Assembly: GCF_018129025.1 (NCBI RefSeq)
Contig: NZ_JAAEDI010000009.1
Coordinates: forward strand, 1-64,000
DNA length: 64,000 nt
Reading direction: 5' to 3'
Source of the DNA: Neoroseomonas terrae
GTDB lineage: Bacteria > Pseudomonadota > Alphaproteobacteria > Acetobacterales > Acetobacteraceae
Shown: positions 1 to 64,000 of the stretch, piece after piece
How positions within the stretch are numbered: position 1 is the stretch's first letter
Layout of the letters: each line of letters opens with the position of its first letter
Notes under the pieces: generated by a model
The model's database searches: none
The model's input: the letters and a program-made list of their open reading frames with translations, nothing else
What the model was told of the DNA's origin: nothing
Translations under genes and position numbers: made by a program

Positions 1-903
1 AGCGACATCGCCGGCCCGCAGCGCGGCCCGCGTCGGCCGCAGCACCAGCCGGCCTTCCCCGTCGCGCTCGGGCCGCACGGCACCGGCGGCGGGGGCCACG
101 CCCGCGGTCTCGGCGCCCAGCAGTGCCTCCACCGCATCGGCCGGCGCAAGGGCAACACAGCCGTCATGGCGCAGGCCGGGCGAGGCCGCCGCAGCATCGA
201 GCGCCGTCCGTGCCGCCTCAGCAAGGCCCGGGACAACGGTCTCGGCCGGCGGCGCGGGCCAGAACAGCGCTACCGGGTGCAGCGCGCCGTGACGCTCAGC
301 CAGCCGGCCCGACGCGGCCTCGGCAGCGCCGCGCGTCAGCGCCGCCAGCGCTGCCGCGACCGCCCGCGCCTCTCCCCCGTCATAGGGCAGCCTATAGGCC
401 GCGAGCAGCCCGGCCAGGTCTGCGAAACCCACCCGGAGCCGGGGCGAGCGGCCGTGTCCGAGGATGTCGAGCACCTGCACCGCGGTGCCGACCGCCGCCG
501 CGTAGCCCGCCGCATCGAAGCCGCCCGCCGGATCCAGGAAGGCCGGCAGGTTCAGCACGAAGCGGGCGTCTTCCTTGCGATCGCGCCATACCTCCAGCCC
601 AGGGGCGCCGCGGCGCGCCAGCAGCAGGGCGCGCAGTGCCTCCGCCAGCGAGCCCGCCTCCTCCGGCCCCTGCAGCAGCCCAAGTCGGTGCCCGCGCGCA
701 GTGACGCGGCGGATCCATCCCTCGGCGAGGATCGGTAGCAGCACCGGCCCGCTCCCCGGCGCGAGCGCCGCAAGCGCCTCGGCGGCGCCGTCATCCCAGG
801 TTGCGGGGAATGCCACGGGGCGGGGCGGGGCGTCGGGATCGGCGCCGCAGCGCTCCCGCCGAAGGGCCACACCGTCCCAAAGAGTGCCGATCAAGCCTGC
901 CAT
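1..903 (-). CDS. Degenerate adenosylcobalamin-dependent ribonucleotide reductase-like protein, C-terminus cut by window edge
   Basis: An uninterrupted 301-codon frame runs from an ATG at 903 leftward off the window. Residues about 105-200 resemble the C-terminal part of the class II reductase NrdJ: a stretch like its ASLNL region, then RVGFADLAGLLAAYRLPYD, matching the NrdJ pattern LGxANLGALLMxxGLPYDSDEGRA. The visible part has only two cysteines and no N-x-C-x-E radical-site motif, so I infer it is not an active reductase. In related alphaproteobacteria such proteins are usually annotated TSCPD-domain proteins; that domain would lie beyond the left edge. It is divergent from the NDUFA12 gene across a 155-bp gap. 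The family assignment is fairly secure and the function is unknown. Confidence 0.68.
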   Translation of the reverse strand, partial: MAGLIGTLWDGVALRRERCGADPDAPPRPVAFPATWDDGAAEALAALAPGSGPVLLPILAEGWIRRVTARGHRLGLLQGPEEAGSLAEALRALLLARRGAPGLEVWRDRKEDARFVLNLPAFLDPAGGFDAAGYAAAVGTAVQVLDILGHGRSPRLRVGFADLAGLLAAYRLPYDGGEARAVAAALAALTRGAAEAASGRLAERHGALHPVALFWPAPPAETVVPGLAEAARTALDAAAASPGLRHDGCVALAPADAVEALLGAETAGVAPAAGAVRPERDGEGRLVLRPTRAALRAGDVA

Positions 904-1058
904 AGGGTGATGCTAGGCGCGGTTGCGTCGGGACGGAAGCCGCATCTTGTGTGGTTCTCCGCACGAACCCCCAATATCCTGTGGATAGCCTGCGCTTTGC
1001 GCCGCGCCGCCGGCTGTGGCATCAGGACAACTTCCGCGATGCCCCAAGGATGCGCCGC

Positions 1059-1406
1059 ATGGCCATGTTCGACCACCTGTTCATCCGACTGACGAGCCGC
1101 CGCATCGGCCGGGACGGCGCTGGCAACACCTATTGGGAAGCGCGCCGCCGCAAGGATTTCTACGGGCGCCCGATGCGCCGCATCACGTATGCCGGTCCGC
1201 ATGAGGCGTCTGTCGTGCCGCCCGAATGGTGGGGCTGGCTGCACCATACCACGGATGCGCCGCTCGATGCGCCGCGCAGGCCCTGGCAGAAGGACCACCT
1301 GCCGAACCTGACCGGCACGCCCGAGGCTTGGCGGCAACCCGGCGGGGGCGCGGATGCCAGCCAGTACCCGTCCGGGGATTATGAGGCCTGGACGCCAGGG
1401 CGCTGA
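1059..1406 (+). CDS. NADH:ubiquinone oxidoreductase NDUFA12-family accessory subunit
   Basis: This 115-aa basic protein matches the NDUFA12/B17.2 family, an accessory subunit on the matrix/cytoplasmic arm of respiratory complex I that is found in alphaproteobacteria. Diagnostic pieces are the N-terminal FDHLFIRLTSRRIGRD, then GNTYWEARR, YGRPMRRITY and the hallmark PPEWWGWLHHTTD (about residues 55-67). The start at 1059 is preferred because AAGGA lies 8 bases upstream; ATGs at 1050 and 1065 are alternatives. mlaD follows 18 bp downstream, an arrangement common in Acetobacteraceae and consistent with one transcript. The family is certain, the exact start less so. Confidence 0.92.
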   Translation: MAMFDHLFIRLTSRRIGRDGAGNTYWEARRRKDFYGRPMRRITYAGPHEASVVPPEWWGWLHHTTDAPLDAPRRPWQKDHLPNLTGTPEAWRQPGGGADASQYPSGDYEAWTPGR

Positions 1407-1424
1407 GACCCGACATCCAGTACC

Positions 1425-1934
1425 ATGCAGAAGCGCAGCCTTGCCGAGATCCTGACCGGCGCCGCGGTGTTGGTGATCGCCGCCCTCTTCCTGTTCTACG
1501 CCGTCACCGGCAGCGGCCGGGCACTGACGACCGGCGGCATCACCCTCACCGCCCGCTTCGACCGGATCGACGGGCTCGGGCAGGGTGCCGACATCCGAAT
1601 CGCAGGGGTCAAGGTCGGCCAGGTGGTCGCGCAGCGGATCGATCCGGCGAGCTTCCTCGCCGTGCTGACGCTGAACGTCGATGCCACGCTGCGCCTGCCG
1701 ACCGACACCTCGGCCGAGATCCAGAGCGAAGGGCTGCTCGGCGGCCGCTATGTCGCCCTGGTCCCCGGCGGCTCCGAGCGGTTCCTCCAGAACGGCGGCG
1801 AGATCACCATCACCCAGAGCGCGATCAGCCTGGAAAGCCTGCTCGGCCGGTTCATCTTCAGCGTGACGGAGATGAACCAGCAGCGCAGCGGCGACCAGCC
1901 CGAGGGCGCGGCGCCGGCGCCGCGCCAGCCATGA
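1425..1934 (+). CDS. mlaD: MlaD, outer-membrane lipid asymmetry periplasmic binding protein
   Basis: A 169-aa MCE-domain protein. A single N-terminal membrane anchor (about residues 8-30) is followed by the MCE fold (about 38-118) with GLGQGADIRIAGVKVGQV and EGLLGGRYVALVPGG. MlaD forms a hexameric ring on the inner membrane that carries phospholipids between MlaC and the MlaFEB ABC transporter, keeping lipid asymmetry in the outer membrane. The polar, Ala/Pro-rich C-terminus is typical. The Mla ATPase and permease genes are not adjacent. The stop overlaps the next start by 4 bp (ATGA), so translation of the downstream small gene is probably coupled. Confidence 0.93.
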   Translation: MQKRSLAEILTGAAVLVIAALFLFYAVTGSGRALTTGGITLTARFDRIDGLGQGADIRIAGVKVGQVVAQRIDPASFLAVLTLNVDATLRLPTDTSAEIQSEGLLGGRYVALVPGGSERFLQNGGEITITQSAISLESLLGRFIFSVTEMNQQRSGDQPEGAAPAPRQP

Positions 1935-2149
1935 GCGCCGCCCCCCCTGCCACTTGGCCCGGCACGGACGGCAAGCCGCTATCCTGCCGCGAGAAGCTCA
2001 AGGTGCTTGCCGAGAACCACGCGGAAGCCCGGCAGGCGCTCCAGGACGTCTTCGAGGATGCGCTGCTGATGGGCGTGGATGAGGCCGCGATGCGCCGGAT
2101 CCTGACCGACATGGTCGCTGGCCTGGACAGCCCGAGGCGCGGGGCATGA
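1931..2149 (+). CDS. Small conserved hypothetical protein, 72 aa
   Basis: I do not recognise a named family. The start overlaps the mlaD stop by 4 bp (ATGA) and the stop overlaps the next gene's ATG in the same way, so it is translated from the mlaD operon. Residues about 18-65 are predicted helical and acidic/amphipathic (CREKLKVLAENHAEARQAL, then FEDALLMGVDEAAMRRIL). There is no signal peptide or membrane segment, so it is probably cytoplasmic. Gene order alone suggests an envelope or complex I accessory role, which is weak inference. Confidence 0.75.
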   Translation: MSAAPPATWPGTDGKPLSCREKLKVLAENHAEARQALQDVFEDALLMGVDEAAMRRILTDMVAGLDSPRRGA

Positions 2150-2505
2150 AGTGGATCGCCGTCCTGGTCCTCGCGCTCGCCGCCCTACCCGCGGCGGCCC
2201 AGGAATGGGTGCCGATGCGCAGCGCGCAGCTCCAGGCGCTCGACAAGGTCACGGCCCGCGTCACCATCATCGAGGCGCGGGTTGGCAGCGCGGCTACCTT
2301 CGGCTCGCTCACGATCAACCTGCGCGCGTGCCAGGGGCGCTCCCCGGACGAGGTGCCCGACGCCGCGGCCTGGATGGAAATCACCGACAGCCGTGCCGCG
2401 GCCGGCGCGCCGCCGGCCTTCCGCGGCTGGATGTTCGCGAACGCCCCCGGCGTGAACATGCTCGAGCACCCGGTCTACGATATCCGCGTGCTGGAGTGTC
2501 GGTAG
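2146..2505 (+). CDS. DUF2155 domain-containing secreted protein
   Basis: A 119-aa protein with a clear Sec signal peptide (about 1-18, cleavage after an Ala-rich stretch before QEWVPM). The mature part matches DUF2155: LQALDKVTARVTIIEARVG, FGSLTINLRAC, then GWMFANAPGVNMLEHPVYDIRVLEC at the end. Two cysteines (in LRACQG and the C-terminal LECR) could form a disulfide. DUF2155 proteins are periplasmic and common in alphaproteobacteria next to mlaD/NDUFA12; no biochemical role is established. The start overlaps the preceding gene (ATGA). The TAG stop is the first triplet of the repeat-like sequence described at 2503-2642. Confidence 0.9.
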   Translation: MKWIAVLVLALAALPAAAQEWVPMRSAQLQALDKVTARVTIIEARVGSAATFGSLTINLRACQGRSPDEVPDAAAWMEITDSRAAAGAPPAFRGWMFANAPGVNMLEHPVYDIRVLECR

Positions 2506-2642
2506 AGCATCGAGCGAAATCGCCCGCTCCACCGACCGTGCCAGCGGCCTCCAGCATGCTGCGTCCGTTTGAACCCAAACCGCCTGCTTCGGCCTTTTCT
2601 TCGCGCAACCCGGATGATCCCGTCGGAGCGCGATCCGTTCTA
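2503..2642. repeat. TAGAGC-type intergenic element between convergent genes
   Basis: The 140 bases begin TAGAGCATC and end GATCCGTTCTA, whose reverse complement starts TAGAACGGATC, an imperfect terminal inverted repeat. A small hairpin GAGCG/CGCTC lies at 2512-2529. The leading TAG is the stop codon of the DUF2155 gene and the trailing CTA is the TAG stop of the minus-strand TPR gene. The opening resembles the element at 38818 (AGAGCAGTT) and the sequence at 5205. No coding potential is seen. Confidence 0.5.
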
Positions 2643-5192
2643 GCCGTCGTACTCGCCGAACAGGCGGAAGCGGAGCTGCCGCAGCACCTGCGCTGACGCA
2701 CCCGCCGCCACGGCCCGGCGATAGGCTTCGAGTGCGGGCTTCACGCGCTTGCGCAGCCGCTCCGCATCCGCGAGCCCGACCCATGCCGCCGCCAGGTCCG
2801 GCGCTGCCTCGGTTATGCGCGTGAACAGCGCGGCCGCGTCATCGTGACGACCTTCGTCCAGCAGCATGGTGCCGAAGCGTAGCTCCGCCTCAACATGCCC
2901 CGGCTCGCGCTCGACCGTGGCGGCCAGGAGGTCGAACGCCTCGCGCGGGCGGCCCTGGCGAAGCAGGGCGTCGACCATGGCAATGTCGGCTGCCGCTGAA
3001 TCGGCCGCGTCGGACACTGCTTCGGCGAGCACCTGGCGAGCAGCATCCGTTTCCCCGCGATCCAGCAGCACATCGCCGAGCTTGGTCTTCAGCGCCCGCT
3101 CCTCGGGCCGCGCCTGCAGGCCGCGCCTGAGCGCCGCCTCCGCGTCGGCCGGCCGTCCGGCGGCCTGCAACGACTCGGCGAGACCGAGCCAGGCCTGTCG
3201 CGGCACCTGGGCAACCTCCGTCGCCCGGCCATAAGCGTCGGCCGCACCTGCCGCATCGCCGATCTCCATCAGCATGCGGCCGAGCCGCTGGGCGACGTTC
3301 GCCCCTGCCCCCGGCATTGCCTCCAGCGCAGCCCGCGCCAGCGCGATTGCCTCGCCACGCCGCTCCCGACGGTGCAGCACGGACATGACGATGAGATAGC
3401 CATCCTCCACCGCTGGATCGAGTTCGATCGCCTGCTGCGCCGTCCGCTGCGCGGCCTCCGTCTCCTGCAACGCCAACAGGAAGGCCGCCAGCCGCGCCAG
3501 GATCACCGGGTCCTGCGGGTGCGTCGCCACGCCGTGCAGCAGGGCGTCACGCCCCTCGGCATGGCGCTGCAACGTCAACAACGTGTCGGCGAGCGCGTAC
3601 CAGGCCTCGATGAGCTCTGGCCGGGCCTCGACGACCGCGCGCAGATGCGCCACCGCCTCGTCCTCGCGCCCGGCGGCGAGCAGGATGCGGCCCTGCCGCA
3701 GCGGGAACGCGATCGCGTCAGGATGCGCCTCCCAGGCGGCGGCGGCGATGCGGACCGCGGCCTCGTACCGCGCGCCGCGCCAAAGCTGGTCGATCGTGCG
3801 CAGCCAGTCGGGCTGAGGGGCCGGCCCCGTCGCAAGCCGCTCCAGCAGCGCTGCGAGGTACGGCGCCGCGGTCGTCTCTCCGGGCGGTGCCATCAGGATG
3901 AGGCTCACCAAGGCGCGGCGGTGCCCCGGCTGCGCGCCGAGAGCGTGTCTGAAAGCCTGTTCCGCCGCCTCAGCGTGTCCTGCCCATTGCTGCGTCTCGC
4001 CAAGCTGGACCAGCGCTTCGGCATCGCCGGGTGCAGCGGCCGCCGCCCCCTCGGCCACCTCCAGCGCGGCGGTCGTTTCACCCAGGCGGCGCAGCAGGCG
4101 CACCAGTTGGGTGAACAGGCGCTGGTCCCGCACGCCTTTGCGCAGCGCTTCGAGCAGGAGGGCGAGTGCCTCCTTGTCGCGCCGGAGCATTTGCAGGCAC
4201 TGCGCCAGCGTCGTGCGCGCCTCGGCCGAGGCCGGATCGATGGCGAGCCAGCGGCGCAGCACCTCCTCCTCGGCGCCGTGTGCGCCGCGCTGGCGCAGCC
4301 GGCGGGCCTGCATGGCGAGGCGGGCCCCAGCCCCCGATGCTGCCTGTTGCGGCGTGATGGCCGGTGGAGACTTTGCCACCGTTGACGTCGGCTGCCTTAG
4401 CGCCGCTGCCCAGACTCCGTGGCCGCGCGCCTCCAGCGCCTCGGCCACCAGCTTGCGCAGCGTCGGCGAGGCATGCCGCGCCTGCCGTACGAGACCGCCC
4501 GCCTGCACGTGGTCGCCTTGCAGCGCGGCGGTCAGCAGCGGTGCGATGCGACCGGTCTCGACGAGGATGTTCTGCAGCACGGCGCCACCTCGCCGGACGT
4601 CGACGGCCCGCACGCCCGGCAGGGCCGCCAGACGGCGCGCATGGAGATGATCCTGGCGCGCGAACGGGTCGGACAGGACGATCGGCAGGTCGGCCAGATC
4701 CTCGGCCCTGATGGCCATGCCAGCATGGCGCTGTGGGTCAAAGCGCCGGCGCGCGCGCGGATCGCCGGGCATGTCGGCGGGGTCGATCGAGTAGGTCGGC
4801 GCCAGCGCGACCGTCGCGCCGGCGCCGAGCGCCCGGCCGAACTTCAACGCCCCATAGCCCCCCATTCCCAGCCCGTAGGTCAGGCGTGCGCCGGGTGACA
4901 GTGCCGCGAGTGCCGCAGGCAGCAGGCCCGCCATCTCCTCGGCCGGGTACCAGGCCGGTTCGTGCCCGGCGAAGACCAGCGTCTCCCAGCCCAGTCGCGC
5001 GGCCAGCCCCTGCCCCCACCAGTTGCGCGGCCCTGTCGGGGCGCCCGGTGGCGTGAAGAGGATGAGCGTCCCGGGTCCGCGCCCGGGCCAATGCCACAGG
5101 CGGATGCCGCGCACCTCGCCCAGCATCACGGGGGCAGCGCGACCGGCAGGCGCCGCTCCGGCGCCTCGGCTGGGGGGGATCGTGGTGCTCAT
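2640..5192 (-). CDS. TPR-repeat protein with N-terminal serine-less alpha/beta-hydrolase-like domain
   Basis: An 850-aa protein in two parts. Residues about 20-235 resemble an esterase-like alpha/beta-hydrolase found in glycan-related proteins: TLILFTPPG, WETLVFAGHEPAWYP, then YGLGMGGYGALKFGRALG and LAPTYSIDP. In catalytic relatives the elbow reads YGxSMGGY; here the nucleophile position (residue 109) is Gly, so the domain is probably not a hydrolase. From about residue 285 to 845 there are many tandem tetratricopeptide repeats (LVQLGETQQWAGHAEAAEQA and similar). No signal peptide is visible. It is convergent with the mlaD operon. Function is unknown; a scaffold role is inferred. Confidence 0.82.
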   Translation of the reverse strand: MSTTIPPSRGAGAAPAGRAAPVMLGEVRGIRLWHWPGRGPGTLILFTPPGAPTGPRNWWGQGLAARLGWETLVFAGHEPAWYPAEEMAGLLPAALAALSPGARLTYGLGMGGYGALKFGRALGAGATVALAPTYSIDPADMPGDPRARRRFDPQRHAGMAIRAEDLADLPIVLSDPFARQDHLHARRLAALPGVRAVDVRRGGAVLQNILVETGRIAPLLTAALQGDHVQAGGLVRQARHASPTLRKLVAEALEARGHGVWAAALRQPTSTVAKSPPAITPQQAASGAGARLAMQARRLRQRGAHGAEEEVLRRWLAIDPASAEARTTLAQCLQMLRRDKEALALLLEALRKGVRDQRLFTQLVRLLRRLGETTAALEVAEGAAAAAPGDAEALVQLGETQQWAGHAEAAEQAFRHALGAQPGHRRALVSLILMAPPGETTAAPYLAALLERLATGPAPQPDWLRTIDQLWRGARYEAAVRIAAAAWEAHPDAIAFPLRQGRILLAAGREDEAVAHLRAVVEARPELIEAWYALADTLLTLQRHAEGRDALLHGVATHPQDPVILARLAAFLLALQETEAAQRTAQQAIELDPAVEDGYLIVMSVLHRRERRGEAIALARAALEAMPGAGANVAQRLGRMLMEIGDAAGAADAYGRATEVAQVPRQAWLGLAESLQAAGRPADAEAALRRGLQARPEERALKTKLGDVLLDRGETDAARQVLAEAVSDAADSAAADIAMVDALLRQGRPREAFDLLAATVEREPGHVEAELRFGTMLLDEGRHDDAAALFTRITEAAPDLAAAWVGLADAERLRKRVKPALEAYRRAVAAGASAQVLRQLRFRLFGEYDG

Positions 5193-5204
5193 GCCACCGC
5201 AGGG

Positions 5205-5225
5205 TTAGAGCAGTTTCAGCCCGGC
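5205..5225. repeat. Partial TAGAGCAG element upstream of the TPR gene
   Basis: The sequence starting TTAGAGCAGTTTCAG resembles the left end of the 105-bp element at 38818-38922. No matching right end could be found before the penicillin acylase start at 5335, so it may be a remnant. It lies in the 142-bp divergent region between the TPR and acylase genes. Similarity is short and judged by eye. Confidence 0.3.
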
Positions 5226-5334
5226 TGGAATTCGTCCCGCGCGGCGCCACCGGCAGCGGAACGAGTTGCCGCACGGCCTGAACCGTCCAGGCCCCGGCCT
5301 TCCGTTCGGCAGCCCACGCACCCATTGTGGCGTC

Positions 5335-7728
5335 ATGTCCCTGATCCTGCGCTGGTCCGGCCGCGTGGCCGCGGGCCTTGTCTTGCTCGTGCTTGCGGCG
5401 GTGATCCTGCTGTTCGGCGCCGTCTGGTGGACGCTGCCTTCCCGCGACGGACGTCTCGCGCTGCCCGGCCTGTCGGCGGCCGTCGAGGTCGCCTTCGACG
5501 ATCATGGCATCCCACGCATCTTCGCCGCCACCGAGGCCGATGCCTGGATGACGCTGGGCTGGCTGCATGCGCGGGACCGCATGTTCCAGATGGAGGCCAT
5601 GCGGCGCGGCGCCTCCGGCCGGTTGGCCGAGATCGCCGGTGCCTCGGCGCTCCGGCTTGACCGCACCATGCGCGTGCTTGGCTTGGTGCCGCGCGCCGAA
5701 GCCGACCTCGCCGCGCTGACGCCCGAGGCACGCCAGGCGCTTGATGCCTATGCCGTCGGCGTGAATGCCTGGATCGCGCAGCGCGGCCGCTTCGCCGGGC
5801 CAGAATTCGTGCTGATCGGCGCGCCCGAGCCCTGGCGGCCGGTGGACAGCCTTCTCTGGGGCAAGGTCATGGGGCTGTGGCTGTCAGGGAACTGGCGGAC
5901 CGAGCTGGAGCGCGCCCGTCTCGCCGGCATCCTGGCGCCGGACCGCATCGAGGACCTCTGGCCGCCCGACACCTCCGCCGGCCGGCCGGACGAGCCGCTT
6001 CGCCCTTCAGGCGCGGCCGCCGGCCCCGCAGCTTCCGGCGAGCCGGCAACCGCGCCGCGCCTCGTGGGGCTGGATCGGCTGATCGCCCAACTGCCGGTCT
6101 TCCCGCTGGATGCGCCGCTGCCGGCGCTCGCCTCCAACGCCTGGACCGTGACGGGACCGCGCGCGGCGGGCGGCGCCCCGCTGCTCGCCTCTGATCCCCA
6201 TCTCGGCTACTCGGCGCCGATCCTGTGGTACCTCGCGCGGATCGAGCTGCCGGAAGGCCGCGTACTGGCCGGCGCCACGGCGCCCGGCGTGCCGGGCATC
6301 GTGATCGGGCGCAACGAGCGCCTCGCCTGGGGCTTCACTACCACCCATTCCGACACGCAGGACGTCTTCGTCGAGCGCCTTGCCGGTCCGGATGCCTACG
6401 AGACCCCGGACGGCCCGATGCCTTTCGTGCGGCGCGAGGAGGTGATCCGCGTCCGCGGCGGCGATCCGGTGAGGCTGACGGTACGCGAGACCCGGCACGG
6501 GCCGGTCATCTCCGACCTCGAGGCGCCGCAGGGGCGCAGCGACGGCACGGTCCTCGCGCTCGCCATGGCAAATCTGGCACCGGGCGACACTGCTGCGGTC
6601 GGATTGCTGGCGCTGAACCACGCCCGCGACATCGCCGCGGCGCGGGATGCTGCCAGGCTGATCACCAGCCCATCGCAGAACCTGATGGTCGCCGATGCCG
6701 GGGGCAGCATCGCCATGTTCCTGACCGGCCGCGTACCGGTCCGCCGCAGCGGCGACGGCAGCCTGCCGGTGCCGGGCTGGGACGGCCGCGCGGATTGGCA
6801 GGGCTTCATTCCCTTCAACAGCCTGCCGCATGTCGAGAACCCGCCGAGCCACCTTCTTGTGAATGCCAACAACCGCGTGGTGCCGCCGGGCCACGCGGCG
6901 TTCCTCGGCCGCGACTGGTTCGGCGATTGGCGCTTCCGCCGCATCGGGGAGATGCTCGCTGCGCAGCCGCGGCTCGATGCCGGCGCCTTCGCCGGCATGC
7001 AGGTCGATACAGTCTCCCTGTTCGCGCGGGAGGTACTACCGGCCATCCTCGCCGCACCCCGCCCTGCCGGCGCCGGCGGGGCGGCCTTCGATCTGCTGGC
7101 CGCCTGGGATGGCGACATGGAGGGACAGCGGCCACAGCCTCTGATCTTCCACGCGACGATCGGCCGCTTCACCCGGGATATCCTGCAGCGTGCCGGCGTC
7201 CCCGACGACGCCCAGCGCGTCGGCCCCGAATTCCTGCGCCGCATCCTGACCCAGCCCGAGCGCGGCCGCGCCTGGTGCGGCACCGAGGGTTGCGGACCGC
7301 TGCTGTCGGCGGCACTCGGCCGCGCCGTCACCGAACTCGCGCCCTTCCATGGGCCCGACCCTTCGGCCTGGCGATGGGCCCCGGCGCACGAGGCGCGCTT
7401 CGAGCACCCATTGCTGCGCTTCGTGCCCGGCCTTGGCGGCCTGACACGCATCGCCACGCCTTCGGCCGGGGATGGCGAGACGGTCAACCGCGCCGGGCTG
7501 CGCGGGGAGATGGAAGGCCAGTTCGGCAATATCCATGGCCCAGGCTTCCGTGGCGTCTTCGACCTCTCGGACCCGGCCGGCGCCTGGGTGGTGATCGCGA
7601 CAGGCCAATCCGGCCATCCGATGAGCCGGAACTGGTCCGACCAGCTTCAGCCCTGGCGCGACGGGGCGCTGCTGCGCCTTGGCCCCATCGAGGGCGAGCC
7701 GGCCGGCCGCATCCGCCTGCTGCCGTGA
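5335..7728 (+). CDS. Penicillin acylase family protein (Ntn-hydrolase)
   Basis: A 797-aa member of the penicillin amidase/acylase family, amide hydrolases made as one chain and self-cleaved into alpha and beta subunits. A membrane anchor or signal segment spans about residues 8-30. The predicted cleavage site precedes Ser267 in LASNAWTVTGP, which becomes the N-terminal nucleophile of the beta subunit. LLASDPHLGY and the downstream PGIVIGRNERLAWGFTTTHSD are family signatures. The start at 5335 places the hydrophobic segment at the N-terminus; an upstream start at 5266 adds an unlikely Pro-rich leader. The substrate cannot be read from sequence: acyl-homoserine lactones, beta-lactams or other N-acyl amides are all possible. 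Probably periplasmic. Confidence 0.93.
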   Translation: MSLILRWSGRVAAGLVLLVLAAVILLFGAVWWTLPSRDGRLALPGLSAAVEVAFDDHGIPRIFAATEADAWMTLGWLHARDRMFQMEAMRRGASGRLAEIAGASALRLDRTMRVLGLVPRAEADLAALTPEARQALDAYAVGVNAWIAQRGRFAGPEFVLIGAPEPWRPVDSLLWGKVMGLWLSGNWRTELERARLAGILAPDRIEDLWPPDTSAGRPDEPLRPSGAAAGPAASGEPATAPRLVGLDRLIAQLPVFPLDAPLPALASNAWTVTGPRAAGGAPLLASDPHLGYSAPILWYLARIELPEGRVLAGATAPGVPGIVIGRNERLAWGFTTTHSDTQDVFVERLAGPDAYETPDGPMPFVRREEVIRVRGGDPVRLTVRETRHGPVISDLEAPQGRSDGTVLALAMANLAPGDTAAVGLLALNHARDIAAARDAARLITSPSQNLMVADAGGSIAMFLTGRVPVRRSGDGSLPVPGWDGRADWQGFIPFNSLPHVENPPSHLLVNANNRVVPPGHAAFLGRDWFGDWRFRRIGEMLAAQPRLDAGAFAGMQVDTVSLFAREVLPAILAAPRPAGAGGAAFDLLAAWDGDMEGQRPQPLIFHATIGRFTRDILQRAGVPDDAQRVGPEFLRRILTQPERGRAWCGTEGCGPLLSAALGRAVTELAPFHGPDPSAWRWAPAHEARFEHPLLRFVPGLGGLTRIATPSAGDGETVNRAGLRGEMEGQFGNIHGPGFRGVFDLSDPAGAWVVIATGQSGHPMSRNWSDQLQPWRDGALLRLGPIEGEPAGRIRLLP

Positions 7729-7781
7729 TCCATGCCGGTGTTGATTCCCGACGCCGGGACGACGACACTATAGGCTGACCG

Positions 7782-8561
7782 ATGCTCCAGCGTTCCGCCC
7801 GCCGCCCGCAGTTCTTCTATACCACCGCGCCCCTGCCCTGCCCTTACCTGGCCGGACGGACGGAGCGGAAGGTCGTGACCGAATTGTCGGGAACGGACGC
7901 CGAGGCACTGCACGACCGGCTCTCCCGCGCCGGCTTCCGGCGCAGTCACAACATCGCCTATTCGCCGGTCTGCCCCGGATGCCAGGCGTGCATTCCCATT
8001 CGGATCGTCGCCACCGCCTTCGAGCCCGACCGTACGCAACGCCGCATCGCCCGCGCCAATGCAGCGGTCGAGGCCGCGGAGATGCCGGCGCGGGCCACCG
8101 CCGAGCAGTTCGCCCTGTTCAACCGGTACCAGAAGGCGCGCCACGCCGACGGCGACATGGCGGCAATGGGCTTCTACGATTACCGCGCGATGGTCGAGGA
8201 CACGCCGATCAGCAGCAGTGTGGTCGAGCTGCGCGACGATGCCGACCGGCTGCTCGGCGCCTGCCTGGCCGACCGCCTCTCCGACGGGCTGTCGGCCGTC
8301 TACTCGTTCTACGAGCCGGCGGAGGAGAAGCGGTCGATCGGCACCTATATCGTGCTTTGGCTGGTCCAGCGCGCGCGCCAGCTCGGCCTTCCCTACGTCT
8401 ATCTGGGCTACTGGGTGCCGGAGAGCCGGAAGATGGCCTACAAGGCGCGCTTCCGCCCCAGCGAGGTGCTGATGGGCGGAACCTGGCGGGTGCTTGGCGA
8501 GGCCGCCGAGGCGCCGGAGAGCGCGCCCGCCACGCCAGGGATGTCGAGCGTCGAGGCGTAG
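7782..8561 (+). CDS. bpt: Aspartate/glutamate leucyltransferase (Bpt)
   Basis: A 259-aa aminoacyl-tRNA-protein transferase of the bacterial ATE/Bpt family. It transfers Leu from Leu-tRNA to N-terminal Asp or Glu, creating N-degrons for ClpS/ClpAP. The N-terminal domain has the cysteine cluster in SPVCPGCQACIPIRI (about residues 62-74). The C-terminal acetyltransferase-like domain has FNRYQKARHADGDM, YSFYEP and YVYLGYWVPESRKMAYKARFRP. The length is typical. It is 53 bp from the acylase gene on the same strand; no clp gene is nearby. Specificity for Leu rather than Arg is inferred from the bacterial family type. Confidence 0.93.
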   Translation: MLQRSARRPQFFYTTAPLPCPYLAGRTERKVVTELSGTDAEALHDRLSRAGFRRSHNIAYSPVCPGCQACIPIRIVATAFEPDRTQRRIARANAAVEAAEMPARATAEQFALFNRYQKARHADGDMAAMGFYDYRAMVEDTPISSSVVELRDDADRLLGACLADRLSDGLSAVYSFYEPAEEKRSIGTYIVLWLVQRARQLGLPYVYLGYWVPESRKMAYKARFRPSEVLMGGTWRVLGEAAEAPESAPATPGMSSVEA

Positions 8562-8573
8562 CCTCGGCGCCGC

Positions 8574-8849
8574 TCAGTCCTTGTCGAACAGCGCGCGTAG
8601 TTCATCCTTCGCGGCATCCAGCGTGCGGCGGCGTTCGGCGGGCAGCTCCTTCCCGGCGCGGTTGATGTAGAATGTCAGCATCCCCATGGCGGATTGCAGC
8701 GGGGTGCCTTTGCGGCGGTCGCTGCGCTCGGCGGATCGCTTCAGCGACTGCGCGATCGCCTTCGGATCGTCCTTCGTAAAGACGCGCTCCTCAAGGTCGA
8801 GCGCATCGGAATGCTCGGTGACGTCCTGCGACCACTTCTTCGTCGGCAT
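8574..8849 (-). CDS. DUF3175 domain-containing protein
   Basis: A small basic protein of 91 aa beginning MPTKKWSQDVTEHSD. DALDLEERVFTKDDPKAIAQ, LKRSAERSDRRKGTP and AMGMLTFYINRAGKELP are the core of DUF3175, a widespread domain of unknown function in soil proteobacteria. No signal or membrane segment is seen, so it is probably cytoplasmic. The start at 8849 is preferred because it agrees with the family's usual N-terminus; an upstream in-frame ATG would add 15 low-complexity residues. It is convergent with bpt across 12 bp. Confidence 0.87.
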   Translation of the reverse strand: MPTKKWSQDVTEHSDALDLEERVFTKDDPKAIAQSLKRSAERSDRRKGTPLQSAMGMLTFYINRAGKELPAERRRTLDAAKDELRALFDKD

Positions 8850-8908
8850 GGGCGGGCCCTGCGCGCTGGCGTTGCTGGTTCCTCGCCCCGTCAACGCCGG
8901 GCAAGGGC

Positions 8909-10516
8909 CTACGTTGCGCGCCTGACGATCTCGGCCGCACGCTCAGCCAGCATCAGCACGGCCGGATGGATGTTCGACGACGGCACCAGCGGGAAGACCG
9001 AGGCATCCGCGACCCGCAGCCCTGTCACCCCGCGCACCCGCAGTTCCGGGTCCACCACCGACCGCTCGTCGGCGCCCATCCTGTTGGTCCCGCAGGGGTG
9101 ATAGACTGTCGCGCCATTGTCGCGGATGTAGTCCATCACCTGATCGTCGGTCTGCGTCGCTGCGCCCGGGCATTCCTCGCGCTCGATAAGGCCGGCGAAG
9201 GGCGCCGTTTCCGCGATGCGCCGTCCGAGCCGATGGCTTTCCAGCATGATGCGGATATCGGACGGCGCGCTGAGGTAGTTCGGGCGGATCACCGGCTTGA
9301 TGTCGGCATTCGGCGCGCGGAGCGTCAGCTCCCCGCGGCTGTCCGGGCGGCATACGCAGTAGTTGAAGGTAAAGCCGGGGTACTTCGCGAGCCGGCTCGC
9401 GCCACGGGCCTGGTCATCCAAGCTGAAGTTCACGAACTGGAACTGCACCTCCGGCTCCTCGGAACCCGGCAGGACGCGGGCGAACAGGCTCGCCTCCGAC
9501 GCGCCGACCGCCATCTGGTTCTTCCGCCGCATGAACCAGCCGAGGCCGAGCCCCGCGGCCCGCACCGGGTTCGCCATGATCTCGTTCAGCGTGCCGCAGG
9601 GCTTGGTGCGGAAGGCGTAGCGGACCATGAAATGGTCCTGCAGGTTCTTGCCGACCTCCGGGGCGTGCGCCACCACCGGAATGCCCATGGCCTGCAGCGC
9701 GGCACCATCGCCGATGCCCGACAGCATCAGCAGCTTCGGGCTCTCGATCGCGCCGGCGCAGACGATCACCTCGCGGCGCGCGAGCCAGGTTTCCTCGCCC
9801 ACGGGTCCGCGCACCACCACGCCGATGGCGCGGCCGTCGCGGAACAGGATGCGCTGGCCGACGCGCTCGGTCTGCACGTCCAGGTTCGGCCGGCCGAGCG
9901 CCGGCCTCAGATAGGCCGTCGCCGGGGACCAGCGCCAGCCGCGATGGACATTGAGCTGGTTCGGCGCGACGCCCTCGAACCACTCCGCATTGTTGTCCTG
10001 GTTGCGCACGAAGCCGAGTTGCTCGCAGGCCGCGACGAAGGCGCGGCAGCCGTCGGAAGGTTCCGGAACCTCGCCGACCTGCACCGGCCCGTCCTTGCCG
10101 CGATACTCGCTGTCCGGCCCGGCGAAGGTCTCCAGCTTGCGGAAGGCCGGCAGGCAATCCTCATACGACCAGCCGCGCGCACCGGACTGAGACCAGCGAT
10201 CGTAGTCGCGTGGCGAACCGCGCAGGAAGACCAGCCCGTTCACGCTGCCCGACCCGCCGATGACGCGCCCGCGCGGCCAGTAGAGGCTACGGTTGTTCAG
10301 CTCGGGCTCCGCCTCGGTCTGATAGTTCCAGTCGAACTTCCGCGTGACGTAGAGCCGCGCGAAGCCCATCGGGATGTGGATCCAGGGATTGCGGTCCCAC
10401 GGCCCCGCTTCCAGCAGGGCCACCTGCGACGACGGGTCCTCCGACAGCCGCGCCGCCATGACGCAGCCGGCGGAACCGCCGCCCAGAATGACGTAGTCCG
10501 CTTCCTTCGCCGCCAT
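8909..10516 (-). CDS. GMC family FAD-dependent oxidoreductase (choline dehydrogenase-like)
   Basis: A 535-aa glucose-methanol-choline oxidoreductase. The FAD Rossmann motif YVILGGGSAGCVMAARLSED is at residues about 8-27. GMC signature 1 is in YWPRGRVIGGSGSVNGLVFL, signature 2 in GAIESPKLLMLSGIG. The catalytic His is likely in TVYHPCGTNRMG near the C-terminus, followed by VPSSNIHPAVLMLAERAAE. Such enzymes oxidise alcohols with FAD; the substrate is not evident. The start at 10516 has AGGGG a few bases upstream and puts the FAD motif at the N-terminus. The divergent neighbour is a MetE-like gene. Confidence 0.93.
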   Translation of the reverse strand: MAAKEADYVILGGGSAGCVMAARLSEDPSSQVALLEAGPWDRNPWIHIPMGFARLYVTRKFDWNYQTEAEPELNNRSLYWPRGRVIGGSGSVNGLVFLRGSPRDYDRWSQSGARGWSYEDCLPAFRKLETFAGPDSEYRGKDGPVQVGEVPEPSDGCRAFVAACEQLGFVRNQDNNAEWFEGVAPNQLNVHRGWRWSPATAYLRPALGRPNLDVQTERVGQRILFRDGRAIGVVVRGPVGEETWLARREVIVCAGAIESPKLLMLSGIGDGAALQAMGIPVVAHAPEVGKNLQDHFMVRYAFRTKPCGTLNEIMANPVRAAGLGLGWFMRRKNQMAVGASEASLFARVLPGSEEPEVQFQFVNFSLDDQARGASRLAKYPGFTFNYCVCRPDSRGELTLRAPNADIKPVIRPNYLSAPSDIRIMLESHRLGRRIAETAPFAGLIEREECPGAATQTDDQVMDYIRDNGATVYHPCGTNRMGADERSVVDPELRVRGVTGLRVADASVFPLVPSSNIHPAVLMLAERAAEIVRRAT

Positions 10517-10634
10517 CGTCCATCCCCTGAGGCTTCGTTGCGGCAATGTTTGCATTGCGCGCGGAGCGGCGGAAGCCTCCGCCTCTGGTGGGCGCCATGG
10601 ACCGCCGCTAGCCTCCGCGGCCGGAGGATTCGCC

Positions 10635-11669
10635 ATGACCCAAACGCTGCTGCCGACGTCGCTCGTCGGCTCCTATCCGCAACCCGACTGGCTGATCGAC
10701 CGCCAGCGCCTCGCCGGCCGCTTCCCGCCGAGGGTGCGCGCGAAGGAGTTGTGGCGCGTCGCGCCGGAGTATCTCGACCAGGCGCAGGACGACGCGACGC
10801 TGCTCGCGATCCGTGCGCAGGAAGCTGCGGGCATCGACATCATCACCGATGGCGAGATGCGCCGGGAAAGCTATTCCAACCGCTTCGCCACCGCGCTCGA
10901 CGGCGTCGATCTCGACAATCCGGGCACCGCGCTCGACCGCAGCGGCCATCCGAATCCGGTGCCACGCGTGGTGGGCCGCATCCGCCGCCGCCACGCGGTG
11001 GAGGATCGCGACGTCCGCTTCCTGCGCGCCAATACCGACCGGATGATCAAGATCACCGTACCCGGCCCCTTCACCATGGCGCAGCAGGCACAGAACGATT
11101 TCTACAAGGACGAGGCGGAGATGGCGATGGACTACGCCGCCGCCGTGAACGAGGAGATCCGCGACCTCTTCGCCGCCGGCGCCGACGTCGTGCAGATCGA
11201 CGAGCCCTATCTCCAGGCGCGCCCCGAGAAGGCGCGGCAATACGGCGTCGAAGCGGTGAACCGTGCGCTCGAAGGCATCACCGGCACGACGGCGCTCCAC
11301 ATCTGCTTCGGCTATGCCGCCATCATCCACGAACGGCCGAACGGGTATTCCTTCCTGCCCGAGCTGTGCCGCTGCAAGGTGCGGCAGATCTCGATCGAGA
11401 CGGCGCAGTCCAACCTCGACACCGCAGTGCTCAAGGACCTGCCGGACCAGACGATCATCCTCGGGGTGATCGACCTGCTGGACCAGAAGGTGGAAACGGC
11501 GGAGACGGTCGCCGCGCGCATCCGCAAGGCGCTGCCCCATGTCGATCCGACGCGCGTCATCGTCGCCCCCGATTGCGGTATGAAGTACCTCCCGCGGGAG
11601 GTCGCCGACGGCAAGATGCGGGCGATGGTCGAAGGTGCTGCCATCGTGCGGCGGGAACTCACGCGCTGA
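10635..11669 (+). CDS. Cobalamin-independent methionine synthase-like (MetE C-terminal domain) protein
   Basis: A 344-aa protein equal to the C-terminal catalytic barrel of MetE without its N-terminal half. The UROD/MetE fold is shown by SLVGSYPQPDWL, TDGEMRRESY, VQIDEPYL and VIVAPDCGMKYLPREVA. The zinc ligands expected from MetE are visible: the HxC in ALHICFGYA and the Cys in PDCGM. Stand-alone forms are common in proteobacteria and act on unidentified methyl donors or thiol acceptors, so true methionine synthase activity is not established. It is divergent from the GMC oxidoreductase. Confidence 0.88.
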   Translation: MTQTLLPTSLVGSYPQPDWLIDRQRLAGRFPPRVRAKELWRVAPEYLDQAQDDATLLAIRAQEAAGIDIITDGEMRRESYSNRFATALDGVDLDNPGTALDRSGHPNPVPRVVGRIRRRHAVEDRDVRFLRANTDRMIKITVPGPFTMAQQAQNDFYKDEAEMAMDYAAAVNEEIRDLFAAGADVVQIDEPYLQARPEKARQYGVEAVNRALEGITGTTALHICFGYAAIIHERPNGYSFLPELCRCKVRQISIETAQSNLDTAVLKDLPDQTIILGVIDLLDQKVETAETVAARIRKALPHVDPTRVIVAPDCGMKYLPREVADGKMRAMVEGAAIVRRELTR

Positions 11670-11769
11670 CGCCGGTCACGATGATGTAGGACGATAGCGG
11701 ATCGATCCGTGCGCGCAGCCGGTCTAGGCTCCGCGCGCGACCTATCCGAATCCATGAGGAACGCTACGC

Positions 11770-12114
11770 ATGCGCCTTCTGGCACCCGCCCTGCTCGCGC
11801 TCGGCATCGCCACCTCCGCCGCCGCCCAGCCGCCCCCGACCGTCACGGTCGAAGGCCTGGATCGCGGCCTGACCAATCTCGGCCTGATGGCGGGCCACGC
11901 CGTTCAGTGCCTGCCGGAGGGCGAGCGCCCTGCCGCCCAGCGCGCCGTGCTCGCCTTCAATAGCATCCTGATCGCCGAAATGGGTGCGAATGCGGCCTTC
12001 CGCTTCGCGACCTCCTTCGGCGCAGGGTCCTCGCACCAGGTGGACCGCCAGTTCTGCGAGCGCAGCCTCGCCGATTGGCGCAAGCTGGTGCAGGACCACA
12101 ACCTCAACCGCTGA
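11770..12114 (+). CDS. Small secreted hypothetical protein, 114 aa
   Basis: I do not recognise the family. There is a Sec signal peptide (about 1-19, Ala-X-Ala before QPPPT). The mature region has GLTNLGLMAGHAVQCLP and a later QFCERSL: two cysteines about 50 residues apart that could form a disulfide. It is otherwise helical and neutral. The product is presumably periplasmic. It is co-directional with, and 16 bp before, another secreted protein. Confidence 0.75.
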   Translation: MRLLAPALLALGIATSAAAQPPPTVTVEGLDRGLTNLGLMAGHAVQCLPEGERPAAQRAVLAFNSILIAEMGANAAFRFATSFGAGSSHQVDRQFCERSLADWRKLVQDHNLNR

Positions 12115-12130
12115 CGGCAAGGATCGGACG

Positions 12131-12571
12131 ATGATGCGGAAATATCTGCTTCTGACGGCGATGGCCGGGCTTGTCGCGATGCCGGTGGCGGCCGCGCCGA
12201 TCGATGCCGCCGGCGCGCTCGGCACCGCGCTGCGCGAGGCTACGCCCGGCGCCACACTCGTGTGGTGGCATGCCGGCGGCACGACCGGCTGGGGCAACCA
12301 CTGGCATGCCGGTGGCACCGGCGCCTACGGCGCTCATCCGGCCTATGGCTACCACGGCTGGGGCGGCGACTATCACACCTACTACCGGCCGCCCGTGGTG
12401 GTGACGCCTGGCTACAACCCGGCCGGCAGCTTCGCAGCCGGAGCCATTGTCGGCGGCGTGGTGGGCGCCGCCGCGGCATCCGCCTCGCGTCCGCCGGCGC
12501 CGCCTGCGGCGACGACGGTCTACAACTACAGCCAGCCGCCGACCGTCGTTAACAACTACTACAGCGACTGA
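12131..12571 (+). CDS. Secreted Gly/His/Tyr/Trp-rich protein
   Basis: A 146-aa product of unknown function. It has a signal peptide (about 1-22), then an imperfect WHAGGTTGWG / WHAGGTGAYG tandem followed by Tyr/His/Gly-rich sequence (about 45-85). A hydrophobic glycine-rich segment (FAAGAIVGGVVGAAAA, about 103-118) resembles glycine-zipper membrane segments. The tail is Pro-rich and ends NNYYSD. The start at 12131 has AAGGA upstream. His/Trp repeats might bind metal, but this is speculation. A strong hairpin follows the stop. Confidence 0.75.
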   Translation: MMRKYLLLTAMAGLVAMPVAAAPIDAAGALGTALREATPGATLVWWHAGGTTGWGNHWHAGGTGAYGAHPAYGYHGWGGDYHTYYRPPVVVTPGYNPAGSFAAGAIVGGVVGAAAASASRPPAPPAATTVYNYSQPPTVVNNYYSD

Positions 12572-12581
12572 ACCCCCCGCG

Positions 12582-12610
12582 GCGGGCGGTGCGCTTTGCG
12601 CGCCGCCCGC
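12582..12610. terminator. Bidirectional hairpin terminator
   Basis: A 13-bp stem (one G.U) closes a TTT loop: GCGGGCGGTGCGC, then GCGCGCCGCCCGC. It lies between the convergent secreted-protein gene and the channel-like gene and touches the latter's stop codon. There is no clear U tract, which is usual in this high-GC background. Confidence 0.6.
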
Positions 12611-13074
12611 TACCGGGTCCCCGGCCAGGCCTGCTGGATCATGGCGTAGAGAAAGGCTGTCGAAAGGCCGAGCAGGATCGCGCCGTTCAACGCCTCCAGC
12701 GCTCCGAGCATCTGCCAGTGCCGCTCAAGGTAGATCGCCGCATGGCCGTAGGTCGTCATCGCGCCCAGCGAGTAGAGCATCGCCTCATGCGATGTCCGCA
12801 GCGCGCCCGTCACCATGAAGGCCGCCGCCCACAGCGCTGCCTGCAGGACGTGCAGCAGCGTCACGAGCGAGACCGTCACGCTCATCACCAGGGCGAAATG
12901 CGGCAGCGGCGCGCGAATGACCGCCGCTGGGCGCGGCAGGGCCCGGTGGAAGGCCGCGCGGATCAGCCCCAGGCCGATCACATGAACCACCACCGTCAGG
13001 ACGATCAGCGGAGCGCCGACCGCCCAGGATCGGCCCCAGCCACCGATATCGATCACCGCGGCGGTCTCATCCAT
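12610..13074 (-). CDS. Small ion-channel-like membrane protein
   Basis: A 154-aa protein with about four hydrophobic segments (about 17-37, 53-80, 85-100 and 125-145). Between the last two, SLGAMTTYGHAAIYL has the form of a channel pore loop; TTYG can be compared with the K+ filter TVGYG, but it is not canonical. Similar proteins are annotated as two-pore-domain/ion-channel family proteins in related bacteria. No ligand-binding domain is present. The start at 13074 is the first giving a hydrophilic N-terminus before the first membrane helix. Conduction is inferred only. Confidence 0.65.
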   Translation of the reverse strand: MDETAAVIDIGGWGRSWAVGAPLIVLTVVVHVIGLGLIRAAFHRALPRPAAVIRAPLPHFALVMSVTVSLVTLLHVLQAALWAAAFMVTGALRTSHEAMLYSLGAMTTYGHAAIYLERHWQMLGALEALNGAILLGLSTAFLYAMIQQAWPGTR

Positions 13075-13096
13075 CGCCGCGGCCCCGCCGGCCCGT

Positions 13097-13567
13097 TCAG
13101 CGACCCAGGGTGACCGTGGCGCCTTGAGGCGGCACGCCGAGGGCAAGACCCGGCGGTGCAGAGCGCAGTTCGATCAGCACAAGGTTGTCATTGCCCAGGC
13201 GCAGCGCCGCGCCGAGATCGGACGCGACCCCTCCGACATCCCGATAGGTTCCAGCGAAGTCGCCGCTCCGCTCCAGCCCGAAGACGCGCCCCGTGACCGT
13301 CGCGCGCGCCGGTGCCCCGTCCTGCACGGACAGCCCGGTGATGGTGAAGGGGAAGCTCTGCGCGTTGGTCTGCAGCGTACCGCGCGCCGTGGCGGACCCC
13401 CGCGCCAGCGTCAGCCGCACCGTCCCGTCCGCTGGCGTGCCGGGGGACAGGGTGAACAGCCCCGGCGACGGAATCGCGTCAGCCGGCGGCGGCGCCTCGG
13501 GCAGGTCGCCGCGGGCGCAGGCCGCGAGAAGGAAGGGGGCCAGAAGGGCCAGGCGGCGTAGCGTCAT
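13097..13567 (-). CDS. Lipoprotein of unknown function
   Basis: A 156-aa protein with a lipoprotein signal peptide ending in the lipobox LLAAC (Cys about residue 17). The mature part is rich in beta-strand (GTVRLTLARGSATARGTLQ, FPFTITGLSVQDG, ATVTGRVFGLERSGDFAGTY), suggesting a small beta-sandwich or barrel on the membrane face. I do not recognise a named family. It lies 22 bp upstream of the channel-like gene on the same strand and is probably co-transcribed with it. Confidence 0.72.
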   Translation of the reverse strand: MTLRRLALLAPFLLAACARGDLPEAPPPADAIPSPGLFTLSPGTPADGTVRLTLARGSATARGTLQTNAQSFPFTITGLSVQDGAPARATVTGRVFGLERSGDFAGTYRDVGGVASDLGAALRLGNDNLVLIELRSAPPGLALGVPPQGATVTLGR

Positions 13568-14133
13568 GGCAGCGTCCTTGTTTCGCATCCACGGGCTTAT
13601 ACAGGCCGCGCGGCGTGGCGACGATCAGCCGCCATCGCGCCGCCGTTGCGCGCGGACGCCAGGATTCCCGGCGCCGCCGTCGGCCCCGCCTCGGCCCCGT
13701 GTAGCCTTCGGCCCATGGCTCGGAGACCCCCCGGTCCTCGAGCACGCAGCCGGCGGCGCTGTCTGGCGGGCCGCCTGCTCGTAAGCATGCGCAGTTCGGC
13801 ATGGGACTTGGCAGGGCAATCACCGGCTGCACTTCGCCAAACAGCCGACGCATGCCGCGTAGCGCCGCGGTTCATTGCCTTCCACACCGATGCTGGCTTA
13901 CCGGCCGTCCGGATGGCGCCGGCGTTGCAGGCCGATGACCTTCCGTCGCCGGCGCGGTCCTTCGATGCTTCGGCTCTGGACGTGTACGATCCTGCGCTGC
14001 AACAAATGCACCAGACCGTGCGCTTGTCGGAGTCCCCTATGTTCCGCCCTGCCTCCCGTCCCCCACCGGCCGGCCGGATTCGGCAATGCGCGCGTAGCGT
14101 GTATTCTTCCCGCGAAACTCAGGCTTGGGTCCT
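13568..14133. other. 566-bp intergenic region upstream of the RND efflux operon
   Basis: No gene is supported here. Open frames exist on both strands but are Arg/Pro-rich, match nothing and look like GC-driven noise. No regulator gene (TetR, MarR or LysR) is present, although these usually accompany RND operons. The right part should hold the operon promoter; I cannot point to convincing -35/-10 boxes. Confidence 0.5.
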
Positions 14134-15735
14134 ATGACACGCTCGGCTCACCCCCGATTCCGCGCGACGGTGCTGGCCGTGCTGTTGCCGCTCGCGGCCT
14201 GCAAGGTCGGGCCTGATTTCACGGAACCATCGGCAAGTCTCGCCGAGCGCTGGCTCCAGGCCAGCGACCGATCCGTCATCACCGACCGCACGACCTATGA
14301 ACGCTGGTGGACGGTCTTCAACGACCCGACACTGAACGACCTAGTCGACATGGCGTACAGGCAGAACCTGACGCTACTGACCGCCGGGACGCGGGTCCTC
14401 GAAGCCAGGGCGGCGCTCGGGGTGGCGGCGGGCGAGTTCTACCCGCAGTCGCAGACCGTCGGCGGCGGGCTTTCCTACATCCGCCCCAGCGAAAGCGACC
14501 CGAGCGGCATCCCCCAGGCCAATCTCGGCGAGTTCTGGCGCGGCACGCTGGCCGCCAGCGCGGTGTGGGAACTGGACTTCTGGGGCCGCTTCCGGCGCGG
14601 GGTGCAATCGGCGGACGCTGCCTACCTCGCTTCCATCGCCACCTATGACGACGTGCTGGTGACGCTGGTCGGGGATGTCGCCTCGACCTATGTCGGCATC
14701 CGCACGCTGCAGGTGCAGATCGCCATCGCGCGCGCGAACGTCGCGCGGCAGCGCGTGGCGCTGCAGATTGCGCGCGACCGCTGGCAGGGCGGGGTCAGCA
14801 CCGCGCTCGACGTCGCCCAGGCGGAGAACGTGCTGGCGCAGACAGAAGCCTCCATCCCTCAGCTCACCGCCCAGCTTCAGCAGGGAGAGGCAGCGCTGCG
14901 CGTGCTGCTCGGCCTGCCGCCGCAGCGGATGGAGACGCTGCTGGCCGGCCGCCCCGACATCCCGGTGCTGCCCGAGGCCGTGGCCGTCGGCATCCCGGCC
15001 GAGCTGCTGCGCCGCCGCCCGGACATCCGCGCCGCGGAGCTGCGCGCCGCCGCGCAGAGCGAGCAGATCGGCATGGCGCTGGCCGAGCTGTATCCCGCTT
15101 TCTCCCTGAGCGGTGTCTTCGGCACGCAGGCGAGCAACATCGGGCGCAACCGCGTCTCGGACATGTTCAACGCGAGCGCCATCCAGTTCGCCTTCGGCGC
15201 CAACTTCTCATGGCCGATCCTGAACTACGGCCAGATCACCAACACCGTCCGCGTGCAGGATGCCCGGCTCCAGGGCCTGCTGACCGAGTACCGGAACACG
15301 GTGCTGAGCGCGCAGCGCGACGTGGAGAACGGCCTGTCCGGCTACATCCAGGGCGGGCAGCAGGTCGTGCTGCTCCAGCGCAGCGTGCGCGCGGCGGAAC
15401 AGGCGCTGTCCATCGCCATGGACCAGTACCGGATGGGCACGCGCGACTTCACGACCGTGCTGACGGCGATGCAAAACCTCTACGCCGCGCAGAACAGCCT
15501 CGCGGTTGCGCGCGGCGCGCGGGCGCGGGCGCTGACCTCGCTGTACCGCGCGCTTGGCGGCGGCTGGGAGCTCCGCCAGGGCAACGACTTCGTGAACGAC
15601 GCAACCCGCGACCAGATGCGTGCACGCACGGATTGGGGGCGCGCGCTGCCGCCCGCCGGCACGCCGCAACCCGCCGCCCCCGGCCTTCCCGGCCCCGCCG
15701 ACCGCGGTCCCGACATCCGCGCACCGCAATGGTGA
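14134..15735 (+). CDS. NodT-family RND efflux outer membrane factor
   Basis: A 533-aa TolC-like outer-membrane lipoprotein. The signal peptide ends in LPLAAC with the lipid-bearing Cys near residue 23, followed by KVGPDF, the standard start of OprM/NodT proteins. Two repeated coiled-coil halves follow; LRRRPDIRAAELRAAAQSEQIGMA and YPAFSLSGVFG are family signatures. It forms the trimeric exit duct of the tripartite pump. It is the first gene of a three-gene operon; its TGA overlaps the adaptor start. The ATG at 14134 is preferred over a TTG at 14125. Confidence 0.95.
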   Translation: MTRSAHPRFRATVLAVLLPLAACKVGPDFTEPSASLAERWLQASDRSVITDRTTYERWWTVFNDPTLNDLVDMAYRQNLTLLTAGTRVLEARAALGVAAGEFYPQSQTVGGGLSYIRPSESDPSGIPQANLGEFWRGTLAASAVWELDFWGRFRRGVQSADAAYLASIATYDDVLVTLVGDVASTYVGIRTLQVQIAIARANVARQRVALQIARDRWQGGVSTALDVAQAENVLAQTEASIPQLTAQLQQGEAALRVLLGLPPQRMETLLAGRPDIPVLPEAVAVGIPAELLRRRPDIRAAELRAAAQSEQIGMALAELYPAFSLSGVFGTQASNIGRNRVSDMFNASAIQFAFGANFSWPILNYGQITNTVRVQDARLQGLLTEYRNTVLSAQRDVENGLSGYIQGGQQVVLLQRSVRAAEQALSIAMDQYRMGTRDFTTVLTAMQNLYAAQNSLAVARGARARALTSLYRALGGGWELRQGNDFVNDATRDQMRARTDWGRALPPAGTPQPAAPGLPGPADRGPDIRAPQW

Positions 15736-17072
15736 TGATCATGCATCAGGCTCTCATCCGTGGACTCGTCCAGGCCCGCCGCGTCGCGACGCGGCGGAAC
15801 GCGATCGCGGCGCTTGTGGCCCTGCCGGTCGCCTTCGTGGCGGAACGGTCGGGCGCGCAGGGGCTCATGGAGCGGCTGTGGGACGACGTGACCGGCCGTG
15901 GCGGCTCCGCCGCGCCGCCGCCGGCGCAGCCCAGCGCCCCCGCGGCCACCCCCGCGCCGGCAACGCCACACCCAGCCGCCCCGCCGCCGCCCGCACCGGT
16001 GACGCCGGCCCAGGCCACGCCGCAGCCGCCGTCCATCCCCGTCGTCACGCCGCGCACGCAGTCGGTCGGCGAGACGATGACGCTGACCGGCAACGCGGCC
16101 GCGGTGAACACCGTGAACCTGGTCGCGCGCGTCGTCGGCTATCTCCAGCAGATCCACTTCGAGGACGGCGCCATCGTGCGCCGTGGTGACCTGCTCTTCA
16201 CCATCCAGCAGGACCAGTACCAGGCGCAGCTCCGCCAAGCGGAAGCGCAGCTCCAGCTCCAGCGCGCCGCGCTGACCCATGCGACAACAGAGGTCAGCCG
16301 CTACAGCGCCCTGGTGCGCCGCAACGCCGCGACGCAGGTCGAGGTGGACAACTGGGTCTATCAGCGCGCCGCGGCCGAGGCGAACATCATGAACGCCCAG
16401 GCGCAGGTCGACCTCGCCAAGCTGACACTGAGCTACACTGAGGTCCGCGCGCCCTTCGACGGGCAGATGGGCCGCCACCTGATCGATGTCGGCAACCTCG
16501 TCGGCAGCAGCCCGCAGAATGCGAACCTCGCGGAGATCCTCCAGCTCGACCCGATCTATGTCGAGGTGAACATCGCGGCGTCCCAGGCACAGCAGGTGCG
16601 CGCCAATCTCGATCAGCGGCGGATGACGCTGCAGGACCTTCAGCGCGTGCCCATCGAGGTGCAGCTGCAGAATGAGACCGGCTTCCCGCACCGCGGCCTG
16701 CTGAACTATGTCGCGCCGCAGGTCGATGCGCAGACCGGCACGCTGTTCGTGCGAGGGCTGCTGCAGAACCCGAACCGGACCCTGCTGCCGGGCCTGTTCG
16801 TCAATGTGCGCATCCCGATGGGACGCACGCTGCAATCGGCGCTGCTGGTGCCGCAGCGCGCTCTGCAGGAAGACCAGGGCGGCCGCTTCCTGCTGATCGT
16901 CGACCAGAACAACACGGTGCAGAAGCGTTATGTCCAGCTCGGACCCGTGGTCGGTGCGTGGCAGGTCGCCACCAGCGGCGTCACCGCCAGTGACCGGATC
17001 GTGGTGGGCGACCTGTGGCGGGCCTCGCCCGGCCTGCGGGTGACGCCGCAAACGACCACGCTGCCGCAGTAA
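15735..17072 (+). CDS. RND efflux periplasmic adaptor (membrane fusion) protein
   Basis: A protein of about 445 aa. An N-terminal signal or anchor region is followed by an unusually long Pro/Ala-rich linker (about residues 53-100), then the biotinyl-lipoyl-like domain (ARVVGYLQQIHFEDGAIVRRGDLLF), an alpha-hairpin rich in Gln/Ala, and the beta-barrel (LSYTEVRAPFDGQMGRHLIDVGNLV). It links the inner-membrane pump to the outer-membrane factor. Several starts are possible (15729, 15735, 15741); 15735 forms a TGATG overlap with the upstream stop. The extended Pro-rich linker is atypical and may span a thick periplasm. Confidence 0.92.
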   Translation: MIMHQALIRGLVQARRVATRRNAIAALVALPVAFVAERSGAQGLMERLWDDVTGRGGSAAPPPAQPSAPAATPAPATPHPAAPPPPAPVTPAQATPQPPSIPVVTPRTQSVGETMTLTGNAAAVNTVNLVARVVGYLQQIHFEDGAIVRRGDLLFTIQQDQYQAQLRQAEAQLQLQRAALTHATTEVSRYSALVRRNAATQVEVDNWVYQRAAAEANIMNAQAQVDLAKLTLSYTEVRAPFDGQMGRHLIDVGNLVGSSPQNANLAEILQLDPIYVEVNIAASQAQQVRANLDQRRMTLQDLQRVPIEVQLQNETGFPHRGLLNYVAPQVDAQTGTLFVRGLLQNPNRTLLPGLFVNVRIPMGRTLQSALLVPQRALQEDQGGRFLLIVDQNNTVQKRYVQLGPVVGAWQVATSGVTASDRIVVGDLWRASPGLRVTPQTTTLPQ

Positions 17073-17084
17073 GGAAGGGCCGGC

Positions 17085-20000
17085 ATGTCGAAGTTCTTCA
17101 TCGAGCGGCCCGTCCTCGCCAACGTGCTGGCGATCGTGCTGATCGTCATGGGCGGGGTGTCGCTCTTCCGGCTGCCGGTCTCCGAGTTCCCGAACATCGT
17201 GCCGCCCACCGTGATGGTGACGACGAACTATCCGGGGGCCAGCGCGCAGACCATCATCGACACCGTCGCCCTGCCCATCGAGAACCAGGTGAACGGCGTG
17301 GACGGCATGATCTACATGTCCTCCACCTCGGCACCCGACGGCACTTATCGCCTGACCGTCACCTTCCAGATCGGGACGGACCCCGACACGGCGCAGGTGC
17401 TAGTGCAGAATCGCGTCTCGCTCGCCCTCGCCCAGCTGCCGCCCTCGGTGCAGGCGCAGGGCGTGAACGTGCAGAAGAAGAACACCGCCATCCTTCAGAT
17501 GGTCACGCTGGATTCGGCGGATAACCGCTATGACAGCGCCTTCCTGTCCAACTACGCGACAATCAACCTGGTCAATGTGCTGTCGCGGCTGCCCGGCGTC
17601 GGCTCCGTCACCGTCTTCGGCGCCGGCCTGTATGCCATGCGGGTCTGGCTCGATCCTGAGAAGCTCTTTCAGCTCGGCCTCGAGCCGGCCGACGTCATCA
17701 ACGCGATCGAGCAGCAGAACCAGGTGATCGCCGCCGGCCAGGTCGGCGCGCCGCCGGCCCCCAACAACCAGCAGTTCCAGTACACGGTCAATGTGCAGTC
17801 CCGGCTGGACGATCCGAGCCAGTTCGAGAACATCGTCATTCGCGACCAGACGGCCCAGGGTGGTCGGCTGACCTATCTGCGCGACGTGGCGCGGGTGGAA
17901 CTCGGCGCGCAGAACTATGCGCAGGAATTCCACCTGGACGGACGGCAGGCCGCCGGCATCGCCATTTACCAGACGCCCGAAGCGAACTCGCTCCAGGTGG
18001 GCCAGAGCATTCGCGACACCATGACACGGCTGTCGCAGCGCTTCCCGGAGGGCATGCGCTTCTCCATCCCCTACGACACCACGATCTTCGTCAACGCCTC
18101 GATCAATGAGGTGTATTCGACGCTGTACCAGGCCGGCATCCTGGTGCTGATCGTGATCCTGCTGTTCCTGCAGAACTTCCGCGCCACGCTGGTGCCGGCG
18201 ACGACCGTGCCGGTCACCATCATCGGCGCCTTCGCCGGCATGGCCGCACTTGGCTTCACGGTGAACCTGACGACGCTGTTCGGCATCGTGCTGGCCATCG
18301 GCATCGTGGTGGACGATGCCATCGTCATCGTGGAAGGCGTCACGCAGCACATCGAGCGCGGCAAGAACGGCGTCGAGGCCGCCATCGAGGCCATGCGCGA
18401 GCTGTTCGGCCCGATCATCGGCATCACCCTCGTGCTGATGAGCGTCTTCCTCCCTGCCGCATTCGTGCCGGGCCTTACCGGGCAGATGTTCGCGCAGTTC
18501 GCATTGGTCATCGCCGTGACCGCACTGATCAGCGCCATCAACGCCGCGACGCTGAAGCCGACGCAGTGCGCCATGTGGCTGCGCACGCCGACGCCGCCGG
18601 AGAAGCGCAACTTCTTCTATCGCGGCTTCAACCGAGTCTATGACGGCTTCGAACGCTGGTACACGCGCATCATCGCCCGGATGGTGCGTGTCAGCGGGGT
18701 CATGGTGGTCATCGCGCTGCTCATCTCCGGTGGGGCGCTCTACGGCCTCTCACGCATCCCGACCGGCTTCATCCCGATCGATGATCAGGGCTACCTGCTG
18801 CTCGCCGTTACTCTCCCGGAAGGTGCGGCGCTGGGCCGCACCACGGCGACGCTGGAACAGGCGCGGGAGATCGTGGCGCGCGTGCCCGGCGTCCAGAACG
18901 TCACCGCGCTGGCCGGCGTCTCGCCGCTCGACAACTTCGCCGACCTGTCCAATGCCGGCGTCGCGTGGATCATTCTCAAGCCCTTCGCCGAGCGGGACCA
19001 GCACCCCGAGCAGGGGCTGCTGCCACTGTACGAACGCTTGTCGCGCGACCTCGCTGCCATCCAGGATGGCCAGATCACGGTGCTGCCGCCGCCGGCCGTC
19101 CAGGGCATCGGCAATGCCGGCGGCTTCCAGATGCAGCTCGAACTCCTCGGGGGCAGCTTCGACTATCGCAAGCTGGAGGAACTGACATCCCAGATCCTCC
19201 AGCGTGCGGCGCAGGAGCCTTCGATCCGCAGCGCGCTGACCACCTTCCGGGCCAACGCACCCCAGGTGACCGTCACCGTCAGCCGCGAGCGCGCCCAGCA
19301 GCTCCGCGTGCCGGTTGGCGACGTCTTCGCCATGCTGACCGAATATGTTGGGTCTTCCTTCGTCAATCAGTTCAACAAGTTCGGCCAGTCGCTCCAGGTC
19401 TATGTGCAGGCCGATGCGCGCTTCCGCCTGAACCCGGATGACCTGCTGCAACTGCATGTCCGCAGCCAGGACGGCAACATGGTGCCGCTCGGCGCCGTGG
19501 CGTCGCTCGGCAATGTCGCCGGGCCGCCGCTGATCACGCTGTACAATCTCTATCCGTCGTCCACGATCGTCGGCAGCCCGGCCGCGGGCTACAGTTCCGG
19601 CCAGGCGATGGCGACGATGGAGCGCATCGCGCGGGAGGTACTGCCTGCCGACGTCGCCTTCGAATGGACGGGGATGTCCTATCAGGAGAACGTCACCGGC
19701 AACACGCTGATCTATGTCTTCGCGCTGTCGCTGCTGCTCGTCTACCTCTGCCTCGCCGGCCAGTATGAAAGCTGGATCCTGCCGCTGTCCGTGCTGGCAG
19801 CCGTGCCGCTCGCCCTCGTCGGGCCAGTCACGGCGCTGACGTCCCTCGGTGTTGCGAACAACCTTTATGTGCAGATAGGTCTCATGCTGCTGATCGCCCT
19901 GTCGGCGAAGAACGGCATCCTGATCGTCGAGGTCGCGCGCGAGGAACGCATCATCCGCGGCAAGTCGCTTGTCGAGGCCGCGGTGGAGGCGTCGAAGACA

Positions 20001-20258
20001 CGGTTGCGCCCGATCCTGATGACATCCTTCGCCTTCATCCTCGGCGTGCTGCCGCTGGTGCTGGCGACCGGCGCGGGGGCGAATGCGCGGCGCTCACTCG
20101 GCATCAGCGTGTTCTCCGGTATGCTGGCCTCGACGGCGCTTGCGGTGCTGTTCGTACCGTCCTTCTTCGTGGTCCTGCAGCGCTTCGACGAATGGACGAA
20201 GCGGCGGAAGTCCGGCGACGCCGCACCGAAGACGGAGACCAAGGCCGCTGAGGCGTAA
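17085..20258 (+). CDS. RND multidrug efflux permease (HAE1/MexF-like)
   Basis: A 1057-aa hydrophobe/amphiphile efflux pump with the typical length and 12-helix, two-loop architecture. The start MSKFFIERPVLANVLAIVL is canonical. TM4 contains IGIVVDDAIVIVEGV with the proton-relay Asp pair. Other signatures are FPNIVPPTVMVTTNYPGASA, GVGSVTVFGAGLYAMRVWLD and the second-half LSAKNGILIVEVA with the conserved Lys. It exports drugs or hydrophobic compounds using the proton gradient with the two upstream partners. GGAAGG lies 8 bases before the ATG. The C-terminal tail is polar (Lys/Glu/Ala). Substrate range cannot be inferred. Confidence 0.96.
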   Translation: MSKFFIERPVLANVLAIVLIVMGGVSLFRLPVSEFPNIVPPTVMVTTNYPGASAQTIIDTVALPIENQVNGVDGMIYMSSTSAPDGTYRLTVTFQIGTDPDTAQVLVQNRVSLALAQLPPSVQAQGVNVQKKNTAILQMVTLDSADNRYDSAFLSNYATINLVNVLSRLPGVGSVTVFGAGLYAMRVWLDPEKLFQLGLEPADVINAIEQQNQVIAAGQVGAPPAPNNQQFQYTVNVQSRLDDPSQFENIVIRDQTAQGGRLTYLRDVARVELGAQNYAQEFHLDGRQAAGIAIYQTPEANSLQVGQSIRDTMTRLSQRFPEGMRFSIPYDTTIFVNASINEVYSTLYQAGILVLIVILLFLQNFRATLVPATTVPVTIIGAFAGMAALGFTVNLTTLFGIVLAIGIVVDDAIVIVEGVTQHIERGKNGVEAAIEAMRELFGPIIGITLVLMSVFLPAAFVPGLTGQMFAQFALVIAVTALISAINAATLKPTQCAMWLRTPTPPEKRNFFYRGFNRVYDGFERWYTRIIARMVRVSGVMVVIALLISGGALYGLSRIPTGFIPIDDQGYLLLAVTLPEGAALGRTTATLEQAREIVARVPGVQNVTALAGVSPLDNFADLSNAGVAWIILKPFAERDQHPEQGLLPLYERLSRDLAAIQDGQITVLPPPAVQGIGNAGGFQMQLELLGGSFDYRKLEELTSQILQRAAQEPSIRSALTTFRANAPQVTVTVSRERAQQLRVPVGDVFAMLTEYVGSSFVNQFNKFGQSLQVYVQADARFRLNPDDLLQLHVRSQDGNMVPLGAVASLGNVAGPPLITLYNLYPSSTIVGSPAAGYSSGQAMATMERIAREVLPADVAFEWTGMSYQENVTGNTLIYVFALSLLLVYLCLAGQYESWILPLSVLAAVPLALVGPVTALTSLGVANNLYVQIGLMLLIALSAKNGILIVEVAREERIIRGKSLVEAAVEASKTRLRPILMTSFAFILGVLPLVLATGAGANARRSLGISVFSGMLASTALAVLFVPSFFVVLQRFDEWTKRRKSGDAAPKTETKAAEA

Positions 20259-20339
20259 TCCCGGCCGCCCGCGCGCCAGATTGACACCGCGCGCGGGCGA
20301 TACCTATCTGCGGCGACCACGCCAGCGAGGATCGCCCTG

Positions 20340-21659
20340 ATGTCTGCCGCCACCGACCGCCCGATGCGACTGGGCCTGTTCCTCCAGGGCGCAGGCCATC
20401 ACGTGGCGGGCTGGCGCCATCCGGAGGCGCAGTTCGGCGGCGAGAACCTGAAGCTCATCCAGGGCATCGCCCGCACGGCGGAGGAGGGTCATTTCGACCT
20501 GCTCTTCCTTGCCGATGGGCTGACCAGCAGCGCCGACGCTCATCCGTCATTCGTCGCCCGGATCGAACCGATCGCGCTGCTCTCGGCGCTCGCCATGGGC
20601 ACGAAGCATCTCGGCCTCGCTGCCACGATGTCGACCACGTACACCGAGCCCTTCCACATCGCGCGCGCCTTCGCGTCCCTCGACCACCTCAGCGGCGGCC
20701 GCGCGGCCTGGAACGCTGTCACCACGTCCTACGCCCGCTCCTCGGCGAATTTCTCGCGCGGCGACCATCCGTCCCATGACGACCGCTACGCCATCGCCGA
20801 GGAGTGCATCGACGTCGTCCGCGGCCTGTGGGACAGCTTTGCTGATGACGCCTTCGTGAAGGACAAGGCGCGTGGCGTCTATGTCGAGCCCGACCGCGTC
20901 CACACCCTGAACCATGAGGGCAGGTACTTCTCGGTGAAGGGGCCGCTCAACGCGTCGCGCCCGCCGCAGGGGCATCCGATCATCATCCAGGCGGGCTCCT
21001 CCCTGCCCGGTCAGCGCCTCGCGGCGCGGACGTCGGAGATCGTCTTCACCGCGCAGCAGACGCTGGTCGAAGGCAAGGCGTTCCGCGACGGGCTGCGGGG
21101 CTTCGCCGTGGAAGCGGGTCGCAATCCCGATCACGTCATGGTCCTGCCCGGCGTCTGCCCCGTGATCGGCGGCACCGAGGCCGAGGCCAAGGCGCTCTAC
21201 GCCCAGCTCCAGGGCGGCATCGACCCGGCAGCCGCGATCCTGCTGCTCAACGACCGCCTGGGCCACGACGTGTCCGGCTATGACCTCGACGGCCCCCTGC
21301 CGAACCTGCCGGAATCCGACCAGCTCCAGAGCCGCGCGCGCCTGCTGACCGACCTCGCGCGGCGCGAGAACCTGACGCTGCGCGAGCTGTACTACCTGGT
21401 CGCCGGCGCGCGCGGCCACCGCATCGTCTGGGGCACGCCGGAACAGGTGGCGGACGCACTGGAGGAATGGTTCGTCGGTGGCGGTTCCGACGGCTTCAAC
21501 ATCATGCCCCCCTTCTTCCCGACGCAGTTCGAACGCTTCGTCGGCGACGTCGTCCCGATCCTGCGCAAGCGCGGGCTGGTGCGCGGCGAGTATGTCGGCA
21601 ACACGCTGCGGGAGAATCTCGGCCTGCCGCGGCCGGCGAACCAGTTCTTCCCGGACTGA
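20340..21659 (+). CDS. NtaA/DmoA-family FMN-dependent monooxygenase
   Basis: A 439-aa luciferase-like (LLM) flavin monooxygenase of the NtaA/SnaA/DmoA/SoxA group. Signatures are MRLGLFLQGAGHHVAGWRHP at the start, FDLLFLADGL, LDHLSGGRAAWNAVTT and ERYDVVRGLWDSF-like sequence at about residues 155-165. The family uses FMNH2 from a partner reductase to oxidise chelators, organosulfur or polyketide substrates. No flavin reductase is adjacent. An SDR dehydrogenase follows about 70 bp downstream and could act in the same catabolic route (inference). Confidence 0.93.
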   Translation: MSAATDRPMRLGLFLQGAGHHVAGWRHPEAQFGGENLKLIQGIARTAEEGHFDLLFLADGLTSSADAHPSFVARIEPIALLSALAMGTKHLGLAATMSTTYTEPFHIARAFASLDHLSGGRAAWNAVTTSYARSSANFSRGDHPSHDDRYAIAEECIDVVRGLWDSFADDAFVKDKARGVYVEPDRVHTLNHEGRYFSVKGPLNASRPPQGHPIIIQAGSSLPGQRLAARTSEIVFTAQQTLVEGKAFRDGLRGFAVEAGRNPDHVMVLPGVCPVIGGTEAEAKALYAQLQGGIDPAAAILLLNDRLGHDVSGYDLDGPLPNLPESDQLQSRARLLTDLARRENLTLRELYYLVAGARGHRIVWGTPEQVADALEEWFVGGGSDGFNIMPPFFPTQFERFVGDVVPILRKRGLVRGEYVGNTLRENLGLPRPANQFFPD

Positions 21660-21732
21660 CGCGGCCCGGCTTGTCCGGCGCCGCCTCTCCCCCCTAGCCT
21701 CCCCGCCGGCAATCCTGCGGGGAGTGATGCCC

Positions 21733-22488
21733 ATGTCGCGTGCACTGTTCGACCTGACCGGCCGGCTGGCCCTCGTCACCGGATCGAGCCAGGGGATCGG
21801 CCTCGCGCTGGCCAAGGGGCTGGCGGAGGCCGGCGCCACGGTCGTGCTGAATGGCCGGGATGCAGCGAAGCTCGACGCCGCCTGTGCCGGCATTCCGGGC
21901 GCGCTGGCGGCACCCTTCGACGTGACCGACCCCGATGCGGTCGAAGCGGCCATTGCCGGTATCGAGGCCGTGCATGGCCCGCTCCATATCTTGGTCGCCA
22001 ATGCCGGCATCAACCTGCGGGCGCCGTCGGTCGAGATGCCGCCGGAGACCTGGCGGAAGGTGCTCGGCGTCAACCTCGACGGCGTCTGGTTCTGCTGCCA
22101 GGCCGCGGGCAAGCGCATGGTCGCCAGGGGCGCCGGCAAGATCATCACCATCTGCTCGGTGCAGAGCGAGCTCGGCCGCCCGACCATCGCGCCCTATGCG
22201 TCCAGCAAGGGCGCGCTGCGCATGCTGACGCGGACGCTGTGCGCCGAATGGGCAAGGCAGGGCGTGAACGTGAACGGCGTCGCGCCCGGCTACTACGATA
22301 CGGAACTGACCAGCGCGCTGGTACAGGATCCGTCCTTCACCGACTGGCTGTGCCAGCGCGTGCCGGCCGGGCGCTGGGGCAAGGTGGAGGAGCTGGTCGG
22401 CGCGACGGTGTTCCTCGCCGCGCCGGCCTCGGATTTCGTGCATGGCCACCTTCTCTACGTCGATGGCGGCATGACGGCGGTGGTTTGA
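21733..22488 (+). CDS. SDR family oxidoreductase
   Basis: A 251-aa classical short-chain dehydrogenase. The NAD(P) motif TGSSQGIG is near residue 17, NAGI at about 89, and the catalytic Ser-Tyr-Lys in ITICSVQS and YASSKGALRM. It resembles gluconate 5-dehydrogenase-like and 3-oxoacyl reductase-like enzymes, but the substrate is unassigned. The start at 21733 has GGGGAG at ideal spacing; the ATG six bases upstream is too close to it. It is co-directional with the FMN monooxygenase and convergent with a Bug protein gene. Confidence 0.93.
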   Translation: MSRALFDLTGRLALVTGSSQGIGLALAKGLAEAGATVVLNGRDAAKLDAACAGIPGALAAPFDVTDPDAVEAAIAGIEAVHGPLHILVANAGINLRAPSVEMPPETWRKVLGVNLDGVWFCCQAAGKRMVARGAGKIITICSVQSELGRPTIAPYASSKGALRMLTRTLCAEWARQGVNVNGVAPGYYDTELTSALVQDPSFTDWLCQRVPAGRWGKVEELVGATVFLAAPASDFVHGHLLYVDGGMTAVV

Positions 22489-22519
22489 GGCCGGGCCCAG
22501 CGGCCCGGCCCCGGCAGCA

Positions 22520-23455
22520 TCAGTTCACGCGCAGATTGTACTGCTGCACCAGCGCGCCGAAGCGCTCATATTCGGCGCGATGGAAGGCGCTGAATTCGGC
22601 GCGGTTCCGCACCCGCACCGGCATATCCATCCGCCGCAGGCCATCGAGCACCGGCTGCGCCTGCATCATCCGCAGGCAGGCGGCTTCCAGTCGTTGCAAC
22701 ACGGGCTCCGGCGTCGCCGCCGGGGCGTAGAGACCCGACCAGATGGTGAAGACGAGGTCATGGCCGAGTTCGCGCATCGTCGGGGTGTCAGGGAATTCCT
22801 GCGCGCGTTCGGCGCTGAACACCGCGATCGGGTGCAGGTTGTATTGCCGCACCAAATTGCCCTGGTCGGTGAACAGATGGAGCTGCCCGCCAACCATCGC
22901 CTGCATCACCTCGCCCGAGCCGCGGAAGGGGATGTGGTTCATCTCGATGCGGGCGCCGCGCTCCAGCGAGATCATGCTGACATGCGGCGTGCCGCCGGGG
23001 CCGGTGCTGGCATAGGGCAGCGCACCGGGGTTCTCGCGCGCACGCGCGACCACGTCCTGCAGGGTGCGCATCCCGGAATCCTGCTGCGTCATCATCACGA
23101 CCAGCGCGTCGACCATCTGGCAGACCGGCGCGAAATCCGCCTGCTGGAAGGGCGCGCCGCGCGTGTGCGGGGTCAGCACCAGCGACCCGCCGGGTGCGAA
23201 CAGGATCGTCGTGCCGTCGGGCCGCGCGCGCGTCATCTCAAGTGCGCCGACCGTGCCATTGGCGCCGGCGACGTTCTTGATGACGACCTGCTGGCCGAGC
23301 GCGGTCGAGAGTTCCGGCTGCATGATGCGCGCCATCAGGTCGCTCGCGCCCCCGGGCGGGTAGCCGACGATCATGGTGACGGCGTTCTGGGCCTTGGCGG
23401 GCAACGCCGCCGCAAGGCACAGCATCCCGGCCGCGACGAGGAGTGATCTCCGCAT
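22520..23455 (-). CDS. Bug/TctC-family tripartite tricarboxylate transporter substrate-binding protein
   Basis: A 311-aa periplasmic binding protein. A signal peptide (about 1-22, ending AKAQ) precedes the Bug domain: TMIVGYPPGGASDLMARIM, VVIKNVAGANGTVGALEM, GTTILFAPGGSLVLTP and PDTPTMRELGHDLVF. Bug proteins bind carboxylates and related small molecules, often with a TctAB membrane pair. No tctA or tctB is in the window, so it is an orphan binding protein. AAAGGA lies 9 bases upstream of the chosen start. It is adjacent to a deacetylase-like gene and a second Bug gene on the same strand. Confidence 0.93.
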   Translation of the reverse strand: MRRSLLVAAGMLCLAAALPAKAQNAVTMIVGYPPGGASDLMARIMQPELSTALGQQVVIKNVAGANGTVGALEMTRARPDGTTILFAPGGSLVLTPHTRGAPFQQADFAPVCQMVDALVVMMTQQDSGMRTLQDVVARARENPGALPYASTGPGGTPHVSMISLERGARIEMNHIPFRGSGEVMQAMVGGQLHLFTDQGNLVRQYNLHPIAVFSAERAQEFPDTPTMRELGHDLVFTIWSGLYAPAATPEPVLQRLEAACLRMMQAQPVLDGLRRMDMPVRVRNRAEFSAFHRAEYERFGALVQQYNLRVN

Positions 23456-23635
23456 CGTCCTTGTTCCTTTCTTGGACATTCCGCCGCGCCATCGGCGCGG
23501 CGGATGCCAGACTACCCGCCTGCGCAGCGCCGGGAAGGTCCGCGCGCGGGACCGCGACCATCGCGCCTGTGGATCAGTGGGCGCGTCCAAGTCGCGGCAT
23601 GGAGAAGCGAGCGCCGGCCAGCACCTCGCGACGTA

Positions 23636-24538
23636 TCAGAGGGACTCGGACCCCGGCACCACGCCGCGCGGCAGGCCGGCGGCATAGCGCGCCAATTCAC
23701 CCGGCCGCGTCACCCACAGCCGGTCCCGATGCGACAGGATATGCCGCAGCGCATCGCGCAGCGCACGCAGCCGGAAAGGCTGTCCGACGATGAACGGATG
23801 CATCACGACCGAGCAGACCAGAGGCCGCTTGCGCGACTGCTCCAGCATCTCGTCGAACTGGTCGATGATCATCTGCCCGAATTCGCGCCCGGAATGCTGG
23901 CGGAACACCTGCGCCGGGCTGTCGTTCAGCTCGACGGAGTAGGGCACGGACATGATCGGCCCCGCGCGCGTCGTCATCCAGAAGGGCTGGTCATCGGCCG
24001 GCCAGTCCATCACGTAGGAGAAGCCTTCCTCCTTCAGCAGGTCGAGCGTCACCGCCGATTGCGCGATGTAGGGACCAAGCCATCCCTGCGGCGCCACGCC
24101 GGCATGGCGGATGATGGCGTCGCGGCTTTCGGCGATCAGGCGGCGCTCATCCTCCTCCCACATCGTGTCCTGGCGCTCGGCGTTGGTGCGGCCATGGCCG
24201 ATGAATTCGTCGCCGCGCGCCTTCAGCGCCGGGGCGATCTCGGGGCAGGCATCGAGCACCGCGCCGTTGACGTTGTGCGCGCAGGGCAGGTCGAGGTCGT
24301 CGAGCATGTCGAGCATGTTCCACAGCCCGACCCGATTGCCGTAGTCGCGCCAAGCGTAGTTGCGCTGGTTCTGCACCGCTGCCGCGCCGGTGCTGTCGCT
24401 GCCCATGCCGGCGCGATAGGCGAAGGCCTCGATGTTGTTGCACACCACCAGCGCCAGCCGCGCGCCGTTCGGCCATTCATAGGTCGGCCGGTTCGGGATG
24501 GCGCTGTGAGCGTAGCGCCCATGGCCGGGCATTTTCAT
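23636..24538 (-). CDS. Polysaccharide deacetylase family protein (PuuE-like)
   Basis: A 300-aa NodB-fold protein. Typical pieces are YEWPNGARLALVVCNNIEAF at the N-terminus, RVGLWNMLDMLDDLDLP, EFIGHGRTNAERQDTM and GWLGPYIAQSAVTLDLL, with MHPFIVGQPFRLRAL near the end. The first metal-motif position reads NNIE rather than the classical Asp-containing motif, as in the PuuE/allantoinase-like branch. It may therefore hydrolyse a C-N bond in a small molecule rather than deacetylate a glycan. It has no signal peptide. It sits between two Bug binding proteins, suggesting catabolism of an imported compound (inference). Confidence 0.88.
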   Translation of the reverse strand: MKMPGHGRYAHSAIPNRPTYEWPNGARLALVVCNNIEAFAYRAGMGSDSTGAAAVQNQRNYAWRDYGNRVGLWNMLDMLDDLDLPCAHNVNGAVLDACPEIAPALKARGDEFIGHGRTNAERQDTMWEEDERRLIAESRDAIIRHAGVAPQGWLGPYIAQSAVTLDLLKEEGFSYVMDWPADDQPFWMTTRAGPIMSVPYSVELNDSPAQVFRQHSGREFGQMIIDQFDEMLEQSRKRPLVCSVVMHPFIVGQPFRLRALRDALRHILSHRDRLWVTRPGELARYAAGLPRGVVPGSESL

Positions 24539-24607
24539 CGCGCGCTCCTGTGCTTGCCGCGCGGACGCTGCGGGAAGCACAGGCGGGCGTCAACGAGCAG
24601 CCGGGGC

Positions 24608-25582
24608 TCAGCCCTGCGTGGTGATGCCGGCGGCGCGGACGACCGGCGCCCAGCGGTCGAATTCCTGCCGCACGAAGGCGTTCGTATCCTCGGGCGACAT
24701 CCATAAGGGCTCGCTGCCGATCGCGACCAGCCGGCTCTTCACGACATCGGAGGCCAGCGCCTCCCGCATCGCCACCGAGAAGCGCTCGATGATGGGCGCG
24801 GGCGTGCCACGCGGCGCGAACAGTCCGGTCCAGGACCGCACCGCGTAGTCCGGCACGCCCTGTTCCGTCACCGTCGGGATGTCAGGACGGATCGACACGC
24901 GATCCGCGGTGCAGACGGCGAGAATCTTTACCCGCCCATCCGAGGCCGGCGGGGCGACGGTCGGCAGGTTCATGAAGGCGATCGGCACGGTGCCGGCGAT
25001 CAGGTCGTTGATGGCAGGCCCGCCGCCGCGATAGGGCACATGCGTGAGGTCGAGCCCCGTGCGCAGCCTGAACAGCTCGCCGGCCAAGTGGTTCGACGTG
25101 CCGACGCCCGATGAGCCGAAGGACAGCCCGCCGGGCGTCGCCCGGGCCTTGGCGATCAATTCCTGCACGGTCGAGACGCCGAGGCCCGGCGTCGCGGCGA
25201 TCACGTTCGGCACGTCCACCATCATGGCGACGGCAGGCAGCGTCTCGCGCGGATCATAGCCCAGATCGCCCGACACCAGCGGATGGAATACATGGTTGGA
25301 GGCCGAGGAGATCAGAAACATCGATCCGTCCGGCCGCGCCCGCGCCACCGCGCCCATGCCGAGCGAACCGCCGCCCCCCGGCCGGTTCTCGATCACGAAG
25401 GGCTGGCCAAGCCGCGCTTCGAGCACGGGCGCGGCAAGCCGCGCCACTACGTCGTTCGATCCGCCGGCTGCGAAGGGCACCAGCAGCGTGACAGGCCGGT
25501 TCGGCCGGGTCTCCTGCGCTACCGAGAAACGCGGGGCGGCGAGCGCTGCAGCCGCGATGGTCAATGCTTGCCGACGGTTCAC
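24608..25582 (-). CDS. Second Bug/TctC-family substrate-binding protein
   Basis: A 324-aa periplasmic binding protein. The signal peptide has a TAT-like start (MNRRQALTIAAAALAAP) and cleavage near AQET. The Bug fold is shown by VTLLVPFAAGGSNDVVARL, FVIENRPGGGGSLGMGAVA, LTHVPYRGGGPAINDLIAG and IPTVTEQGVPDYAVRSWTGL. It is clearly distinct from the neighbouring Bug protein, so a recent duplication is unlikely. No transporter membrane genes are nearby. Probably one operon with the deacetylase-like gene 69 bp downstream. Confidence 0.94.
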   Translation of the reverse strand: MNRRQALTIAAAALAAPRFSVAQETRPNRPVTLLVPFAAGGSNDVVARLAAPVLEARLGQPFVIENRPGGGGSLGMGAVARARPDGSMFLISSASNHVFHPLVSGDLGYDPRETLPAVAMMVDVPNVIAATPGLGVSTVQELIAKARATPGGLSFGSSGVGTSNHLAGELFRLRTGLDLTHVPYRGGGPAINDLIAGTVPIAFMNLPTVAPPASDGRVKILAVCTADRVSIRPDIPTVTEQGVPDYAVRSWTGLFAPRGTPAPIIERFSVAMREALASDVVKSRLVAIGSEPLWMSPEDTNAFVRQEFDRWAPVVRAAGITTQG

Positions 25583-25649
25583 GTTTCCGTTCCCTTAAAC
25601 GCCGTTTCCTGCGCCGTAGCGCGGCGCGGCGCGCCCGGCAAGCGCCACG

Positions 25650-26576
25650 TTACGGCAGCGTCGCGAGCCGCGTCGCCAGCAGCGCAAAGAAGCGATCGGC
25701 ATCCAGGGTGTCGAGCAGCCGCGCATTCGCCGGGTGGCCGCTGCGCTCCCACCGGTCCACCACCGTGCGGCCCCGCGGCACGCCGGCGCATTCCACATGC
25801 ACATGCACCTCCCGCTGCGTGAACAGCGTGGGGTCGATCAGCCAGGCGATCGCGCAGGGATCGTGCAGCGGGTGGCCTCGGTGGCCGAAGCGGCGGGATG
25901 GCGGCACGCCGGCCATGATGCGCGCTGCGGCATCCAGGCACGCCCCGCCGCCGGAAGCACGCAGCGTGGCGATGCGCGTCGGCGTGACCAGCGCCTGCGC
26001 CGTCAATTCCAGCGTTGCCAGCGTCACCGGTCGGCCGCATTCCAGCAGCATCGCCAGCGCCTCGGGGTCCGACCAGGCGTTGAACTCGGCCGACGGCGTG
26101 ATGTTCCCCTCCGCCCATGCGCCGGTCATGAGCACGATTTCTTCAACGCGGTCGATCAGCGCCGGCTCGGTCGCCAGCGCCAAGGCAAGGTTGGTTGCCG
26201 GCCCGATGCCGATCAGCGTGACGCGACGCTCAGCCCGCAGCAGCGCGCGGATCGCATCGGCCGCGACGCCGGGCGCTTCCGACGGGCCCTCAGGCAGCGC
26301 GGCGCCTGCCAGACCGTCCGCGCCATGCACCTGCAGCTCCGGCCGGAAGGCACCGAGCAGCGGCCGGTCCGCGCCGGCGACGACCGGCACGTCACGACCG
26401 CTCAGCCCAACGATGGCGCGTGCATTTCGCAGCGTGTGGATCAGGCCGACATTCCCGCCGGCCACGCTGACCAGGCGTACATCGAGCTCCGGCGAGGCCA
26501 GGGCCAGCCACAGGGCCACGGCATCGTCCGTCCCGGGATCGGTGTCGATCAGACAGACCCGGCGCGTCATGGCCAT
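25650..26576 (-). CDS. Nucleoside hydrolase (IunH/RihA family)
   Basis: A 308-aa inosine-uridine-preferring nucleoside hydrolase homologue. The calcium-binding family signature is at the N-terminus: CLIDTDPGTDDAVAL. ERRVTLIGIGPATNLALAL, EEIVLMTGAW, EFNAWSDPEAL and a late HDPCAIAWLIDP complete the active-site set. It cleaves the N-glycosidic bond of nucleosides to free base and ribose. It is divergent, across 71 bp, from a phosphoribosyltransferase that could re-use the released base, so the pair looks like a salvage unit (inference). Base specificity is not readable. Confidence 0.93.
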   Translation of the reverse strand: MAMTRRVCLIDTDPGTDDAVALWLALASPELDVRLVSVAGGNVGLIHTLRNARAIVGLSGRDVPVVAGADRPLLGAFRPELQVHGADGLAGAALPEGPSEAPGVAADAIRALLRAERRVTLIGIGPATNLALALATEPALIDRVEEIVLMTGAWAEGNITPSAEFNAWSDPEALAMLLECGRPVTLATLELTAQALVTPTRIATLRASGGGACLDAAARIMAGVPPSRRFGHRGHPLHDPCAIAWLIDPTLFTQREVHVHVECAGVPRGRTVVDRWERSGHPANARLLDTLDADRFFALLATRLATLP

Positions 26577-26647
26577 GCTGCTGCGTCTCCGTTGCTGCGC
26601 CGCGGCGACGATGCCACGCTGACCGCCATTGCACCACGGATTGCGCC

Positions 26648-27328
26648 ATGGATTTCTGGCAAGCGTTCGCCGCGGAGACCGGCGCGAAGGGCCCCTTCAT
26701 CGACCGCTATCCGGCGCCGATGCCGGATGGCTCCTGCCTCATCCTGCCGCTCCGCGATTATGGCGAGATCGCTGTCGCAGGCTTCATCGCCAACCAGGCG
26801 GCGATCGTCGTCGCGCAGCGCATCGGCCACTGGATGGCCAGGGCGGCGTCCGATCTCGGTGCCGAGGTCGTCGTCGGGCTCCCGACCCTCGGCCAGGTCT
26901 TCGCACCCCTCGTCGCGCAGGCGCTGGGCCACGCGAACTGGGTCGCGCCGGGCTGGTCGCGGAAGCGCTGGTACGATGATGCGCTGTCCGTCGAAGCTTC
27001 CTCCTCGACGGCGCCTGCCAATCGGCGGCTTTGGCTCGATCCGCGCCTGCTGCCGCGGCTCGCTGGCAGGCGCGTGTTGCTGGTGGACGATGTCATCTCG
27101 ACGGGCACCTCGGCGCTTGCGGGCGTGGCGCTGCTGGAACGGGCCGGCGTGCGTCCGGTCGCGCTACTGGTCGCGATGGCGCAGGGCGACCGCTGGCGTG
27201 CCGGCTGGCCAGGCGACATGCCGGTGCGAGCCGCCTTCGCGACGCCACTGTTTGACCGCACCATCGGTGGGTGGCTTCCACGCGCCGGAACAGCACCGAT
27301 GGAGCTCTGCCCGTTGTTCGGGTCGTAG
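26648..27328 (+). CDS. Phosphoribosyltransferase family protein
   Basis: A 226-aa type I phosphoribosyltransferase. The PRPP-binding motif is VLLVDDVISTGTSALAG (about residues 142-158) and an upstream VVVGLPTLGQVFAPLVAQAL is also typical. A Trp-rich loop (APGWSRKRWYDD) replaces the usual flexible loop region. The length fits adenine/xanthine-type enzymes, but I cannot name the base. It is divergent from a nucleoside hydrolase, supporting a base-salvage role. Cytoplasmic. Confidence 0.9.
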   Translation: MDFWQAFAAETGAKGPFIDRYPAPMPDGSCLILPLRDYGEIAVAGFIANQAAIVVAQRIGHWMARAASDLGAEVVVGLPTLGQVFAPLVAQALGHANWVAPGWSRKRWYDDALSVEASSSTAPANRRLWLDPRLLPRLAGRRVLLVDDVISTGTSALAGVALLERAGVRPVALLVAMAQGDRWRAGWPGDMPVRAAFATPLFDRTIGGWLPRAGTAPMELCPLFGS

Positions 27329-27442
27329 TCACGGCGCTCAGCGCGATTTCTGAATTTGCGAGCCATTCGCATCAATCCTTCCGCCCCTTTGCGGCATCGT
27401 CAGAGCATGCGCTACTCGGGTGGAAACCTTCGGGAGACGACC

Positions 27443-30298
27443 ATGCCGGCTGATGGCGGCGCGACCGACCGGATCGTTTACTCCGCGCCGATCGGCGACG
27501 AGGTGAAAACGACCACCTGCTACATGTGTGCCTGCCGCTGCGGCATCCGCGTGCATCTGAAGGATGGCCGCGTTCGCTACATCGAGGGCAATCCCGACCA
27601 TCCGGTGAACAGGGGCGTGCTCTGCGGCAAGGGCAGCGCCGGCATCATGACGCAGTATTCGCCGGCGCGGCTGCAGGCGCCACTGAAGCGCGTCGGGCCG
27701 CGCGGCTCCGGCGAATATGCCGAGATCAGCTGGGATGAGGCGCTGGAGACCGCCACCGGCTGGCTGAAGCATATACGGGAAACCGACCCGAAGCGCCTTG
27801 CCTTGTTCACCGGGCGCGACCAGTCGCAATCGCTGACCGGCTTCTGGGCGGCGCAGTTCGGCACGCCGAACTTCGCGGCGCATGGCGGTTTCTGCTCGGT
27901 GAACATGGCGGCCGGCGGGCTCTACACCATCGGCGGGTCGTTCTGGGAATTCGGCGAGCCCGATTGGGAACGCGCGAAATACCTGATGATCTTCGGCGTT
28001 GCCGAGGACCATGATTCCAACCCGATCAAGATCGGCCTCGCGTCGATGAAGAAGCGCGGCGCGAAGATCGTTTCGGTCAATCCGGTCCGCACCGGGTATT
28101 CCGCCATCTCCGATGAATGGGTCGGCATCCGTCCAGGCACGGACGGGCTGTTCATCATGGCGCTGATCCATGAGCTGATCCGCACCGACAAGGTCGATGG
28201 CGAGTTCCTGGTCCGCTACACGAACGCGCCCTGGCTGGTGGTGCGCAATCCTGGTGGTGCCGACGATGGGCTGTTCGCCCGCGATGCGGATGGCAAGCCG
28301 CTCGCCTGGGATCGCGCGCGTGGCGCGATCGCCGCCGACACGGCCGATCTGTCGCCGGTGCTGGTCGGCGAGTTCACCCTGCCCGATGGCCGCGTCGCGA
28401 AGCCGGTCTTCAACCTGATGGCCGAACGCTATCTCGGCGAGGAGTACGCGCCCGAGGCCGTCGCCGAACGATGCGGCTTCAGCGCCGAGCGCATCCGCCG
28501 CCTCGCCGCCGAGATCGCGGATGTCGCCTTCAACCAGACGATCACGCTCGACATCCCCTGGACGGATGTGTGGGGCCGCAAGCACGAGACGATGGTGGGC
28601 CGTCCGGTCGCCTTCCACGCGATGCGCGGCATCTCCGCGCATTCCAACGGCTTCCACACCTGCCGCGCGCTGCACCTGTTGCAGATGATCCTCGGCGCGG
28701 TCGATACGCCCGGCTCCTGGCGCTACAAATCGCCCTTTCCGCGGCCGATCCCGCCCGGGCCAGGTCCTGCCGGCAAGGGGGCGAAGCCGAACACGCCGCT
28801 CGCGGGCAACATCCTGTCCTTCACGCATGGGCCGGACGATTTGCTGGTCGAGGATGACGGCACGCCGCTGCGCATCGACCATTCCTTCTCGTGGGAAGCG
28901 CCGCTCGGCCTTCATGGGATGATGCATACGGTCATCGGCCATGCGGCGAAGGGCGACCCGTACAAGATCGACACGCTGTTCATGTTCATGGCGAACATGG
29001 CGTGGAACAGCGCGATGAATCCGCTCGAGACGATCGACTGCCTGACGCAGCAGGACGAGAATGGCGACTACGTCATTCCGCACGTCATCTACTCGGATGC
29101 GTATTTCAGCGAGACGGTGCCCTACGCCGACCTGATCCTGCCGGACACGACCTATCTGGAACGCTGGGACGCGATCAGCATCCTCGACCGGCCGATCGGG
29201 TCTGCGCACGGGCCGGGCGATGCGATCCGCCAGCCGGTGGTCGAGCCCGACCGCAACGTGCGGCAGTTCCAGACTGTGCTGATCGAACTCGGCGCCCGGC
29301 TCGGTCTGCCCGCCTTCGTGAAGGAGGATGGCTCGCCCCGCTTCAAGGATTATCCGGACTACCTGACCAACCATCAGCGCACGCCGGGCGTCGGGCCGCT
29401 GGCGGGATGGCGTGGCGAGGACGGATCGAAGAAGGGCGTCGGCGAACCGAACCCCAACCAACTCCAGCGCTACATCGAGAATGGCTGCTTCTGGCGGCAT
29501 CACCTGGCGCCCGAGGAATCCTACTTCAAGCACGCCAATGCGACCTACCTGGCCAATTCGAAAGCCATGGGCATGCAGGGGCAATCCAACCAGATCGTGC
29601 TGCAGATCTGGTCGGAGCCGCTGCAGAAGTTCCGCCTCGCCGCCGAGGGCCATGGCACGAAGCAGCCGCCCGAGGCGCTGCGCGAGCGCGTGCGCACCTA
29701 TTGCGACCCGCTGCCCTTCTGGTACGCGCCGCTCGAACAGCAGCAGCACGACACCGAGCCCTTCCCGCTCTCCGCCGTCACGCAGCGGCCGATGGCGATG
29801 TACCATTCCTGGGGCTCGATGAATGCGTGGCTGCGGCAGATCCACGGGTCGAACAAGCTGTACATGTCGCGTGAGCGCGCCGCGGCCGATGGCCTCGCAC
29901 AGGATGACTGGGTCTGGGTCGAAAGCCGCAGCGGGCGGGTGAAAGCGCAGCTCACCCTGATGGAAGGCGTGAACCGCGACACCGTCTGGACCTGGAACGC
30001 GATCGGCAAGCGCGCAGGAGCGTGGATGCTCTCGCCGGATGCCGCGGAATCGCAGCGCGGCTTCCTGCTGAACCACGTCATCAGCGAATGGCTGCCGAGC
30101 CAGGCCGGCCCGCGCCTCGCCAATGCCGACCCCGTCACCGGCCAGGCCGCCTGGTACGATCTGCGCGTGAAGGTGACGAAGGTCGCCCCGGGCGAGGAAG
30201 GCGTCACCGCGCCGCACCCGGACGTGCTGGAACCCCCACCGGACATGCCGGACCCGCCCGACATCCTTCGCTTCAATGCGGGAGGCCAGAAGCCATGA
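27443..30298 (+). CDS. soeA: SoeA-type sulfite dehydrogenase (quinone), molybdopterin catalytic subunit
   Basis: A 951-aa molybdopterin-guanine-dinucleotide oxidoreductase of the DMSO-reductase superfamily. The N-terminal iron-sulfur motif is TTCYMCACRCGIRV with the fourth Cys in RGVLCGKG. A probable Mo-ligand Cys151 lies in GGFCSVNMAAGG. LILPDTTYLERWDAIS and SNQIVLQIWSEPL follow. There is no TAT signal, matching the cytoplasm-facing SoeABC that oxidises sulfite to sulfate and feeds electrons to quinone. The start at 27443 has GGGAG 7 bases upstream. Operon with soeB (ATGA overlap) and soeC. A polysulfide or tetrathionate-type activity is the main alternative. Confidence 0.88.
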   Translation: MPADGGATDRIVYSAPIGDEVKTTTCYMCACRCGIRVHLKDGRVRYIEGNPDHPVNRGVLCGKGSAGIMTQYSPARLQAPLKRVGPRGSGEYAEISWDEALETATGWLKHIRETDPKRLALFTGRDQSQSLTGFWAAQFGTPNFAAHGGFCSVNMAAGGLYTIGGSFWEFGEPDWERAKYLMIFGVAEDHDSNPIKIGLASMKKRGAKIVSVNPVRTGYSAISDEWVGIRPGTDGLFIMALIHELIRTDKVDGEFLVRYTNAPWLVVRNPGGADDGLFARDADGKPLAWDRARGAIAADTADLSPVLVGEFTLPDGRVAKPVFNLMAERYLGEEYAPEAVAERCGFSAERIRRLAAEIADVAFNQTITLDIPWTDVWGRKHETMVGRPVAFHAMRGISAHSNGFHTCRALHLLQMILGAVDTPGSWRYKSPFPRPIPPGPGPAGKGAKPNTPLAGNILSFTHGPDDLLVEDDGTPLRIDHSFSWEAPLGLHGMMHTVIGHAAKGDPYKIDTLFMFMANMAWNSAMNPLETIDCLTQQDENGDYVIPHVIYSDAYFSETVPYADLILPDTTYLERWDAISILDRPIGSAHGPGDAIRQPVVEPDRNVRQFQTVLIELGARLGLPAFVKEDGSPRFKDYPDYLTNHQRTPGVGPLAGWRGEDGSKKGVGEPNPNQLQRYIENGCFWRHHLAPEESYFKHANATYLANSKAMGMQGQSNQIVLQIWSEPLQKFRLAAEGHGTKQPPEALRERVRTYCDPLPFWYAPLEQQQHDTEPFPLSAVTQRPMAMYHSWGSMNAWLRQIHGSNKLYMSRERAAADGLAQDDWVWVESRSGRVKAQLTLMEGVNRDTVWTWNAIGKRAGAWMLSPDAAESQRGFLLNHVISEWLPSQAGPRLANADPVTGQAAWYDLRVKVTKVAPGEEGVTAPHPDVLEPPPDMPDPPDILRFNAGGQKP

Positions 30299-31032
30299 CG
30301 TCCCTACCTGCGCCCTCCGCGAAGAAGCTCGGCCTCGTCATCGACCTCGATACCTGCGTCGGCTGCCAGGCCTGCGCCACCAACTGCAAGGAATGGAACA
30401 CCAGCGGCCACATGGCGCCGCTGCCCGACCACCATCCCTATTCCGCCGGCGTCGAGGGCGTGTGGTTCAACCGCGTCCATTCCTACGAAGCCGGCGATGG
30501 CGAGGATGGCCGCACCGTCCATTTCCCGCGATCCTGCCTGCATTGCGAAACGCCCGCCTGCGTCACCGTCTGCCCCACCGGCGCGTCCTACAAGCGCGCC
30601 GAGGATGGCATCGTGCTGGTCAACACCGACATCTGCATCGGCTGCCAGCTCTGCGCCTGGGCCTGCCCCTATGGCGCGCGCGAATTCGACGAAGACCAGG
30701 GCGTGATGAAGAAGTGCACGCTCTGCGTCGACCGCATCTACAACGAGCACATTCCCGAGGAACGACGCGTCCCTGCCTGTGTGTCCACCTGCCCGGCCAA
30801 TGCGCGGCATTTCGGCGATCTTGGCGATCCCGACAGCGATGTCTCGAAGCTCGTCGCCGAGCGCGGCGGCATGGAGCTGATGCCGGAGCTCGGCTACAAG
30901 CCGGTCAACCGATACCTGCCGCCACGCCGCGCGCCGAAGCCCGATGCCGGGCCGCCGAAGGATGCCGGTCCCCTGCCCTCGCAGATCACCAACCCGCTGC
31001 TGCGCTGGGTGGACAAGGTGCTGTCGCGATGA
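30295..31032 (+). CDS. soeB: SoeB-type 4Fe-4S electron-transfer subunit
   Basis: A 245-aa ferredoxin-like subunit with sixteen cysteines in four groups, enough for four [4Fe-4S] clusters: CVGCQACATNC, CLHCETPACVTVC, CIGCQLCAWAC and CTLC...ACVSTC. It relays electrons from SoeA to the membrane subunit. The arrangement is that of DmsB/SoeB. The start overlaps the soeA stop (ATGA) and its own TGA overlaps the soeC ATG, so the three are translationally coupled. No signal peptide is seen, in line with a cytoplasmic location. Confidence 0.93.
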   Translation: MTSLPAPSAKKLGLVIDLDTCVGCQACATNCKEWNTSGHMAPLPDHHPYSAGVEGVWFNRVHSYEAGDGEDGRTVHFPRSCLHCETPACVTVCPTGASYKRAEDGIVLVNTDICIGCQLCAWACPYGAREFDEDQGVMKKCTLCVDRIYNEHIPEERRVPACVSTCPANARHFGDLGDPDSDVSKLVAERGGMELMPELGYKPVNRYLPPRRAPKPDAGPPKDAGPLPSQITNPLLRWVDKVLSR

Positions 31033-31973
31033 ATCCGGCGCCGTCGATCATCTTCTTCACCGTGGCGTCAGGCGCCGGCTACGGGCTGCTGTTCTGGATG
31101 GGCCTGCTGCGGCCGCTCGGGCTGGTCCCGCAGACGGCGGGCTTCGGCGTGCTCACCGTCGGGATCGCGCTGGCGCTGACGATGCTCGGACTGCTGTCCT
31201 CCACGGCGCATCTCGGCCGGCCGGAACGGGCGTGGCGCGCGCTGAGCCAATGGCGGTCCTCCTGGCTGTCCCGGGAAGGCATCTGCGCCATCGCGACCTT
31301 CGCGCCCGCGGGGCTGTTCTTCCTGGCCCTCGCCGGCCAGTCCGAATGGCTCGCGCTGCCCACCGGGCTGCTCGCCGCCGCCGGTGCAGCCGTGACGGTG
31401 TGGTGCACGGGCATGATCTACGCCTCCCTGCCCACCATCCGGCAGTGGCATCACCCGCTGGTCGCACCCGGCTATCTGCTGTTCGGTGCCTTCTCCGGCG
31501 CGGCGCTGCTCGCGACACTCGCCGCCTTCTGGGGTGCCGCAATGGCACCGGCGGCGATCGCCGCGGTGCTCGGCGCCGTCGCCTTCGTGCTGAAGCGCGC
31601 CTACTGGGCGAGCGTCGATGCCGGACCGCCGCTCGCGACGATGGAAACGGCGACGGGCCTCGGCTTCATCGGCAAGGTCCGCGTGCTCGACCCGCCGCAT
31701 ACCGAGACGAACTACCTGCTGCGCGAAATGGCCTTCCGCATCGGCCGCGTGCATGCGGCGAAGCTGCGGCGGATCGCGTCGGTCGCCGGCTTCGCCGTGC
31801 CCGCGGCGCTGCTGCTGCTGGCGCTACTCACTGGGGGCGCCTTCGCGGGGGTGTTTGCGGTGGCCGCCGCGGCGCTCGTGACGGTTGGCCTGCTGGCCGA
31901 ACGATGGCTGATGTTCGCCGAGGCGACGCATACCGTCGCCCTCTACTACGGTGCCGGGGAACACGCACCGTAG
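31029..31973 (+). CDS. soeC: SoeC-type DmsC-family membrane anchor subunit
   Basis: A 314-aa integral membrane protein with about eight hydrophobic segments, in the DmsC/YnfH family. It starts MNPAPSIIFFTVASGAGYGL; STAHLGRPERAWRALSQWRSSWLSRE is the conserved loop region (residues about 58-82), and ETNYLLREMAFRIGRVHAAKLR lies before the last helices. It anchors SoeAB and passes electrons to ubiquinone. With soeA and soeB it forms a complete three-gene complex. No sulfite exporter or regulator is adjacent. Confidence 0.92.
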   Translation: MNPAPSIIFFTVASGAGYGLLFWMGLLRPLGLVPQTAGFGVLTVGIALALTMLGLLSSTAHLGRPERAWRALSQWRSSWLSREGICAIATFAPAGLFFLALAGQSEWLALPTGLLAAAGAAVTVWCTGMIYASLPTIRQWHHPLVAPGYLLFGAFSGAALLATLAAFWGAAMAPAAIAAVLGAVAFVLKRAYWASVDAGPPLATMETATGLGFIGKVRVLDPPHTETNYLLREMAFRIGRVHAAKLRRIASVAGFAVPAALLLLALLTGGAFAGVFAVAAAALVTVGLLAERWLMFAEATHTVALYYGAGEHAP

Positions 31974-32164
31974 CGCTCTCGTCTCGACCGTCCTTCCGCA
32001 AGGATCATCACGGTCGGACCGGGCGGTGAACCGAACAGAAATGCCTGCGCTTGCCGGTGCAGGCTTCGCCGCGGGCGCGCCGCCGCGGACGGGGTGAAGC
32101 GCACATGACGCTTGTCGCCGCAATCACATGCGTCGTGTGGGAGGCTATGGTGATGATCGATGAT

Positions 32165-32241
32165 TGGTCGGGCAGGCGGGATTCGAACCCACGACCCCCA
32201 GTCCCCCAGACTGATGCGCTACCAGGCTGCGCTACTGCCCG
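32165..32241 (-). tRNA. tRNA-Pro (anticodon GGG)
   Basis: A 77-nt cloverleaf on the minus strand. The acceptor stem CGGGCAG pairs with CTGCCCG, and the 3' ACCA is encoded. The D arm contains GCGC-AGCCTGGTA-GCGC; the anticodon arm is TCAGT-CTGGGGG-ACTGG, with loop positions 34-36 reading GGG. The T arm has GTGGG-TTCGAAT-CCCGC. It lies just downstream of the merR gene on the same strand, an order seen in many alphaproteobacteria. There is no sign of integration at this tRNA. Confidence 0.96.
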
Positions 32242-32307
32242 ACCGAGGGGCGCCGTGTAGCATCCGGGGCGATACGTTGAAAGCCCCCGGTGTCAGTGGC
32301 GCGGCAA

Positions 32308-32736
32308 CTACCCCGCCAACACCCGCAACTCGGCCGCAATCGCTTCCAGCTCCGCCAGCGCCGCGCGCAACGCCGCCGTCTCGACCTCCTCCGCGGCCGT
32401 CGGCGGCGGGGGATCGTTCAGCGGCAATTCCCCACCCTGGGGGCCTTCGTCCGTCCCGTCCCGCAGCAGCCGCTGCACGCCCTTGATCGTGTAGCCCTGC
32501 GTGTAGAGCAGATCGGAGATCCGTCGCAGGAGCGCGATGTCCTCCGGCCGGTAATACCGCCGTCCGCCGCCGCGCTTCAGCGGCTTCAACTGCGGGAACT
32601 TGCTCTCCCAGAAGCGTAGGACGTGCTGGGGAATGTGCAGGTCGTCCGCCACCTCGCTGATGGTGCGGAAGGCAGTCGGCGCCTTGCGCGGCCGGACGCG
32701 GCCTTCACCCTCGACGGGCGGCAGTTCCTCGCTCAT
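32308..32736 (-). CDS. MerR family transcriptional regulator
   Basis: A 142-aa protein. A winged helix-turn-helix (about residues 22-90) contains [30 protein letters not shown] and [17 protein letters not shown], followed by a short helical tail and no metal-binding cysteines. This is the conserved alphaproteobacterial MerR-like protein encoded next to ihfA; its target is not established. Its ATG overlaps the ihfA stop (ATGA), so the two are coupled. Cytoplasmic DNA-binding protein. Confidence 0.94.
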
Positions 32737-33041
32737 TCGTCGCCCTCGCCCTCAGGCTCATTGTTGATCCGTGCCTTCAGCACCTGGGACGGGCGGAAGG
32801 ACAGGACCTTGCGCGGCAGGATCGGCACTTCGACGCCGGTCTTGGGGTTGCGGCCGACGCGCTGGCCCTTCTGGCGGACCAGGAAGGTGCCGAATGCGGA
32901 GATCTTCACCGCCTCCCCGGCTTCGAGGGCGGCGGAAATCCGCTCCAACACGGTCTCCAGCAGCGCGGCGCTTTCGTTCCGCGAGAGGCCGACATTGGCG
33001 TAGATCGCTTCCGCGAGTTGCGCCCGCGTTACCGTGTTCAT
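32733..33041 (-). CDS. ihfA: Integration host factor subunit alpha
   Basis: A 102-aa HU/IHF-family DNA-bending protein. Characteristic pieces are [20 protein letters not shown] at the N-terminus, [25 protein letters not shown] with the conserved beta-arm GRNP motif, and [15 protein letters not shown]. It pairs with IHF-beta to bend DNA at promoters, recombination sites and origins. The start at 33041 is the family's usual one. The gene follows fabH and precedes merR on the minus strand. The 221 bases between ihfA and fabH hold no gene. Confidence 0.96.
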
Positions 33042-33262
33042 GCTGTGGAGCCGCCCGCAAGCCGTTCTGAACACTAGAAAACCGGTATCGGGACCGCAGG
33101 TCAACTGTATCGTGCCGAGCCGTGTTGTTTGGCCTCGGACGCCTGGCGTCGGGATGCCGGACTGTTTCGCGGCCCGCCTTCGTCTGCCGGACGCAACGCG
33201 CTACTCGGGAGCGGTTGCGCTGTGCGCTCCTGGCTCGCGAAGGTGCCGCGATCCGCCGTCTC

Positions 33263-34243
33263 TCAGAACCGCGCGAGCGCAGCGCCCCAGGTCAGCCCGC
33301 CGCCGATCGCTTCCATCACCACCAGGTCGCCGGGCTGGATGCGCCCGTCGCCGCAGGCCTCGGCCAGCGCCAGCGGCACCGAGGCGGCAGAGGTGTTGGC
33401 GTGCCGCTCGACCGTCACCACCACGCGCTCGGGCGGCAGATGCAGCTTCTTGCCCATGGCGTCGATGATGCGGCGGTTCGCCTGATGCGGCACCAGCCAG
33501 CGCACATCCTCGTGCCCGAGGCCATTCGCCGCCAGCGCCTCATCCACCACCGAGGCGAGCTTGGTCACGGCATGGCGGAACACTTCCTTCCCCGCCATCC
33601 GCAGCAGGCCCGTCCCGCCCGTCGAGCCTGCGCCGCCTTCGACGTGCAGAATGTCACCCTGGCTGCCGTCGGAATGCAGGTGGCAGGACAGCACGCCGCG
33701 ATCAGCGGTGGTGCCCGCCCCTTCCCCGGCGCGCAGCAGCAGCGCGCCGGCGCCGTCCCCGAACAGCACGCAGGTGCCGCGATCCGTCCAGTCGAGGATG
33801 CGGGAATAGACCTCGGTGCCGATCACCAGCACGCAGCGCGCCTGCCCGGCACGGATCAGCGCGTCGGCCACGCTGACGGCATAGATGAAGCCGGTGCACG
33901 CCGCGGCGAGGTCGAAGGCAAAGCCCTTTGTGACACCAAGCTTCGCCTGAATACGCACCGCCGTCGCCGGAAAGGCGGAATCGGGCGTCGAGGTCGCGAC
34001 CAGGATCGCGTCCACCTCCGATGCCTCGACGCCGGCGCGCTCCAGCGCCTGCCGGGCCGCGGCTGCCCCCATGTCCGAAGCGGTCTCCCCTGGCGCCGCG
34101 ATATGGCGATAGCCGATCCCGGTCCGCTCGCGGATCCAGGCATCGGAGGTATCGAGCCCCTTCAGCGCCGCGAGTTCGTCGTTGGACAGCCGGGTCGCGG
34201 GCAGATAGCCGCCGCTTCCGGCGATGGTGGCACGCACTACCAT
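33263..34243 (-). CDS. fabH: Beta-ketoacyl-ACP synthase III
   Basis: A 326-aa KASIII that condenses acetyl-CoA with malonyl-ACP to start fatty-acid synthesis. The catalytic triad is visible: Cys116 in LAAACTGF, His253 in VPHQANRRI and Asn283 in HANTSAAS. SDAWIRERTGIGYRHIA and DWTDRGTCVLFGDGAGA are family signatures. It is cytoplasmic. It is 16 bp downstream of plsX, the usual pairing that links phospholipid and fatty-acid initiation, and upstream of ihfA. Confidence 0.97.
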   Translation of the reverse strand: MVVRATIAGSGGYLPATRLSNDELAALKGLDTSDAWIRERTGIGYRHIAAPGETASDMGAAAARQALERAGVEASEVDAILVATSTPDSAFPATAVRIQAKLGVTKGFAFDLAAACTGFIYAVSVADALIRAGQARCVLVIGTEVYSRILDWTDRGTCVLFGDGAGALLLRAGEGAGTTADRGVLSCHLHSDGSQGDILHVEGGAGSTGGTGLLRMAGKEVFRHAVTKLASVVDEALAANGLGHEDVRWLVPHQANRRIIDAMGKKLHLPPERVVVTVERHANTSAASVPLALAEACGDGRIQPGDLVVMEAIGGGLTWGAALARF

Positions 34244-34259
34244 GGGAGGACGGACTACC

Positions 34260-35312
34260 TCAGTGAGACTCGGCCGCGATTCGCGGTCCGTTCGTGGACA
34301 GACGGGTCAGGCCCTCACGGATACGCTCGTTGAAGCCATGCGTCACCATGTCCATCGCGACGTCGACGGCATGGGCGAAGCCGAGCGCATCCGTCCCGCC
34401 ATGGGACTTCACCACCACGCCGTTCAGCCCGATCAGGATGGCACCGTTGTAGCGCCGCGGATCCATCCATTCGCGCAGCCGGTCGAGCGCCGGCCGCGCC
34501 AGCAGATAGCCGAGCCGCGCCGGCACTGAGGATGTGAAGACCTGCCGCAGCAGGTCGCGCATCAGCTTCAGCGCGCCCTCGCCCGTCTTGAGGGCGACAT
34601 TCCCCGTGAAGCCATCCGTCACGATCACATCCGTCGTCCCGGCGGTGATGTCGTGGCCTTCGACGAAGCCGCGGAAATTGGCGCCGATGTGCGAATCGCG
34701 CAGCGTCTCCGCCGCCGCCCGCACGCGGTCGTCGCCCTTCAACTCCTCGGAACCGACATTCAGCAGCCCGATCGACGGGTTGGTCAGGCCGAGCACGGCG
34801 CGCGCGAAGGCGTCGCCCATGACGGCGAACTCCACCAGGTTTCGCGCATCGCATTGCACGTTCGCGCCGAGGTCGAGCAGCACCACGTCGCCGCGCGCCG
34901 ACGGCCCGATGGCGGCGAGCGCCGGCCGGTCGATCTCCCGCATCGTCTTGATGACGATCTTCGACAGCGCCATCAGCGCACCGGTATTGCCGGCCGAGAC
35001 GATGCCCGACGCCTCTCCGCCCGCCACCGCATCGATGGCGACGCGCATGGACGACCCGCGCACGCGCAGCGCCGCGGTCGGCTTCATGTCGCCCGGGATG
35101 TAGTCCGGCGCATGGCGCAGGCTGCACGCCTTGGCGGCGCGCTTGCGCCGCGCGAGAGCGCCGCCGACGCGGGCCTCATCGCCAACTAGCAGGAATCGAG
35201 CGTCAGGATGACGCTCGGCCGCCAGTTCCAGGCCGTCGATCACGACATCCGGCGCCGCGTCGCCGCCCATGGCGTCGATGGCTAGGGCGAAGGGCCGGCT
35301 CGGCTGGGACAC
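34260..35312 (-). CDS. plsX: Phosphate acyltransferase PlsX
   Basis: A 350-aa enzyme converting acyl-ACP to acyl-phosphate for the PlsY step of phospholipid synthesis. ALAIDAMGGDAAPDVVIDGL starts the protein; SAGNTGALMALSKIV, GPSARGDVVLLDLGANVQCD and VIVTDGFTGNVALKTGEGAL are hallmark motifs. The start is GTG at 35312, with no better ATG before the conserved DAMGGD. It lies 37 bp downstream of rpmF, which is the conserved bacterial order rpmF-plsX-fabH. Confidence 0.97.
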   Translation of the reverse strand: MSQPSRPFALAIDAMGGDAAPDVVIDGLELAAERHPDARFLLVGDEARVGGALARRKRAAKACSLRHAPDYIPGDMKPTAALRVRGSSMRVAIDAVAGGEASGIVSAGNTGALMALSKIVIKTMREIDRPALAAIGPSARGDVVLLDLGANVQCDARNLVEFAVMGDAFARAVLGLTNPSIGLLNVGSEELKGDDRVRAAAETLRDSHIGANFRGFVEGHDITAGTTDVIVTDGFTGNVALKTGEGALKLMRDLLRQVFTSSVPARLGYLLARPALDRLREWMDPRRYNGAILIGLNGVVVKSHGGTDALGFAHAVDVAMDMVTHGFNERIREGLTRLSTNGPRIAAESH

Positions 35313-35349
35313 GTCAGCGGTCCATGGGCGCGGATGTCACCACCGCGCG

Positions 35350-35550
35350 TCAGGAACGGATGGTCTGGCCCACGCGCTCGGCTGCCACCACCTCACGGCC
35401 ATTGTAGTGGCCGCAGTGGGAGCAGACATGATGCGGACGCTTCAGCTCACCGCAGTTCGAGCATTCCTGGTGCGACGGGGCGCTCAGGGCCTCATGGCTA
35501 CGGCGCATGCCGCGGCGGGAGGGCGAAGTCTTCTTCTTCGGAACGGCCAT
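35350..35550 (-). CDS. rpmF: 50S ribosomal protein L32
   Basis: A 66-aa basic ribosomal protein beginning [19 protein letters not shown], as in nearly all L32 proteins. It carries a complete zinc ribbon (Cys30, Cys33, Cys43, Cys46: [10 protein letters not shown] and [11 protein letters not shown]). The zinc-containing C+ form is therefore used. An AGAGG lies close upstream of the ATG. It is placed between the yceD-like gene and plsX on the minus strand, as in many proteobacteria. Confidence 0.98.
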
Positions 35551-35652
35551 GGCGCCGAGCCTCTTTCATCTACAAACGGCAAAGATAGCAGGGAGGGCGG
35601 GCCATTAGCACCCACCCCCCCGATACGCAAGCCGCACGGCCGAAACCGGGCG

Positions 35653-36165
35653 CTATTTCCGCCCGCGCAGCGCCGAAAGGGCGGCAAACGGGTTGGGCCG
35701 AGGCTCCTCAGGTGCTTCCGGTTCGCCTTCGGCTTCGTCCGGCAACACCGCGCCCGGCGCGCGCGGATAGGGGTCGAGCACCAGGGCCAATTGTTCGGCC
35801 ACCGCCTCCCCCAGATCCGCCACGCCTCCCGGCGCCTCGACATCATCCGGCGTGTCCGGGTCTTCGGACGCGGTCTCACCGGCGCCCAGAACCCGAAGAT
35901 GCACGGCTTCGTCCACCTGCTGGACCACAGGGTCCAGGGTGACGACACAGTCCTGCACCACTTCCGCGCGGATACGTCCCTCGATCGCCACGGCGCCGCC
36001 CGCCTCGGGCGTCAGCCGCAATGCGGCCGAGAACCGGTTCACTGCCGGGATGCCGAATCGCAGCGCCAGCGCGGCGCATTCCGCGGGGGAGGCTCGCAAG
36101 GTTTCCGCGCGCCCCTCCGGCGGGATGCGCGCCAGCGCGATGGGTCGGGAAAACTCAGGCGTCAC
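35653..36165 (-). CDS. YceD-family (DUF177) protein
   Basis: A 170-aa protein of the YceD/DUF177 family, usually encoded just upstream of rpmF and linked to 23S rRNA accumulation. Recognisable parts are FSRPIALARIPPEG, RLTPEAGGAVAIEGRIRAEVVQDCVVTLDPV and a C-terminal PRPNPFAALSALRG. A GTG start at 36165 is chosen because GGAGG lies 9 bases upstream and it restores the family's N-terminus; an ATG at 36198 would overlap the upstream gene by 44 bases instead of 11. The middle is strongly acidic. Confidence 0.9.
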   Translation of the reverse strand: MTPEFSRPIALARIPPEGRAETLRASPAECAALALRFGIPAVNRFSAALRLTPEAGGAVAIEGRIRAEVVQDCVVTLDPVVQQVDEAVHLRVLGAGETASEDPDTPDDVEAPGGVADLGEAVAEQLALVLDPYPRAPGAVLPDEAEGEPEAPEEPRPNPFAALSALRGRK

Positions 36166-36712
36166 GCAGAAGGTCCTCCGCAGACAGGAACGCGACATGG
36201 CCTGTCACAAGCGAATCGATCCCCTGCCCGCCCAGATGCTCGGCCTGCGCCCGGGCAACGCCGGCCAGTCGCGCGGCCGCGTCCCCAGGCGGAGGCTCGC
36301 CGCGCCAGACATTGCGCGCCAGAGCTTCCGGCAGGACCGCCGGATCCTCGGAGTCGAGCGCCTGCTCATAGGCCAGGGCACGACCGTGGAAACCCTCCCA
36401 CAGCCAGCGCACGCGCTTGCCGACGGCCAGGTCGCTCACCCCCATCTCGCGCAGGTTCTGGTCCATGTCCGCGAACATGGCGTCGAAGACCGCCTGAGCG
36501 AGTGCTGCGCCGCGCGCGTCGCCATCCGCGCGCAGCCGGCGAATCACCAGCCCGACATGCACGGTCACGAGGTCGAAACGCCCCTCCGCCGTGTCAGGCA
36601 CACCCAGCTCGGCGAACAGCGCGGGGCTGCGGGCCGCGGCGACCGCCGCGCCGTAGAGTTCGAAGCCAGCCCGCTCATGCGGCCGGCGGCGGAACATCGC
36701 GAGGATGCCCAT
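36155..36712 (-). CDS. Ubiquinol-cytochrome c chaperone family protein
   Basis: A 185-aa homologue of the mitochondrial Cbp3/UQCC1 assembly factor for the cytochrome bc1 complex. It begins MGILAMFRRRPHERAGFELY and contains GRFDLVTVHVGLVIRRLR, FDAMFADMDQNLREMGVSDLAVGKRV and a conserved YEQAL. In alphaproteobacteria this gene sits beside yceD and bamE, as here. It is probably cytoplasmic and membrane-associated. The stop overlaps the yceD-like gene by 11 bp. It is divergent from bamE across 45 bp. Confidence 0.93.
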   Translation of the reverse strand: MGILAMFRRRPHERAGFELYGAAVAAARSPALFAELGVPDTAEGRFDLVTVHVGLVIRRLRADGDARGAALAQAVFDAMFADMDQNLREMGVSDLAVGKRVRWLWEGFHGRALAYEQALDSEDPAVLPEALARNVWRGEPPPGDAAARLAGVARAQAEHLGGQGIDSLVTGHVAFLSAEDLLRDA

Positions 36713-36757
36713 GATCTGGAATGGCTCCTGGCCCAGAACGGTTGACCGCGGGGCACC

Positions 36758-37300
36758 ATGATGTCTATCGGTTCCCGCGACATGGCCCGCCATTCCCGAT
36801 CGGTCAACGCATCCCGGCTCGCGCCGGCCGCCCTCCTCCTGCTCGCCCTCTCCGGCTGCGGATGGATCACCGATACATTCGGGCCCGACCCCGTCATGCG
36901 CGGCAACCGCGTGGATGCGGAACGGCTGTCCCAGATCACCCCCGGCGTTCAGACCCGGACGGATGTCGAGGCGCTCCTCGGATCGCCCTCCTTCCGCGGT
37001 ACCTTCGACGAGGACAACTGGTACTACAGCAGCGCCCAGACCCGGCTGCAGCCCGGACGCTACCTGCAGGTGGAGGACCGGCGCGTCGTCGTCATCTCCT
37101 TCAACCCGCAGGGCGTGGTCAGCGGCGTGCGCGAGCTGACGGAGGCGGATGGCCGCGACGTCGCCATGGTGTCGCGCGAGACGCCGGTGCCGGGCAACGA
37201 GCGGTCGATCATGCAGGAGCTGTTCGGGAACCTCGGCCGGCCGAGCATGGGTGGCTCGCCAGGGCCGGGCAATCCGGCGAATCTCGGCGGGCGGTACTGA
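36758..37300 (+). CDS. bamE: Outer membrane protein assembly factor BamE
   Basis: A 180-aa SmpA/OmlA-domain lipoprotein of the BAM complex, which inserts beta-barrel proteins in the outer membrane. The lipobox LLALSGC (Cys about 34) ends the signal peptide. The BamE core includes QITPGVQTRTDVEALLGSPS, NWYYSSAQTRLQPGR and RRVVVISFNPQGVVSGV. The C-terminal 40 residues are a Gly/Pro-rich extension common in alphaproteobacteria. The start could be 36758, 36761 or 36782; 36758 has a GGGG upstream. Seven bases past the stop begins the inverted-repeat element at 37308. Confidence 0.92.
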   Translation: MMSIGSRDMARHSRSVNASRLAPAALLLLALSGCGWITDTFGPDPVMRGNRVDAERLSQITPGVQTRTDVEALLGSPSFRGTFDEDNWYYSSAQTRLQPGRYLQVEDRRVVVISFNPQGVVSGVRELTEADGRDVAMVSRETPVPGNERSIMQELFGNLGRPSMGGSPGPGNPANLGGRY

Positions 37301-37307
37301 CGATCCG

Positions 37308-37530
37308 TTGGAGGGGCTCTGCCCCTCCAAGCCACCCCGCCAGGTGCTTGGAGCACCTGGACCGCAATTCGTTCGTACGAGGCATGACGGGCTTGGCCCC
37401 CTACGGTGCGTGTCGGGCGCAAGGACCGATTTCAGCACCATTCCTGCCCTTGGCGCGCGATGCCAAGTTGAGGTTTGCAAAGGCCCTTCGGCCTTTGCTG
37501 GGGTGGCTTGGAGGGGCGAAACCCCTCCAA
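37308..37530. repeat. TIR-bounded intergenic element, copy A
   Basis: A 223-bp element. The left end is a hairpin (stem TTGGAGGGGC/GCCCCTCCAA, 37308-37330) followed by GCCACCCC. The right end, reverse-complemented, gives the same order: TTGGAGGGG-loop-CCCCTCCAAGCCACCCC. The ends are thus about 31-bp inverted repeats that are themselves hairpins. Inside are CCAGGTGC/GCACCTGG (37340-37360) and the central CAAAGGCCCTTCGGCCTTTG (37478-37497). It starts 7 bases after the bamE stop and fills most of the bamE-thiL convergent gap. Confidence 0.8.
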
Positions 37531-37594
37531 CGGGCCGACATCCAAATGGAAGCCCCCGGCAGCGTGGGTCGCTCCAAGGCGGGCGTGCTCAGGC

Positions 37595-38563
37595 TCAGAA
37601 GTGGCTCCAGCCGCCTCGCGCCAAGTTTATCGCCTGTCCATCGGCGCCGGTCACCGAGACCGCTGGCGGGCCCGACACCATCCGGCCGATCCGCGTGATC
37701 GGCACGTCGGCCCGCGAGGCCGCCTCGCGAAGCGGTCCCTGGGCCTCGGGCGCGGCGGCGAACAGCAGTTCGTAGTCGTCGCCGCCGCCCAGCACCGTCG
37801 GCAGCAGCGCCAGATTGGCCCCAAGCAGCTTCTGCGCGGCTGAGGACAGCGGCACGGCGGCAGCCTCGATCTCCGCACCGCAGCCGGCGGCGCGGCAGAG
37901 ATGCCCGAGGTCCTGCACCAACCCATCCGAGACATCCATGCCGGCCCGCGCCAGGCGCGCTATGCCCTGCCCCAGTGCCAGCCTCGGCTGCGGCAGCCGG
38001 TACCGGTGCGCGAGGTGCCCCGCCGCATCGTCCGGCAGTTCGCCGCGCAGCACGCGCAGCCCCAGCGCCCCGTCGCCGATCGTGCCTGACACCCAGACGT
38101 CGTCGCCCGGCCGCGCTCCTCCTCGCCGCAGTACCGCGCCCGGCTGCACGGTGCCGAGTATGGTCAGCGACAGGCAGGTCGGCCCCGGCGTGGCCGCCGT
38201 ATCGCCACCAAGCACCGTCAGGCCGAAGTCGCGCTGATCCTCGGCCAGCCCCTGCGCAAACCCCGCGATCCAGTCATCGGGCGTGCCTCGCGCCAGCACG
38301 GTCGTCATCAGGTAGCCAAGCGGCGCCGCGCCCATCGCCGCGAGGTCCGACAGATTCACCCGCAGCAGCTTGCGCCCGATCGTCTCCGGCGGATCATCCG
38401 GCAGGTAGTGGACGCCCTCCACCATCGCATCCGCCGCAAGGACAAGCTGCCGGCCCGGCGGCACGTCCAGCAGCGCCGCGTCGTCGGACAGATCGAGCGC
38501 CCCGTGGCCGGCCAGGGGGCGGAAATGACGGGCAATGAGGGCGAATTCGGGAGGAAGGGTCAC
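37595..38563 (-). CDS. thiL: Thiamine-monophosphate kinase
   Basis: A 322-aa ATP-dependent kinase that phosphorylates thiamine phosphate to thiamine diphosphate. Motifs are EFALIARHFRPLAGHGALDLSDDAALL at the start, VLAADAMVEGVHY, RVNLSDLAAMGAAPLG (the conserved magnesium/ATP site), DVSDGLVQDLGHLCRAAGCGAEI and GGGDDYELLFAA. The start is GTG at 38563, which restores the family N-terminus; no ATG is available there. In relatives thiL follows nusB directly; here they are separated by about 400 bp that contain two nested repeat elements. Confidence 0.95.
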   Translation of the reverse strand: MTLPPEFALIARHFRPLAGHGALDLSDDAALLDVPPGRQLVLAADAMVEGVHYLPDDPPETIGRKLLRVNLSDLAAMGAAPLGYLMTTVLARGTPDDWIAGFAQGLAEDQRDFGLTVLGGDTAATPGPTCLSLTILGTVQPGAVLRRGGARPGDDVWVSGTIGDGALGLRVLRGELPDDAAGHLAHRYRLPQPRLALGQGIARLARAGMDVSDGLVQDLGHLCRAAGCGAEIEAAAVPLSSAAQKLLGANLALLPTVLGGGDDYELLFAAAPEAQGPLREAASRADVPITRIGRMVSGPPAVSVTGADGQAINLARGGWSHF

Positions 38564-38615
38564 GCGACGCCGGGCCCTGGAACCGCTGCCCTCCAGGCTG
38601 GCGCGATACCGGCCG

Positions 38616-38961
38616 CGGGGGGAAGCGGCGGGGACGCCGCCCCCTCCGAGCCTCCCCCGCCAAATGACAGTGTCATCTGGAAATCTATCTTCTGGTGCCG
38701 AGCGCGGCGGAATCGTCCAACCACTGCGCCACTCCGTGCTCGAATGCGGGTCACTGCGCCCATCCTGCTCGCGGCGCACGGCGCCAGGTACTGGTTTCCG
38801 AAGGCCCTTCGGCCTTTAGAGCAGTTCCCGATCAGGTGGAATCACCTGATCGGGTGAAGATGCTCGCGAAAACGACGGGCTGGAGACGTTGCCGTGAGCC
38901 GAGGCGAAGGGAAAACGGCTCTCGCGGCGTGAGGTTCGGAAAGGGGCGGCGCCCCTCCCCG
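38616..38961. repeat. TIR-bounded intergenic element, copy C (interrupted)
   Basis: This is a relative of the elements at 37308 and 57900. The left end has a hairpin (GCGGCG-GGGA-CGCCGC, 38625-38640) followed by CTCCGAGCCTCCCCCGCCA, matching CTCCAAGCCTCACCCCACCA of copy B. The core AAGGCCCTTCGGCCTT is at 38801-38816. The right end GTGAGGTTCGGAAAGGGGC with hairpin GGGGC-GGC-GCCCC matches GTGAGGTCCGGAGAGGGGC of copy B. A 105-bp second element (38818-38922) interrupts it; without that it is about 240 bp, close to the intact copies. It fills the nusB-thiL gap. Confidence 0.7.
38818..38922. mobile_element. 105-bp MITE-like element nested in copy C
   Basis: The ends are AGAGCAGTT and AACGGCTCT; the reverse complement of the latter, AGAGCCGTT, matches 8 of 9. 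Near the left end is a perfect 12-bp hairpin CCCGATCAGGTG-GAAT-CACCTGATCGGG (38827-38854). It interrupts element copy C just after its central palindrome. It has no coding capacity and no clear target duplication. Confidence 0.6.
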
Positions 38962-38969
38962 ACACACCT

Positions 38970-39458
38970 TCACCGCCCGAATTCCCCCGGCCGCAAGGCA
39001 TGCGCCATTGCATCGAGCACGCCATTGGCGAAGCGGGACGTCTCCTCGTCGAGGAACCCCCGCGCGATGTCGAGATATTCGTTGATCACCACCCGCGCCG
39101 GCGGATCACGCGACTCCAGCAGTTCCGCAGCCGCCGCGCGCAGCAGGGCGCGCAGCACCGGGTCGAGCCGTTCCAGCGTCCAGTCCTTGGAAAGACGCGC
39201 ACGGATCTCGGCATCCGCCGCCTCCGACCGCGTCGCCGCCGCCTTCAGGATCGCCTCGAACAGCGGGATGTGGGCGAGCGGCACCTGCCCGTCCTCGAAG
39301 GCTTCGACCCCGGCGCCCGCGCCGATGCGGTGGCGGATGAACTGGTGCGCGACGGTCTCGGCGGTCTCTCCGGTCTGCTCGGACTGGAACAGGGCCTGCA
39401 CGGCCGCGACGCGCGCCCCGGTGCGCGGGCGGCCGGTGGGCTTCGGGCGCGGATTCAT
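38970..39458 (-). CDS. nusB: Transcription antitermination factor NusB
   Basis: A 162-aa all-helical NusB. With NusE/S10 it binds boxA RNA in rRNA leaders to prevent premature termination. The N-terminal GARVAAVQALFQSEQTGET and the C-terminal RVVINEYLDIARGFLDEETSRFANGVLDAMA are strongly conserved. The start ATG overlaps the ribH stop (ATGA), so it is translated with the riboflavin genes, a common proteobacterial coupling. The stop lies 8 bases from the end of the interrupted repeat element. Confidence 0.96.
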   Translation of the reverse strand: MNPRPKPTGRPRTGARVAAVQALFQSEQTGETAETVAHQFIRHRIGAGAGVEAFEDGQVPLAHIPLFEAILKAAATRSEAADAEIRARLSKDWTLERLDPVLRALLRAAAAELLESRDPPARVVINEYLDIARGFLDEETSRFANGVLDAMAHALRPGEFGR

Positions 39459-39940
39459 GCGCCAAGCCCCCAGGCACGCGCCAGGCCGATCTGCCCCAGC
39501 ACCGCATGCGCCGCCTCGGCGCCCTTGTTCATGCGGTCGTCGCGCGACCGCGCGATCGCCTGCTCCAGGCTGTCCACCGTCAGCAGCCCGAAGCCGACCG
39601 GCACGGCGGAACGCGTCGAGACATCCATCACGCCGTGGCAGATGGCGTCGCAGATGAAGGTGTAATGGTCGGTCTCGCCTTTCACGACGCAGCCGAGCAG
39701 CAGGAAGCCATCCCAGCGGGCGGGCTGCTTCAGTGCCATGGCCAGCGCGGCGGGAAGCTCGTAGCCGCCGGCGACCTCGGCGACCTCCACCGTGGCCGAG
39801 ACATCGGCGAGGACGCGCTGCGCGCCGCCCAGCATGCCGTCCACCACGTCGCGGTAGTAGGGCGCCGAGAGGACCAGGATGCGCGGCGGCGGGCCGGCGA
39901 GCGCGGCGGAGCCGCGCTCGGGGGAATCAAGGGTGCTCAA
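39455..39940 (-). CDS. ribH: 6,7-dimethyl-8-ribityllumazine synthase
   Basis: A 161-aa lumazine synthase that joins 5-amino-6-ribitylaminouracil with dihydroxybutanone phosphate, the penultimate riboflavin step. Family features are RILVLSAPYYRDVVDGML, EVAGGYELPAALAMAL, GCVVKGETDHYTFICDAICHGVMD and VPVGFGLLTVDSLEQAIAR. The catalytic His of the family lies in the GETDHY region. The start is a rare TTG at 39940 overlapping the ribB stop (TTGA); no ATG or GTG is placed well, so coupling to ribB translation is likely. Confidence 0.94.
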   Translation of the reverse strand: MSTLDSPERGSAALAGPPPRILVLSAPYYRDVVDGMLGGAQRVLADVSATVEVAEVAGGYELPAALAMALKQPARWDGFLLLGCVVKGETDHYTFICDAICHGVMDVSTRSAVPVGFGLLTVDSLEQAIARSRDDRMNKGAEAAHAVLGQIGLARAWGLGA

Positions 39941-41073
39941 TTCGTGTTGTCCATAGGAATGGGCCTGATCTCGACATCCTCGATGCCGTAGCCCTCGAGG
40001 CCGACGATGGGCCGCGGATGGTTGGAAAGGCGGATCATCCGGGAAACGCCAAGATCGGCGAGGATCTGCGCACCGATGCCGTAATCGCGCAGCTCCGGCG
40101 CGGTGGCCCGGCCGCGGCCGCGGCGGATCTGGTCCGACAGCCCGTCGCTGCGCCAGTCGCGAAGCAGCACGACGACACCGCGGCCGGCCTCGGAGATCAT
40201 GCGCATCGCGCCGTGCAGTTCGCCGATGGTGCGCCCCGCGACCAGATCGTTCATGAGCGAGGCCGCGTGCATGCGAACCAGCACCGGCTCGTCGCCGGCC
40301 GTCACGTCACCCTTGATCAGAGCCAGGTGCTCGCCGGGGGTGACGGTGCTGCCATAGACCACGGCGCGCCACTCGCCACCGATGGCCTGCGGCAGGATGG
40401 CTTCCTCGACGCGGCGAACCAAGCGTTCAGTCCGGCGGCGATGACCGATCAGGTCGGCGATGGTGCCGAGCTTCAACCCGTGGTGCTGGGCGAAGGCGAC
40501 GAGGTCCGGCATACGCGCCATCGTCCCATCGTCGTTCATGATCTCGCAGATCACGCCGGCGGGGTTCAGGCCGGCCATGCGGGCGAAATCGACCGCCGCC
40601 TCCGTGTGGCCGGCGCGGACCAGCGTGCCGCCTTCCCGCGCGACCAGTGGAAAGACGTGGCCCGGCGTGACGATGTGGTCGCGCCCGAGATCGGGGTTGA
40701 TGGCGACGGCGACCGTGCGCGCCCGGTCGGCCGCCGAAATGCCGGTCGTAACGCCGTCCCGGGCCTCGATCGACACGGTGAAGGCCGTCGCGTGGCGCGT
40801 GCCGTTTGATTGGGCCATCAGCGGCAGGCCGAGCTGCTCGACACGCCCGCGCGTCATGGCGAGGCAGATCAGTCCGCGCGCATAGCGGGCCATGAAGTTG
40901 ATCGCACCCGGCGTCGCGAACTGGGCGGGGATGACGAGGTCACCCTCGTTCTCGCGGTCCTCGTCATCGACCAGGATGAACATCCGGCCGCTGCGCGCTT
41001 CCTCGAGCAACTCCTCCGTCGGTGACAGGAAGTCGCTGAAGGACGTCCGGACGGTCTCAGTGGTCGCGCTCAA
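39937..41073 (-). CDS. ribB: 3,4-dihydroxy-2-butanone-4-phosphate synthase with degenerate GTP cyclohydrolase II domain
   Basis: A 378-aa protein. Residues about 15-215 are a complete Rib[78 protein letters not shown] and [11 protein letters not shown]. The C-terminal RibA-like domain lacks the zinc cysteines of GTP cyclohydrolase II: where the family has HSECLTGDVFGSxRCDC this protein has [12 protein letters not shown], with no Cys after ICEIMN. It should make only the butanone phosphate. The start is TTG overlapping the ribE stop. A separate RibA is needed elsewhere. Confidence 0.93.
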
Positions 41074-41681
41074 CGCTGATACTCCCGCAGCCGCGCCACG
41101 TAGCGCGTCATCATGTCCACCTCGACGTTCACCTTGTCGCCGGGCTGCAGCGTGCCGAAGGTGGTGACGGTGGTGGTGTGGGGGATGATGTTGACCCCGA
41201 ACACTTCACCGTCAACCTCGTTCACCGTCAGGGAAACGCCGTCGATGGTGACGGATCCCTTGGTCGCGACGAAGGGCGCCAGCGCCGCCGGAATCCGGAA
41301 GCGCCACCGGACGGAGGCGTTCTCCGGCGTCGCGGACAGCACTTCGGCAGCCCCGTCCACATGGCCGGCGACGAGATGCCCGCCGAGTTCGTCGCCCAGG
41401 CGCAGCGCGCGCTCCAGATTGACCCGCGTGCCGGGCGTCCAGGTCCCGACAGTGGTCATGGCGACCGTCTCGGCCGAGCAATCCACAGAAAAGGCATCGG
41501 CCGCGAGATGCACGACGGTCAGGCACACGCCGGAACAGGCGATGGAGGCGCCGAGCGCCGCCGGTGCCGGGTTGGCAAGGAAGCCGGGCGAGGTGCCGAT
41601 GACGAGGCGCAGGTCATGGCCCCCGCCGATCGGCTGCACCTCCCGCACCGTGCCGAGGTCCGTGACGATACCGGTGAACAT
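41070..41681 (-). CDS. ribE: Riboflavin synthase alpha subunit
   Basis: A 203-aa enzyme dismuting two lumazines to riboflavin plus the pyrimidine precursor. It consists of two lumazine-binding repeats, visible as [17 protein letters not shown] with [13 protein letters not shown], and [16 protein letters not shown] with [17 protein letters not shown] and FGVNIIPHT. The length is typical. Its ATG overlaps the ribD stop (TGATG) and its TGA overlaps the ribB TTG, so the genes are tightly coupled. Confidence 0.96.
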
Positions 41682-42787
41682 CAGCCGAGCTCCGCGCTGG
41701 ATTCATATTCGGTCAGCAGGTCCGCACCGAGCGGCTTCACGGCCACCCGACGAAAGCGTGGCATGGCGGCGAGTGCGGCAAGGTGCAAGCCCTGAACGGC
41801 GGGATGCCCCTCCCCGCCCATCACGCCCGGCGCGTGGAACCAGGCGAGGCGATCGACAAGGCCCGCGCGCAGCAGCCCGGCGGCGAGGCCGGCGCCGCCC
41901 TCGGCCAGCACGCGCGTCACGCCGCGGCGGGCGAGGGCGCCCAGAAGGGCGCGGAGGTCGAGGCCGTCGTCCCCCTGCCCCACCGTGAGCAGCTCGACCC
42001 CCGCCGCCGTGAAGGGCGCCTGGGCGGCGGGCGGATGACCGGGGGCGGTCACAATGCAGGTGGCCGCCACACGGGCGGTCGTCACCAGGCGCGCCGTGTG
42101 CGGCGTGCGCAACCGGGCGTCGGCGACGACGCGAAGCATAGGTACGCGCTCCATGCCCAGGATTCGGCAGGTCAGGTCCGGGTCATCCGCCAGGACGGTG
42201 CCGGAGCCGACCAGGATGGCGTCGTGGCGGGCGCGGAGGGCATGGGCCTCTCGCCGCGCCTCGGGGCCCGTGATCCAGCGGGATTCGCCGGAGTCCGTGG
42301 CGATCCGGCCATCCAGCGTGGTGGCGAGCTTCAGGGTGACGACGGGCAGCCCGCGCTCGATCCGGCGGAAGAAGCCGGCATTGAGCGCGCGCGCCTCCGC
42401 TTCGAGCAGGCCTTCTTCCACAAGGATGGCGGCGTCCCGCAGCATGGTGACGCCGCGGCCGTTCACACGCGGGTCGGGGTCACGCATGGCCATGACCACG
42501 CGGGCGACGCCGGCAGCGGTCAGCGCATCGCAACAAGGGGGCGTGCGGCCGTGGTGGGAACAGGGTTCGAGGGTGACATAGGCGGTGGCGCCGCGGGCGT
42601 TCTGGCCGGCGCGGCGCAGTGCCTCGGTTTCCGCATGCGGGCGGCCGCCGGGCTGGGTCCAGCCGCGGCCGATGACGCGACCGTGCTTCACCAGCACGCA
42701 GCCGACCGCGGGGTTCGGCCAGGTATTGCCGAGGCCACGGCGGGCCAGCGCTAGGGCAGCGCGCATGTGGGTGACATCATCGGGCAT
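41681..42787 (-). CDS. ribD: Bifunctional diaminohydroxyphosphoribosylaminopyrimidine deaminase/reductase
   Basis: A 368-aa two-domain enzyme. The N-terminal deaminase has the zinc motif HAETEALRRAG with PCSHHGRTPPCCDAL. The C-terminal reductase begins near GLPVVTLKLATTLDGRIATDSGESRWITG and includes DAILVGSGTVLADDPDLTCR and LAEGGAGLAAGLL. It catalyses the second and third riboflavin pathway steps. The start at 42787 gives the usual N-terminus MPDDVTHMRAALALARRGLG; an earlier start adds a Pro-rich leader. First of the contiguous ribD-ribE-ribB-ribH-nusB set. Confidence 0.95.
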   Translation of the reverse strand: MPDDVTHMRAALALARRGLGNTWPNPAVGCVLVKHGRVIGRGWTQPGGRPHAETEALRRAGQNARGATAYVTLEPCSHHGRTPPCCDALTAAGVARVVMAMRDPDPRVNGRGVTMLRDAAILVEEGLLEAEARALNAGFFRRIERGLPVVTLKLATTLDGRIATDSGESRWITGPEARREAHALRARHDAILVGSGTVLADDPDLTCRILGMERVPMLRVVADARLRTPHTARLVTTARVAATCIVTAPGHPPAAQAPFTAAGVELLTVGQGDDGLDLRALLGALARRGVTRVLAEGGAGLAAGLLRAGLVDRLAWFHAPGVMGGEGHPAVQGLHLAALAAMPRFRRVAVKPLGADLLTEYESSAELG

Positions 42788-42857
42788 GAGGCCCGCCCTT
42801 CTCCCGCACCGGACAGGACCGGGCAAGGTGCCTTGCGGCATGGCGGCTCCGCGCCGC

Positions 42858-43526
42858 CTACCGCACCACCCGCGCCAGTTGCAGCAGCGACAGCATCGCC
42901 CCAGCCACGTAGGTGAGCGCCGCCGCCTTCAACACCGTCCGGGCCGCGCCGAGGTCCCGTTCCGCGAGATAGCCGCCCGCCCGCAACGCCGGCAGTGCGC
43001 GGCGGAAGCTCGCATCGAACTCCAGCGGCAGGGTTACGAGTTGCAGCAGGATCGACAGCGCGAAGACCGCGAGCGCCAGCAGCATCGACCCGAGCGCAAT
43101 ATGCCCCGCACCCAACGCCGCGCCGCCCAGCGGCAGCACCGTCATCATCACGACCGCGACCAGCCGCAGCGGCGTGACGATGCGTGCGATCGTCATGCGC
43201 AGGCTGAACAGCCGCGCCCCGTCGCGATGCTGCACGGCGTGGGCGACCTCATGCGCAGCAACCGCGACAGCCGTGATGCTGCGCCCATCGTAGTGATACT
43301 GCCCAAGCCGCACCGCGGGCACGGTCGGATCGTAGTGGTCGCCCTGGTCGGTCTGCTCCACGCGGACATGCCGCAGCCCGGCCTCGTCCAGCAGGTGGCG
43401 GGCGAGTTCGCCGCCGGTTCCCTGCAGATCCGGGCGATCGCCCGAATGCCGGCGCATCGCCCACTTCACCCACAGCATCGGCCCGAAGAGCAGCGCGAGC
43501 ACGACCCCGATGATCAGGAACGGCAC
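42858..43526 (-). CDS. YugP-family zinc metallopeptidase (membrane)
   Basis: A 222-aa membrane-bound neutral zinc metallopeptidase. An N-terminal membrane helix (about 1-20) precedes the HExxH motif in AVAAHEVAHAVQHRDG (about residues 88-103). More hydrophobic helices follow, and PLEFDASFRRALPAL supplies a likely third zinc ligand (Glu). YDGRSITAVAVAAHEVAHA is a family signature. Substrates are unknown. It sits between nrdR and ribD on the same strand (6-bp and 70-bp gaps); in many alphaproteobacteria these two are adjacent, so this is a local insertion. Confidence 0.92.
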   Translation of the reverse strand: MPFLIIGVVLALLFGPMLWVKWAMRRHSGDRPDLQGTGGELARHLLDEAGLRHVRVEQTDQGDHYDPTVPAVRLGQYHYDGRSITAVAVAAHEVAHAVQHRDGARLFSLRMTIARIVTPLRLVAVVMMTVLPLGGAALGAGHIALGSMLLALAVFALSILLQLVTLPLEFDASFRRALPALRAGGYLAERDLGAARTVLKAAALTYVAGAMLSLLQLARVVR

Positions 43527-43532
43527 GGCAGC

Positions 43533-43988
43533 CTACTCCTTGCCGCCGAGTTCCCCGAGGAAGGCCTGGAAATCCTTCGCCTCGCTGAAATTGCGATAGA
43601 CGCTGGCGAAGCGGACATAGGCGACCTGGTCCAGTTCCTTCAGCGATTCCATCAGCAGCTCGCCGATCTTGCGGGACGGGATCTCGGTCTCGCCCTCCGT
43701 CTCCAGTCGGCGCTGGATGGAATTCACCAGCCGCTCGATCCGGTCCTCATCCACCGGACGCTTGCGCAGCGCGACGCGCACGGAGCGCGCCAGCTTTTCC
43801 CGGTCGAAGGGTACGCGGCGGCCGTCCGTCTTCAGCACCGTGATTTCGCGGAGCTGCACGCGCTCGAAGGTCGTGAAGCGCGCCCCGCAAGCGGGGCAGG
43901 CGCGACGGCGCCGGATCGCCGCCGCATCCTCGGCCGGGCGGCTGTCCTTCACCTGCGTGTCTTCCGCACCGCAGAACGGGCACTTCAT
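43533..43988 (-). CDS. nrdR: Transcriptional regulator NrdR
   Basis: A 151-aa repressor of ribonucleotide reductase genes. The zinc ribbon uses Cys3, Cys6, Cys31 and Cys34 ([37 protein letters not shown]). An ATP-cone domain follows (about 49-139: [20 protein letters not shown] and [19 protein letters not shown]). It senses dATP/ATP and binds NrdR boxes. Its own upstream region has a box-like sequence within an inverted repeat (44010-44049), suggesting autoregulation. It follows glyA on the minus strand. Confidence 0.97.
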
Positions 43989-44009
43989 CGGTCGCTCCCT
44001 CGCCGATCA

Positions 44010-44049
44010 TTCAACGATCGCCATATATTGTGGCTGAAGCTTCGTTGAA
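44010..44049 (-). promoter_or_regulatory. Candidate NrdR box inside an inverted repeat
   Basis: TTCAACGA (44010-44017) and TCGTTGAA (44042-44049) form a perfect 8-bp inverted repeat. Between them, 44018-44033 reads TCGCCATATATTGTGG, matching 12 of 16 positions of the NrdR box consensus ACACWATATATWGTGT. It lies 22-61 bases upstream of nrdR on the minus strand, between glyA and nrdR. The AT-rich core stands out in this GC-rich region. Confidence 0.4.
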
Positions 44050-44077
44050 ACGCCACCGGTGGGGGCGACGCGCCCGG

Positions 44078-45409
44078 TCAGTAGACCGGGAAACGCCGGC
44101 AGAGTTCGAGCACCTTGGCCTTCACCGCCGCCTCGACCGCCGCATTACCGTCCTCGGCATTGGCGCGGGCCGCGCCGTCCAGCACCTCACCGATCAGCTT
44201 GCCGACCTCACGGAACTCCGCCGTGCCGAAGCCCCGCGTCGTGCCTGCGGGCGTGCCGAGGCGGACACCGGAGGTCACCATCGGCTTTTCCGGATCAAAC
44301 GGGATCGCGTTCTTGTTGCAGGTGAGGTGCGCGCGGTTCAGCGACGCCTCCCCCACCTTGCCCGTAAGCTTCTTCGGCCGCAGATCCACCAACAGCAGGT
44401 GGTTGTCGGTGCCGCCGGTGACGAGGTCGAGGCCCTGGGCCTTCAGTTCCTCGGCCAACGCCTTGGCGTTCGCCACCACGGCGGCGGCATAGGTGCGGAA
44501 GTCGGGCTTCAGCGCCTCCCCGAACGCCACTGCCTTCGCGGCGATGACATGCATCAGCGGGCCGCCTTGCAGGCCCGGGAAGACCGCGGAGTTGATCTTC
44601 TTCGCCAGCGCCTCGTCATTCGTGAGGATCATGCCGCCACGGGGGCCGCGCAGCGTCTTGTGCGTGGTGGTGGTGGTGACGTGAGCGTGGGGTACCGGGC
44701 TGTCATGCGCACCGCCGGCCACAAGACCGGCGAAATGCGCCATGTCCACCATGAAGTAGGCGCCGACCTCGTCCGCGATCTGGCGGAAGCGGGCGAAGTC
44801 CCAGGCGCGGGCATAGGCGGAGCCGCCGGCGACGATGACCTTGGGGCGGCTTTCCCGCGCGATGCGGGCGACTTCATCCATGTCGATGCGCTGGTCATCG
44901 CGCCGCACGGTGTAGGGCGCGACCTTGAACCACTTGCCCGACTGGTTGGCCGGTGAGCCATGCGTGAGATGCCCGCCCGCGGCGAGGTCGAGCCCCATGA
45001 AGGTGTCGCCCGGCTGCATGAGGGCGAAGAACACCGCCTGGTTGGCCTGGGCGCCGGAATGCGGCTGGACGTTCGCGAAGGACGCGCCGAACAGCTTGCA
45101 CGCACGCTCGATCGCCAGACGCTCGGCGATGTCCACCGCCTCGCAGCCGCCGTAGTAGCGACGGCCGGCGTAGCCCTCGGCGTATTTGTTGGTCAGGACG
45201 CTGCCCTGGGCCTCGAGCACCGCCTTCGAGACGATGTTCTCGGAGGCGATGAGTTCGATGCCGTCCTGCTGGCGGGTGAGTTCCTGGGCGACGGCGGCGG
45301 CGATGTCCGGGTCGGCAGCGGCCAGGGGGGCGCGGAAGAAGGTCTCGGGCGGGGCGCCGGCGGCGGGGCCGTCCGGCGCGCGGAGGAGGCGGGGGGCGAG
45401 GCGGATCAT
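44078..45409 (-). CDS. glyA: Serine hydroxymethyltransferase
   Basis: A 443-aa PLP enzyme interconverting serine and glycine with tetrahydrofolate. The PLP-lysine motif is [66 protein letters not shown] and [13 protein letters not shown] are highly conserved. Residues 1-25 before [10 protein letters not shown] are a slightly long, Pro/Ala-rich leader. The start at 45409 is followed by this leader; a later internal start is possible. Upstream (45453-45481) is a short tandem duplication. It leads the glyA-nrdR-rib cluster. Confidence 0.96.
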
Positions 45410-45452
45410 AGGCCCGGTTTTGCGCTTTGCGGATCGAGCTTGGCAAGCCGGG

Positions 45453-45481
45453 TTCATGACAGCCATGTTCATGACAGCCAT
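45453..45481. repeat. 15-bp tandem duplication upstream of glyA
   Basis: TTCATGACAGCCATG at 45453-45467 is followed at once by TTCATGACAGCCAT (45468-45481), a perfect two-copy tandem repeat 44 bases upstream of the glyA start. The surrounding 277 bases between glyA and the methyltransferase gene hold no supported gene. Confidence 0.85.
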
Positions 45482-45686
45482 CGCCAATCAAGCGCAGCAG
45501 GCAGGAGTCGAGATACCACATGCGGTTCGGGAGGCCGCCGATGGTGCCTGCCTCGGTGAAGCCGAGATACTCGGGGCACTCGATCCGCGGTGGTTCGACC
45601 TGCCATCACGAGGGCCGCCTCCGTGGCGAGCTGAAGGCCGTAGCGTCTTGGGAGAACGCGTTGTGGTGGCGAAAAGTACGAAGCGG

Positions 45687-46340
45687 TTACTGTGGCTCGC
45701 GCTCCGTTTCCTCCGCAATCTTCCGGAGTTGGTGAAGACCGATGCCGGCCTTGCATCGGAGAAGGAAAAGGGTTTCCGTCGATCGGATCTCGTCCATGAA
45801 ATCGAAGATCCTCTGGTAGCCTGCTCGCTTAGACGTGACGTCGTGCACCAGAATCAACGCATCGCTGACCCGCCTCTCAATAAGGAACTCAGCGGTTCGG
45901 GCACAACACGCCACGCGGAACCGGCCATCCACAAGTACCAGATCTGGCGTCTGCGCCATTCGATCCCAGACAGGCCAAGGCGCCCGGGAATATGTCGGCC
46001 ACGCGTCAATCTTGTCTAAGTTAGCCGGGTAACCCCAAGCTCTTACCGGGCCGAGATCAACATGCTCGACGATTACGCGTCGGTGAGCAAGCGCATCGCT
46101 CAGATTGTCTTGGGCAAGTACCGCTTCAATCCAGCGAGCGTCAGATTCCACGGACACCACCATTTCGGCACCAGATCTAACAAATAGAGACGTCGACCCA
46201 CCAATACCGAATTCCGTGACACACCGACTCTTCAACGCAAGCTCGCGCAACATTTTGATCTCAGGGGCGCTCATTCGCGGATGGAGGATTTTTGGACGCC
46301 GCTCGCCACCAGACAGTGGTTCGATCTCATTCTCCAACAA
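45687..46340 (-). CDS. Class I SAM-dependent methyltransferase-like protein
   Basis: A 217-aa protein with a Rossmann methyltransferase-like core: CVTEFGIGGSTSLFVRSGAE (motif I, about residues 40-59), VVSVESDARWIEAVL (acidic residue after beta2), then PDLVLVDGRFRVACCARTAEF and ALILVHDV. Related small proteins occur in surface-polysaccharide clusters. The substrate is unknown. It is last in a minus-strand series after the GT61 fusion, 129 bp away. Base composition is clearly less GC-rich than glyA next door, suggesting lateral origin. Confidence 0.78.
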   Translation of the reverse strand: MLENEIEPLSGGERRPKILHPRMSAPEIKMLRELALKSRCVTEFGIGGSTSLFVRSGAEMVVSVESDARWIEAVLAQDNLSDALAHRRVIVEHVDLGPVRAWGYPANLDKIDAWPTYSRAPWPVWDRMAQTPDLVLVDGRFRVACCARTAEFLIERRVSDALILVHDVTSKRAGYQRIFDFMDEIRSTETLFLLRCKAGIGLHQLRKIAEETEREPQ

Positions 46341-46469
46341 AACGCGCCCCTCGCCGCAGAATCGTCAACCAGACTCTAAGCTCGTCGCCGGACATGGCTG
46401 CGACCAATCTGAAATTCTCCCATTAAATTGATATGGATACAGGCCTTGCCAATACTTAAAGAATTTCGG

Positions 46470-49166
46470 CTACGGTGCGGCAGTCTCCCGCAGTAGACTA
46501 CGAATGCCCGCCTCGATCGATGAAAGATCGGCGCTGAAGTCTGCTGACTGACGTTCCTGTCCAAGGCGAACGACTGATCCCGCAGCTTCTACGATAAAGG
46601 GTTGATATCTCAAGTTCCTAAGCGCCGCCATAACCGCGAAAGCCGGCGTCCCATAGTTAGCGGGGAAGAACTCCGCCACCCCCGTGCGTTCTCGGCAGAA
46701 AAGGATATTCTGAAAAGCTGCACCATGCGGGCCAGCTACATGTGCGGCCGACATCATTAGCTGTACCTGCTCGGCAAATGGCATGGCGCCGGCATCTATG
46801 GCACGGAAGCCCAGCTTCTCGACCAGTTGGTTGACCTCAGCTTCATTGACCAGATGGCGGATCTTGGTTTCCCCACGAGTCAACCAAATGCGCTTGGAGG
46901 GCAGACCGTCGGCCCTTGGCAGGCGCCGAAGAAGCGCGGAGGCATACTTCGCATTTCCGTGTTGAAAGTATCTCTGGAATCGATGCGATGAAGAATCTAG
47001 AATCTTTAATACCTCGCAATGATAGAGTCCATTCGCGATATTATGTACACTGTGAGGGTCTATTCCAAAAAACGACAGTGAATCTAACTGGAATTTTTTG
47101 GCATCATACCGCGGAATGCCGATCTTTAAATCGACACCAAGGTCATTGGCCACCAAAATTCTCGGCAGGTAGTCGGATATCCAATGACAGTAATTACGCG
47201 GAGCAAACCGATCCCCGGCATAAAATATACTCCCGAGGGAGACGGGAGATCGATCTCGAATCAAATCAACGTGCGTTGGAAGCGCATAGGGATATGAAAT
47301 ATCTAACGGATTCCAATCCCGATCGAGCAAAATAAAGCCTGATTCAAACACATACAAGTAAACATTTCGGTAAGAACGCAGATTCACGTCCTGTTCGGGT
47401 CGAAAATTTCGCGCAAAGGATGAGGCCGGATGTCTGGGCCAGTCCTTGAATACTCCCGCGATACGCGGATCAGCTTCCTGACCTTGCACCGCAACGACAG
47501 CGCAATCGTCGTGGTCGAGCGCTTCGGGCGACGGGGCATCTGGCGCAACAAGCCATGCAAGTCGAAAGTGGGGTGGCAAACGCGAGAGAGCGCGCACCAA
47601 TCGTTCATTGCTGCGTCCTATCGCTCGACGCTGGCGAAGGATATCGACAACGTTAACGATGCCGCCCAGATCGGCGCGCCCTGGATCGATGCCCTCCACC
47701 AAGTCACACAATGCTTCAATCGCATCGAACTCACGTTCGCACTCCACAAGGACCAGCGCGCGCAGCAACTGCAGCGACCGCGGTAAAGCACGCATATCCT
47801 GAACATCGAACACCGCCGCAGCCTCATCGTATCGACCAAGGCGTCGGAGTGCTTCAACATGCGGCCGGACCAGTGTGACGGCATTCGATAAGCGCGCAGA
47901 GGCCGAAGCGATGAGGTCGATAACATCGGCCGGCCTGTTCGTTTTCAGGAGAATGTCGGCCAGCAGCAACGCGTGTTCACTGGTTGCACTCGGCTGTGCC
48001 CAGGCCAACGTCGCCAGTTCGAGTGCAGCCGGCAAGTCACGCATCGCCAGTGCGACTTCCGCGCGGCAACGCAGCATCCCGGCATCTAAGGGCACCTCCG
48101 CAAGCACCGCCTGCGCAATCGCGTCAGCTTCGAGACGGGCCTTCTTCCCCAATAGCCTCCAGGCCTCAGCGCGAAGCGCCCTAATCCGATCCTTGCCCGG
48201 AACCGGAGACGGTGCGCGCTGCGGCAACTTGGCACCACCATCGTTAGCAAACTCGACAATCCTCGCAGGATCCCGTGCCGCCAACGTTGTTCCCCGATCG
48301 CTGACGGAAACGGCGTCGACCTGGGCCGTAAATACTGCCTGATCAATCGACTTCGCCGCGGCGATGAGTTGGTAGTTCGCGCCAATGCCACCAGGTCGGG
48401 CGACGATACGCACTTTTGACGGAACGTCGTCGAACAGCGCCAGCGTATGGAATGCCGACCCCTCGAAACCGGCAATCACCTCAGCGCCCGCAATCATAGT
48501 GAGTTGCTCGCGTACTGAGAGCTTCTCAGGCGAGAGAACGGCCCAGCCGCGCTCCAGGAGTCGGGCCTCAACATCAGCCTCACCGGCGATCGTACGCGCC
48601 TTCAGTTGAGAGCGGGATATCCACACCCGGTGGCCGCGGCGCTTCGCACCGAACGAAACACATCCAAGGGCACGCACCTGACGCTCAGCAAACTCATCCA
48701 AGAGAACGAAGCCTGGCTCGGGCACCGTCAGATTCGAAATCTGAGTAGGCGAGACAACAAAGCGATGCTCTCGCCCCCCAAGACCCACGATATTGATTAG
48801 CTCCGCCTGCCAACGCCAAAATCCAGCATGCCCATCGACGCCGTGCCAGATGATTGGCAAGTGATCGCTACAGGCCTTCAAAAACCAAAGCCGGGCGAGC
48901 GTCTCCAAGAGGAAGTGACCCCACTGAGCGAACGAAATGCCCCCGTAGACATACTCGCCTTCGAGAATCTCCGTCGGATGCTGGAAAGTCGCATCAGCGG
49001 TTGTGGATCGTCCCCGGCGAAGACGAAACTCCTTAATAGGCAGCCCATTCTGATCGAGGGCGCCGACCCGAAAAGGCGCGCCGCCCGATGCAAGCCGCTC
49101 CACAGGAAGAAGAAGCGCGCGGTGAAACGCCGCAACGCGCGCATCGAACCTGCCCGGCGCCGTCAC
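46470..49166 (-). CDS. Double GT61 glycosyltransferase: GT61-TPR-GT61 fusion
   Basis: An 898-aa cytoplasmic protein. Residues about 60-310 form a DUF563/GT61 domain (GISFAQWGHFLLETLARLWF, HRVWISRSQLKARTI, MIAGAEVIAGFEGSAFHTLALF). Residues about 325-570 are TPR-like helices. Residues about 573-890 form a second GT61 domain (FAPRNYCHWISDYLPRILVA, KRIWLTRGETKIRHL, MMSAAHVAGPHGAAFQNILF). Both carry the conserved late Gly-x-Glu/His-Gly site. GT61 enzymes transfer sugars to surface glycans. The GTG start overlaps the sulfotransferase stop (GTGA). DNA for the second domain is much more AT-rich than for the first, so I infer a fusion of two sources. Confidence 0.85.
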   Translation of the reverse strand: MTAPGRFDARVAAFHRALLLPVERLASGGAPFRVGALDQNGLPIKEFRLRRGRSTTADATFQHPTEILEGEYVYGGISFAQWGHFLLETLARLWFLKACSDHLPIIWHGVDGHAGFWRWQAELINIVGLGGREHRFVVSPTQISNLTVPEPGFVLLDEFAERQVRALGCVSFGAKRRGHRVWISRSQLKARTIAGEADVEARLLERGWAVLSPEKLSVREQLTMIAGAEVIAGFEGSAFHTLALFDDVPSKVRIVARPGGIGANYQLIAAAKSIDQAVFTAQVDAVSVSDRGTTLAARDPARIVEFANDGGAKLPQRAPSPVPGKDRIRALRAEAWRLLGKKARLEADAIAQAVLAEVPLDAGMLRCRAEVALAMRDLPAALELATLAWAQPSATSEHALLLADILLKTNRPADVIDLIASASARLSNAVTLVRPHVEALRRLGRYDEAAAVFDVQDMRALPRSLQLLRALVLVECEREFDAIEALCDLVEGIDPGRADLGGIVNVVDILRQRRAIGRSNERLVRALSRLPPHFRLAWLVAPDAPSPEALDHDDCAVVAVQGQEADPRIAGVFKDWPRHPASSFARNFRPEQDVNLRSYRNVYLYVFESGFILLDRDWNPLDISYPYALPTHVDLIRDRSPVSLGSIFYAGDRFAPRNYCHWISDYLPRILVANDLGVDLKIGIPRYDAKKFQLDSLSFFGIDPHSVHNIANGLYHCEVLKILDSSSHRFQRYFQHGNAKYASALLRRLPRADGLPSKRIWLTRGETKIRHLVNEAEVNQLVEKLGFRAIDAGAMPFAEQVQLMMSAAHVAGPHGAAFQNILFCRERTGVAEFFPANYGTPAFAVMAALRNLRYQPFIVEAAGSVVRLGQERQSADFSADLSSIEAGIRSLLRETAAP

Positions 49167-50023
49167 GACCCCACCCCGGCCGCGACCATTGGCACGCGAC
49201 GAATCGGTAATGCGCGCATTTCGTCCCGAACTCGCTCCAATCTTCGCTCGAGAACAGCACGAATTGCTTCCGGCATTTCCAAGCGCTCCCCGACAAAAAC
49301 AGGCTCGTAAGCGGATAGGTTAATTTTGGAGTGCACGGAAATTCCGAGGAATCGACAAATATCTCCCAGAAATTCGCAAGGAGTTTCAGCAATATTCTTC
49401 AGACAAGAAAGATATATTTTATCAAATCCAAAAATACTAACCCATTTTTGATATATTGACACAAAATTACTTCTATCAAGAACGTCCGAGCTTTGTGCGG
49501 CCTGCAATAAATCCAATTTCGTGTGATTTTTTGCCAACATTCTCAAGTGCGACCAGCACCGATCAACGGGATCGCGCAGGAGAAATATAATCTTTAATTC
49601 AGGATTTAGTCTCTTAACGTGCTCAATTCCTTGCACAGGTAGCAAGCTATACTCTGGCGTAACCTCGCCGCAGACTTGATCGGCGCGCGCATGAGCGAAG
49701 ATCCGTCCATACCAGTCATCAGAGACGGACGACGTTCCGATGGAGGTGATGCGGTGTAGAATTGTCATATCGAGCGGCTTGTCCTCCGCTCGCCGAACCA
49801 ATCGTCGCGCCGCCTTCTCGGCATGCTGCCATCGATGCCGGCCCGTCCATGCCCGATGCGCCGGGATATGCACATCGTTGAAGAACTGCAGTTCCTTGAT
49901 CCACGGCATCCATATCTGCGGATGTCGTCGGAGATTCGCATCGAGCCATGTGGTGCCCGCCTTCTGCGCACCGATGCACAGAAAATCGGGATAGCGCATC
50001 TCTTGTTGTGCCGCAGCGGTCAT
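49163..50023 (-). CDS. Sulfotransferase family protein (minus-strand copy)
   Basis: A 286-aa PAPS-dependent sulfotransferase. The 5'-phosphosulfate loop is FLCIGAQKAGTTWLDANLR near the N-terminus, and the 3'-phosphate motif is KIIFLLRDPVDRCWSHLRM. It transfers sulfate from PAPS to an acceptor, here probably a sugar (inference from context). The start at 50023 has GGAAGG upstream; 50035 is an alternative. The N-terminal half has ordinary composition and resembles the divergent paralogue; the C-terminal half (below about 49650) is very AT-rich, so the gene looks mosaic. Upstream partner of the GT61 fusion. Confidence 0.9.
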   Translation of the reverse strand: MTAAAQQEMRYPDFLCIGAQKAGTTWLDANLRRHPQIWMPWIKELQFFNDVHIPAHRAWTGRHRWQHAEKAARRLVRRAEDKPLDMTILHRITSIGTSSVSDDWYGRIFAHARADQVCGEVTPEYSLLPVQGIEHVKRLNPELKIIFLLRDPVDRCWSHLRMLAKNHTKLDLLQAAQSSDVLDRSNFVSIYQKWVSIFGFDKIYLSCLKNIAETPCEFLGDICRFLGISVHSKINLSAYEPVFVGERLEMPEAIRAVLERRLERVRDEMRALPIRRVPMVAAGVGS

Positions 50024-50100
50024 GCGGCCTTCCATGTCGCATGACCGGGCGCTAAGGAAAAGAGCCGCCCCCTCTGAAGGGCGCCGTTCCGGAGTGGTTC

Positions 50101-51054
50101 ATGCTCGAGAAGATTGCGCAGAAAGAGGAAGCAGCCGTCGCCTCGCCGGACCGCCGCAGCCCGCATTATGCGCCAATCACGTCGTCGCGTGCCGCGCGGC
50201 CCGATTTCATCTGCATCGGCGCGCAGAAGGCAGGCACGACTTGGCTCTACGCCAATCTGCGCGGCCATCCCGGAATCCTGATGCCGCCCGTCAAGGAGGT
50301 CGCGTATTTCTCATCGCTCTACGTCCCCGGCTGGGCCAAGGCGGATGCGGATCACCGCGCCTTCCAGGTCGGCCAAGCGCGCAAGCACTGGACGCTGACC
50401 GATCGGCCTGGTGGCAAGGAACCTCGGCCCGAGATCCGTGCCCGCGTCATCGCCAGTCTCGATGCCCTGGCCCAGGAACCGATGACGGATGAGGCATACG
50501 CAACACTCTTCGAAGGCTGCGGAGTGGATCAGATCTGCGGAGAGATCTCGCCGCAATATTCCGTGCTACCCCGCGAGGCGATTCGCCATGCACTGGCTTT
50601 CAATCCGAACCTGAAGGTCATTGTCCTGCTGCGCCATCCCGTCGCCCGAGCGATGTCCCACCTCGCCATGCTATGCGGGAAGACACCGACCGCTGGCCGG
50701 ATGAAGGAGATCGCACTCTCCAACTGGTGGAACGGCGTGGCCTGGTACTCCGACTATGGAAACTGGCTCCTGCGCTGGAGGGGCATGCTTCCGACCGGTC
50801 AGCTACACATTGATTACAACGGCCTGATCCGCGACGACCCGATGGGTGTGCTCCGCCGCATCTGCGACTTTCTCGGCCTCCCTTTCAGCGAAGCCAGTTT
50901 CCCCAAAGCGCGCGAGAAGGTCTTCGAAGGCGGTAAGCCGGACGGTGATCTCGACGAGGTACGCGCCATCGTCGCCGAGAAGCTGGCACCGCAGCTCGAA
51001 GACCTGCGGCAGCGCCTGCCGACCATCGCAGCGGGGCTGGACCGGTACGGGTAG
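50101..51054 (+). CDS. Sulfotransferase family protein (plus-strand copy)
   Basis: A 317-aa PAPS-dependent sulfotransferase. PAPS motifs are FICIGAQKAGTTWLYANLRG (residues about 36-55) and KVIVLLRHPVARAMSHLAML (about 177-196); QICGEISPQYSVLP lies between. It is divergent, across 77 bp, from a paralogue that shares the first 35 residues of the PAPS region closely. Base composition is uniform and close to the chromosome average, unlike its partner. It is followed by a coiled-coil protein and glycosyltransferases, so a carbohydrate acceptor is likely. Confidence 0.92.
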   Translation: MLEKIAQKEEAAVASPDRRSPHYAPITSSRAARPDFICIGAQKAGTTWLYANLRGHPGILMPPVKEVAYFSSLYVPGWAKADADHRAFQVGQARKHWTLTDRPGGKEPRPEIRARVIASLDALAQEPMTDEAYATLFEGCGVDQICGEISPQYSVLPREAIRHALAFNPNLKVIVLLRHPVARAMSHLAMLCGKTPTAGRMKEIALSNWWNGVAWYSDYGNWLLRWRGMLPTGQLHIDYNGLIRDDPMGVLRRICDFLGLPFSEASFPKAREKVFEGGKPDGDLDEVRAIVAEKLAPQLEDLRQRLPTIAAGLDRYG

Positions 51055-51146
51055 GATACGGTTACCCAATCTTGGGTTGACCGGTGCTCCTCAACGACAC
51101 AGCATTTCCTGCGGCGAGCGCTGCGTGCTTGCCGAAAGCGAAGCCC

Positions 51147-51743
51147 ATGGATGCTATCTTGACCAATGAAGGCGCAATCGCGGCCGATGCGGCGTCAGAC
51201 ACCGAGCGGCTCCGCGCCGAGGTTGCTGAGTTGCGCGCACGTCTCGATTCCTACGAACGCATCCTCCAGCTACGCGACGCTGCACTACCTGCCACCGCTA
51301 CCCCGGCCTCCGCCGAGACAACAGCTCTCCCCACCACCCACGACATCGCCGCCGACCAGCTCCTCCCCGCCCAGGACGGCTTCTACCAGCTCGAATGGGG
51401 CCCCGATGGCGCGCTGCGCTGGACCGGCCCCGACCATGACGTCCATTTCGAAGCCTGGATCGACCGTTCCGCCCCCCTCATCGCCACCTTCCGCCTTTTC
51501 CACTTCGGCACCCCCGACAACGCAAAGGCCCTCGCCATCGAGGTCGACGGCCAGCGCTACCCCCTCCATCACCAAGGCCCCGGCAAGGTCATGCGCTCAG
51601 AACCCATTGCTCCGCGCGATACCGACGGCCCCACCCGCGTGACGCTGCACGTACCGCACATCCACTCGCCGTCCGACCACGGCGCGGCCGACAGGCGCCG
51701 GCTCGGCGTGGCCTTCCAGACCCTACGCCTCGCCCGTGACTGA
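51147..51743 (+). CDS. Coiled-coil protein with unrecognised beta-rich domain
   Basis: A 198-aa protein I cannot assign. Residues about 17-45 form a short coiled coil with heptad Leu (TERLRAEVAELRARLDSYER). A Thr/Pro/Ala linker follows, then a beta-rich domain (GFYQLEWGPDGALRWTGPDH, FEAWIDRSAPLIATFRLFHF, LAIEVDGQRYPL). It has no signal peptide. The stop overlaps the GT2 start by 8 bases, so it is co-translated with the glycosyltransferases. A role as an adaptor or sugar-binding partner is inference. An upstream GTG at 51084 is possible. Confidence 0.7.
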   Translation: MDAILTNEGAIAADAASDTERLRAEVAELRARLDSYERILQLRDAALPATATPASAETTALPTTHDIAADQLLPAQDGFYQLEWGPDGALRWTGPDHDVHFEAWIDRSAPLIATFRLFHFGTPDNAKALAIEVDGQRYPLHHQGPGKVMRSEPIAPRDTDGPTRVTLHVPHIHSPSDHGAADRRRLGVAFQTLRLARD

Positions 51744-52701
51744 CGGCGTCGTCTCCGGCGCCCCGCGCGTCACTGCCGCCATCTGCACCTATGAACGCTA
51801 CGACCTTCTTCCCGGCGCCATTGAATCGGTGCTGGCACAATCCCTGCCGCCTGGCTCGTTCGAGCTGATCGTCGTCGACAACTCGCCCGACCCCGCGCGT
51901 TCGGCGCGCGAAGCCGCGCCCTTCGCCGACAGGCCCGGCGTTACCTGGCGGCACGAGGCCCGCCCCGGCCTGTCCAACGCCCGCAACGTCGCGGCACGGC
52001 ACGCACGCGCGCCCATCATCGCCTACCTTGACGACGATGCGCGCGCCGACCCCGTCTGGCTGCAGAACGTCGCCGGCTGCTTCGACCAGTTCGGCGAGGC
52101 TGTCAGCGTGGTCGGCGGTCGCATCCGTCCCTGGTGGGGGGCGCCGCGACCCGCGTGGCTGCCGGACGAGATGCTGGGCGAGGTCACCGTCGTCGACCTC
52201 GGCCCCAAGCGCCGGCTTCTTGCCGATGGCGAATGGGTTGCGGGCGCCAACATCGCGTTCCGGATCGCGGCCCTGCGCAATGCCGGCTGGTTCGACACCT
52301 CCCTTGGGCGCACCGGCGGCGGCGCCAGCCTGCTCTCCGCCGAGGAGACAGCGCTCACCGAGCGTATCAAGGCACTCGGCGGGCTCGTGGCCTATGACCC
52401 GCTCGCCGCGGTGGACCATTGGGTCGACCCGGGGCGCCTCACGCAGCGTTGGTTCCGCCGCCGGGCTGCCTGGCAGGCGGTTTCAGAATACCTGCGCGAT
52501 CCGAAGGCGCAGTTCGACCGCAGCGATGATGCCTGGGCCGCCGTCAAGGGCTACCTCCTCACCCAGAATCCCGCCGACCGCACGATGCGTGGACTCGCCC
52601 TGCACAAGGATGACGCCGCGGATTTCCGCTGGCAGGCCGGGGCCGTCTACAATGCGGTGATCGCGCTGCTCGCCGGGCTGGACGAACAGGATGACGTCTG
52701 A
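51736..52701 (+). CDS. Family 2 glycosyltransferase
   Basis: A 321-aa inverting GT-A glycosyltransferase. It opens with TAAICTYERYDLLPGAIESV, then FELIVVDNSPDP and the nucleotide-metal motif in IIAYLDDDARADPVWL. WVAGANIAFRIAALRNAGWFD and the acid-rich EETALTERIKALGG lie near the acceptor region. No membrane helices are present, so it acts in the cytoplasm. The start is GTG at 51736, inside the end of the upstream gene. It overlaps the next gene by 11 bp, forming an operon. The sugar donor is unknown. Confidence 0.93.
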   Translation: MTDGVVSGAPRVTAAICTYERYDLLPGAIESVLAQSLPPGSFELIVVDNSPDPARSAREAAPFADRPGVTWRHEARPGLSNARNVAARHARAPIIAYLDDDARADPVWLQNVAGCFDQFGEAVSVVGGRIRPWWGAPRPAWLPDEMLGEVTVVDLGPKRRLLADGEWVAGANIAFRIAALRNAGWFDTSLGRTGGGASLLSAEETALTERIKALGGLVAYDPLAAVDHWVDPGRLTQRWFRRRAAWQAVSEYLRDPKAQFDRSDDAWAAVKGYLLTQNPADRTMRGLALHKDDAADFRWQAGAVYNAVIALLAGLDEQDDV

Positions 52702-54976
52702 TGCGCCGTTGCCCGCCCCGGGTGGTTCCTGGGCGGGGCTGCGCGTCCTGGTGCTGTCGCCGGTGCCGACCTGGCCGGTCACTTTCGGCAACCGCAACCG
52801 CATCGTCCAGGTGAACCGCGCCCTGCAGCGCGAAGGCGCGCATGTGGCGCTCCTGCACTACCCGTCGGATGAGGAATGGCGCACCCGCCTGCCCCGCGAC
52901 GCTCTGGCTGCCATGGCCGGACAATGGGACGAGGTCTTCCACACGCCGGTCACCCGCCCGCTGCATTCCCGCCCATCCGCCGGCCCCGACCACGCCGCCG
53001 ACGACTGGTGGGACCCGGCCATCGGCCAGATGCTCGACTGGCTGTTCAAGATCGGCCGCTACGATGCGCTGCTGGTCAACTATACGTGGCTGTCGAAGGC
53101 GCTCGAACACGCGCCGTCCGGCGTCCTGCGCATCCTCGACACGCATGACCGCTTCTCCGGCCGACGCGACCTGCTGGCTGCCAACGGCCTCTCCGCCGAA
53201 TACTTCCACACGACCGAGGAACAGGAACGGCTCGCCCTCGGCCGCGCCGACATCGTCTGGGCGATCAAGGAGCAGGAGGCGGCGTTCTTCGCGACCCTGA
53301 CCGCCCGGCCCGTGCGCACGCTGCTGCACATGGAACCACCCGCGCCGTCCGGCCCCGCGCGGCCGGCTGACGGCCTGCTGCGTTTCGGCATCGTCGGCGG
53401 GCGCAACAACATCAATGCAAGCAACATCCGCCGCTTCCTCGAAGCAGCCGATGCCTATCTCCGCCGCACCCTGCTGCCAGTCGAGATCGTCGTCGCCGGC
53501 TCAGTCTGCGACCTGCTGGAAGGGTTGCACCTTCCCTATCTGCGCCAGCTCGGCCGGGTCGAGACGATGGACGCGCTCTACGACCAAGTCGACGCCGTCC
53601 TCGCGCCGCTGGCCTTCTCGACCGGGCTCAAGATCAAGGTGGGGGAGGCGCTGGCGCGGGGCAGGCCGCTGATCAGCCACGTCCACGCTTTTGAGGGCTA
53701 CGCCGCGACCCACCCCTTCCACGAATGCGCCGATTTCGACGCCATGATGCGCGCGATCCACCGGCTGGTGCGTGAGCCGGAGGCGCTGGAAGCACTTGCC
53801 AAGGCGTCGCGCCGCTCCGTGGCCTCCGCCGAACAGGGCATCGCGGAAACCCTGGCCCATGCGGGAACGCTGGCGGGGGAACTGCCGCCTTCGGTCGTGA
53901 TCGCCCTCCGCTTCGACCAGGCCCGACCGGGCAGCCTCATCCTCGACCATGCCATCGACGTCGCCCGCTATGCCGGCTTCCGTGCGCCGATCGCGCTGCA
54001 TTTCTCCGGTGACCCGGAAGCCGCCGACCCAGCGGCGCTGCGGCTGCTCGCCACCCGCGGGCGCCCGGTCGTTGACCCCGCCTGCGGGGCGTTGCCCGCC
54101 GCTGTCGCGCAGTCGCTGTTCGACGACAAGCGCCCGCGCCGCGCCGGTTTGTGGGAAATACTGGCCGGGCCGCATCTCATCGCCTGGTTCGCCACCCTGC
54201 CCGATGCGGGGCCCTCGGCGCCAGTTCGCACCCGGCTCGGCGTGGCACATGCGGCGGCGATGGCGATGCAGGGCAGCCTCGACGACCGCCTCACGACGCT
54301 CGCCGGCGCCTTCCCGCGCTTTCTTCTGCTCGAGGAAGCGCCCTCCCGCGCGGCGGCGGCGATCCGCCGGGCAGCGGGTGCCGCGCATGCTGCCGTCCCG
54401 CTGCTCTGGCGGGGCGAGGACAGCCGGCTCATCGCCGCGCTGCGCGGCGGCGCGGACGGGCCGGTCGCCCTGCTGGCCGAGGATCCGGCCGCCCCGGATC
54501 TGCTCCCCGTCCTTGCCTGTCTCACCGCCGCACAGCGCCGCGCGGTGACGATCTTCGCGCCGGACGGCGCAGCCATGCCCGACTGGCCCACCGATGGCCC
54601 GCTCGCCGTGCGGCGGGAGGCCATCTCGCTCGCCGCCACGGGCGCCTTCTTCGACCCAGGCGGCTGGAACGGCCGCCGACCGGCTTTCATCGTCGAACTC
54701 GGCCGCCCCGCGAGGACACGCCCGGCGCGGGAGATCGCTCTCCGCGCCGGCATCCCCCATCTGCGCATCGGTGATCCCGCAGCACCGGATGTCGTCTCTA
54801 CCGCGCCAGCTCTCGCCTACCGCACCCGCAGCTTCGTCTCGGCGGCGCTGGTCATGGCGGCGCTCGACCGCCGTGCCGGCATTCCGGCCGAGGCGAGCGA
54901 CGCCGCCGAGGAATTCGGCCGCGACGCGGGGTGGGCGCGCATCTGGGCGGAGGTCGGGCGGGTGATGGCCGCCTAG
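52691..54976 (+). CDS. GT4-like glycosyltransferase with novel C-terminal domain
   Basis: A 761-aa protein. Residues about 15-400 are a GT-B glycosyltransferase (GT4-like): LRVLVLSPVPTWPVTFGNRN, LRFGIVGGRNNINASNIRRF, VEIVVAGSVCDLLEG and the donor-site AFSTGLKIKVGEALARGRPL. Residues about 405-761 are not recognised: strand/helix alternation rich in Ala, Arg and Pro (SVVIALRFDQARPGSLILDH, RTRLGVAHAAAMAMQGSLDD). No membrane segment is seen. It is last in the plus-strand glycan operon and followed by metY. Confidence 0.82.
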   Translation: MTSDAPLPAPGGSWAGLRVLVLSPVPTWPVTFGNRNRIVQVNRALQREGAHVALLHYPSDEEWRTRLPRDALAAMAGQWDEVFHTPVTRPLHSRPSAGPDHAADDWWDPAIGQMLDWLFKIGRYDALLVNYTWLSKALEHAPSGVLRILDTHDRFSGRRDLLAANGLSAEYFHTTEEQERLALGRADIVWAIKEQEAAFFATLTARPVRTLLHMEPPAPSGPARPADGLLRFGIVGGRNNINASNIRRFLEAADAYLRRTLLPVEIVVAGSVCDLLEGLHLPYLRQLGRVETMDALYDQVDAVLAPLAFSTGLKIKVGEALARGRPLISHVHAFEGYAATHPFHECADFDAMMRAIHRLVREPEALEALAKASRRSVASAEQGIAETLAHAGTLAGELPPSVVIALRFDQARPGSLILDHAIDVARYAGFRAPIALHFSGDPEAADPAALRLLATRGRPVVDPACGALPAAVAQSLFDDKRPRRAGLWEILAGPHLIAWFATLPDAGPSAPVRTRLGVAHAAAMAMQGSLDDRLTTLAGAFPRFLLLEEAPSRAAAAIRRAAGAAHAAVPLLWRGEDSRLIAALRGGADGPVALLAEDPAAPDLLPVLACLTAAQRRAVTIFAPDGAAMPDWPTDGPLAVRREAISLAATGAFFDPGGWNGRRPAFIVELGRPARTRPAREIALRAGIPHLRIGDPAAPDVVSTAPALAYRTRSFVSAALVMAALDRRAGIPAEASDAAEEFGRDAGWARIWAEVGRVMAA

Positions 54977-55138
54977 GTCGGATCGCGTCAGGGAACGCAT
55001 TGCGCGCGCGGCGCGCCCGCCGGGCGCCGGTCATAACGGTGCAAATTCCTTTCCCATCGGCAGCCGGACGCCGAAACTCCTGCTCTCTCCGGCCCGCCAT
55101 CCGCGATGCCTGCATTTCCCTTTCGCTGCGCCGCAACC

Positions 55139-57890
<2,752 letters not shown>

Positions 57891-57899
57891 AGCGGATGC

Positions 57900-58120
57900 T
57901 TGGAGAGGGGCGCCGCCGCTCTCCAAGCCTCACCCCACCAGCGGGGTTGGACGCCTGGACCGCAAATCGCTGAAGCTGTGCGATGTAAGCATCGTCATGG
58001 CGCACGACGCGACCTCCCCGTGTGCGCAGCGCCCACCCCGCCGAGCACCAAAGCGAGGTTTCCAAAGGCCCTTCGGCCTTTGGTGGGGTGAGGTCCGGAG
58101 AGGGGCAAAGCCCCTCTCCG
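57900..58120. repeat. TIR-bounded intergenic element, copy B
   Basis: A 221-bp element homologous to that at 37308-37530. The left hairpin TTGGAGAG/CTCTCCAA (57900-57926) is followed by GCCTCACCCCACCA. The right end (hairpin CGGAGAGGGGC-AAA-GCCCCTCTCCG, 58096-58120) is preceded by TGGTGGGGTGAGGT, the inverse of the left flank. The centre has CCAAAGGCC-CTTC-GGCCTTTGG (58062-58083). CCTGGACCGCAA is shared with copy A. It begins 9 bases after a stop codon. Confidence 0.8.
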
Positions 58121-58184
58121 CCCCGCCGCCCTGGACCGGCCACCCAAACGGCGCGACCCTCCACCCCCGGGAGGAACCGATCAC

Positions 58185-58979
58185 ATGGCATCAGATTGGC
58201 TTGGCCTGACAGGCCGCGTCGCGCTCGTCACCGGCGCCGCGGGCGGCATTGGCGGTGCGGTGGCGGCCGAGCTCGCAGCCGCCGGAGCGAAGGTCGCGCT
58301 GCTGGACCGGGATTCGGACGGCGCCGCCAAAGCGGCCGAGGCCCTGCGTTCGACGGGAGCGACCGTCTTCGCCGCCGGCTGCGACACGACGGACCAGGCG
58401 AGCGTCGCCGCCGCCTTCGCCGCCGCCAGGGACGCCATCGGCCCGGCCACGATCCTGGTGAACAACGCCGGCATCCTCCGGCCCGGTCCGCTCGCCGAGA
58501 TCGACATCGATGCCTGGAACGCACTGCTGGCGGTCAACCTCACGGGTTACCTGATCTGCGCCCAGGCGGCCCGGCCGCAGATGCTCAAAGCCGGCGGCGG
58601 CGCCATCGTGCATATCGCCTCCATCGCCGCGACCAACCCGCAGCCGCGCAGTGGCGCCTACAGCCCGTCAAAGGCGGGGGTGGCGATGCTGTCGCGCCAG
58701 CTCGCGCTGGAATGGGGCCCGGAGGGCGTCCGCAGCAACGTCGTCAGCCCCGGGATGATCCGCACGCCGTTGTCGGAATCCTTCTACCAGGCACCAGGCA
58801 TCCTCGAACGGCGGTCCGCCATGGTGCCGAACCGCCGCGTCGGCACGCCGCAGGACATCGCGGACGCGGTCACCTACCTGGCCAGCCCACGCGCCGCCTA
58901 TGTGAACGGGGCGGCGCTGCTGGTGGATGGCGGGCTCGACCAGGTCGTGATGGAACTGACGCCGCGCCCCGGCTACTGA
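58185..58979 (+). CDS. SDR family oxidoreductase
   Basis: A 264-aa classical short-chain dehydrogenase. The cofactor motif TGAAGGIGGAVAAEL is near residue 16, NNAGILRPGPLAEID at about 91, and the catalytic set in VHIASIAATNPQPRSGAYSPSKAG (Ser, Tyr, Lys). It resembles 3-oxoacyl-ACP reductase-like and sugar dehydrogenases; the substrate is not assigned. The upstream GGGAGG is well placed. Its 3' end overlaps the convergent alpha/beta hydrolase gene by 7 bases. It may work with the hydrolase and CoA-transferase nearby (inference). Confidence 0.93.
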   Translation: MASDWLGLTGRVALVTGAAGGIGGAVAAELAAAGAKVALLDRDSDGAAKAAEALRSTGATVFAAGCDTTDQASVAAAFAAARDAIGPATILVNNAGILRPGPLAEIDIDAWNALLAVNLTGYLICAQAARPQMLKAGGGAIVHIASIAATNPQPRSGAYSPSKAGVAMLSRQLALEWGPEGVRSNVVSPGMIRTPLSESFYQAPGILERRSAMVPNRRVGTPQDIADAVTYLASPRAAYVNGAALLVDGGLDQVVMELTPRPGY

Positions 58980-59815
58980 GCCAGGAACTCCGCCACCAGT
59001 GCGACCTGCGCCGTATCCATCAGTGCCGGCGCATGGCCGGCGCCGTTGATCTCCGCGAGCCGGACACCCGCGCGCGTCGCCATGGACCGCGCGGTGTCCT
59101 CCAGCAGCAGGTCGCTCTCCGCGCCGCGGATCAGCAGGACGGGCACCGCCACGAGGCCCCACATCGCCTTCATGTCCAGCGCCTGCGCTTCCTGCGCGCG
59201 CATCGGCACTGCGATCGCGGGGTCATAGTGCAGCATCAGCCCGCCATCCTTGCAGGGCCGCGCGGAGGTCTCGGCGAGGTGGCGCCATTCGGCATCGGTC
59301 AGCCTGCCGAAGGGCGCGTGCACCTCCCGCAGATGCGCCTCCAGCGCCGCGATGTCGGCGAAGACAGGCGGCTCGCCTAGCATGTAGTCGCGGATGCGGG
59401 CCATCGCCTGCTGCGGCACGAAGCAGCCCACATCGTTCAGCACCATGCGGCGGATCGGATGGCCCGGCGTCGCGGCGATGCCCATCCCGCAGATGCCGCC
59501 CAGCGAGGTGCCGACCCAGTCCACCGGGCCGTCCAGCCGCGCCAGGAGGTGCGACAGCGCCGTGATGTAGTGCGGCGGCTGGTACAGCGCGGCGTCGGGC
59601 AGCCAATCCGACGCGCCGCGCCCCGGCAGGTCCGGGCAGATCACCCGGCGCCCGGCGCGGCCGAGTGCCTCCGCCAGCACGTCGAAGTCGCGGCCGCAGC
59701 GGGTCAGGCCATGGACGCAGACGACGGGGGCACCGGTCTCGGGGCCCCATTCCCACCAGCGCATGGTGGAGAATCCGGCTGGCGAGAGCCACCGCACCGC
59801 GCCGTCGCGCATCAT
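58973..59815 (-). CDS. Alpha/beta hydrolase
   Basis: A 280-aa alpha/beta hydrolase. The oxyanion region is VVCVHGLTRCGRDFDVL, the nucleophile elbow DWVGTSLGGICGMG (Ser about residue 103), an acid site follows VPVLLIRGAESDLLL, and the catalytic His lies in INGAGHAPALMD. It is cytoplasmic. The 280-residue size fits esterase/dienelactone- or meta-cleavage-type enzymes; the substrate is unknown. It lies 30 bp downstream of the CoA-transferase gene on the same strand, so they probably form one operon. Confidence 0.93.
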   Translation of the reverse strand: MMRDGAVRWLSPAGFSTMRWWEWGPETGAPVVCVHGLTRCGRDFDVLAEALGRAGRRVICPDLPGRGASDWLPDAALYQPPHYITALSHLLARLDGPVDWVGTSLGGICGMGIAATPGHPIRRMVLNDVGCFVPQQAMARIRDYMLGEPPVFADIAALEAHLREVHAPFGRLTDAEWRHLAETSARPCKDGGLMLHYDPAIAVPMRAQEAQALDMKAMWGLVAVPVLLIRGAESDLLLEDTARSMATRAGVRLAEINGAGHAPALMDTAQVALVAEFLAQ

Positions 59816-59845
59816 CCCAACCCCTCTCCGGCCGGCGGCTGCCGG

Positions 59846-61051
59846 CTACAGGATCCCCTTGGCGCGCAGCGCGGCGATCTCCGCCTCGCCCATGCCGAGG
59901 ATGCCTGACAGCACCGCGTCGGTATGTTCGCCCAGCACGGGCGGCGCCGACCGATAGGTGGGCGGCGTCGCGCTGAGCTTAACGGGATTTGCGATAACCT
60001 TCACAGTCGCGCCGCTGCCATGATCCATCTCAAGGGTCATGTTGCGCGCCTGGACGTGCGGGTCGGCGAAAACGTCCTTCAGGGTATTGATCGGGCCGCA
60101 GCCGATCTTCTGCGCCTCCAGCGCTTCCACCCATTCGACCGTGGTGCGGGTCTTCATCACCGGGGTCAGCGTCTGGGTCACCAAGTCACGGTTGGCGACG
60201 CGCTTCGGGTTGGTCGCGAAGCGCTCATCCGCGAGCAGGTGCTCCTGCCCGAAGGCCTTGCAGAACCGCTCGAAGGTCGGGTCGTTGCCTACCGCGAGGA
60301 TGATGTAGCCGTCCTTCGTCGGGAATTCCTGATACGGGCTGATGTTCGGGTGCTGGTTGCCGAGCCGCGCCGGGTTCTCCCCCGTGCTCAGGTAGTTCAT
60401 GCCCTGGTTCGCCAGCCAGGCGACATGCGTGTCGAGCATGCCGATGTCGATCTGCTGCCCCTGCCCCGTCGCAGTGCGATGGTTCAGCGCGGCGAGGATG
60501 CCGATGCAGCCATAAAGACCCGCGAACAGGTCCGCGACCGGAATGCCGACCTTCTGCGGCGATCCGGCGGGCTCGCCGGTCAGCGACATCACGCCGCCCA
60601 TCGCCTGGATCAGCGCATCATAGCCCGGGCGCGGTGCATACGGACCAGTCTGCCCGAAGCCGGTGATCGAGCAGTAGATCAGCCGCGGATAGCGGTCCTT
60701 CAGCTGTTCCCAGCCGAGGCCGTACTTCGCCAGGGCGCCGACCTTGAAGTTCTCCACCAGGATGTCGGTGGATTCGAGCAGCCGGTGCAGGATCGCCTGC
60801 GCCTCCGGCTTCGCCATGTCCATCGTGACCGACTTCTTGTTGCGGTTCACGCCGATGAAATAGGCGCTCTCCTTCGTCTCGGGCCAGAAGGGGGGCGCGA
60901 AGCCGCGGGTGTCGTCGCCGGCCTCGGGGCGTTCGATCTTGATCACCTCGGCGCCGAGGTCGCCCAGCATCTGCGTGCAGGTCGGCCCGGCAAGGACACG
61001 GGTGAGGTCGAGGACGCGAAGGCCCGAAAGCGGGCCGGCTGGGCTGGACAT
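59846..61051 (-). CDS. CaiB/BaiF family CoA-transferase
   Basis: A 401-aa class III CoA-transferase that swaps CoA between carboxylic acids. It starts LSGLRVLDLTRVLAGPTCTQ, followed by LGAEVIKIERPEAGDDTRGF, NRNKKSVTMDMAKPEA and LIYCSITGFGQTGPYAPRPGYD, all family signatures. The catalytic Asp is expected near DALIQAMGGVMSLTG. GGGAG lies 7 bases upstream of the ATG. With the adjoining hydrolase and aldehyde dehydrogenase it suggests a carboxylate/aldehyde catabolic neighbourhood, without a known substrate. Confidence 0.94.
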   Translation of the reverse strand: MSSPAGPLSGLRVLDLTRVLAGPTCTQMLGDLGAEVIKIERPEAGDDTRGFAPPFWPETKESAYFIGVNRNKKSVTMDMAKPEAQAILHRLLESTDILVENFKVGALAKYGLGWEQLKDRYPRLIYCSITGFGQTGPYAPRPGYDALIQAMGGVMSLTGEPAGSPQKVGIPVADLFAGLYGCIGILAALNHRTATGQGQQIDIGMLDTHVAWLANQGMNYLSTGENPARLGNQHPNISPYQEFPTKDGYIILAVGNDPTFERFCKAFGQEHLLADERFATNPKRVANRDLVTQTLTPVMKTRTTVEWVEALEAQKIGCGPINTLKDVFADPHVQARNMTLEMDHGSGATVKVIANPVKLSATPPTYRSAPPVLGEHTDAVLSGILGMGEAEIAALRAKGIL

Positions 61052-61181
61052 TGGGAACTCCCTTGGGCTGGGTGGTGATTAATCGGCACATCGGTGCCGG
61101 GCAACCCGGCGCGCGACAGAGATCACTGGCGCTACCACCCCTCCGCGGTCGATGCTTCGGCAACTGCCGGAACGACCCACG

Positions 61182-61310
61182 ATGCTGCGAACCGTCCTGC
61201 TCCTTACCGCCACCCTCCTCACCCTCAGCGGCTGCTGCGGTGCCGGGCTTTGGTATTCGAGTCCGTCTCGATCCTGCGCGCTCGAGCAGCCCGACCACAC
61301 CACGGCCTGA
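61182..61310 (+). CDS. Very small lipoprotein, 42 aa
   Basis: A short frame starting MLRTVLLLTATLLTLSGCC. It has a hydrophobic signal core and an entericidin-like lipobox LSGC (Cys about residue 18), then a polar 24-residue tail with SPSRSCALEQPDHTTA. It resembles other tiny alphaproteobacterial lipoproteins but no named family is recognised. It lies in a 344-bp gap between the divergent CoA-transferase and aldehyde dehydrogenase genes. The upstream ribosome site is weak, so expression is uncertain. If real it would be a small envelope lipoprotein. Confidence 0.5.
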   Translation: MLRTVLLLTATLLTLSGCCGAGLWYSSPSRSCALEQPDHTTA

Positions 61311-61395
61311 TCCGGGGGGCGCTTGCTCCGGCCAGCCCCACGGCGCATGGTCCGGCCCGATCATAGACCCCAGAACCGTTCCGGGAGGACAACCC

Positions 61396-62907
61396 ATGCT
61401 CGACCGCCCGCACCCGACCCCGGCCGCGCCCTCCACCGACCCCTTCGCGCTCGCCAAGGCTCTTTCCGGCGTTCATTTCATCGGCGGCGCCTATGTCCCG
61501 GCGCGGTCGGGCAAGACCTTCGCCGTGGTGAACCCGGCGACCGGCGCCGAAGTCGCCCGCGCCGCCGAGGGTGATGCCGCCGATGTCGATGCGGCCGTGC
61601 AAAACGCGGCCAAGGCGCAGAAGGAATGGGCGAAGGTCCCGGCGCGCAAGCGCGGCGCGCTCGTTCATCAGTGCGCCCAGCTCCTGAAGGAGCATGTGGA
61701 TGAGCTCGGCCGGCTGATTGCGCTGGAAACCGGCAAGGCGCTGCGCACGGAATCCCGTGTCGAGGCCGGCGTGGTCGCCGACGTCTTCGAGTTCTTCGGC
61801 GGCCTCGGTTCCGAGCTGAAGGGTGAATCCGTCCCCTTCGACCCGAAGGTGCTGTCGGTGACGGTGCGCGAGCCGCTCGGTGTGGTCGGCGCGATCATCC
61901 CCTGGAACGTGCCGATGCTGCTGATGGCGCTGAAGGTCGCGCCCGCGCTGGTGGCCGGCAACAGCGTCGTCGTGAAATCGGCGGAGGAAGCCCCCCTCGC
62001 CGTGCTGCGCATCTGCGAGATCATGAACCGCGTGCTGCCGCCGGGCGTGTTCAACATGGTCTCGGGCTTCGGTCCCGAATGCGGCGCGCCGCTCGTCGAG
62101 CACAAGCTGGTCCGCAAGGTGACGTTCACCGGCTCGGTCGAGACCGGGAAGATCGTCGCCCGCGCCGCTGCCGAGAAGCTGATCCCCGTCACGCTCGAAC
62201 TCGGCGGCAAGTCGCCGATGATCGTCTTCGCGGATTGCGACTTCGACAAGACGGTGTCCGGCGCGCTGACCTCGATGCGCTTCACCCGCCAGGGCCAGTC
62301 CTGCACGGCGGCGTCGCGCATCTATGTCGAGCGCCCGATCTTCGACCGTTTCGTGAAGGCGATGACGGATGCCGTGAACGGCATGGTCATGGGCGATCCG
62401 CTGGATGAGAAGACCGACATCGGTACCATCGTCAGCGAAGGCCAGATGGAGAAGGTGAAGGGCTTCATCGCCGAGGGCACCGCGACGCCGGGTGCGACGG
62501 CGCATGTCTGTTCCGCCATGCCGAAGGACCCCGCGCTGAAGAAGGGGCTGTTCATCCAGCCCGTGATCTTCACAGGCCTGACGAAGGACAGCCGCCTAGT
62601 GCAGGAGGAAATCTTCGGCCCGGTCACCGTGATCCAGCCCTTCGACACACCGGAAGCCGTGCTCGCCGAAGCCAATGATTCCGACTACGGCCTCGCCGCC
62701 TCGCTCTGGACCAACAACCTCAAGGTCGGCCTCGACCTCGCGCACCGGCTGGAAGCGGGGCTGGTTCAGATCAACCAGAACCTCGTCGTCCAGGCGAACC
62801 TGTCCTATGGCGGCGTGAAGTCCTCGGGCCTCGGCAAGGAGGCGTCGCTGGAAGCGATGCTCGAGCACTTCACGCACAAGAAGACCATCATGGTGAACAT
62901 GGCCTGA
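61396..62907 (+). CDS. Aldehyde dehydrogenase family protein
   Basis: A 503-aa NAD(P)-dependent aldehyde dehydrogenase. VTFTGSVETGKIVARAAAEK is the cofactor motif, the general base Glu is in VTLELGGKSPMIVF and the catalytic Cys in RFTRQGQSCTAASRIYV. EIFGPVTVIQPFD and SYGGVKSSGLGKEASLE near the end are conserved. GGGAGGAC lies upstream of the ATG at 61396. The cytoplasmic enzyme oxidises an unidentified aldehyde to the acid. Its TGA overlaps the start of the next gene. Confidence 0.95.
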   Translation: MLDRPHPTPAAPSTDPFALAKALSGVHFIGGAYVPARSGKTFAVVNPATGAEVARAAEGDAADVDAAVQNAAKAQKEWAKVPARKRGALVHQCAQLLKEHVDELGRLIALETGKALRTESRVEAGVVADVFEFFGGLGSELKGESVPFDPKVLSVTVREPLGVVGAIIPWNVPMLLMALKVAPALVAGNSVVVKSAEEAPLAVLRICEIMNRVLPPGVFNMVSGFGPECGAPLVEHKLVRKVTFTGSVETGKIVARAAAEKLIPVTLELGGKSPMIVFADCDFDKTVSGALTSMRFTRQGQSCTAASRIYVERPIFDRFVKAMTDAVNGMVMGDPLDEKTDIGTIVSEGQMEKVKGFIAEGTATPGATAHVCSAMPKDPALKKGLFIQPVIFTGLTKDSRLVQEEIFGPVTVIQPFDTPEAVLAEANDSDYGLAASLWTNNLKVGLDLAHRLEAGLVQINQNLVVQANLSYGGVKSSGLGKEASLEAMLEHFTHKKTIMVNMA

Positions 62908-63353
62908 TGGCGGCCCGTCACGCGCTCCTCCTCGCGCTGATCCTGGCCGGCTGCGCGGCGGAGCCCCCGCCTCCGCCGCCGCCAGAGCCGCCGCCGCCGC
63001 CGCCGCCAGTCGGCTGGCAGCCGATCGGCACGCTGAGCACCGGCGGCATGATCAGCAGTGGCTTCGTGCAGGAGCGTGGCCTGGTCACCACCGGCGCGGT
63101 CCGCCGCGCCTGGATCCTGCTGAACCTGCGCGAGTCCATCCCGATCCCGGAAACCGGCGGCAATGCCCGGTCGGTGCGCTTCGTCGGCGAGTATCGCTGC
63201 GCGCAGCGCGAGTGGCGCCCGGTGGAAGGTGCCTGGTTCGCCCGCCCGAACGCGCAGGAACCGGTGCACGCCGAACGCCCGCGCGGCGGTTTCCAGCCGG
63301 CCGAGGCTGGCACGCTGGGCGGCGCCTTCCTCGACGCCGCCTGCTCCCTGTAG
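62907..63353 (+). CDS. Proline-rich lipoprotein
   Basis: A 148-aa lipoprotein of unknown function. The lipobox is LILAGC (Cys about 16), followed at once by two runs of seven prolines separated by Glu (about residues 20-34). The rest is beta-rich: RRAWILLNLRESIPIPET, SVRFVGEYRCAQREWRPV. The last part distantly recalls the surface-adhesin protein E family, a weak by-eye resemblance. The start overlaps the aldehyde dehydrogenase stop (TGATG), so translation is coupled. Confidence 0.75.
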   Translation: MAARHALLLALILAGCAAEPPPPPPPEPPPPPPPVGWQPIGTLSTGGMISSGFVQERGLVTTGAVRRAWILLNLRESIPIPETGGNARSVRFVGEYRCAQREWRPVEGAWFARPNAQEPVHAERPRGGFQPAEAGTLGGAFLDAACSL

Positions 63354-63457
63354 CGAACCCGCCCGCCCGGCGAGCATCCCGGCCGGGCGCCGTTGCCAGC
63401 GGCGCGCAGCAGGCCCAGCATCCCCCATCGCCAGGCCGCATGGGGAACCCGCCAGCC

Positions 63458-64000
63458 ATGAACGACGACGCCAAAGCCCGTCTCGACGCGCTCCAGCCCG
63501 AACTTGTCGCCATCCGACGCGACATCCACGCCCACCCGGAAATGGGCATGGAGGAGGTCCGCACCTCGGCCCTCGTCGCGGAAAAGCTGCGCGGGTGGGG
63601 CCTCAACGTCACCGAAGGCGTCGGCAAGTACGGCGTCGTCGCGACGCTGAAGGGCCGGCAGCCCGGTCAGCGCGCGATCGGGCTGCGCTGCGACATGGAT
63701 GCGCTGTCGATCACCGAGGCGACCGGCCTGCCGCATGCCTCGAGGAATCCCGGCGTCATGCATGCCTGCGGGCATGACGGCCACACGACGATGCTGCTCG
63801 GTGCCGCGAAGATGCTGAAGGACGACCCCGATTTCGGCGGCACCGTCCACTTCATATTCCAGCCCGCCGAGGAAGGCCGCGGCGGCGCCAAGGCGATGAT
63901 CGAGGACGGGCTGTTCGACCGCTTCCCCGTCGATGCCGTCTATGGCCTGCACAACAAGCCGAACCGCCCCTTCGGCACCTTCGCGATCCAGCCGGGGCCC
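63458..64000 (+). CDS. M20 family metallopeptidase/amidohydrolase, cut by window end
   Basis: The first 181 residues of an M20D aminoacylase or hippurate hydrolase-like enzyme. The frame is open to the window edge. It begins ALQPELVAIRRDIHAHPEMG; the metal-binding motif MHACGHDGHTTMLLGAA is at about residues 104-120 and FIFQPAEEGRGGAKAMIEDG at about 137-156. The family uses a divalent metal to hydrolyse N-acyl amino acids and similar amides. The remainder of a typical 390-residue protein lies outside. The 104-bp gap upstream holds no gene. Confidence 0.93.
   Translation, partial: MNDDAKARLDALQPELVAIRRDIHAHPEMGMEEVRTSALVAEKLRGWGLNVTEGVGKYGVVATLKGRQPGQRAIGLRCDMDALSITEATGLPHASRNPGVMHACGHDGHTTMLLGAAKMLKDDPDFGGTVHFIFQPAEEGRGGAKAMIEDGLFDRFPVDAVYGLHNKPNRPFGTFAIQPGP

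Follow-up and report, generated by a model that had tools for sequence, protein, structure and literature searches.

A GT61-TPR-GT61 fusion protein combining two GT61 lineages in a variable glycan locus of Neoroseomonas terrae

Genes of the locus and domains of the fusion protein

The DNA analysed here, referred to as the window, is a stretch of 64,000 nucleotides from Neoroseomonas terrae. Between glyA (SHMT) and a gene matching the Pfam family Cys_Met_Meta_PP, which we take to be metZ-like, it carries a fusion gene predicted to encode two GT61 glycosyltransferase domains, together with sulfotransferase and further glycosyltransferase genes (Table 1). The fusion gene is one uninterrupted frame of 898 codons, and four bases (GTGA) are common to its GTG start and the stop of the sulfotransferase gene upstream.

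Table 1. Features of the fusion gene and its neighbourhood. Positions are those of the window; residues are those of the fusion protein unless stated otherwise.
Feature	Position	Strand	Basis
GT61-TPR-GT61 fusion protein, 898 aa	46470..49166	-	ORF list, Pfam, overlap sequence
N-terminal GT61 domain (N-domain), residues 8-313	48228..49145	-	PF04577, AlphaFold2 model, POMGNT2 match, motif columns
Most likely fusion joint, residues 310-340	48147..48239	-	N-type gene length, start of Belnapia alignment, model tail
TPR-like helical linker, residues 321-550	47517..48206	-	AlphaFold2 helices, structure matches to TPR proteins
C-terminal GT61 domain (C-domain), residues 555-898	46473..47504	-	PF04577, POMGNT2 match, motif columns
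Low-GC patch, residues 571-740, GC 0.447	46947..47456	-	GC by residue block
217-aa protein, no Pfam match	45687..46340	-	42% identical over 180 residues to same-locus protein in sibling G206
Sulfotransferase (Sulfotransfer_3), 4-base overlap with fusion gene	49163..50035	-	Pfam, GC, alignment
Second sulfotransferase	50101..51054	+	76-82% identical copies at the locus in siblings G206, G213 and G204
Small gene of the locus	51084..51743	+	Profile search, sibling comparison
GT2 glycosyltransferase	51736..52701	+	Pfam
761-aa protein, Pfam match (GT4 type) at its residues 233-360 only	52691..54976	+	Pfam

Across the genus, the glycan locus between glyA and the metZ-like gene (45487-55140) differs between species. 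Of the 34 other genomes of the genus, 11 have the two flanking genes on a single contig and no more than 11 kb apart; in the remaining genomes, only some of which were inspected, the flanks are on separate contigs or one flank is missing. In G104 and G208 only about 0.6 kb separates the flanks, which leaves the interval almost empty. Beside the metZ-like gene, a GT4-type gene is found in 12 siblings, a GT2 gene in 10 and the second sulfotransferase in three, and the part of the locus adjoining glyA varies among siblings. In two of them (G206 and G204) a single-domain GT2_4/GT92-type gene replaces the fusion gene and follows the same sulfotransferase gene, which it likewise overlaps by four bases, and in G213 two GT61 genes of the type of the N-domain (N-type) lie side by side next to glyA. 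Genes at the sibling loci were called by a simple codon-composition rule, so some of these frames may be wrong.

The upstream sulfotransferase gene has a conserved first part and a divergent last part of low GC (0.426, at 49,200-49,600). Compared with two sibling copies, its product is 68-78% identical over residues 12-175 and 31% identical over residues 176-272, where the siblings are 46% identical to each other (Fisher p 0.04, for a border chosen after the alignment had been seen). A recombination border may lie near 49,500, and a cassette exchange with its border inside this gene is possible. An APS kinase is present in the genome but also in 11 of 14 control genomes, so that it supports a sulfated glycan only weakly.

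Two matches to PF04577 exceed the 27-bit cut-off in the fusion protein (E 2e-40 over the whole chain), with 57.9 bits for the N-domain (48435-48923) and 89.1 bits for the C-domain (46677-47192). AlphaFold2 models, built with 44 sequences for the N half and 42 for the C half, drawn from the window and related loci, reached pLDDT 81 and pTM 0.80 for residues 1-332, and pLDDT 77 and pTM 0.68 for residues 321-898. Both modelled domains match the GT61 enzyme POMGNT2, with Z of 16.0-16.6 for the N-domain (rmsd 4.7-5.2 over 264-273 residues, the next-best fold reaching only Z 9.1) and 16.3-17.2 for the C-domain (rmsd 5.3-6.6 over 267-279 residues, TPR folds ranking below POMGNT2 in the C model), and through this match both conform to the GT-B-type fold of GT61 enzymes. 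Foldseek TM-scores of the N model are modest (0.44-0.51 by query length). By these computations both halves are GT61 domains with a predicted POMGNT2-like fold, neither failing to match the family, in agreement with an earlier note on this DNA that had proposed two GT61 domains in one 898-residue protein.

The region between the two domains is modelled as a helical superhelix (residues about 325-540). Its best matches among TPR proteins have Z of about 14, a value that, by the tool's own warning, can be common for helical repeats. No TPR profile passes its Pfam cut-off in the linker, the best being ANAPC3 (16.3 bits vs 27.2), with TPR_7 at 15.8 vs 27.9. The TPR linker that had been proposed is thus borne out as a superhelix of helix pairs in the model, but not at the level of the Pfam profiles. 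The same region of a relative from Belnapia rosea passes two TPR cut-offs (TPR_14, 31.4 bits vs 23.5).

Phylogeny and donor-site residues of the two domains

The two domains were compared within a sample of 236 GT61 domains from 231 GT61 frames, out of 2602 frames in the collected loci, a sample that leans towards relatives of the query. The C-domain is the 118th of the 199 hit rows of the N-domain, and the N-domain the 197th of the 235 hit rows of the C-domain, row counts that also take in the query and a few second pieces. An 82-row tree was built from the 18 nearest relatives of the N-domain, 15 of the C-domain, the 7 domains of the other multi-domain proteins, 40 random domains and both queries. 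In it, the N-domain falls in a 22-row group (SH-aLRT 96) within a 29-row side (96), and the C-domain in the opposite side of 53 rows (96). Forcing the two domains to be sisters is rejected (delta lnL 106, AU p 4e-8). A fast tree of all 236 domains likewise shows an N side, of 47 rows and with support 95; both trees were made by quick methods. Different phylogenetic origins of the two domains are therefore well supported by sequence computation, and these trees agree with the proposal of the earlier note that genes from different sources were fused. Its qualification of this fusion as recent is not supported, the best relatives found being 47% identical to the N-domain and 37-40% to the C-domain. 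N-type relatives occur in 14 congeners as single-GT61 genes, 30-45% identical.

A study of EOGT reports, in its available text, that an Asn and two Arg bind UDP, that a His three residues after the Asn is likely catalytic, and that other residues occur at the Asn site within GT61 (PMC13123520). Read from sequence alignments, the C-domain carries the full N-H-R-R set (N658, H661, R764 and R770), and the N-domain has Q81, H84, R185 and R191 at the same sites; the two domains have the His and the Arg pair in common, and the Asn is replaced by Gln in the N-domain. R191 and R770 each stand four residues before the N/G column, like the matching Arg in POMGNT2. On the N side of the 236-row tree (47 rows), the Asn column holds His in 38 rows and Gln in 5, the second-Arg column holds Arg in 7, Gly in 24 and Ala in 9 (Gly in 11 and Ala in 5 of the 18 nearest relatives of the N-domain), and the column of the likely catalytic His holds His in 45. 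The C side keeps the Asn in 136 of 189 rows and the second Arg in 176. A tentative and somewhat doubtful reading of these columns would make the N-domain a member of an unrecognised GT61 subclass for a different sugar donor, with the phosphate-binding Asn exchanged for His or Gln and the second Arg mostly lost, fused to a canonical N-H-R-R domain in a two-donor enzyme.

The Asn of N-R-R is common among the bacterial GT61 domains of the 236-domain alignment, being present in 11 of 14 named Pseudomonadota rows and in 69 of 143 further rows, a frequency that contrasts with the statement, in the available text of the same study, that Proteobacteria have Gly at this site (PMC13123520).

Position of the join and origin of the chain

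The Belnapia rosea relative (classified at NCBI in Acetobacterales, Roseomonadaceae) is a TPR-GT61 protein of 594 aa (L149:5164-6948, genome G172), and aligns to the fusion protein with few gaps from about residue 338 to the end, through the linker and the C-domain. Identity is 37% in the GT61 part and 22.8% over 243 residues of the linker; since the latter is low, the unity of linker and C-domain rests on this collinearity and on a match that becomes stronger beyond about residue 530. Because linker and C-domain are collinear with one protein, the join is expected upstream of the linker. A stand-alone N-type gene in another genome (G127) encodes 312 aa, 41% identical to the N-domain, and N-type relatives elsewhere are either stand-alone genes or form the C-end of longer proteins (three cases); the tail of the N-half model (residues 320-332) has pLDDT below 50. 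On these alignments the join is best placed at residues 310-340 (about 48,150-48,240), rather than at 47,450. Read-through of neighbouring genes was considered and rejected, the sequence that follows the N-type gene of G127 beyond its stop codon being unlike the linker, as judged by eye.

The position at 47,450 had been derived from an abrupt change in base composition, and the counts quoted for it are correct (21 G/C at 47041-47100 and 41 at 48061-48120). GC is 0.605 over residues 1-320, 0.619 over residues 321-570, 0.447 over residues 571-740 and 0.581 over residues 741-898. The patch hence ends inside the C-domain, which speaks against the idea that it marks the entry of the second domain's DNA. 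Third-position GC shifts best at about 47,630-47,657 (residues 503-512) and back at 46,952 (residue 738); of 200 codon shuffles, one matched the gain from a single change. GC is low in each of the three minus-strand genes (0.51-0.58 vs 0.687 for the window).

Three other accounts of how the chain arose have to be weighed. A recent join of sources differing in composition, with the step at 47,450 as its scar, could draw on the drop in GC near residue 571 (0.619 before it, 0.447 after it) and on the low GC of the Belnapia rosea gene itself (0.43), a point in favour of the earlier note. It is nevertheless very unlikely: a linker of GC 0.62 and the C-domain are together collinear with one protein, and the relatives found are less than 50% identical. 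As GC returns to 0.58 within the same domain and a similar patch lies in the neighbouring sulfotransferase gene, the low-GC patch is not regarded as a fusion scar, a candidate that collinearity and GC recovery together rule out. Because a single draft genome (67 contigs) is the source of the fusion, an assembly artefact that links two genes of the same cluster also has to be considered, the more so as none of the 34 other genus genomes searched has two PF04577 matches in one frame (judged by eye from coordinates and frame lengths), although the family gives 74 matches in 23 of the 35 genomes of the genus, the fusion genome included. Such an artefact is very unlikely for one uninterrupted frame with a collinear C-terminal unit, which starts with the same four-base sulfotransferase overlap as the replacing gene in two siblings. 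An internal duplication of one GT61 domain would explain why both domains match one Pfam family, but its probability is close to nil, as either domain ranks below more than 100 rows in the hit list of its partner, and the 82-row tree with its AU test (p 4e-8) rejects it.

Distribution, proposed function and known systems

No second fusion of an N-type to a C-type domain in one frame was found among the matches listed in 200 genomes of the family, 385 of the class and 395 of the order (overlapping sets, with 2-4 candidates scored per genome). None of the 39 plasmid records with a match covers 80% of the fusion protein, and the single matching phage record covers just 23% of it. An N-type alignment gave 37 pattern matches and no relative in viral contigs, and the fusion protein alone gave 67 pattern matches and no relative in GTDB contigs. 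With a C-type alignment 530 relatives were recovered from GTDB contigs, and none of the 98 GT61 frames on the loci of the best 80 of these has two GT61 domains. The search for GT61-x-GT61 proteins suggested by the earlier note thus returned no second copy of this fusion in the searches made, and no bacterial protein with two GT61 domains appeared in the titles or abstract openings listed in searches of open-access literature.

Two or more GT61 domains occur in 4 of the 121 frames first collected, which were chosen partly for length. The three frames other than the fusion, for which Pfam agrees, are L045:9157-12738 (G194), of 1193 aa and with three GT61 domains, and L046 (1290 aa) and L048 (947 aa), with two each. 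All seven of their domains fall on the C side of the tree, opposite the N-domain of the fusion protein, so these proteins probably had a separate origin. Among 67 complete GT61 frames of at least 450 residues (the fusion protein and L115 left out), at least 6 have TPR, at least 3 GT2_4, at least 3 Methyltransf_24 and at least 2 WcbI matches, and by such profile matches GT61 is often modular in the collected frames. L133:3186-5951, L134:2630-5326, L049:1490-4327 and L049:4508-7963 are examples, with GT61 chained to WcbI, WcbI plus TPR, GT2_4/GT92 or methyltransferase domains. Overlapping but unfused N-side and C-side GT61 neighbours are present at L078:389-2520 (G207) and L076:501-2394 (G210), so the two types also occur together elsewhere; their order, C then N, is the reverse of that in the fusion. 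The 15 adjacent GT61 pairs observed comprise 12 C-C, 1 N-N and 2 mixed pairs.

The reading that we narrowly favour, largely by analogy, is that the protein is a chimera of a GT61 domain from a genus-resident subfamily and an entire TPR-GT61 protein from a different subfamily, with the join at about residues 310-340, giving a two-site enzyme that would add two sugars to a sulfated surface glycan. As in POMGNT2 and EOGT, each domain may transfer a single sugar from a nucleotide-sugar donor, H84 and H661 serving as putative catalytic bases and the two Arg of each domain holding the donor phosphates. The linker would keep the sites close to each other and might also bring about oligomerisation, and the two sugars would be added in turn to a surface glycan on which the overlapping and neighbouring sulfotransferases may act; it is the two sulfotransferase genes in the neighbourhood that suggest a sulfated glycan. 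The donor-site signatures differ (Q-H-R-R vs N-H-R-R), which makes different donors or acceptors probable for the two sites. With the His and two Arg kept in both domains, a bifunctional enzyme adding two successive sugars, as the earlier note had supposed, is plausible.

Alternatively, only the C-domain may be catalytic, the N-domain being an altered GT61 domain that binds the acceptor glycan or has a regulatory role. The Gln at the Asn site of the N-domain, the prevalence of His there in its relatives (38/47), the replacement of the second Arg by Gly (24/47) or Ala (9/47) in N-side rows and the lower Pfam score (57.9 vs 89.1 bits) could all be read in this way. We consider this unlikely, since the N-domain retains the His and both Arg, and 45 of the 47 N-side rows have the His; moreover, the N side is a coherent clade with many stand-alone genes, a pattern more suggestive of an enzyme that uses another donor than of decay.

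GT61 enzymes have been studied mainly in plants and animals, and bacterial members have been little tested. Inside a locus with transferases exchanged between species, a single chain with two phylogenetically different GT61 sites and differing donor signatures would offer a compact test both of how subfamilies differ in their choice of donor and of how fusion gives glycan loci new transferases. If it proves ordinary, the fusion protein is one more modular glycan enzyme.

The closest comparison for the linker and C-domain is the Belnapia rosea protein, which is collinear with this part of the fusion and is without an N-terminal GT61 domain. The N-domain has its counterparts in single-GT61 genes of the genus and family (e.g., G213 L238 and G127 L036), of the same subfamily and up to 47% identical, which unlike the fusion have one GT61 domain and no fused TPR-GT61 unit. 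L045, L046 and L048 resemble the fusion in having several GT61 domains per chain and differ in their side of the tree. Among characterised enzymes, POMGNT2 and EOGT (structures 7e9j and 9wjk) are related to the fusion protein by a fold match to the former and profile matches to both, and share the His and the Arg pair with both fusion domains and the Asn with the C-domain (PMC13123520); unlike the fusion, they are animal enzymes with one GT61 domain each, acting on proteins. In PgtB of Dictyostelium a GT61-like domain is likewise chained with other glycosyltransferase domains, but these are GT1-, GT2- and GT4-like and the GT61-like domain is F-R-R, as far as the available text describes it (PMC13123520).

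The capsule polymerases Cps1B and Cps7D also combine two transferase domains and TPR in one chain, of TagF-like plus GT-A or GT-B type rather than GT61, and with the TPR at one end instead of mid-chain as in the fusion protein; the TPR domain drives oligomerisation of Cps1B (PMC5974469, available text). No TagF-like domain was detected in the fusion protein, for which Pfam gives only GT61 and weak TPR-type matches (E up to 1). According to partial texts, a Vibrio cluster for a sulfated capsule contains a GT61 gene together with sulfotransferases (PMC11641403), and two transferase modules are present in one chain in Klebsiella O7 (PMC11231755). As chains with two transferases and TPR, and chains with two modules, are already known, the GT61-TPR-GT61 architecture is a variant on a known theme.
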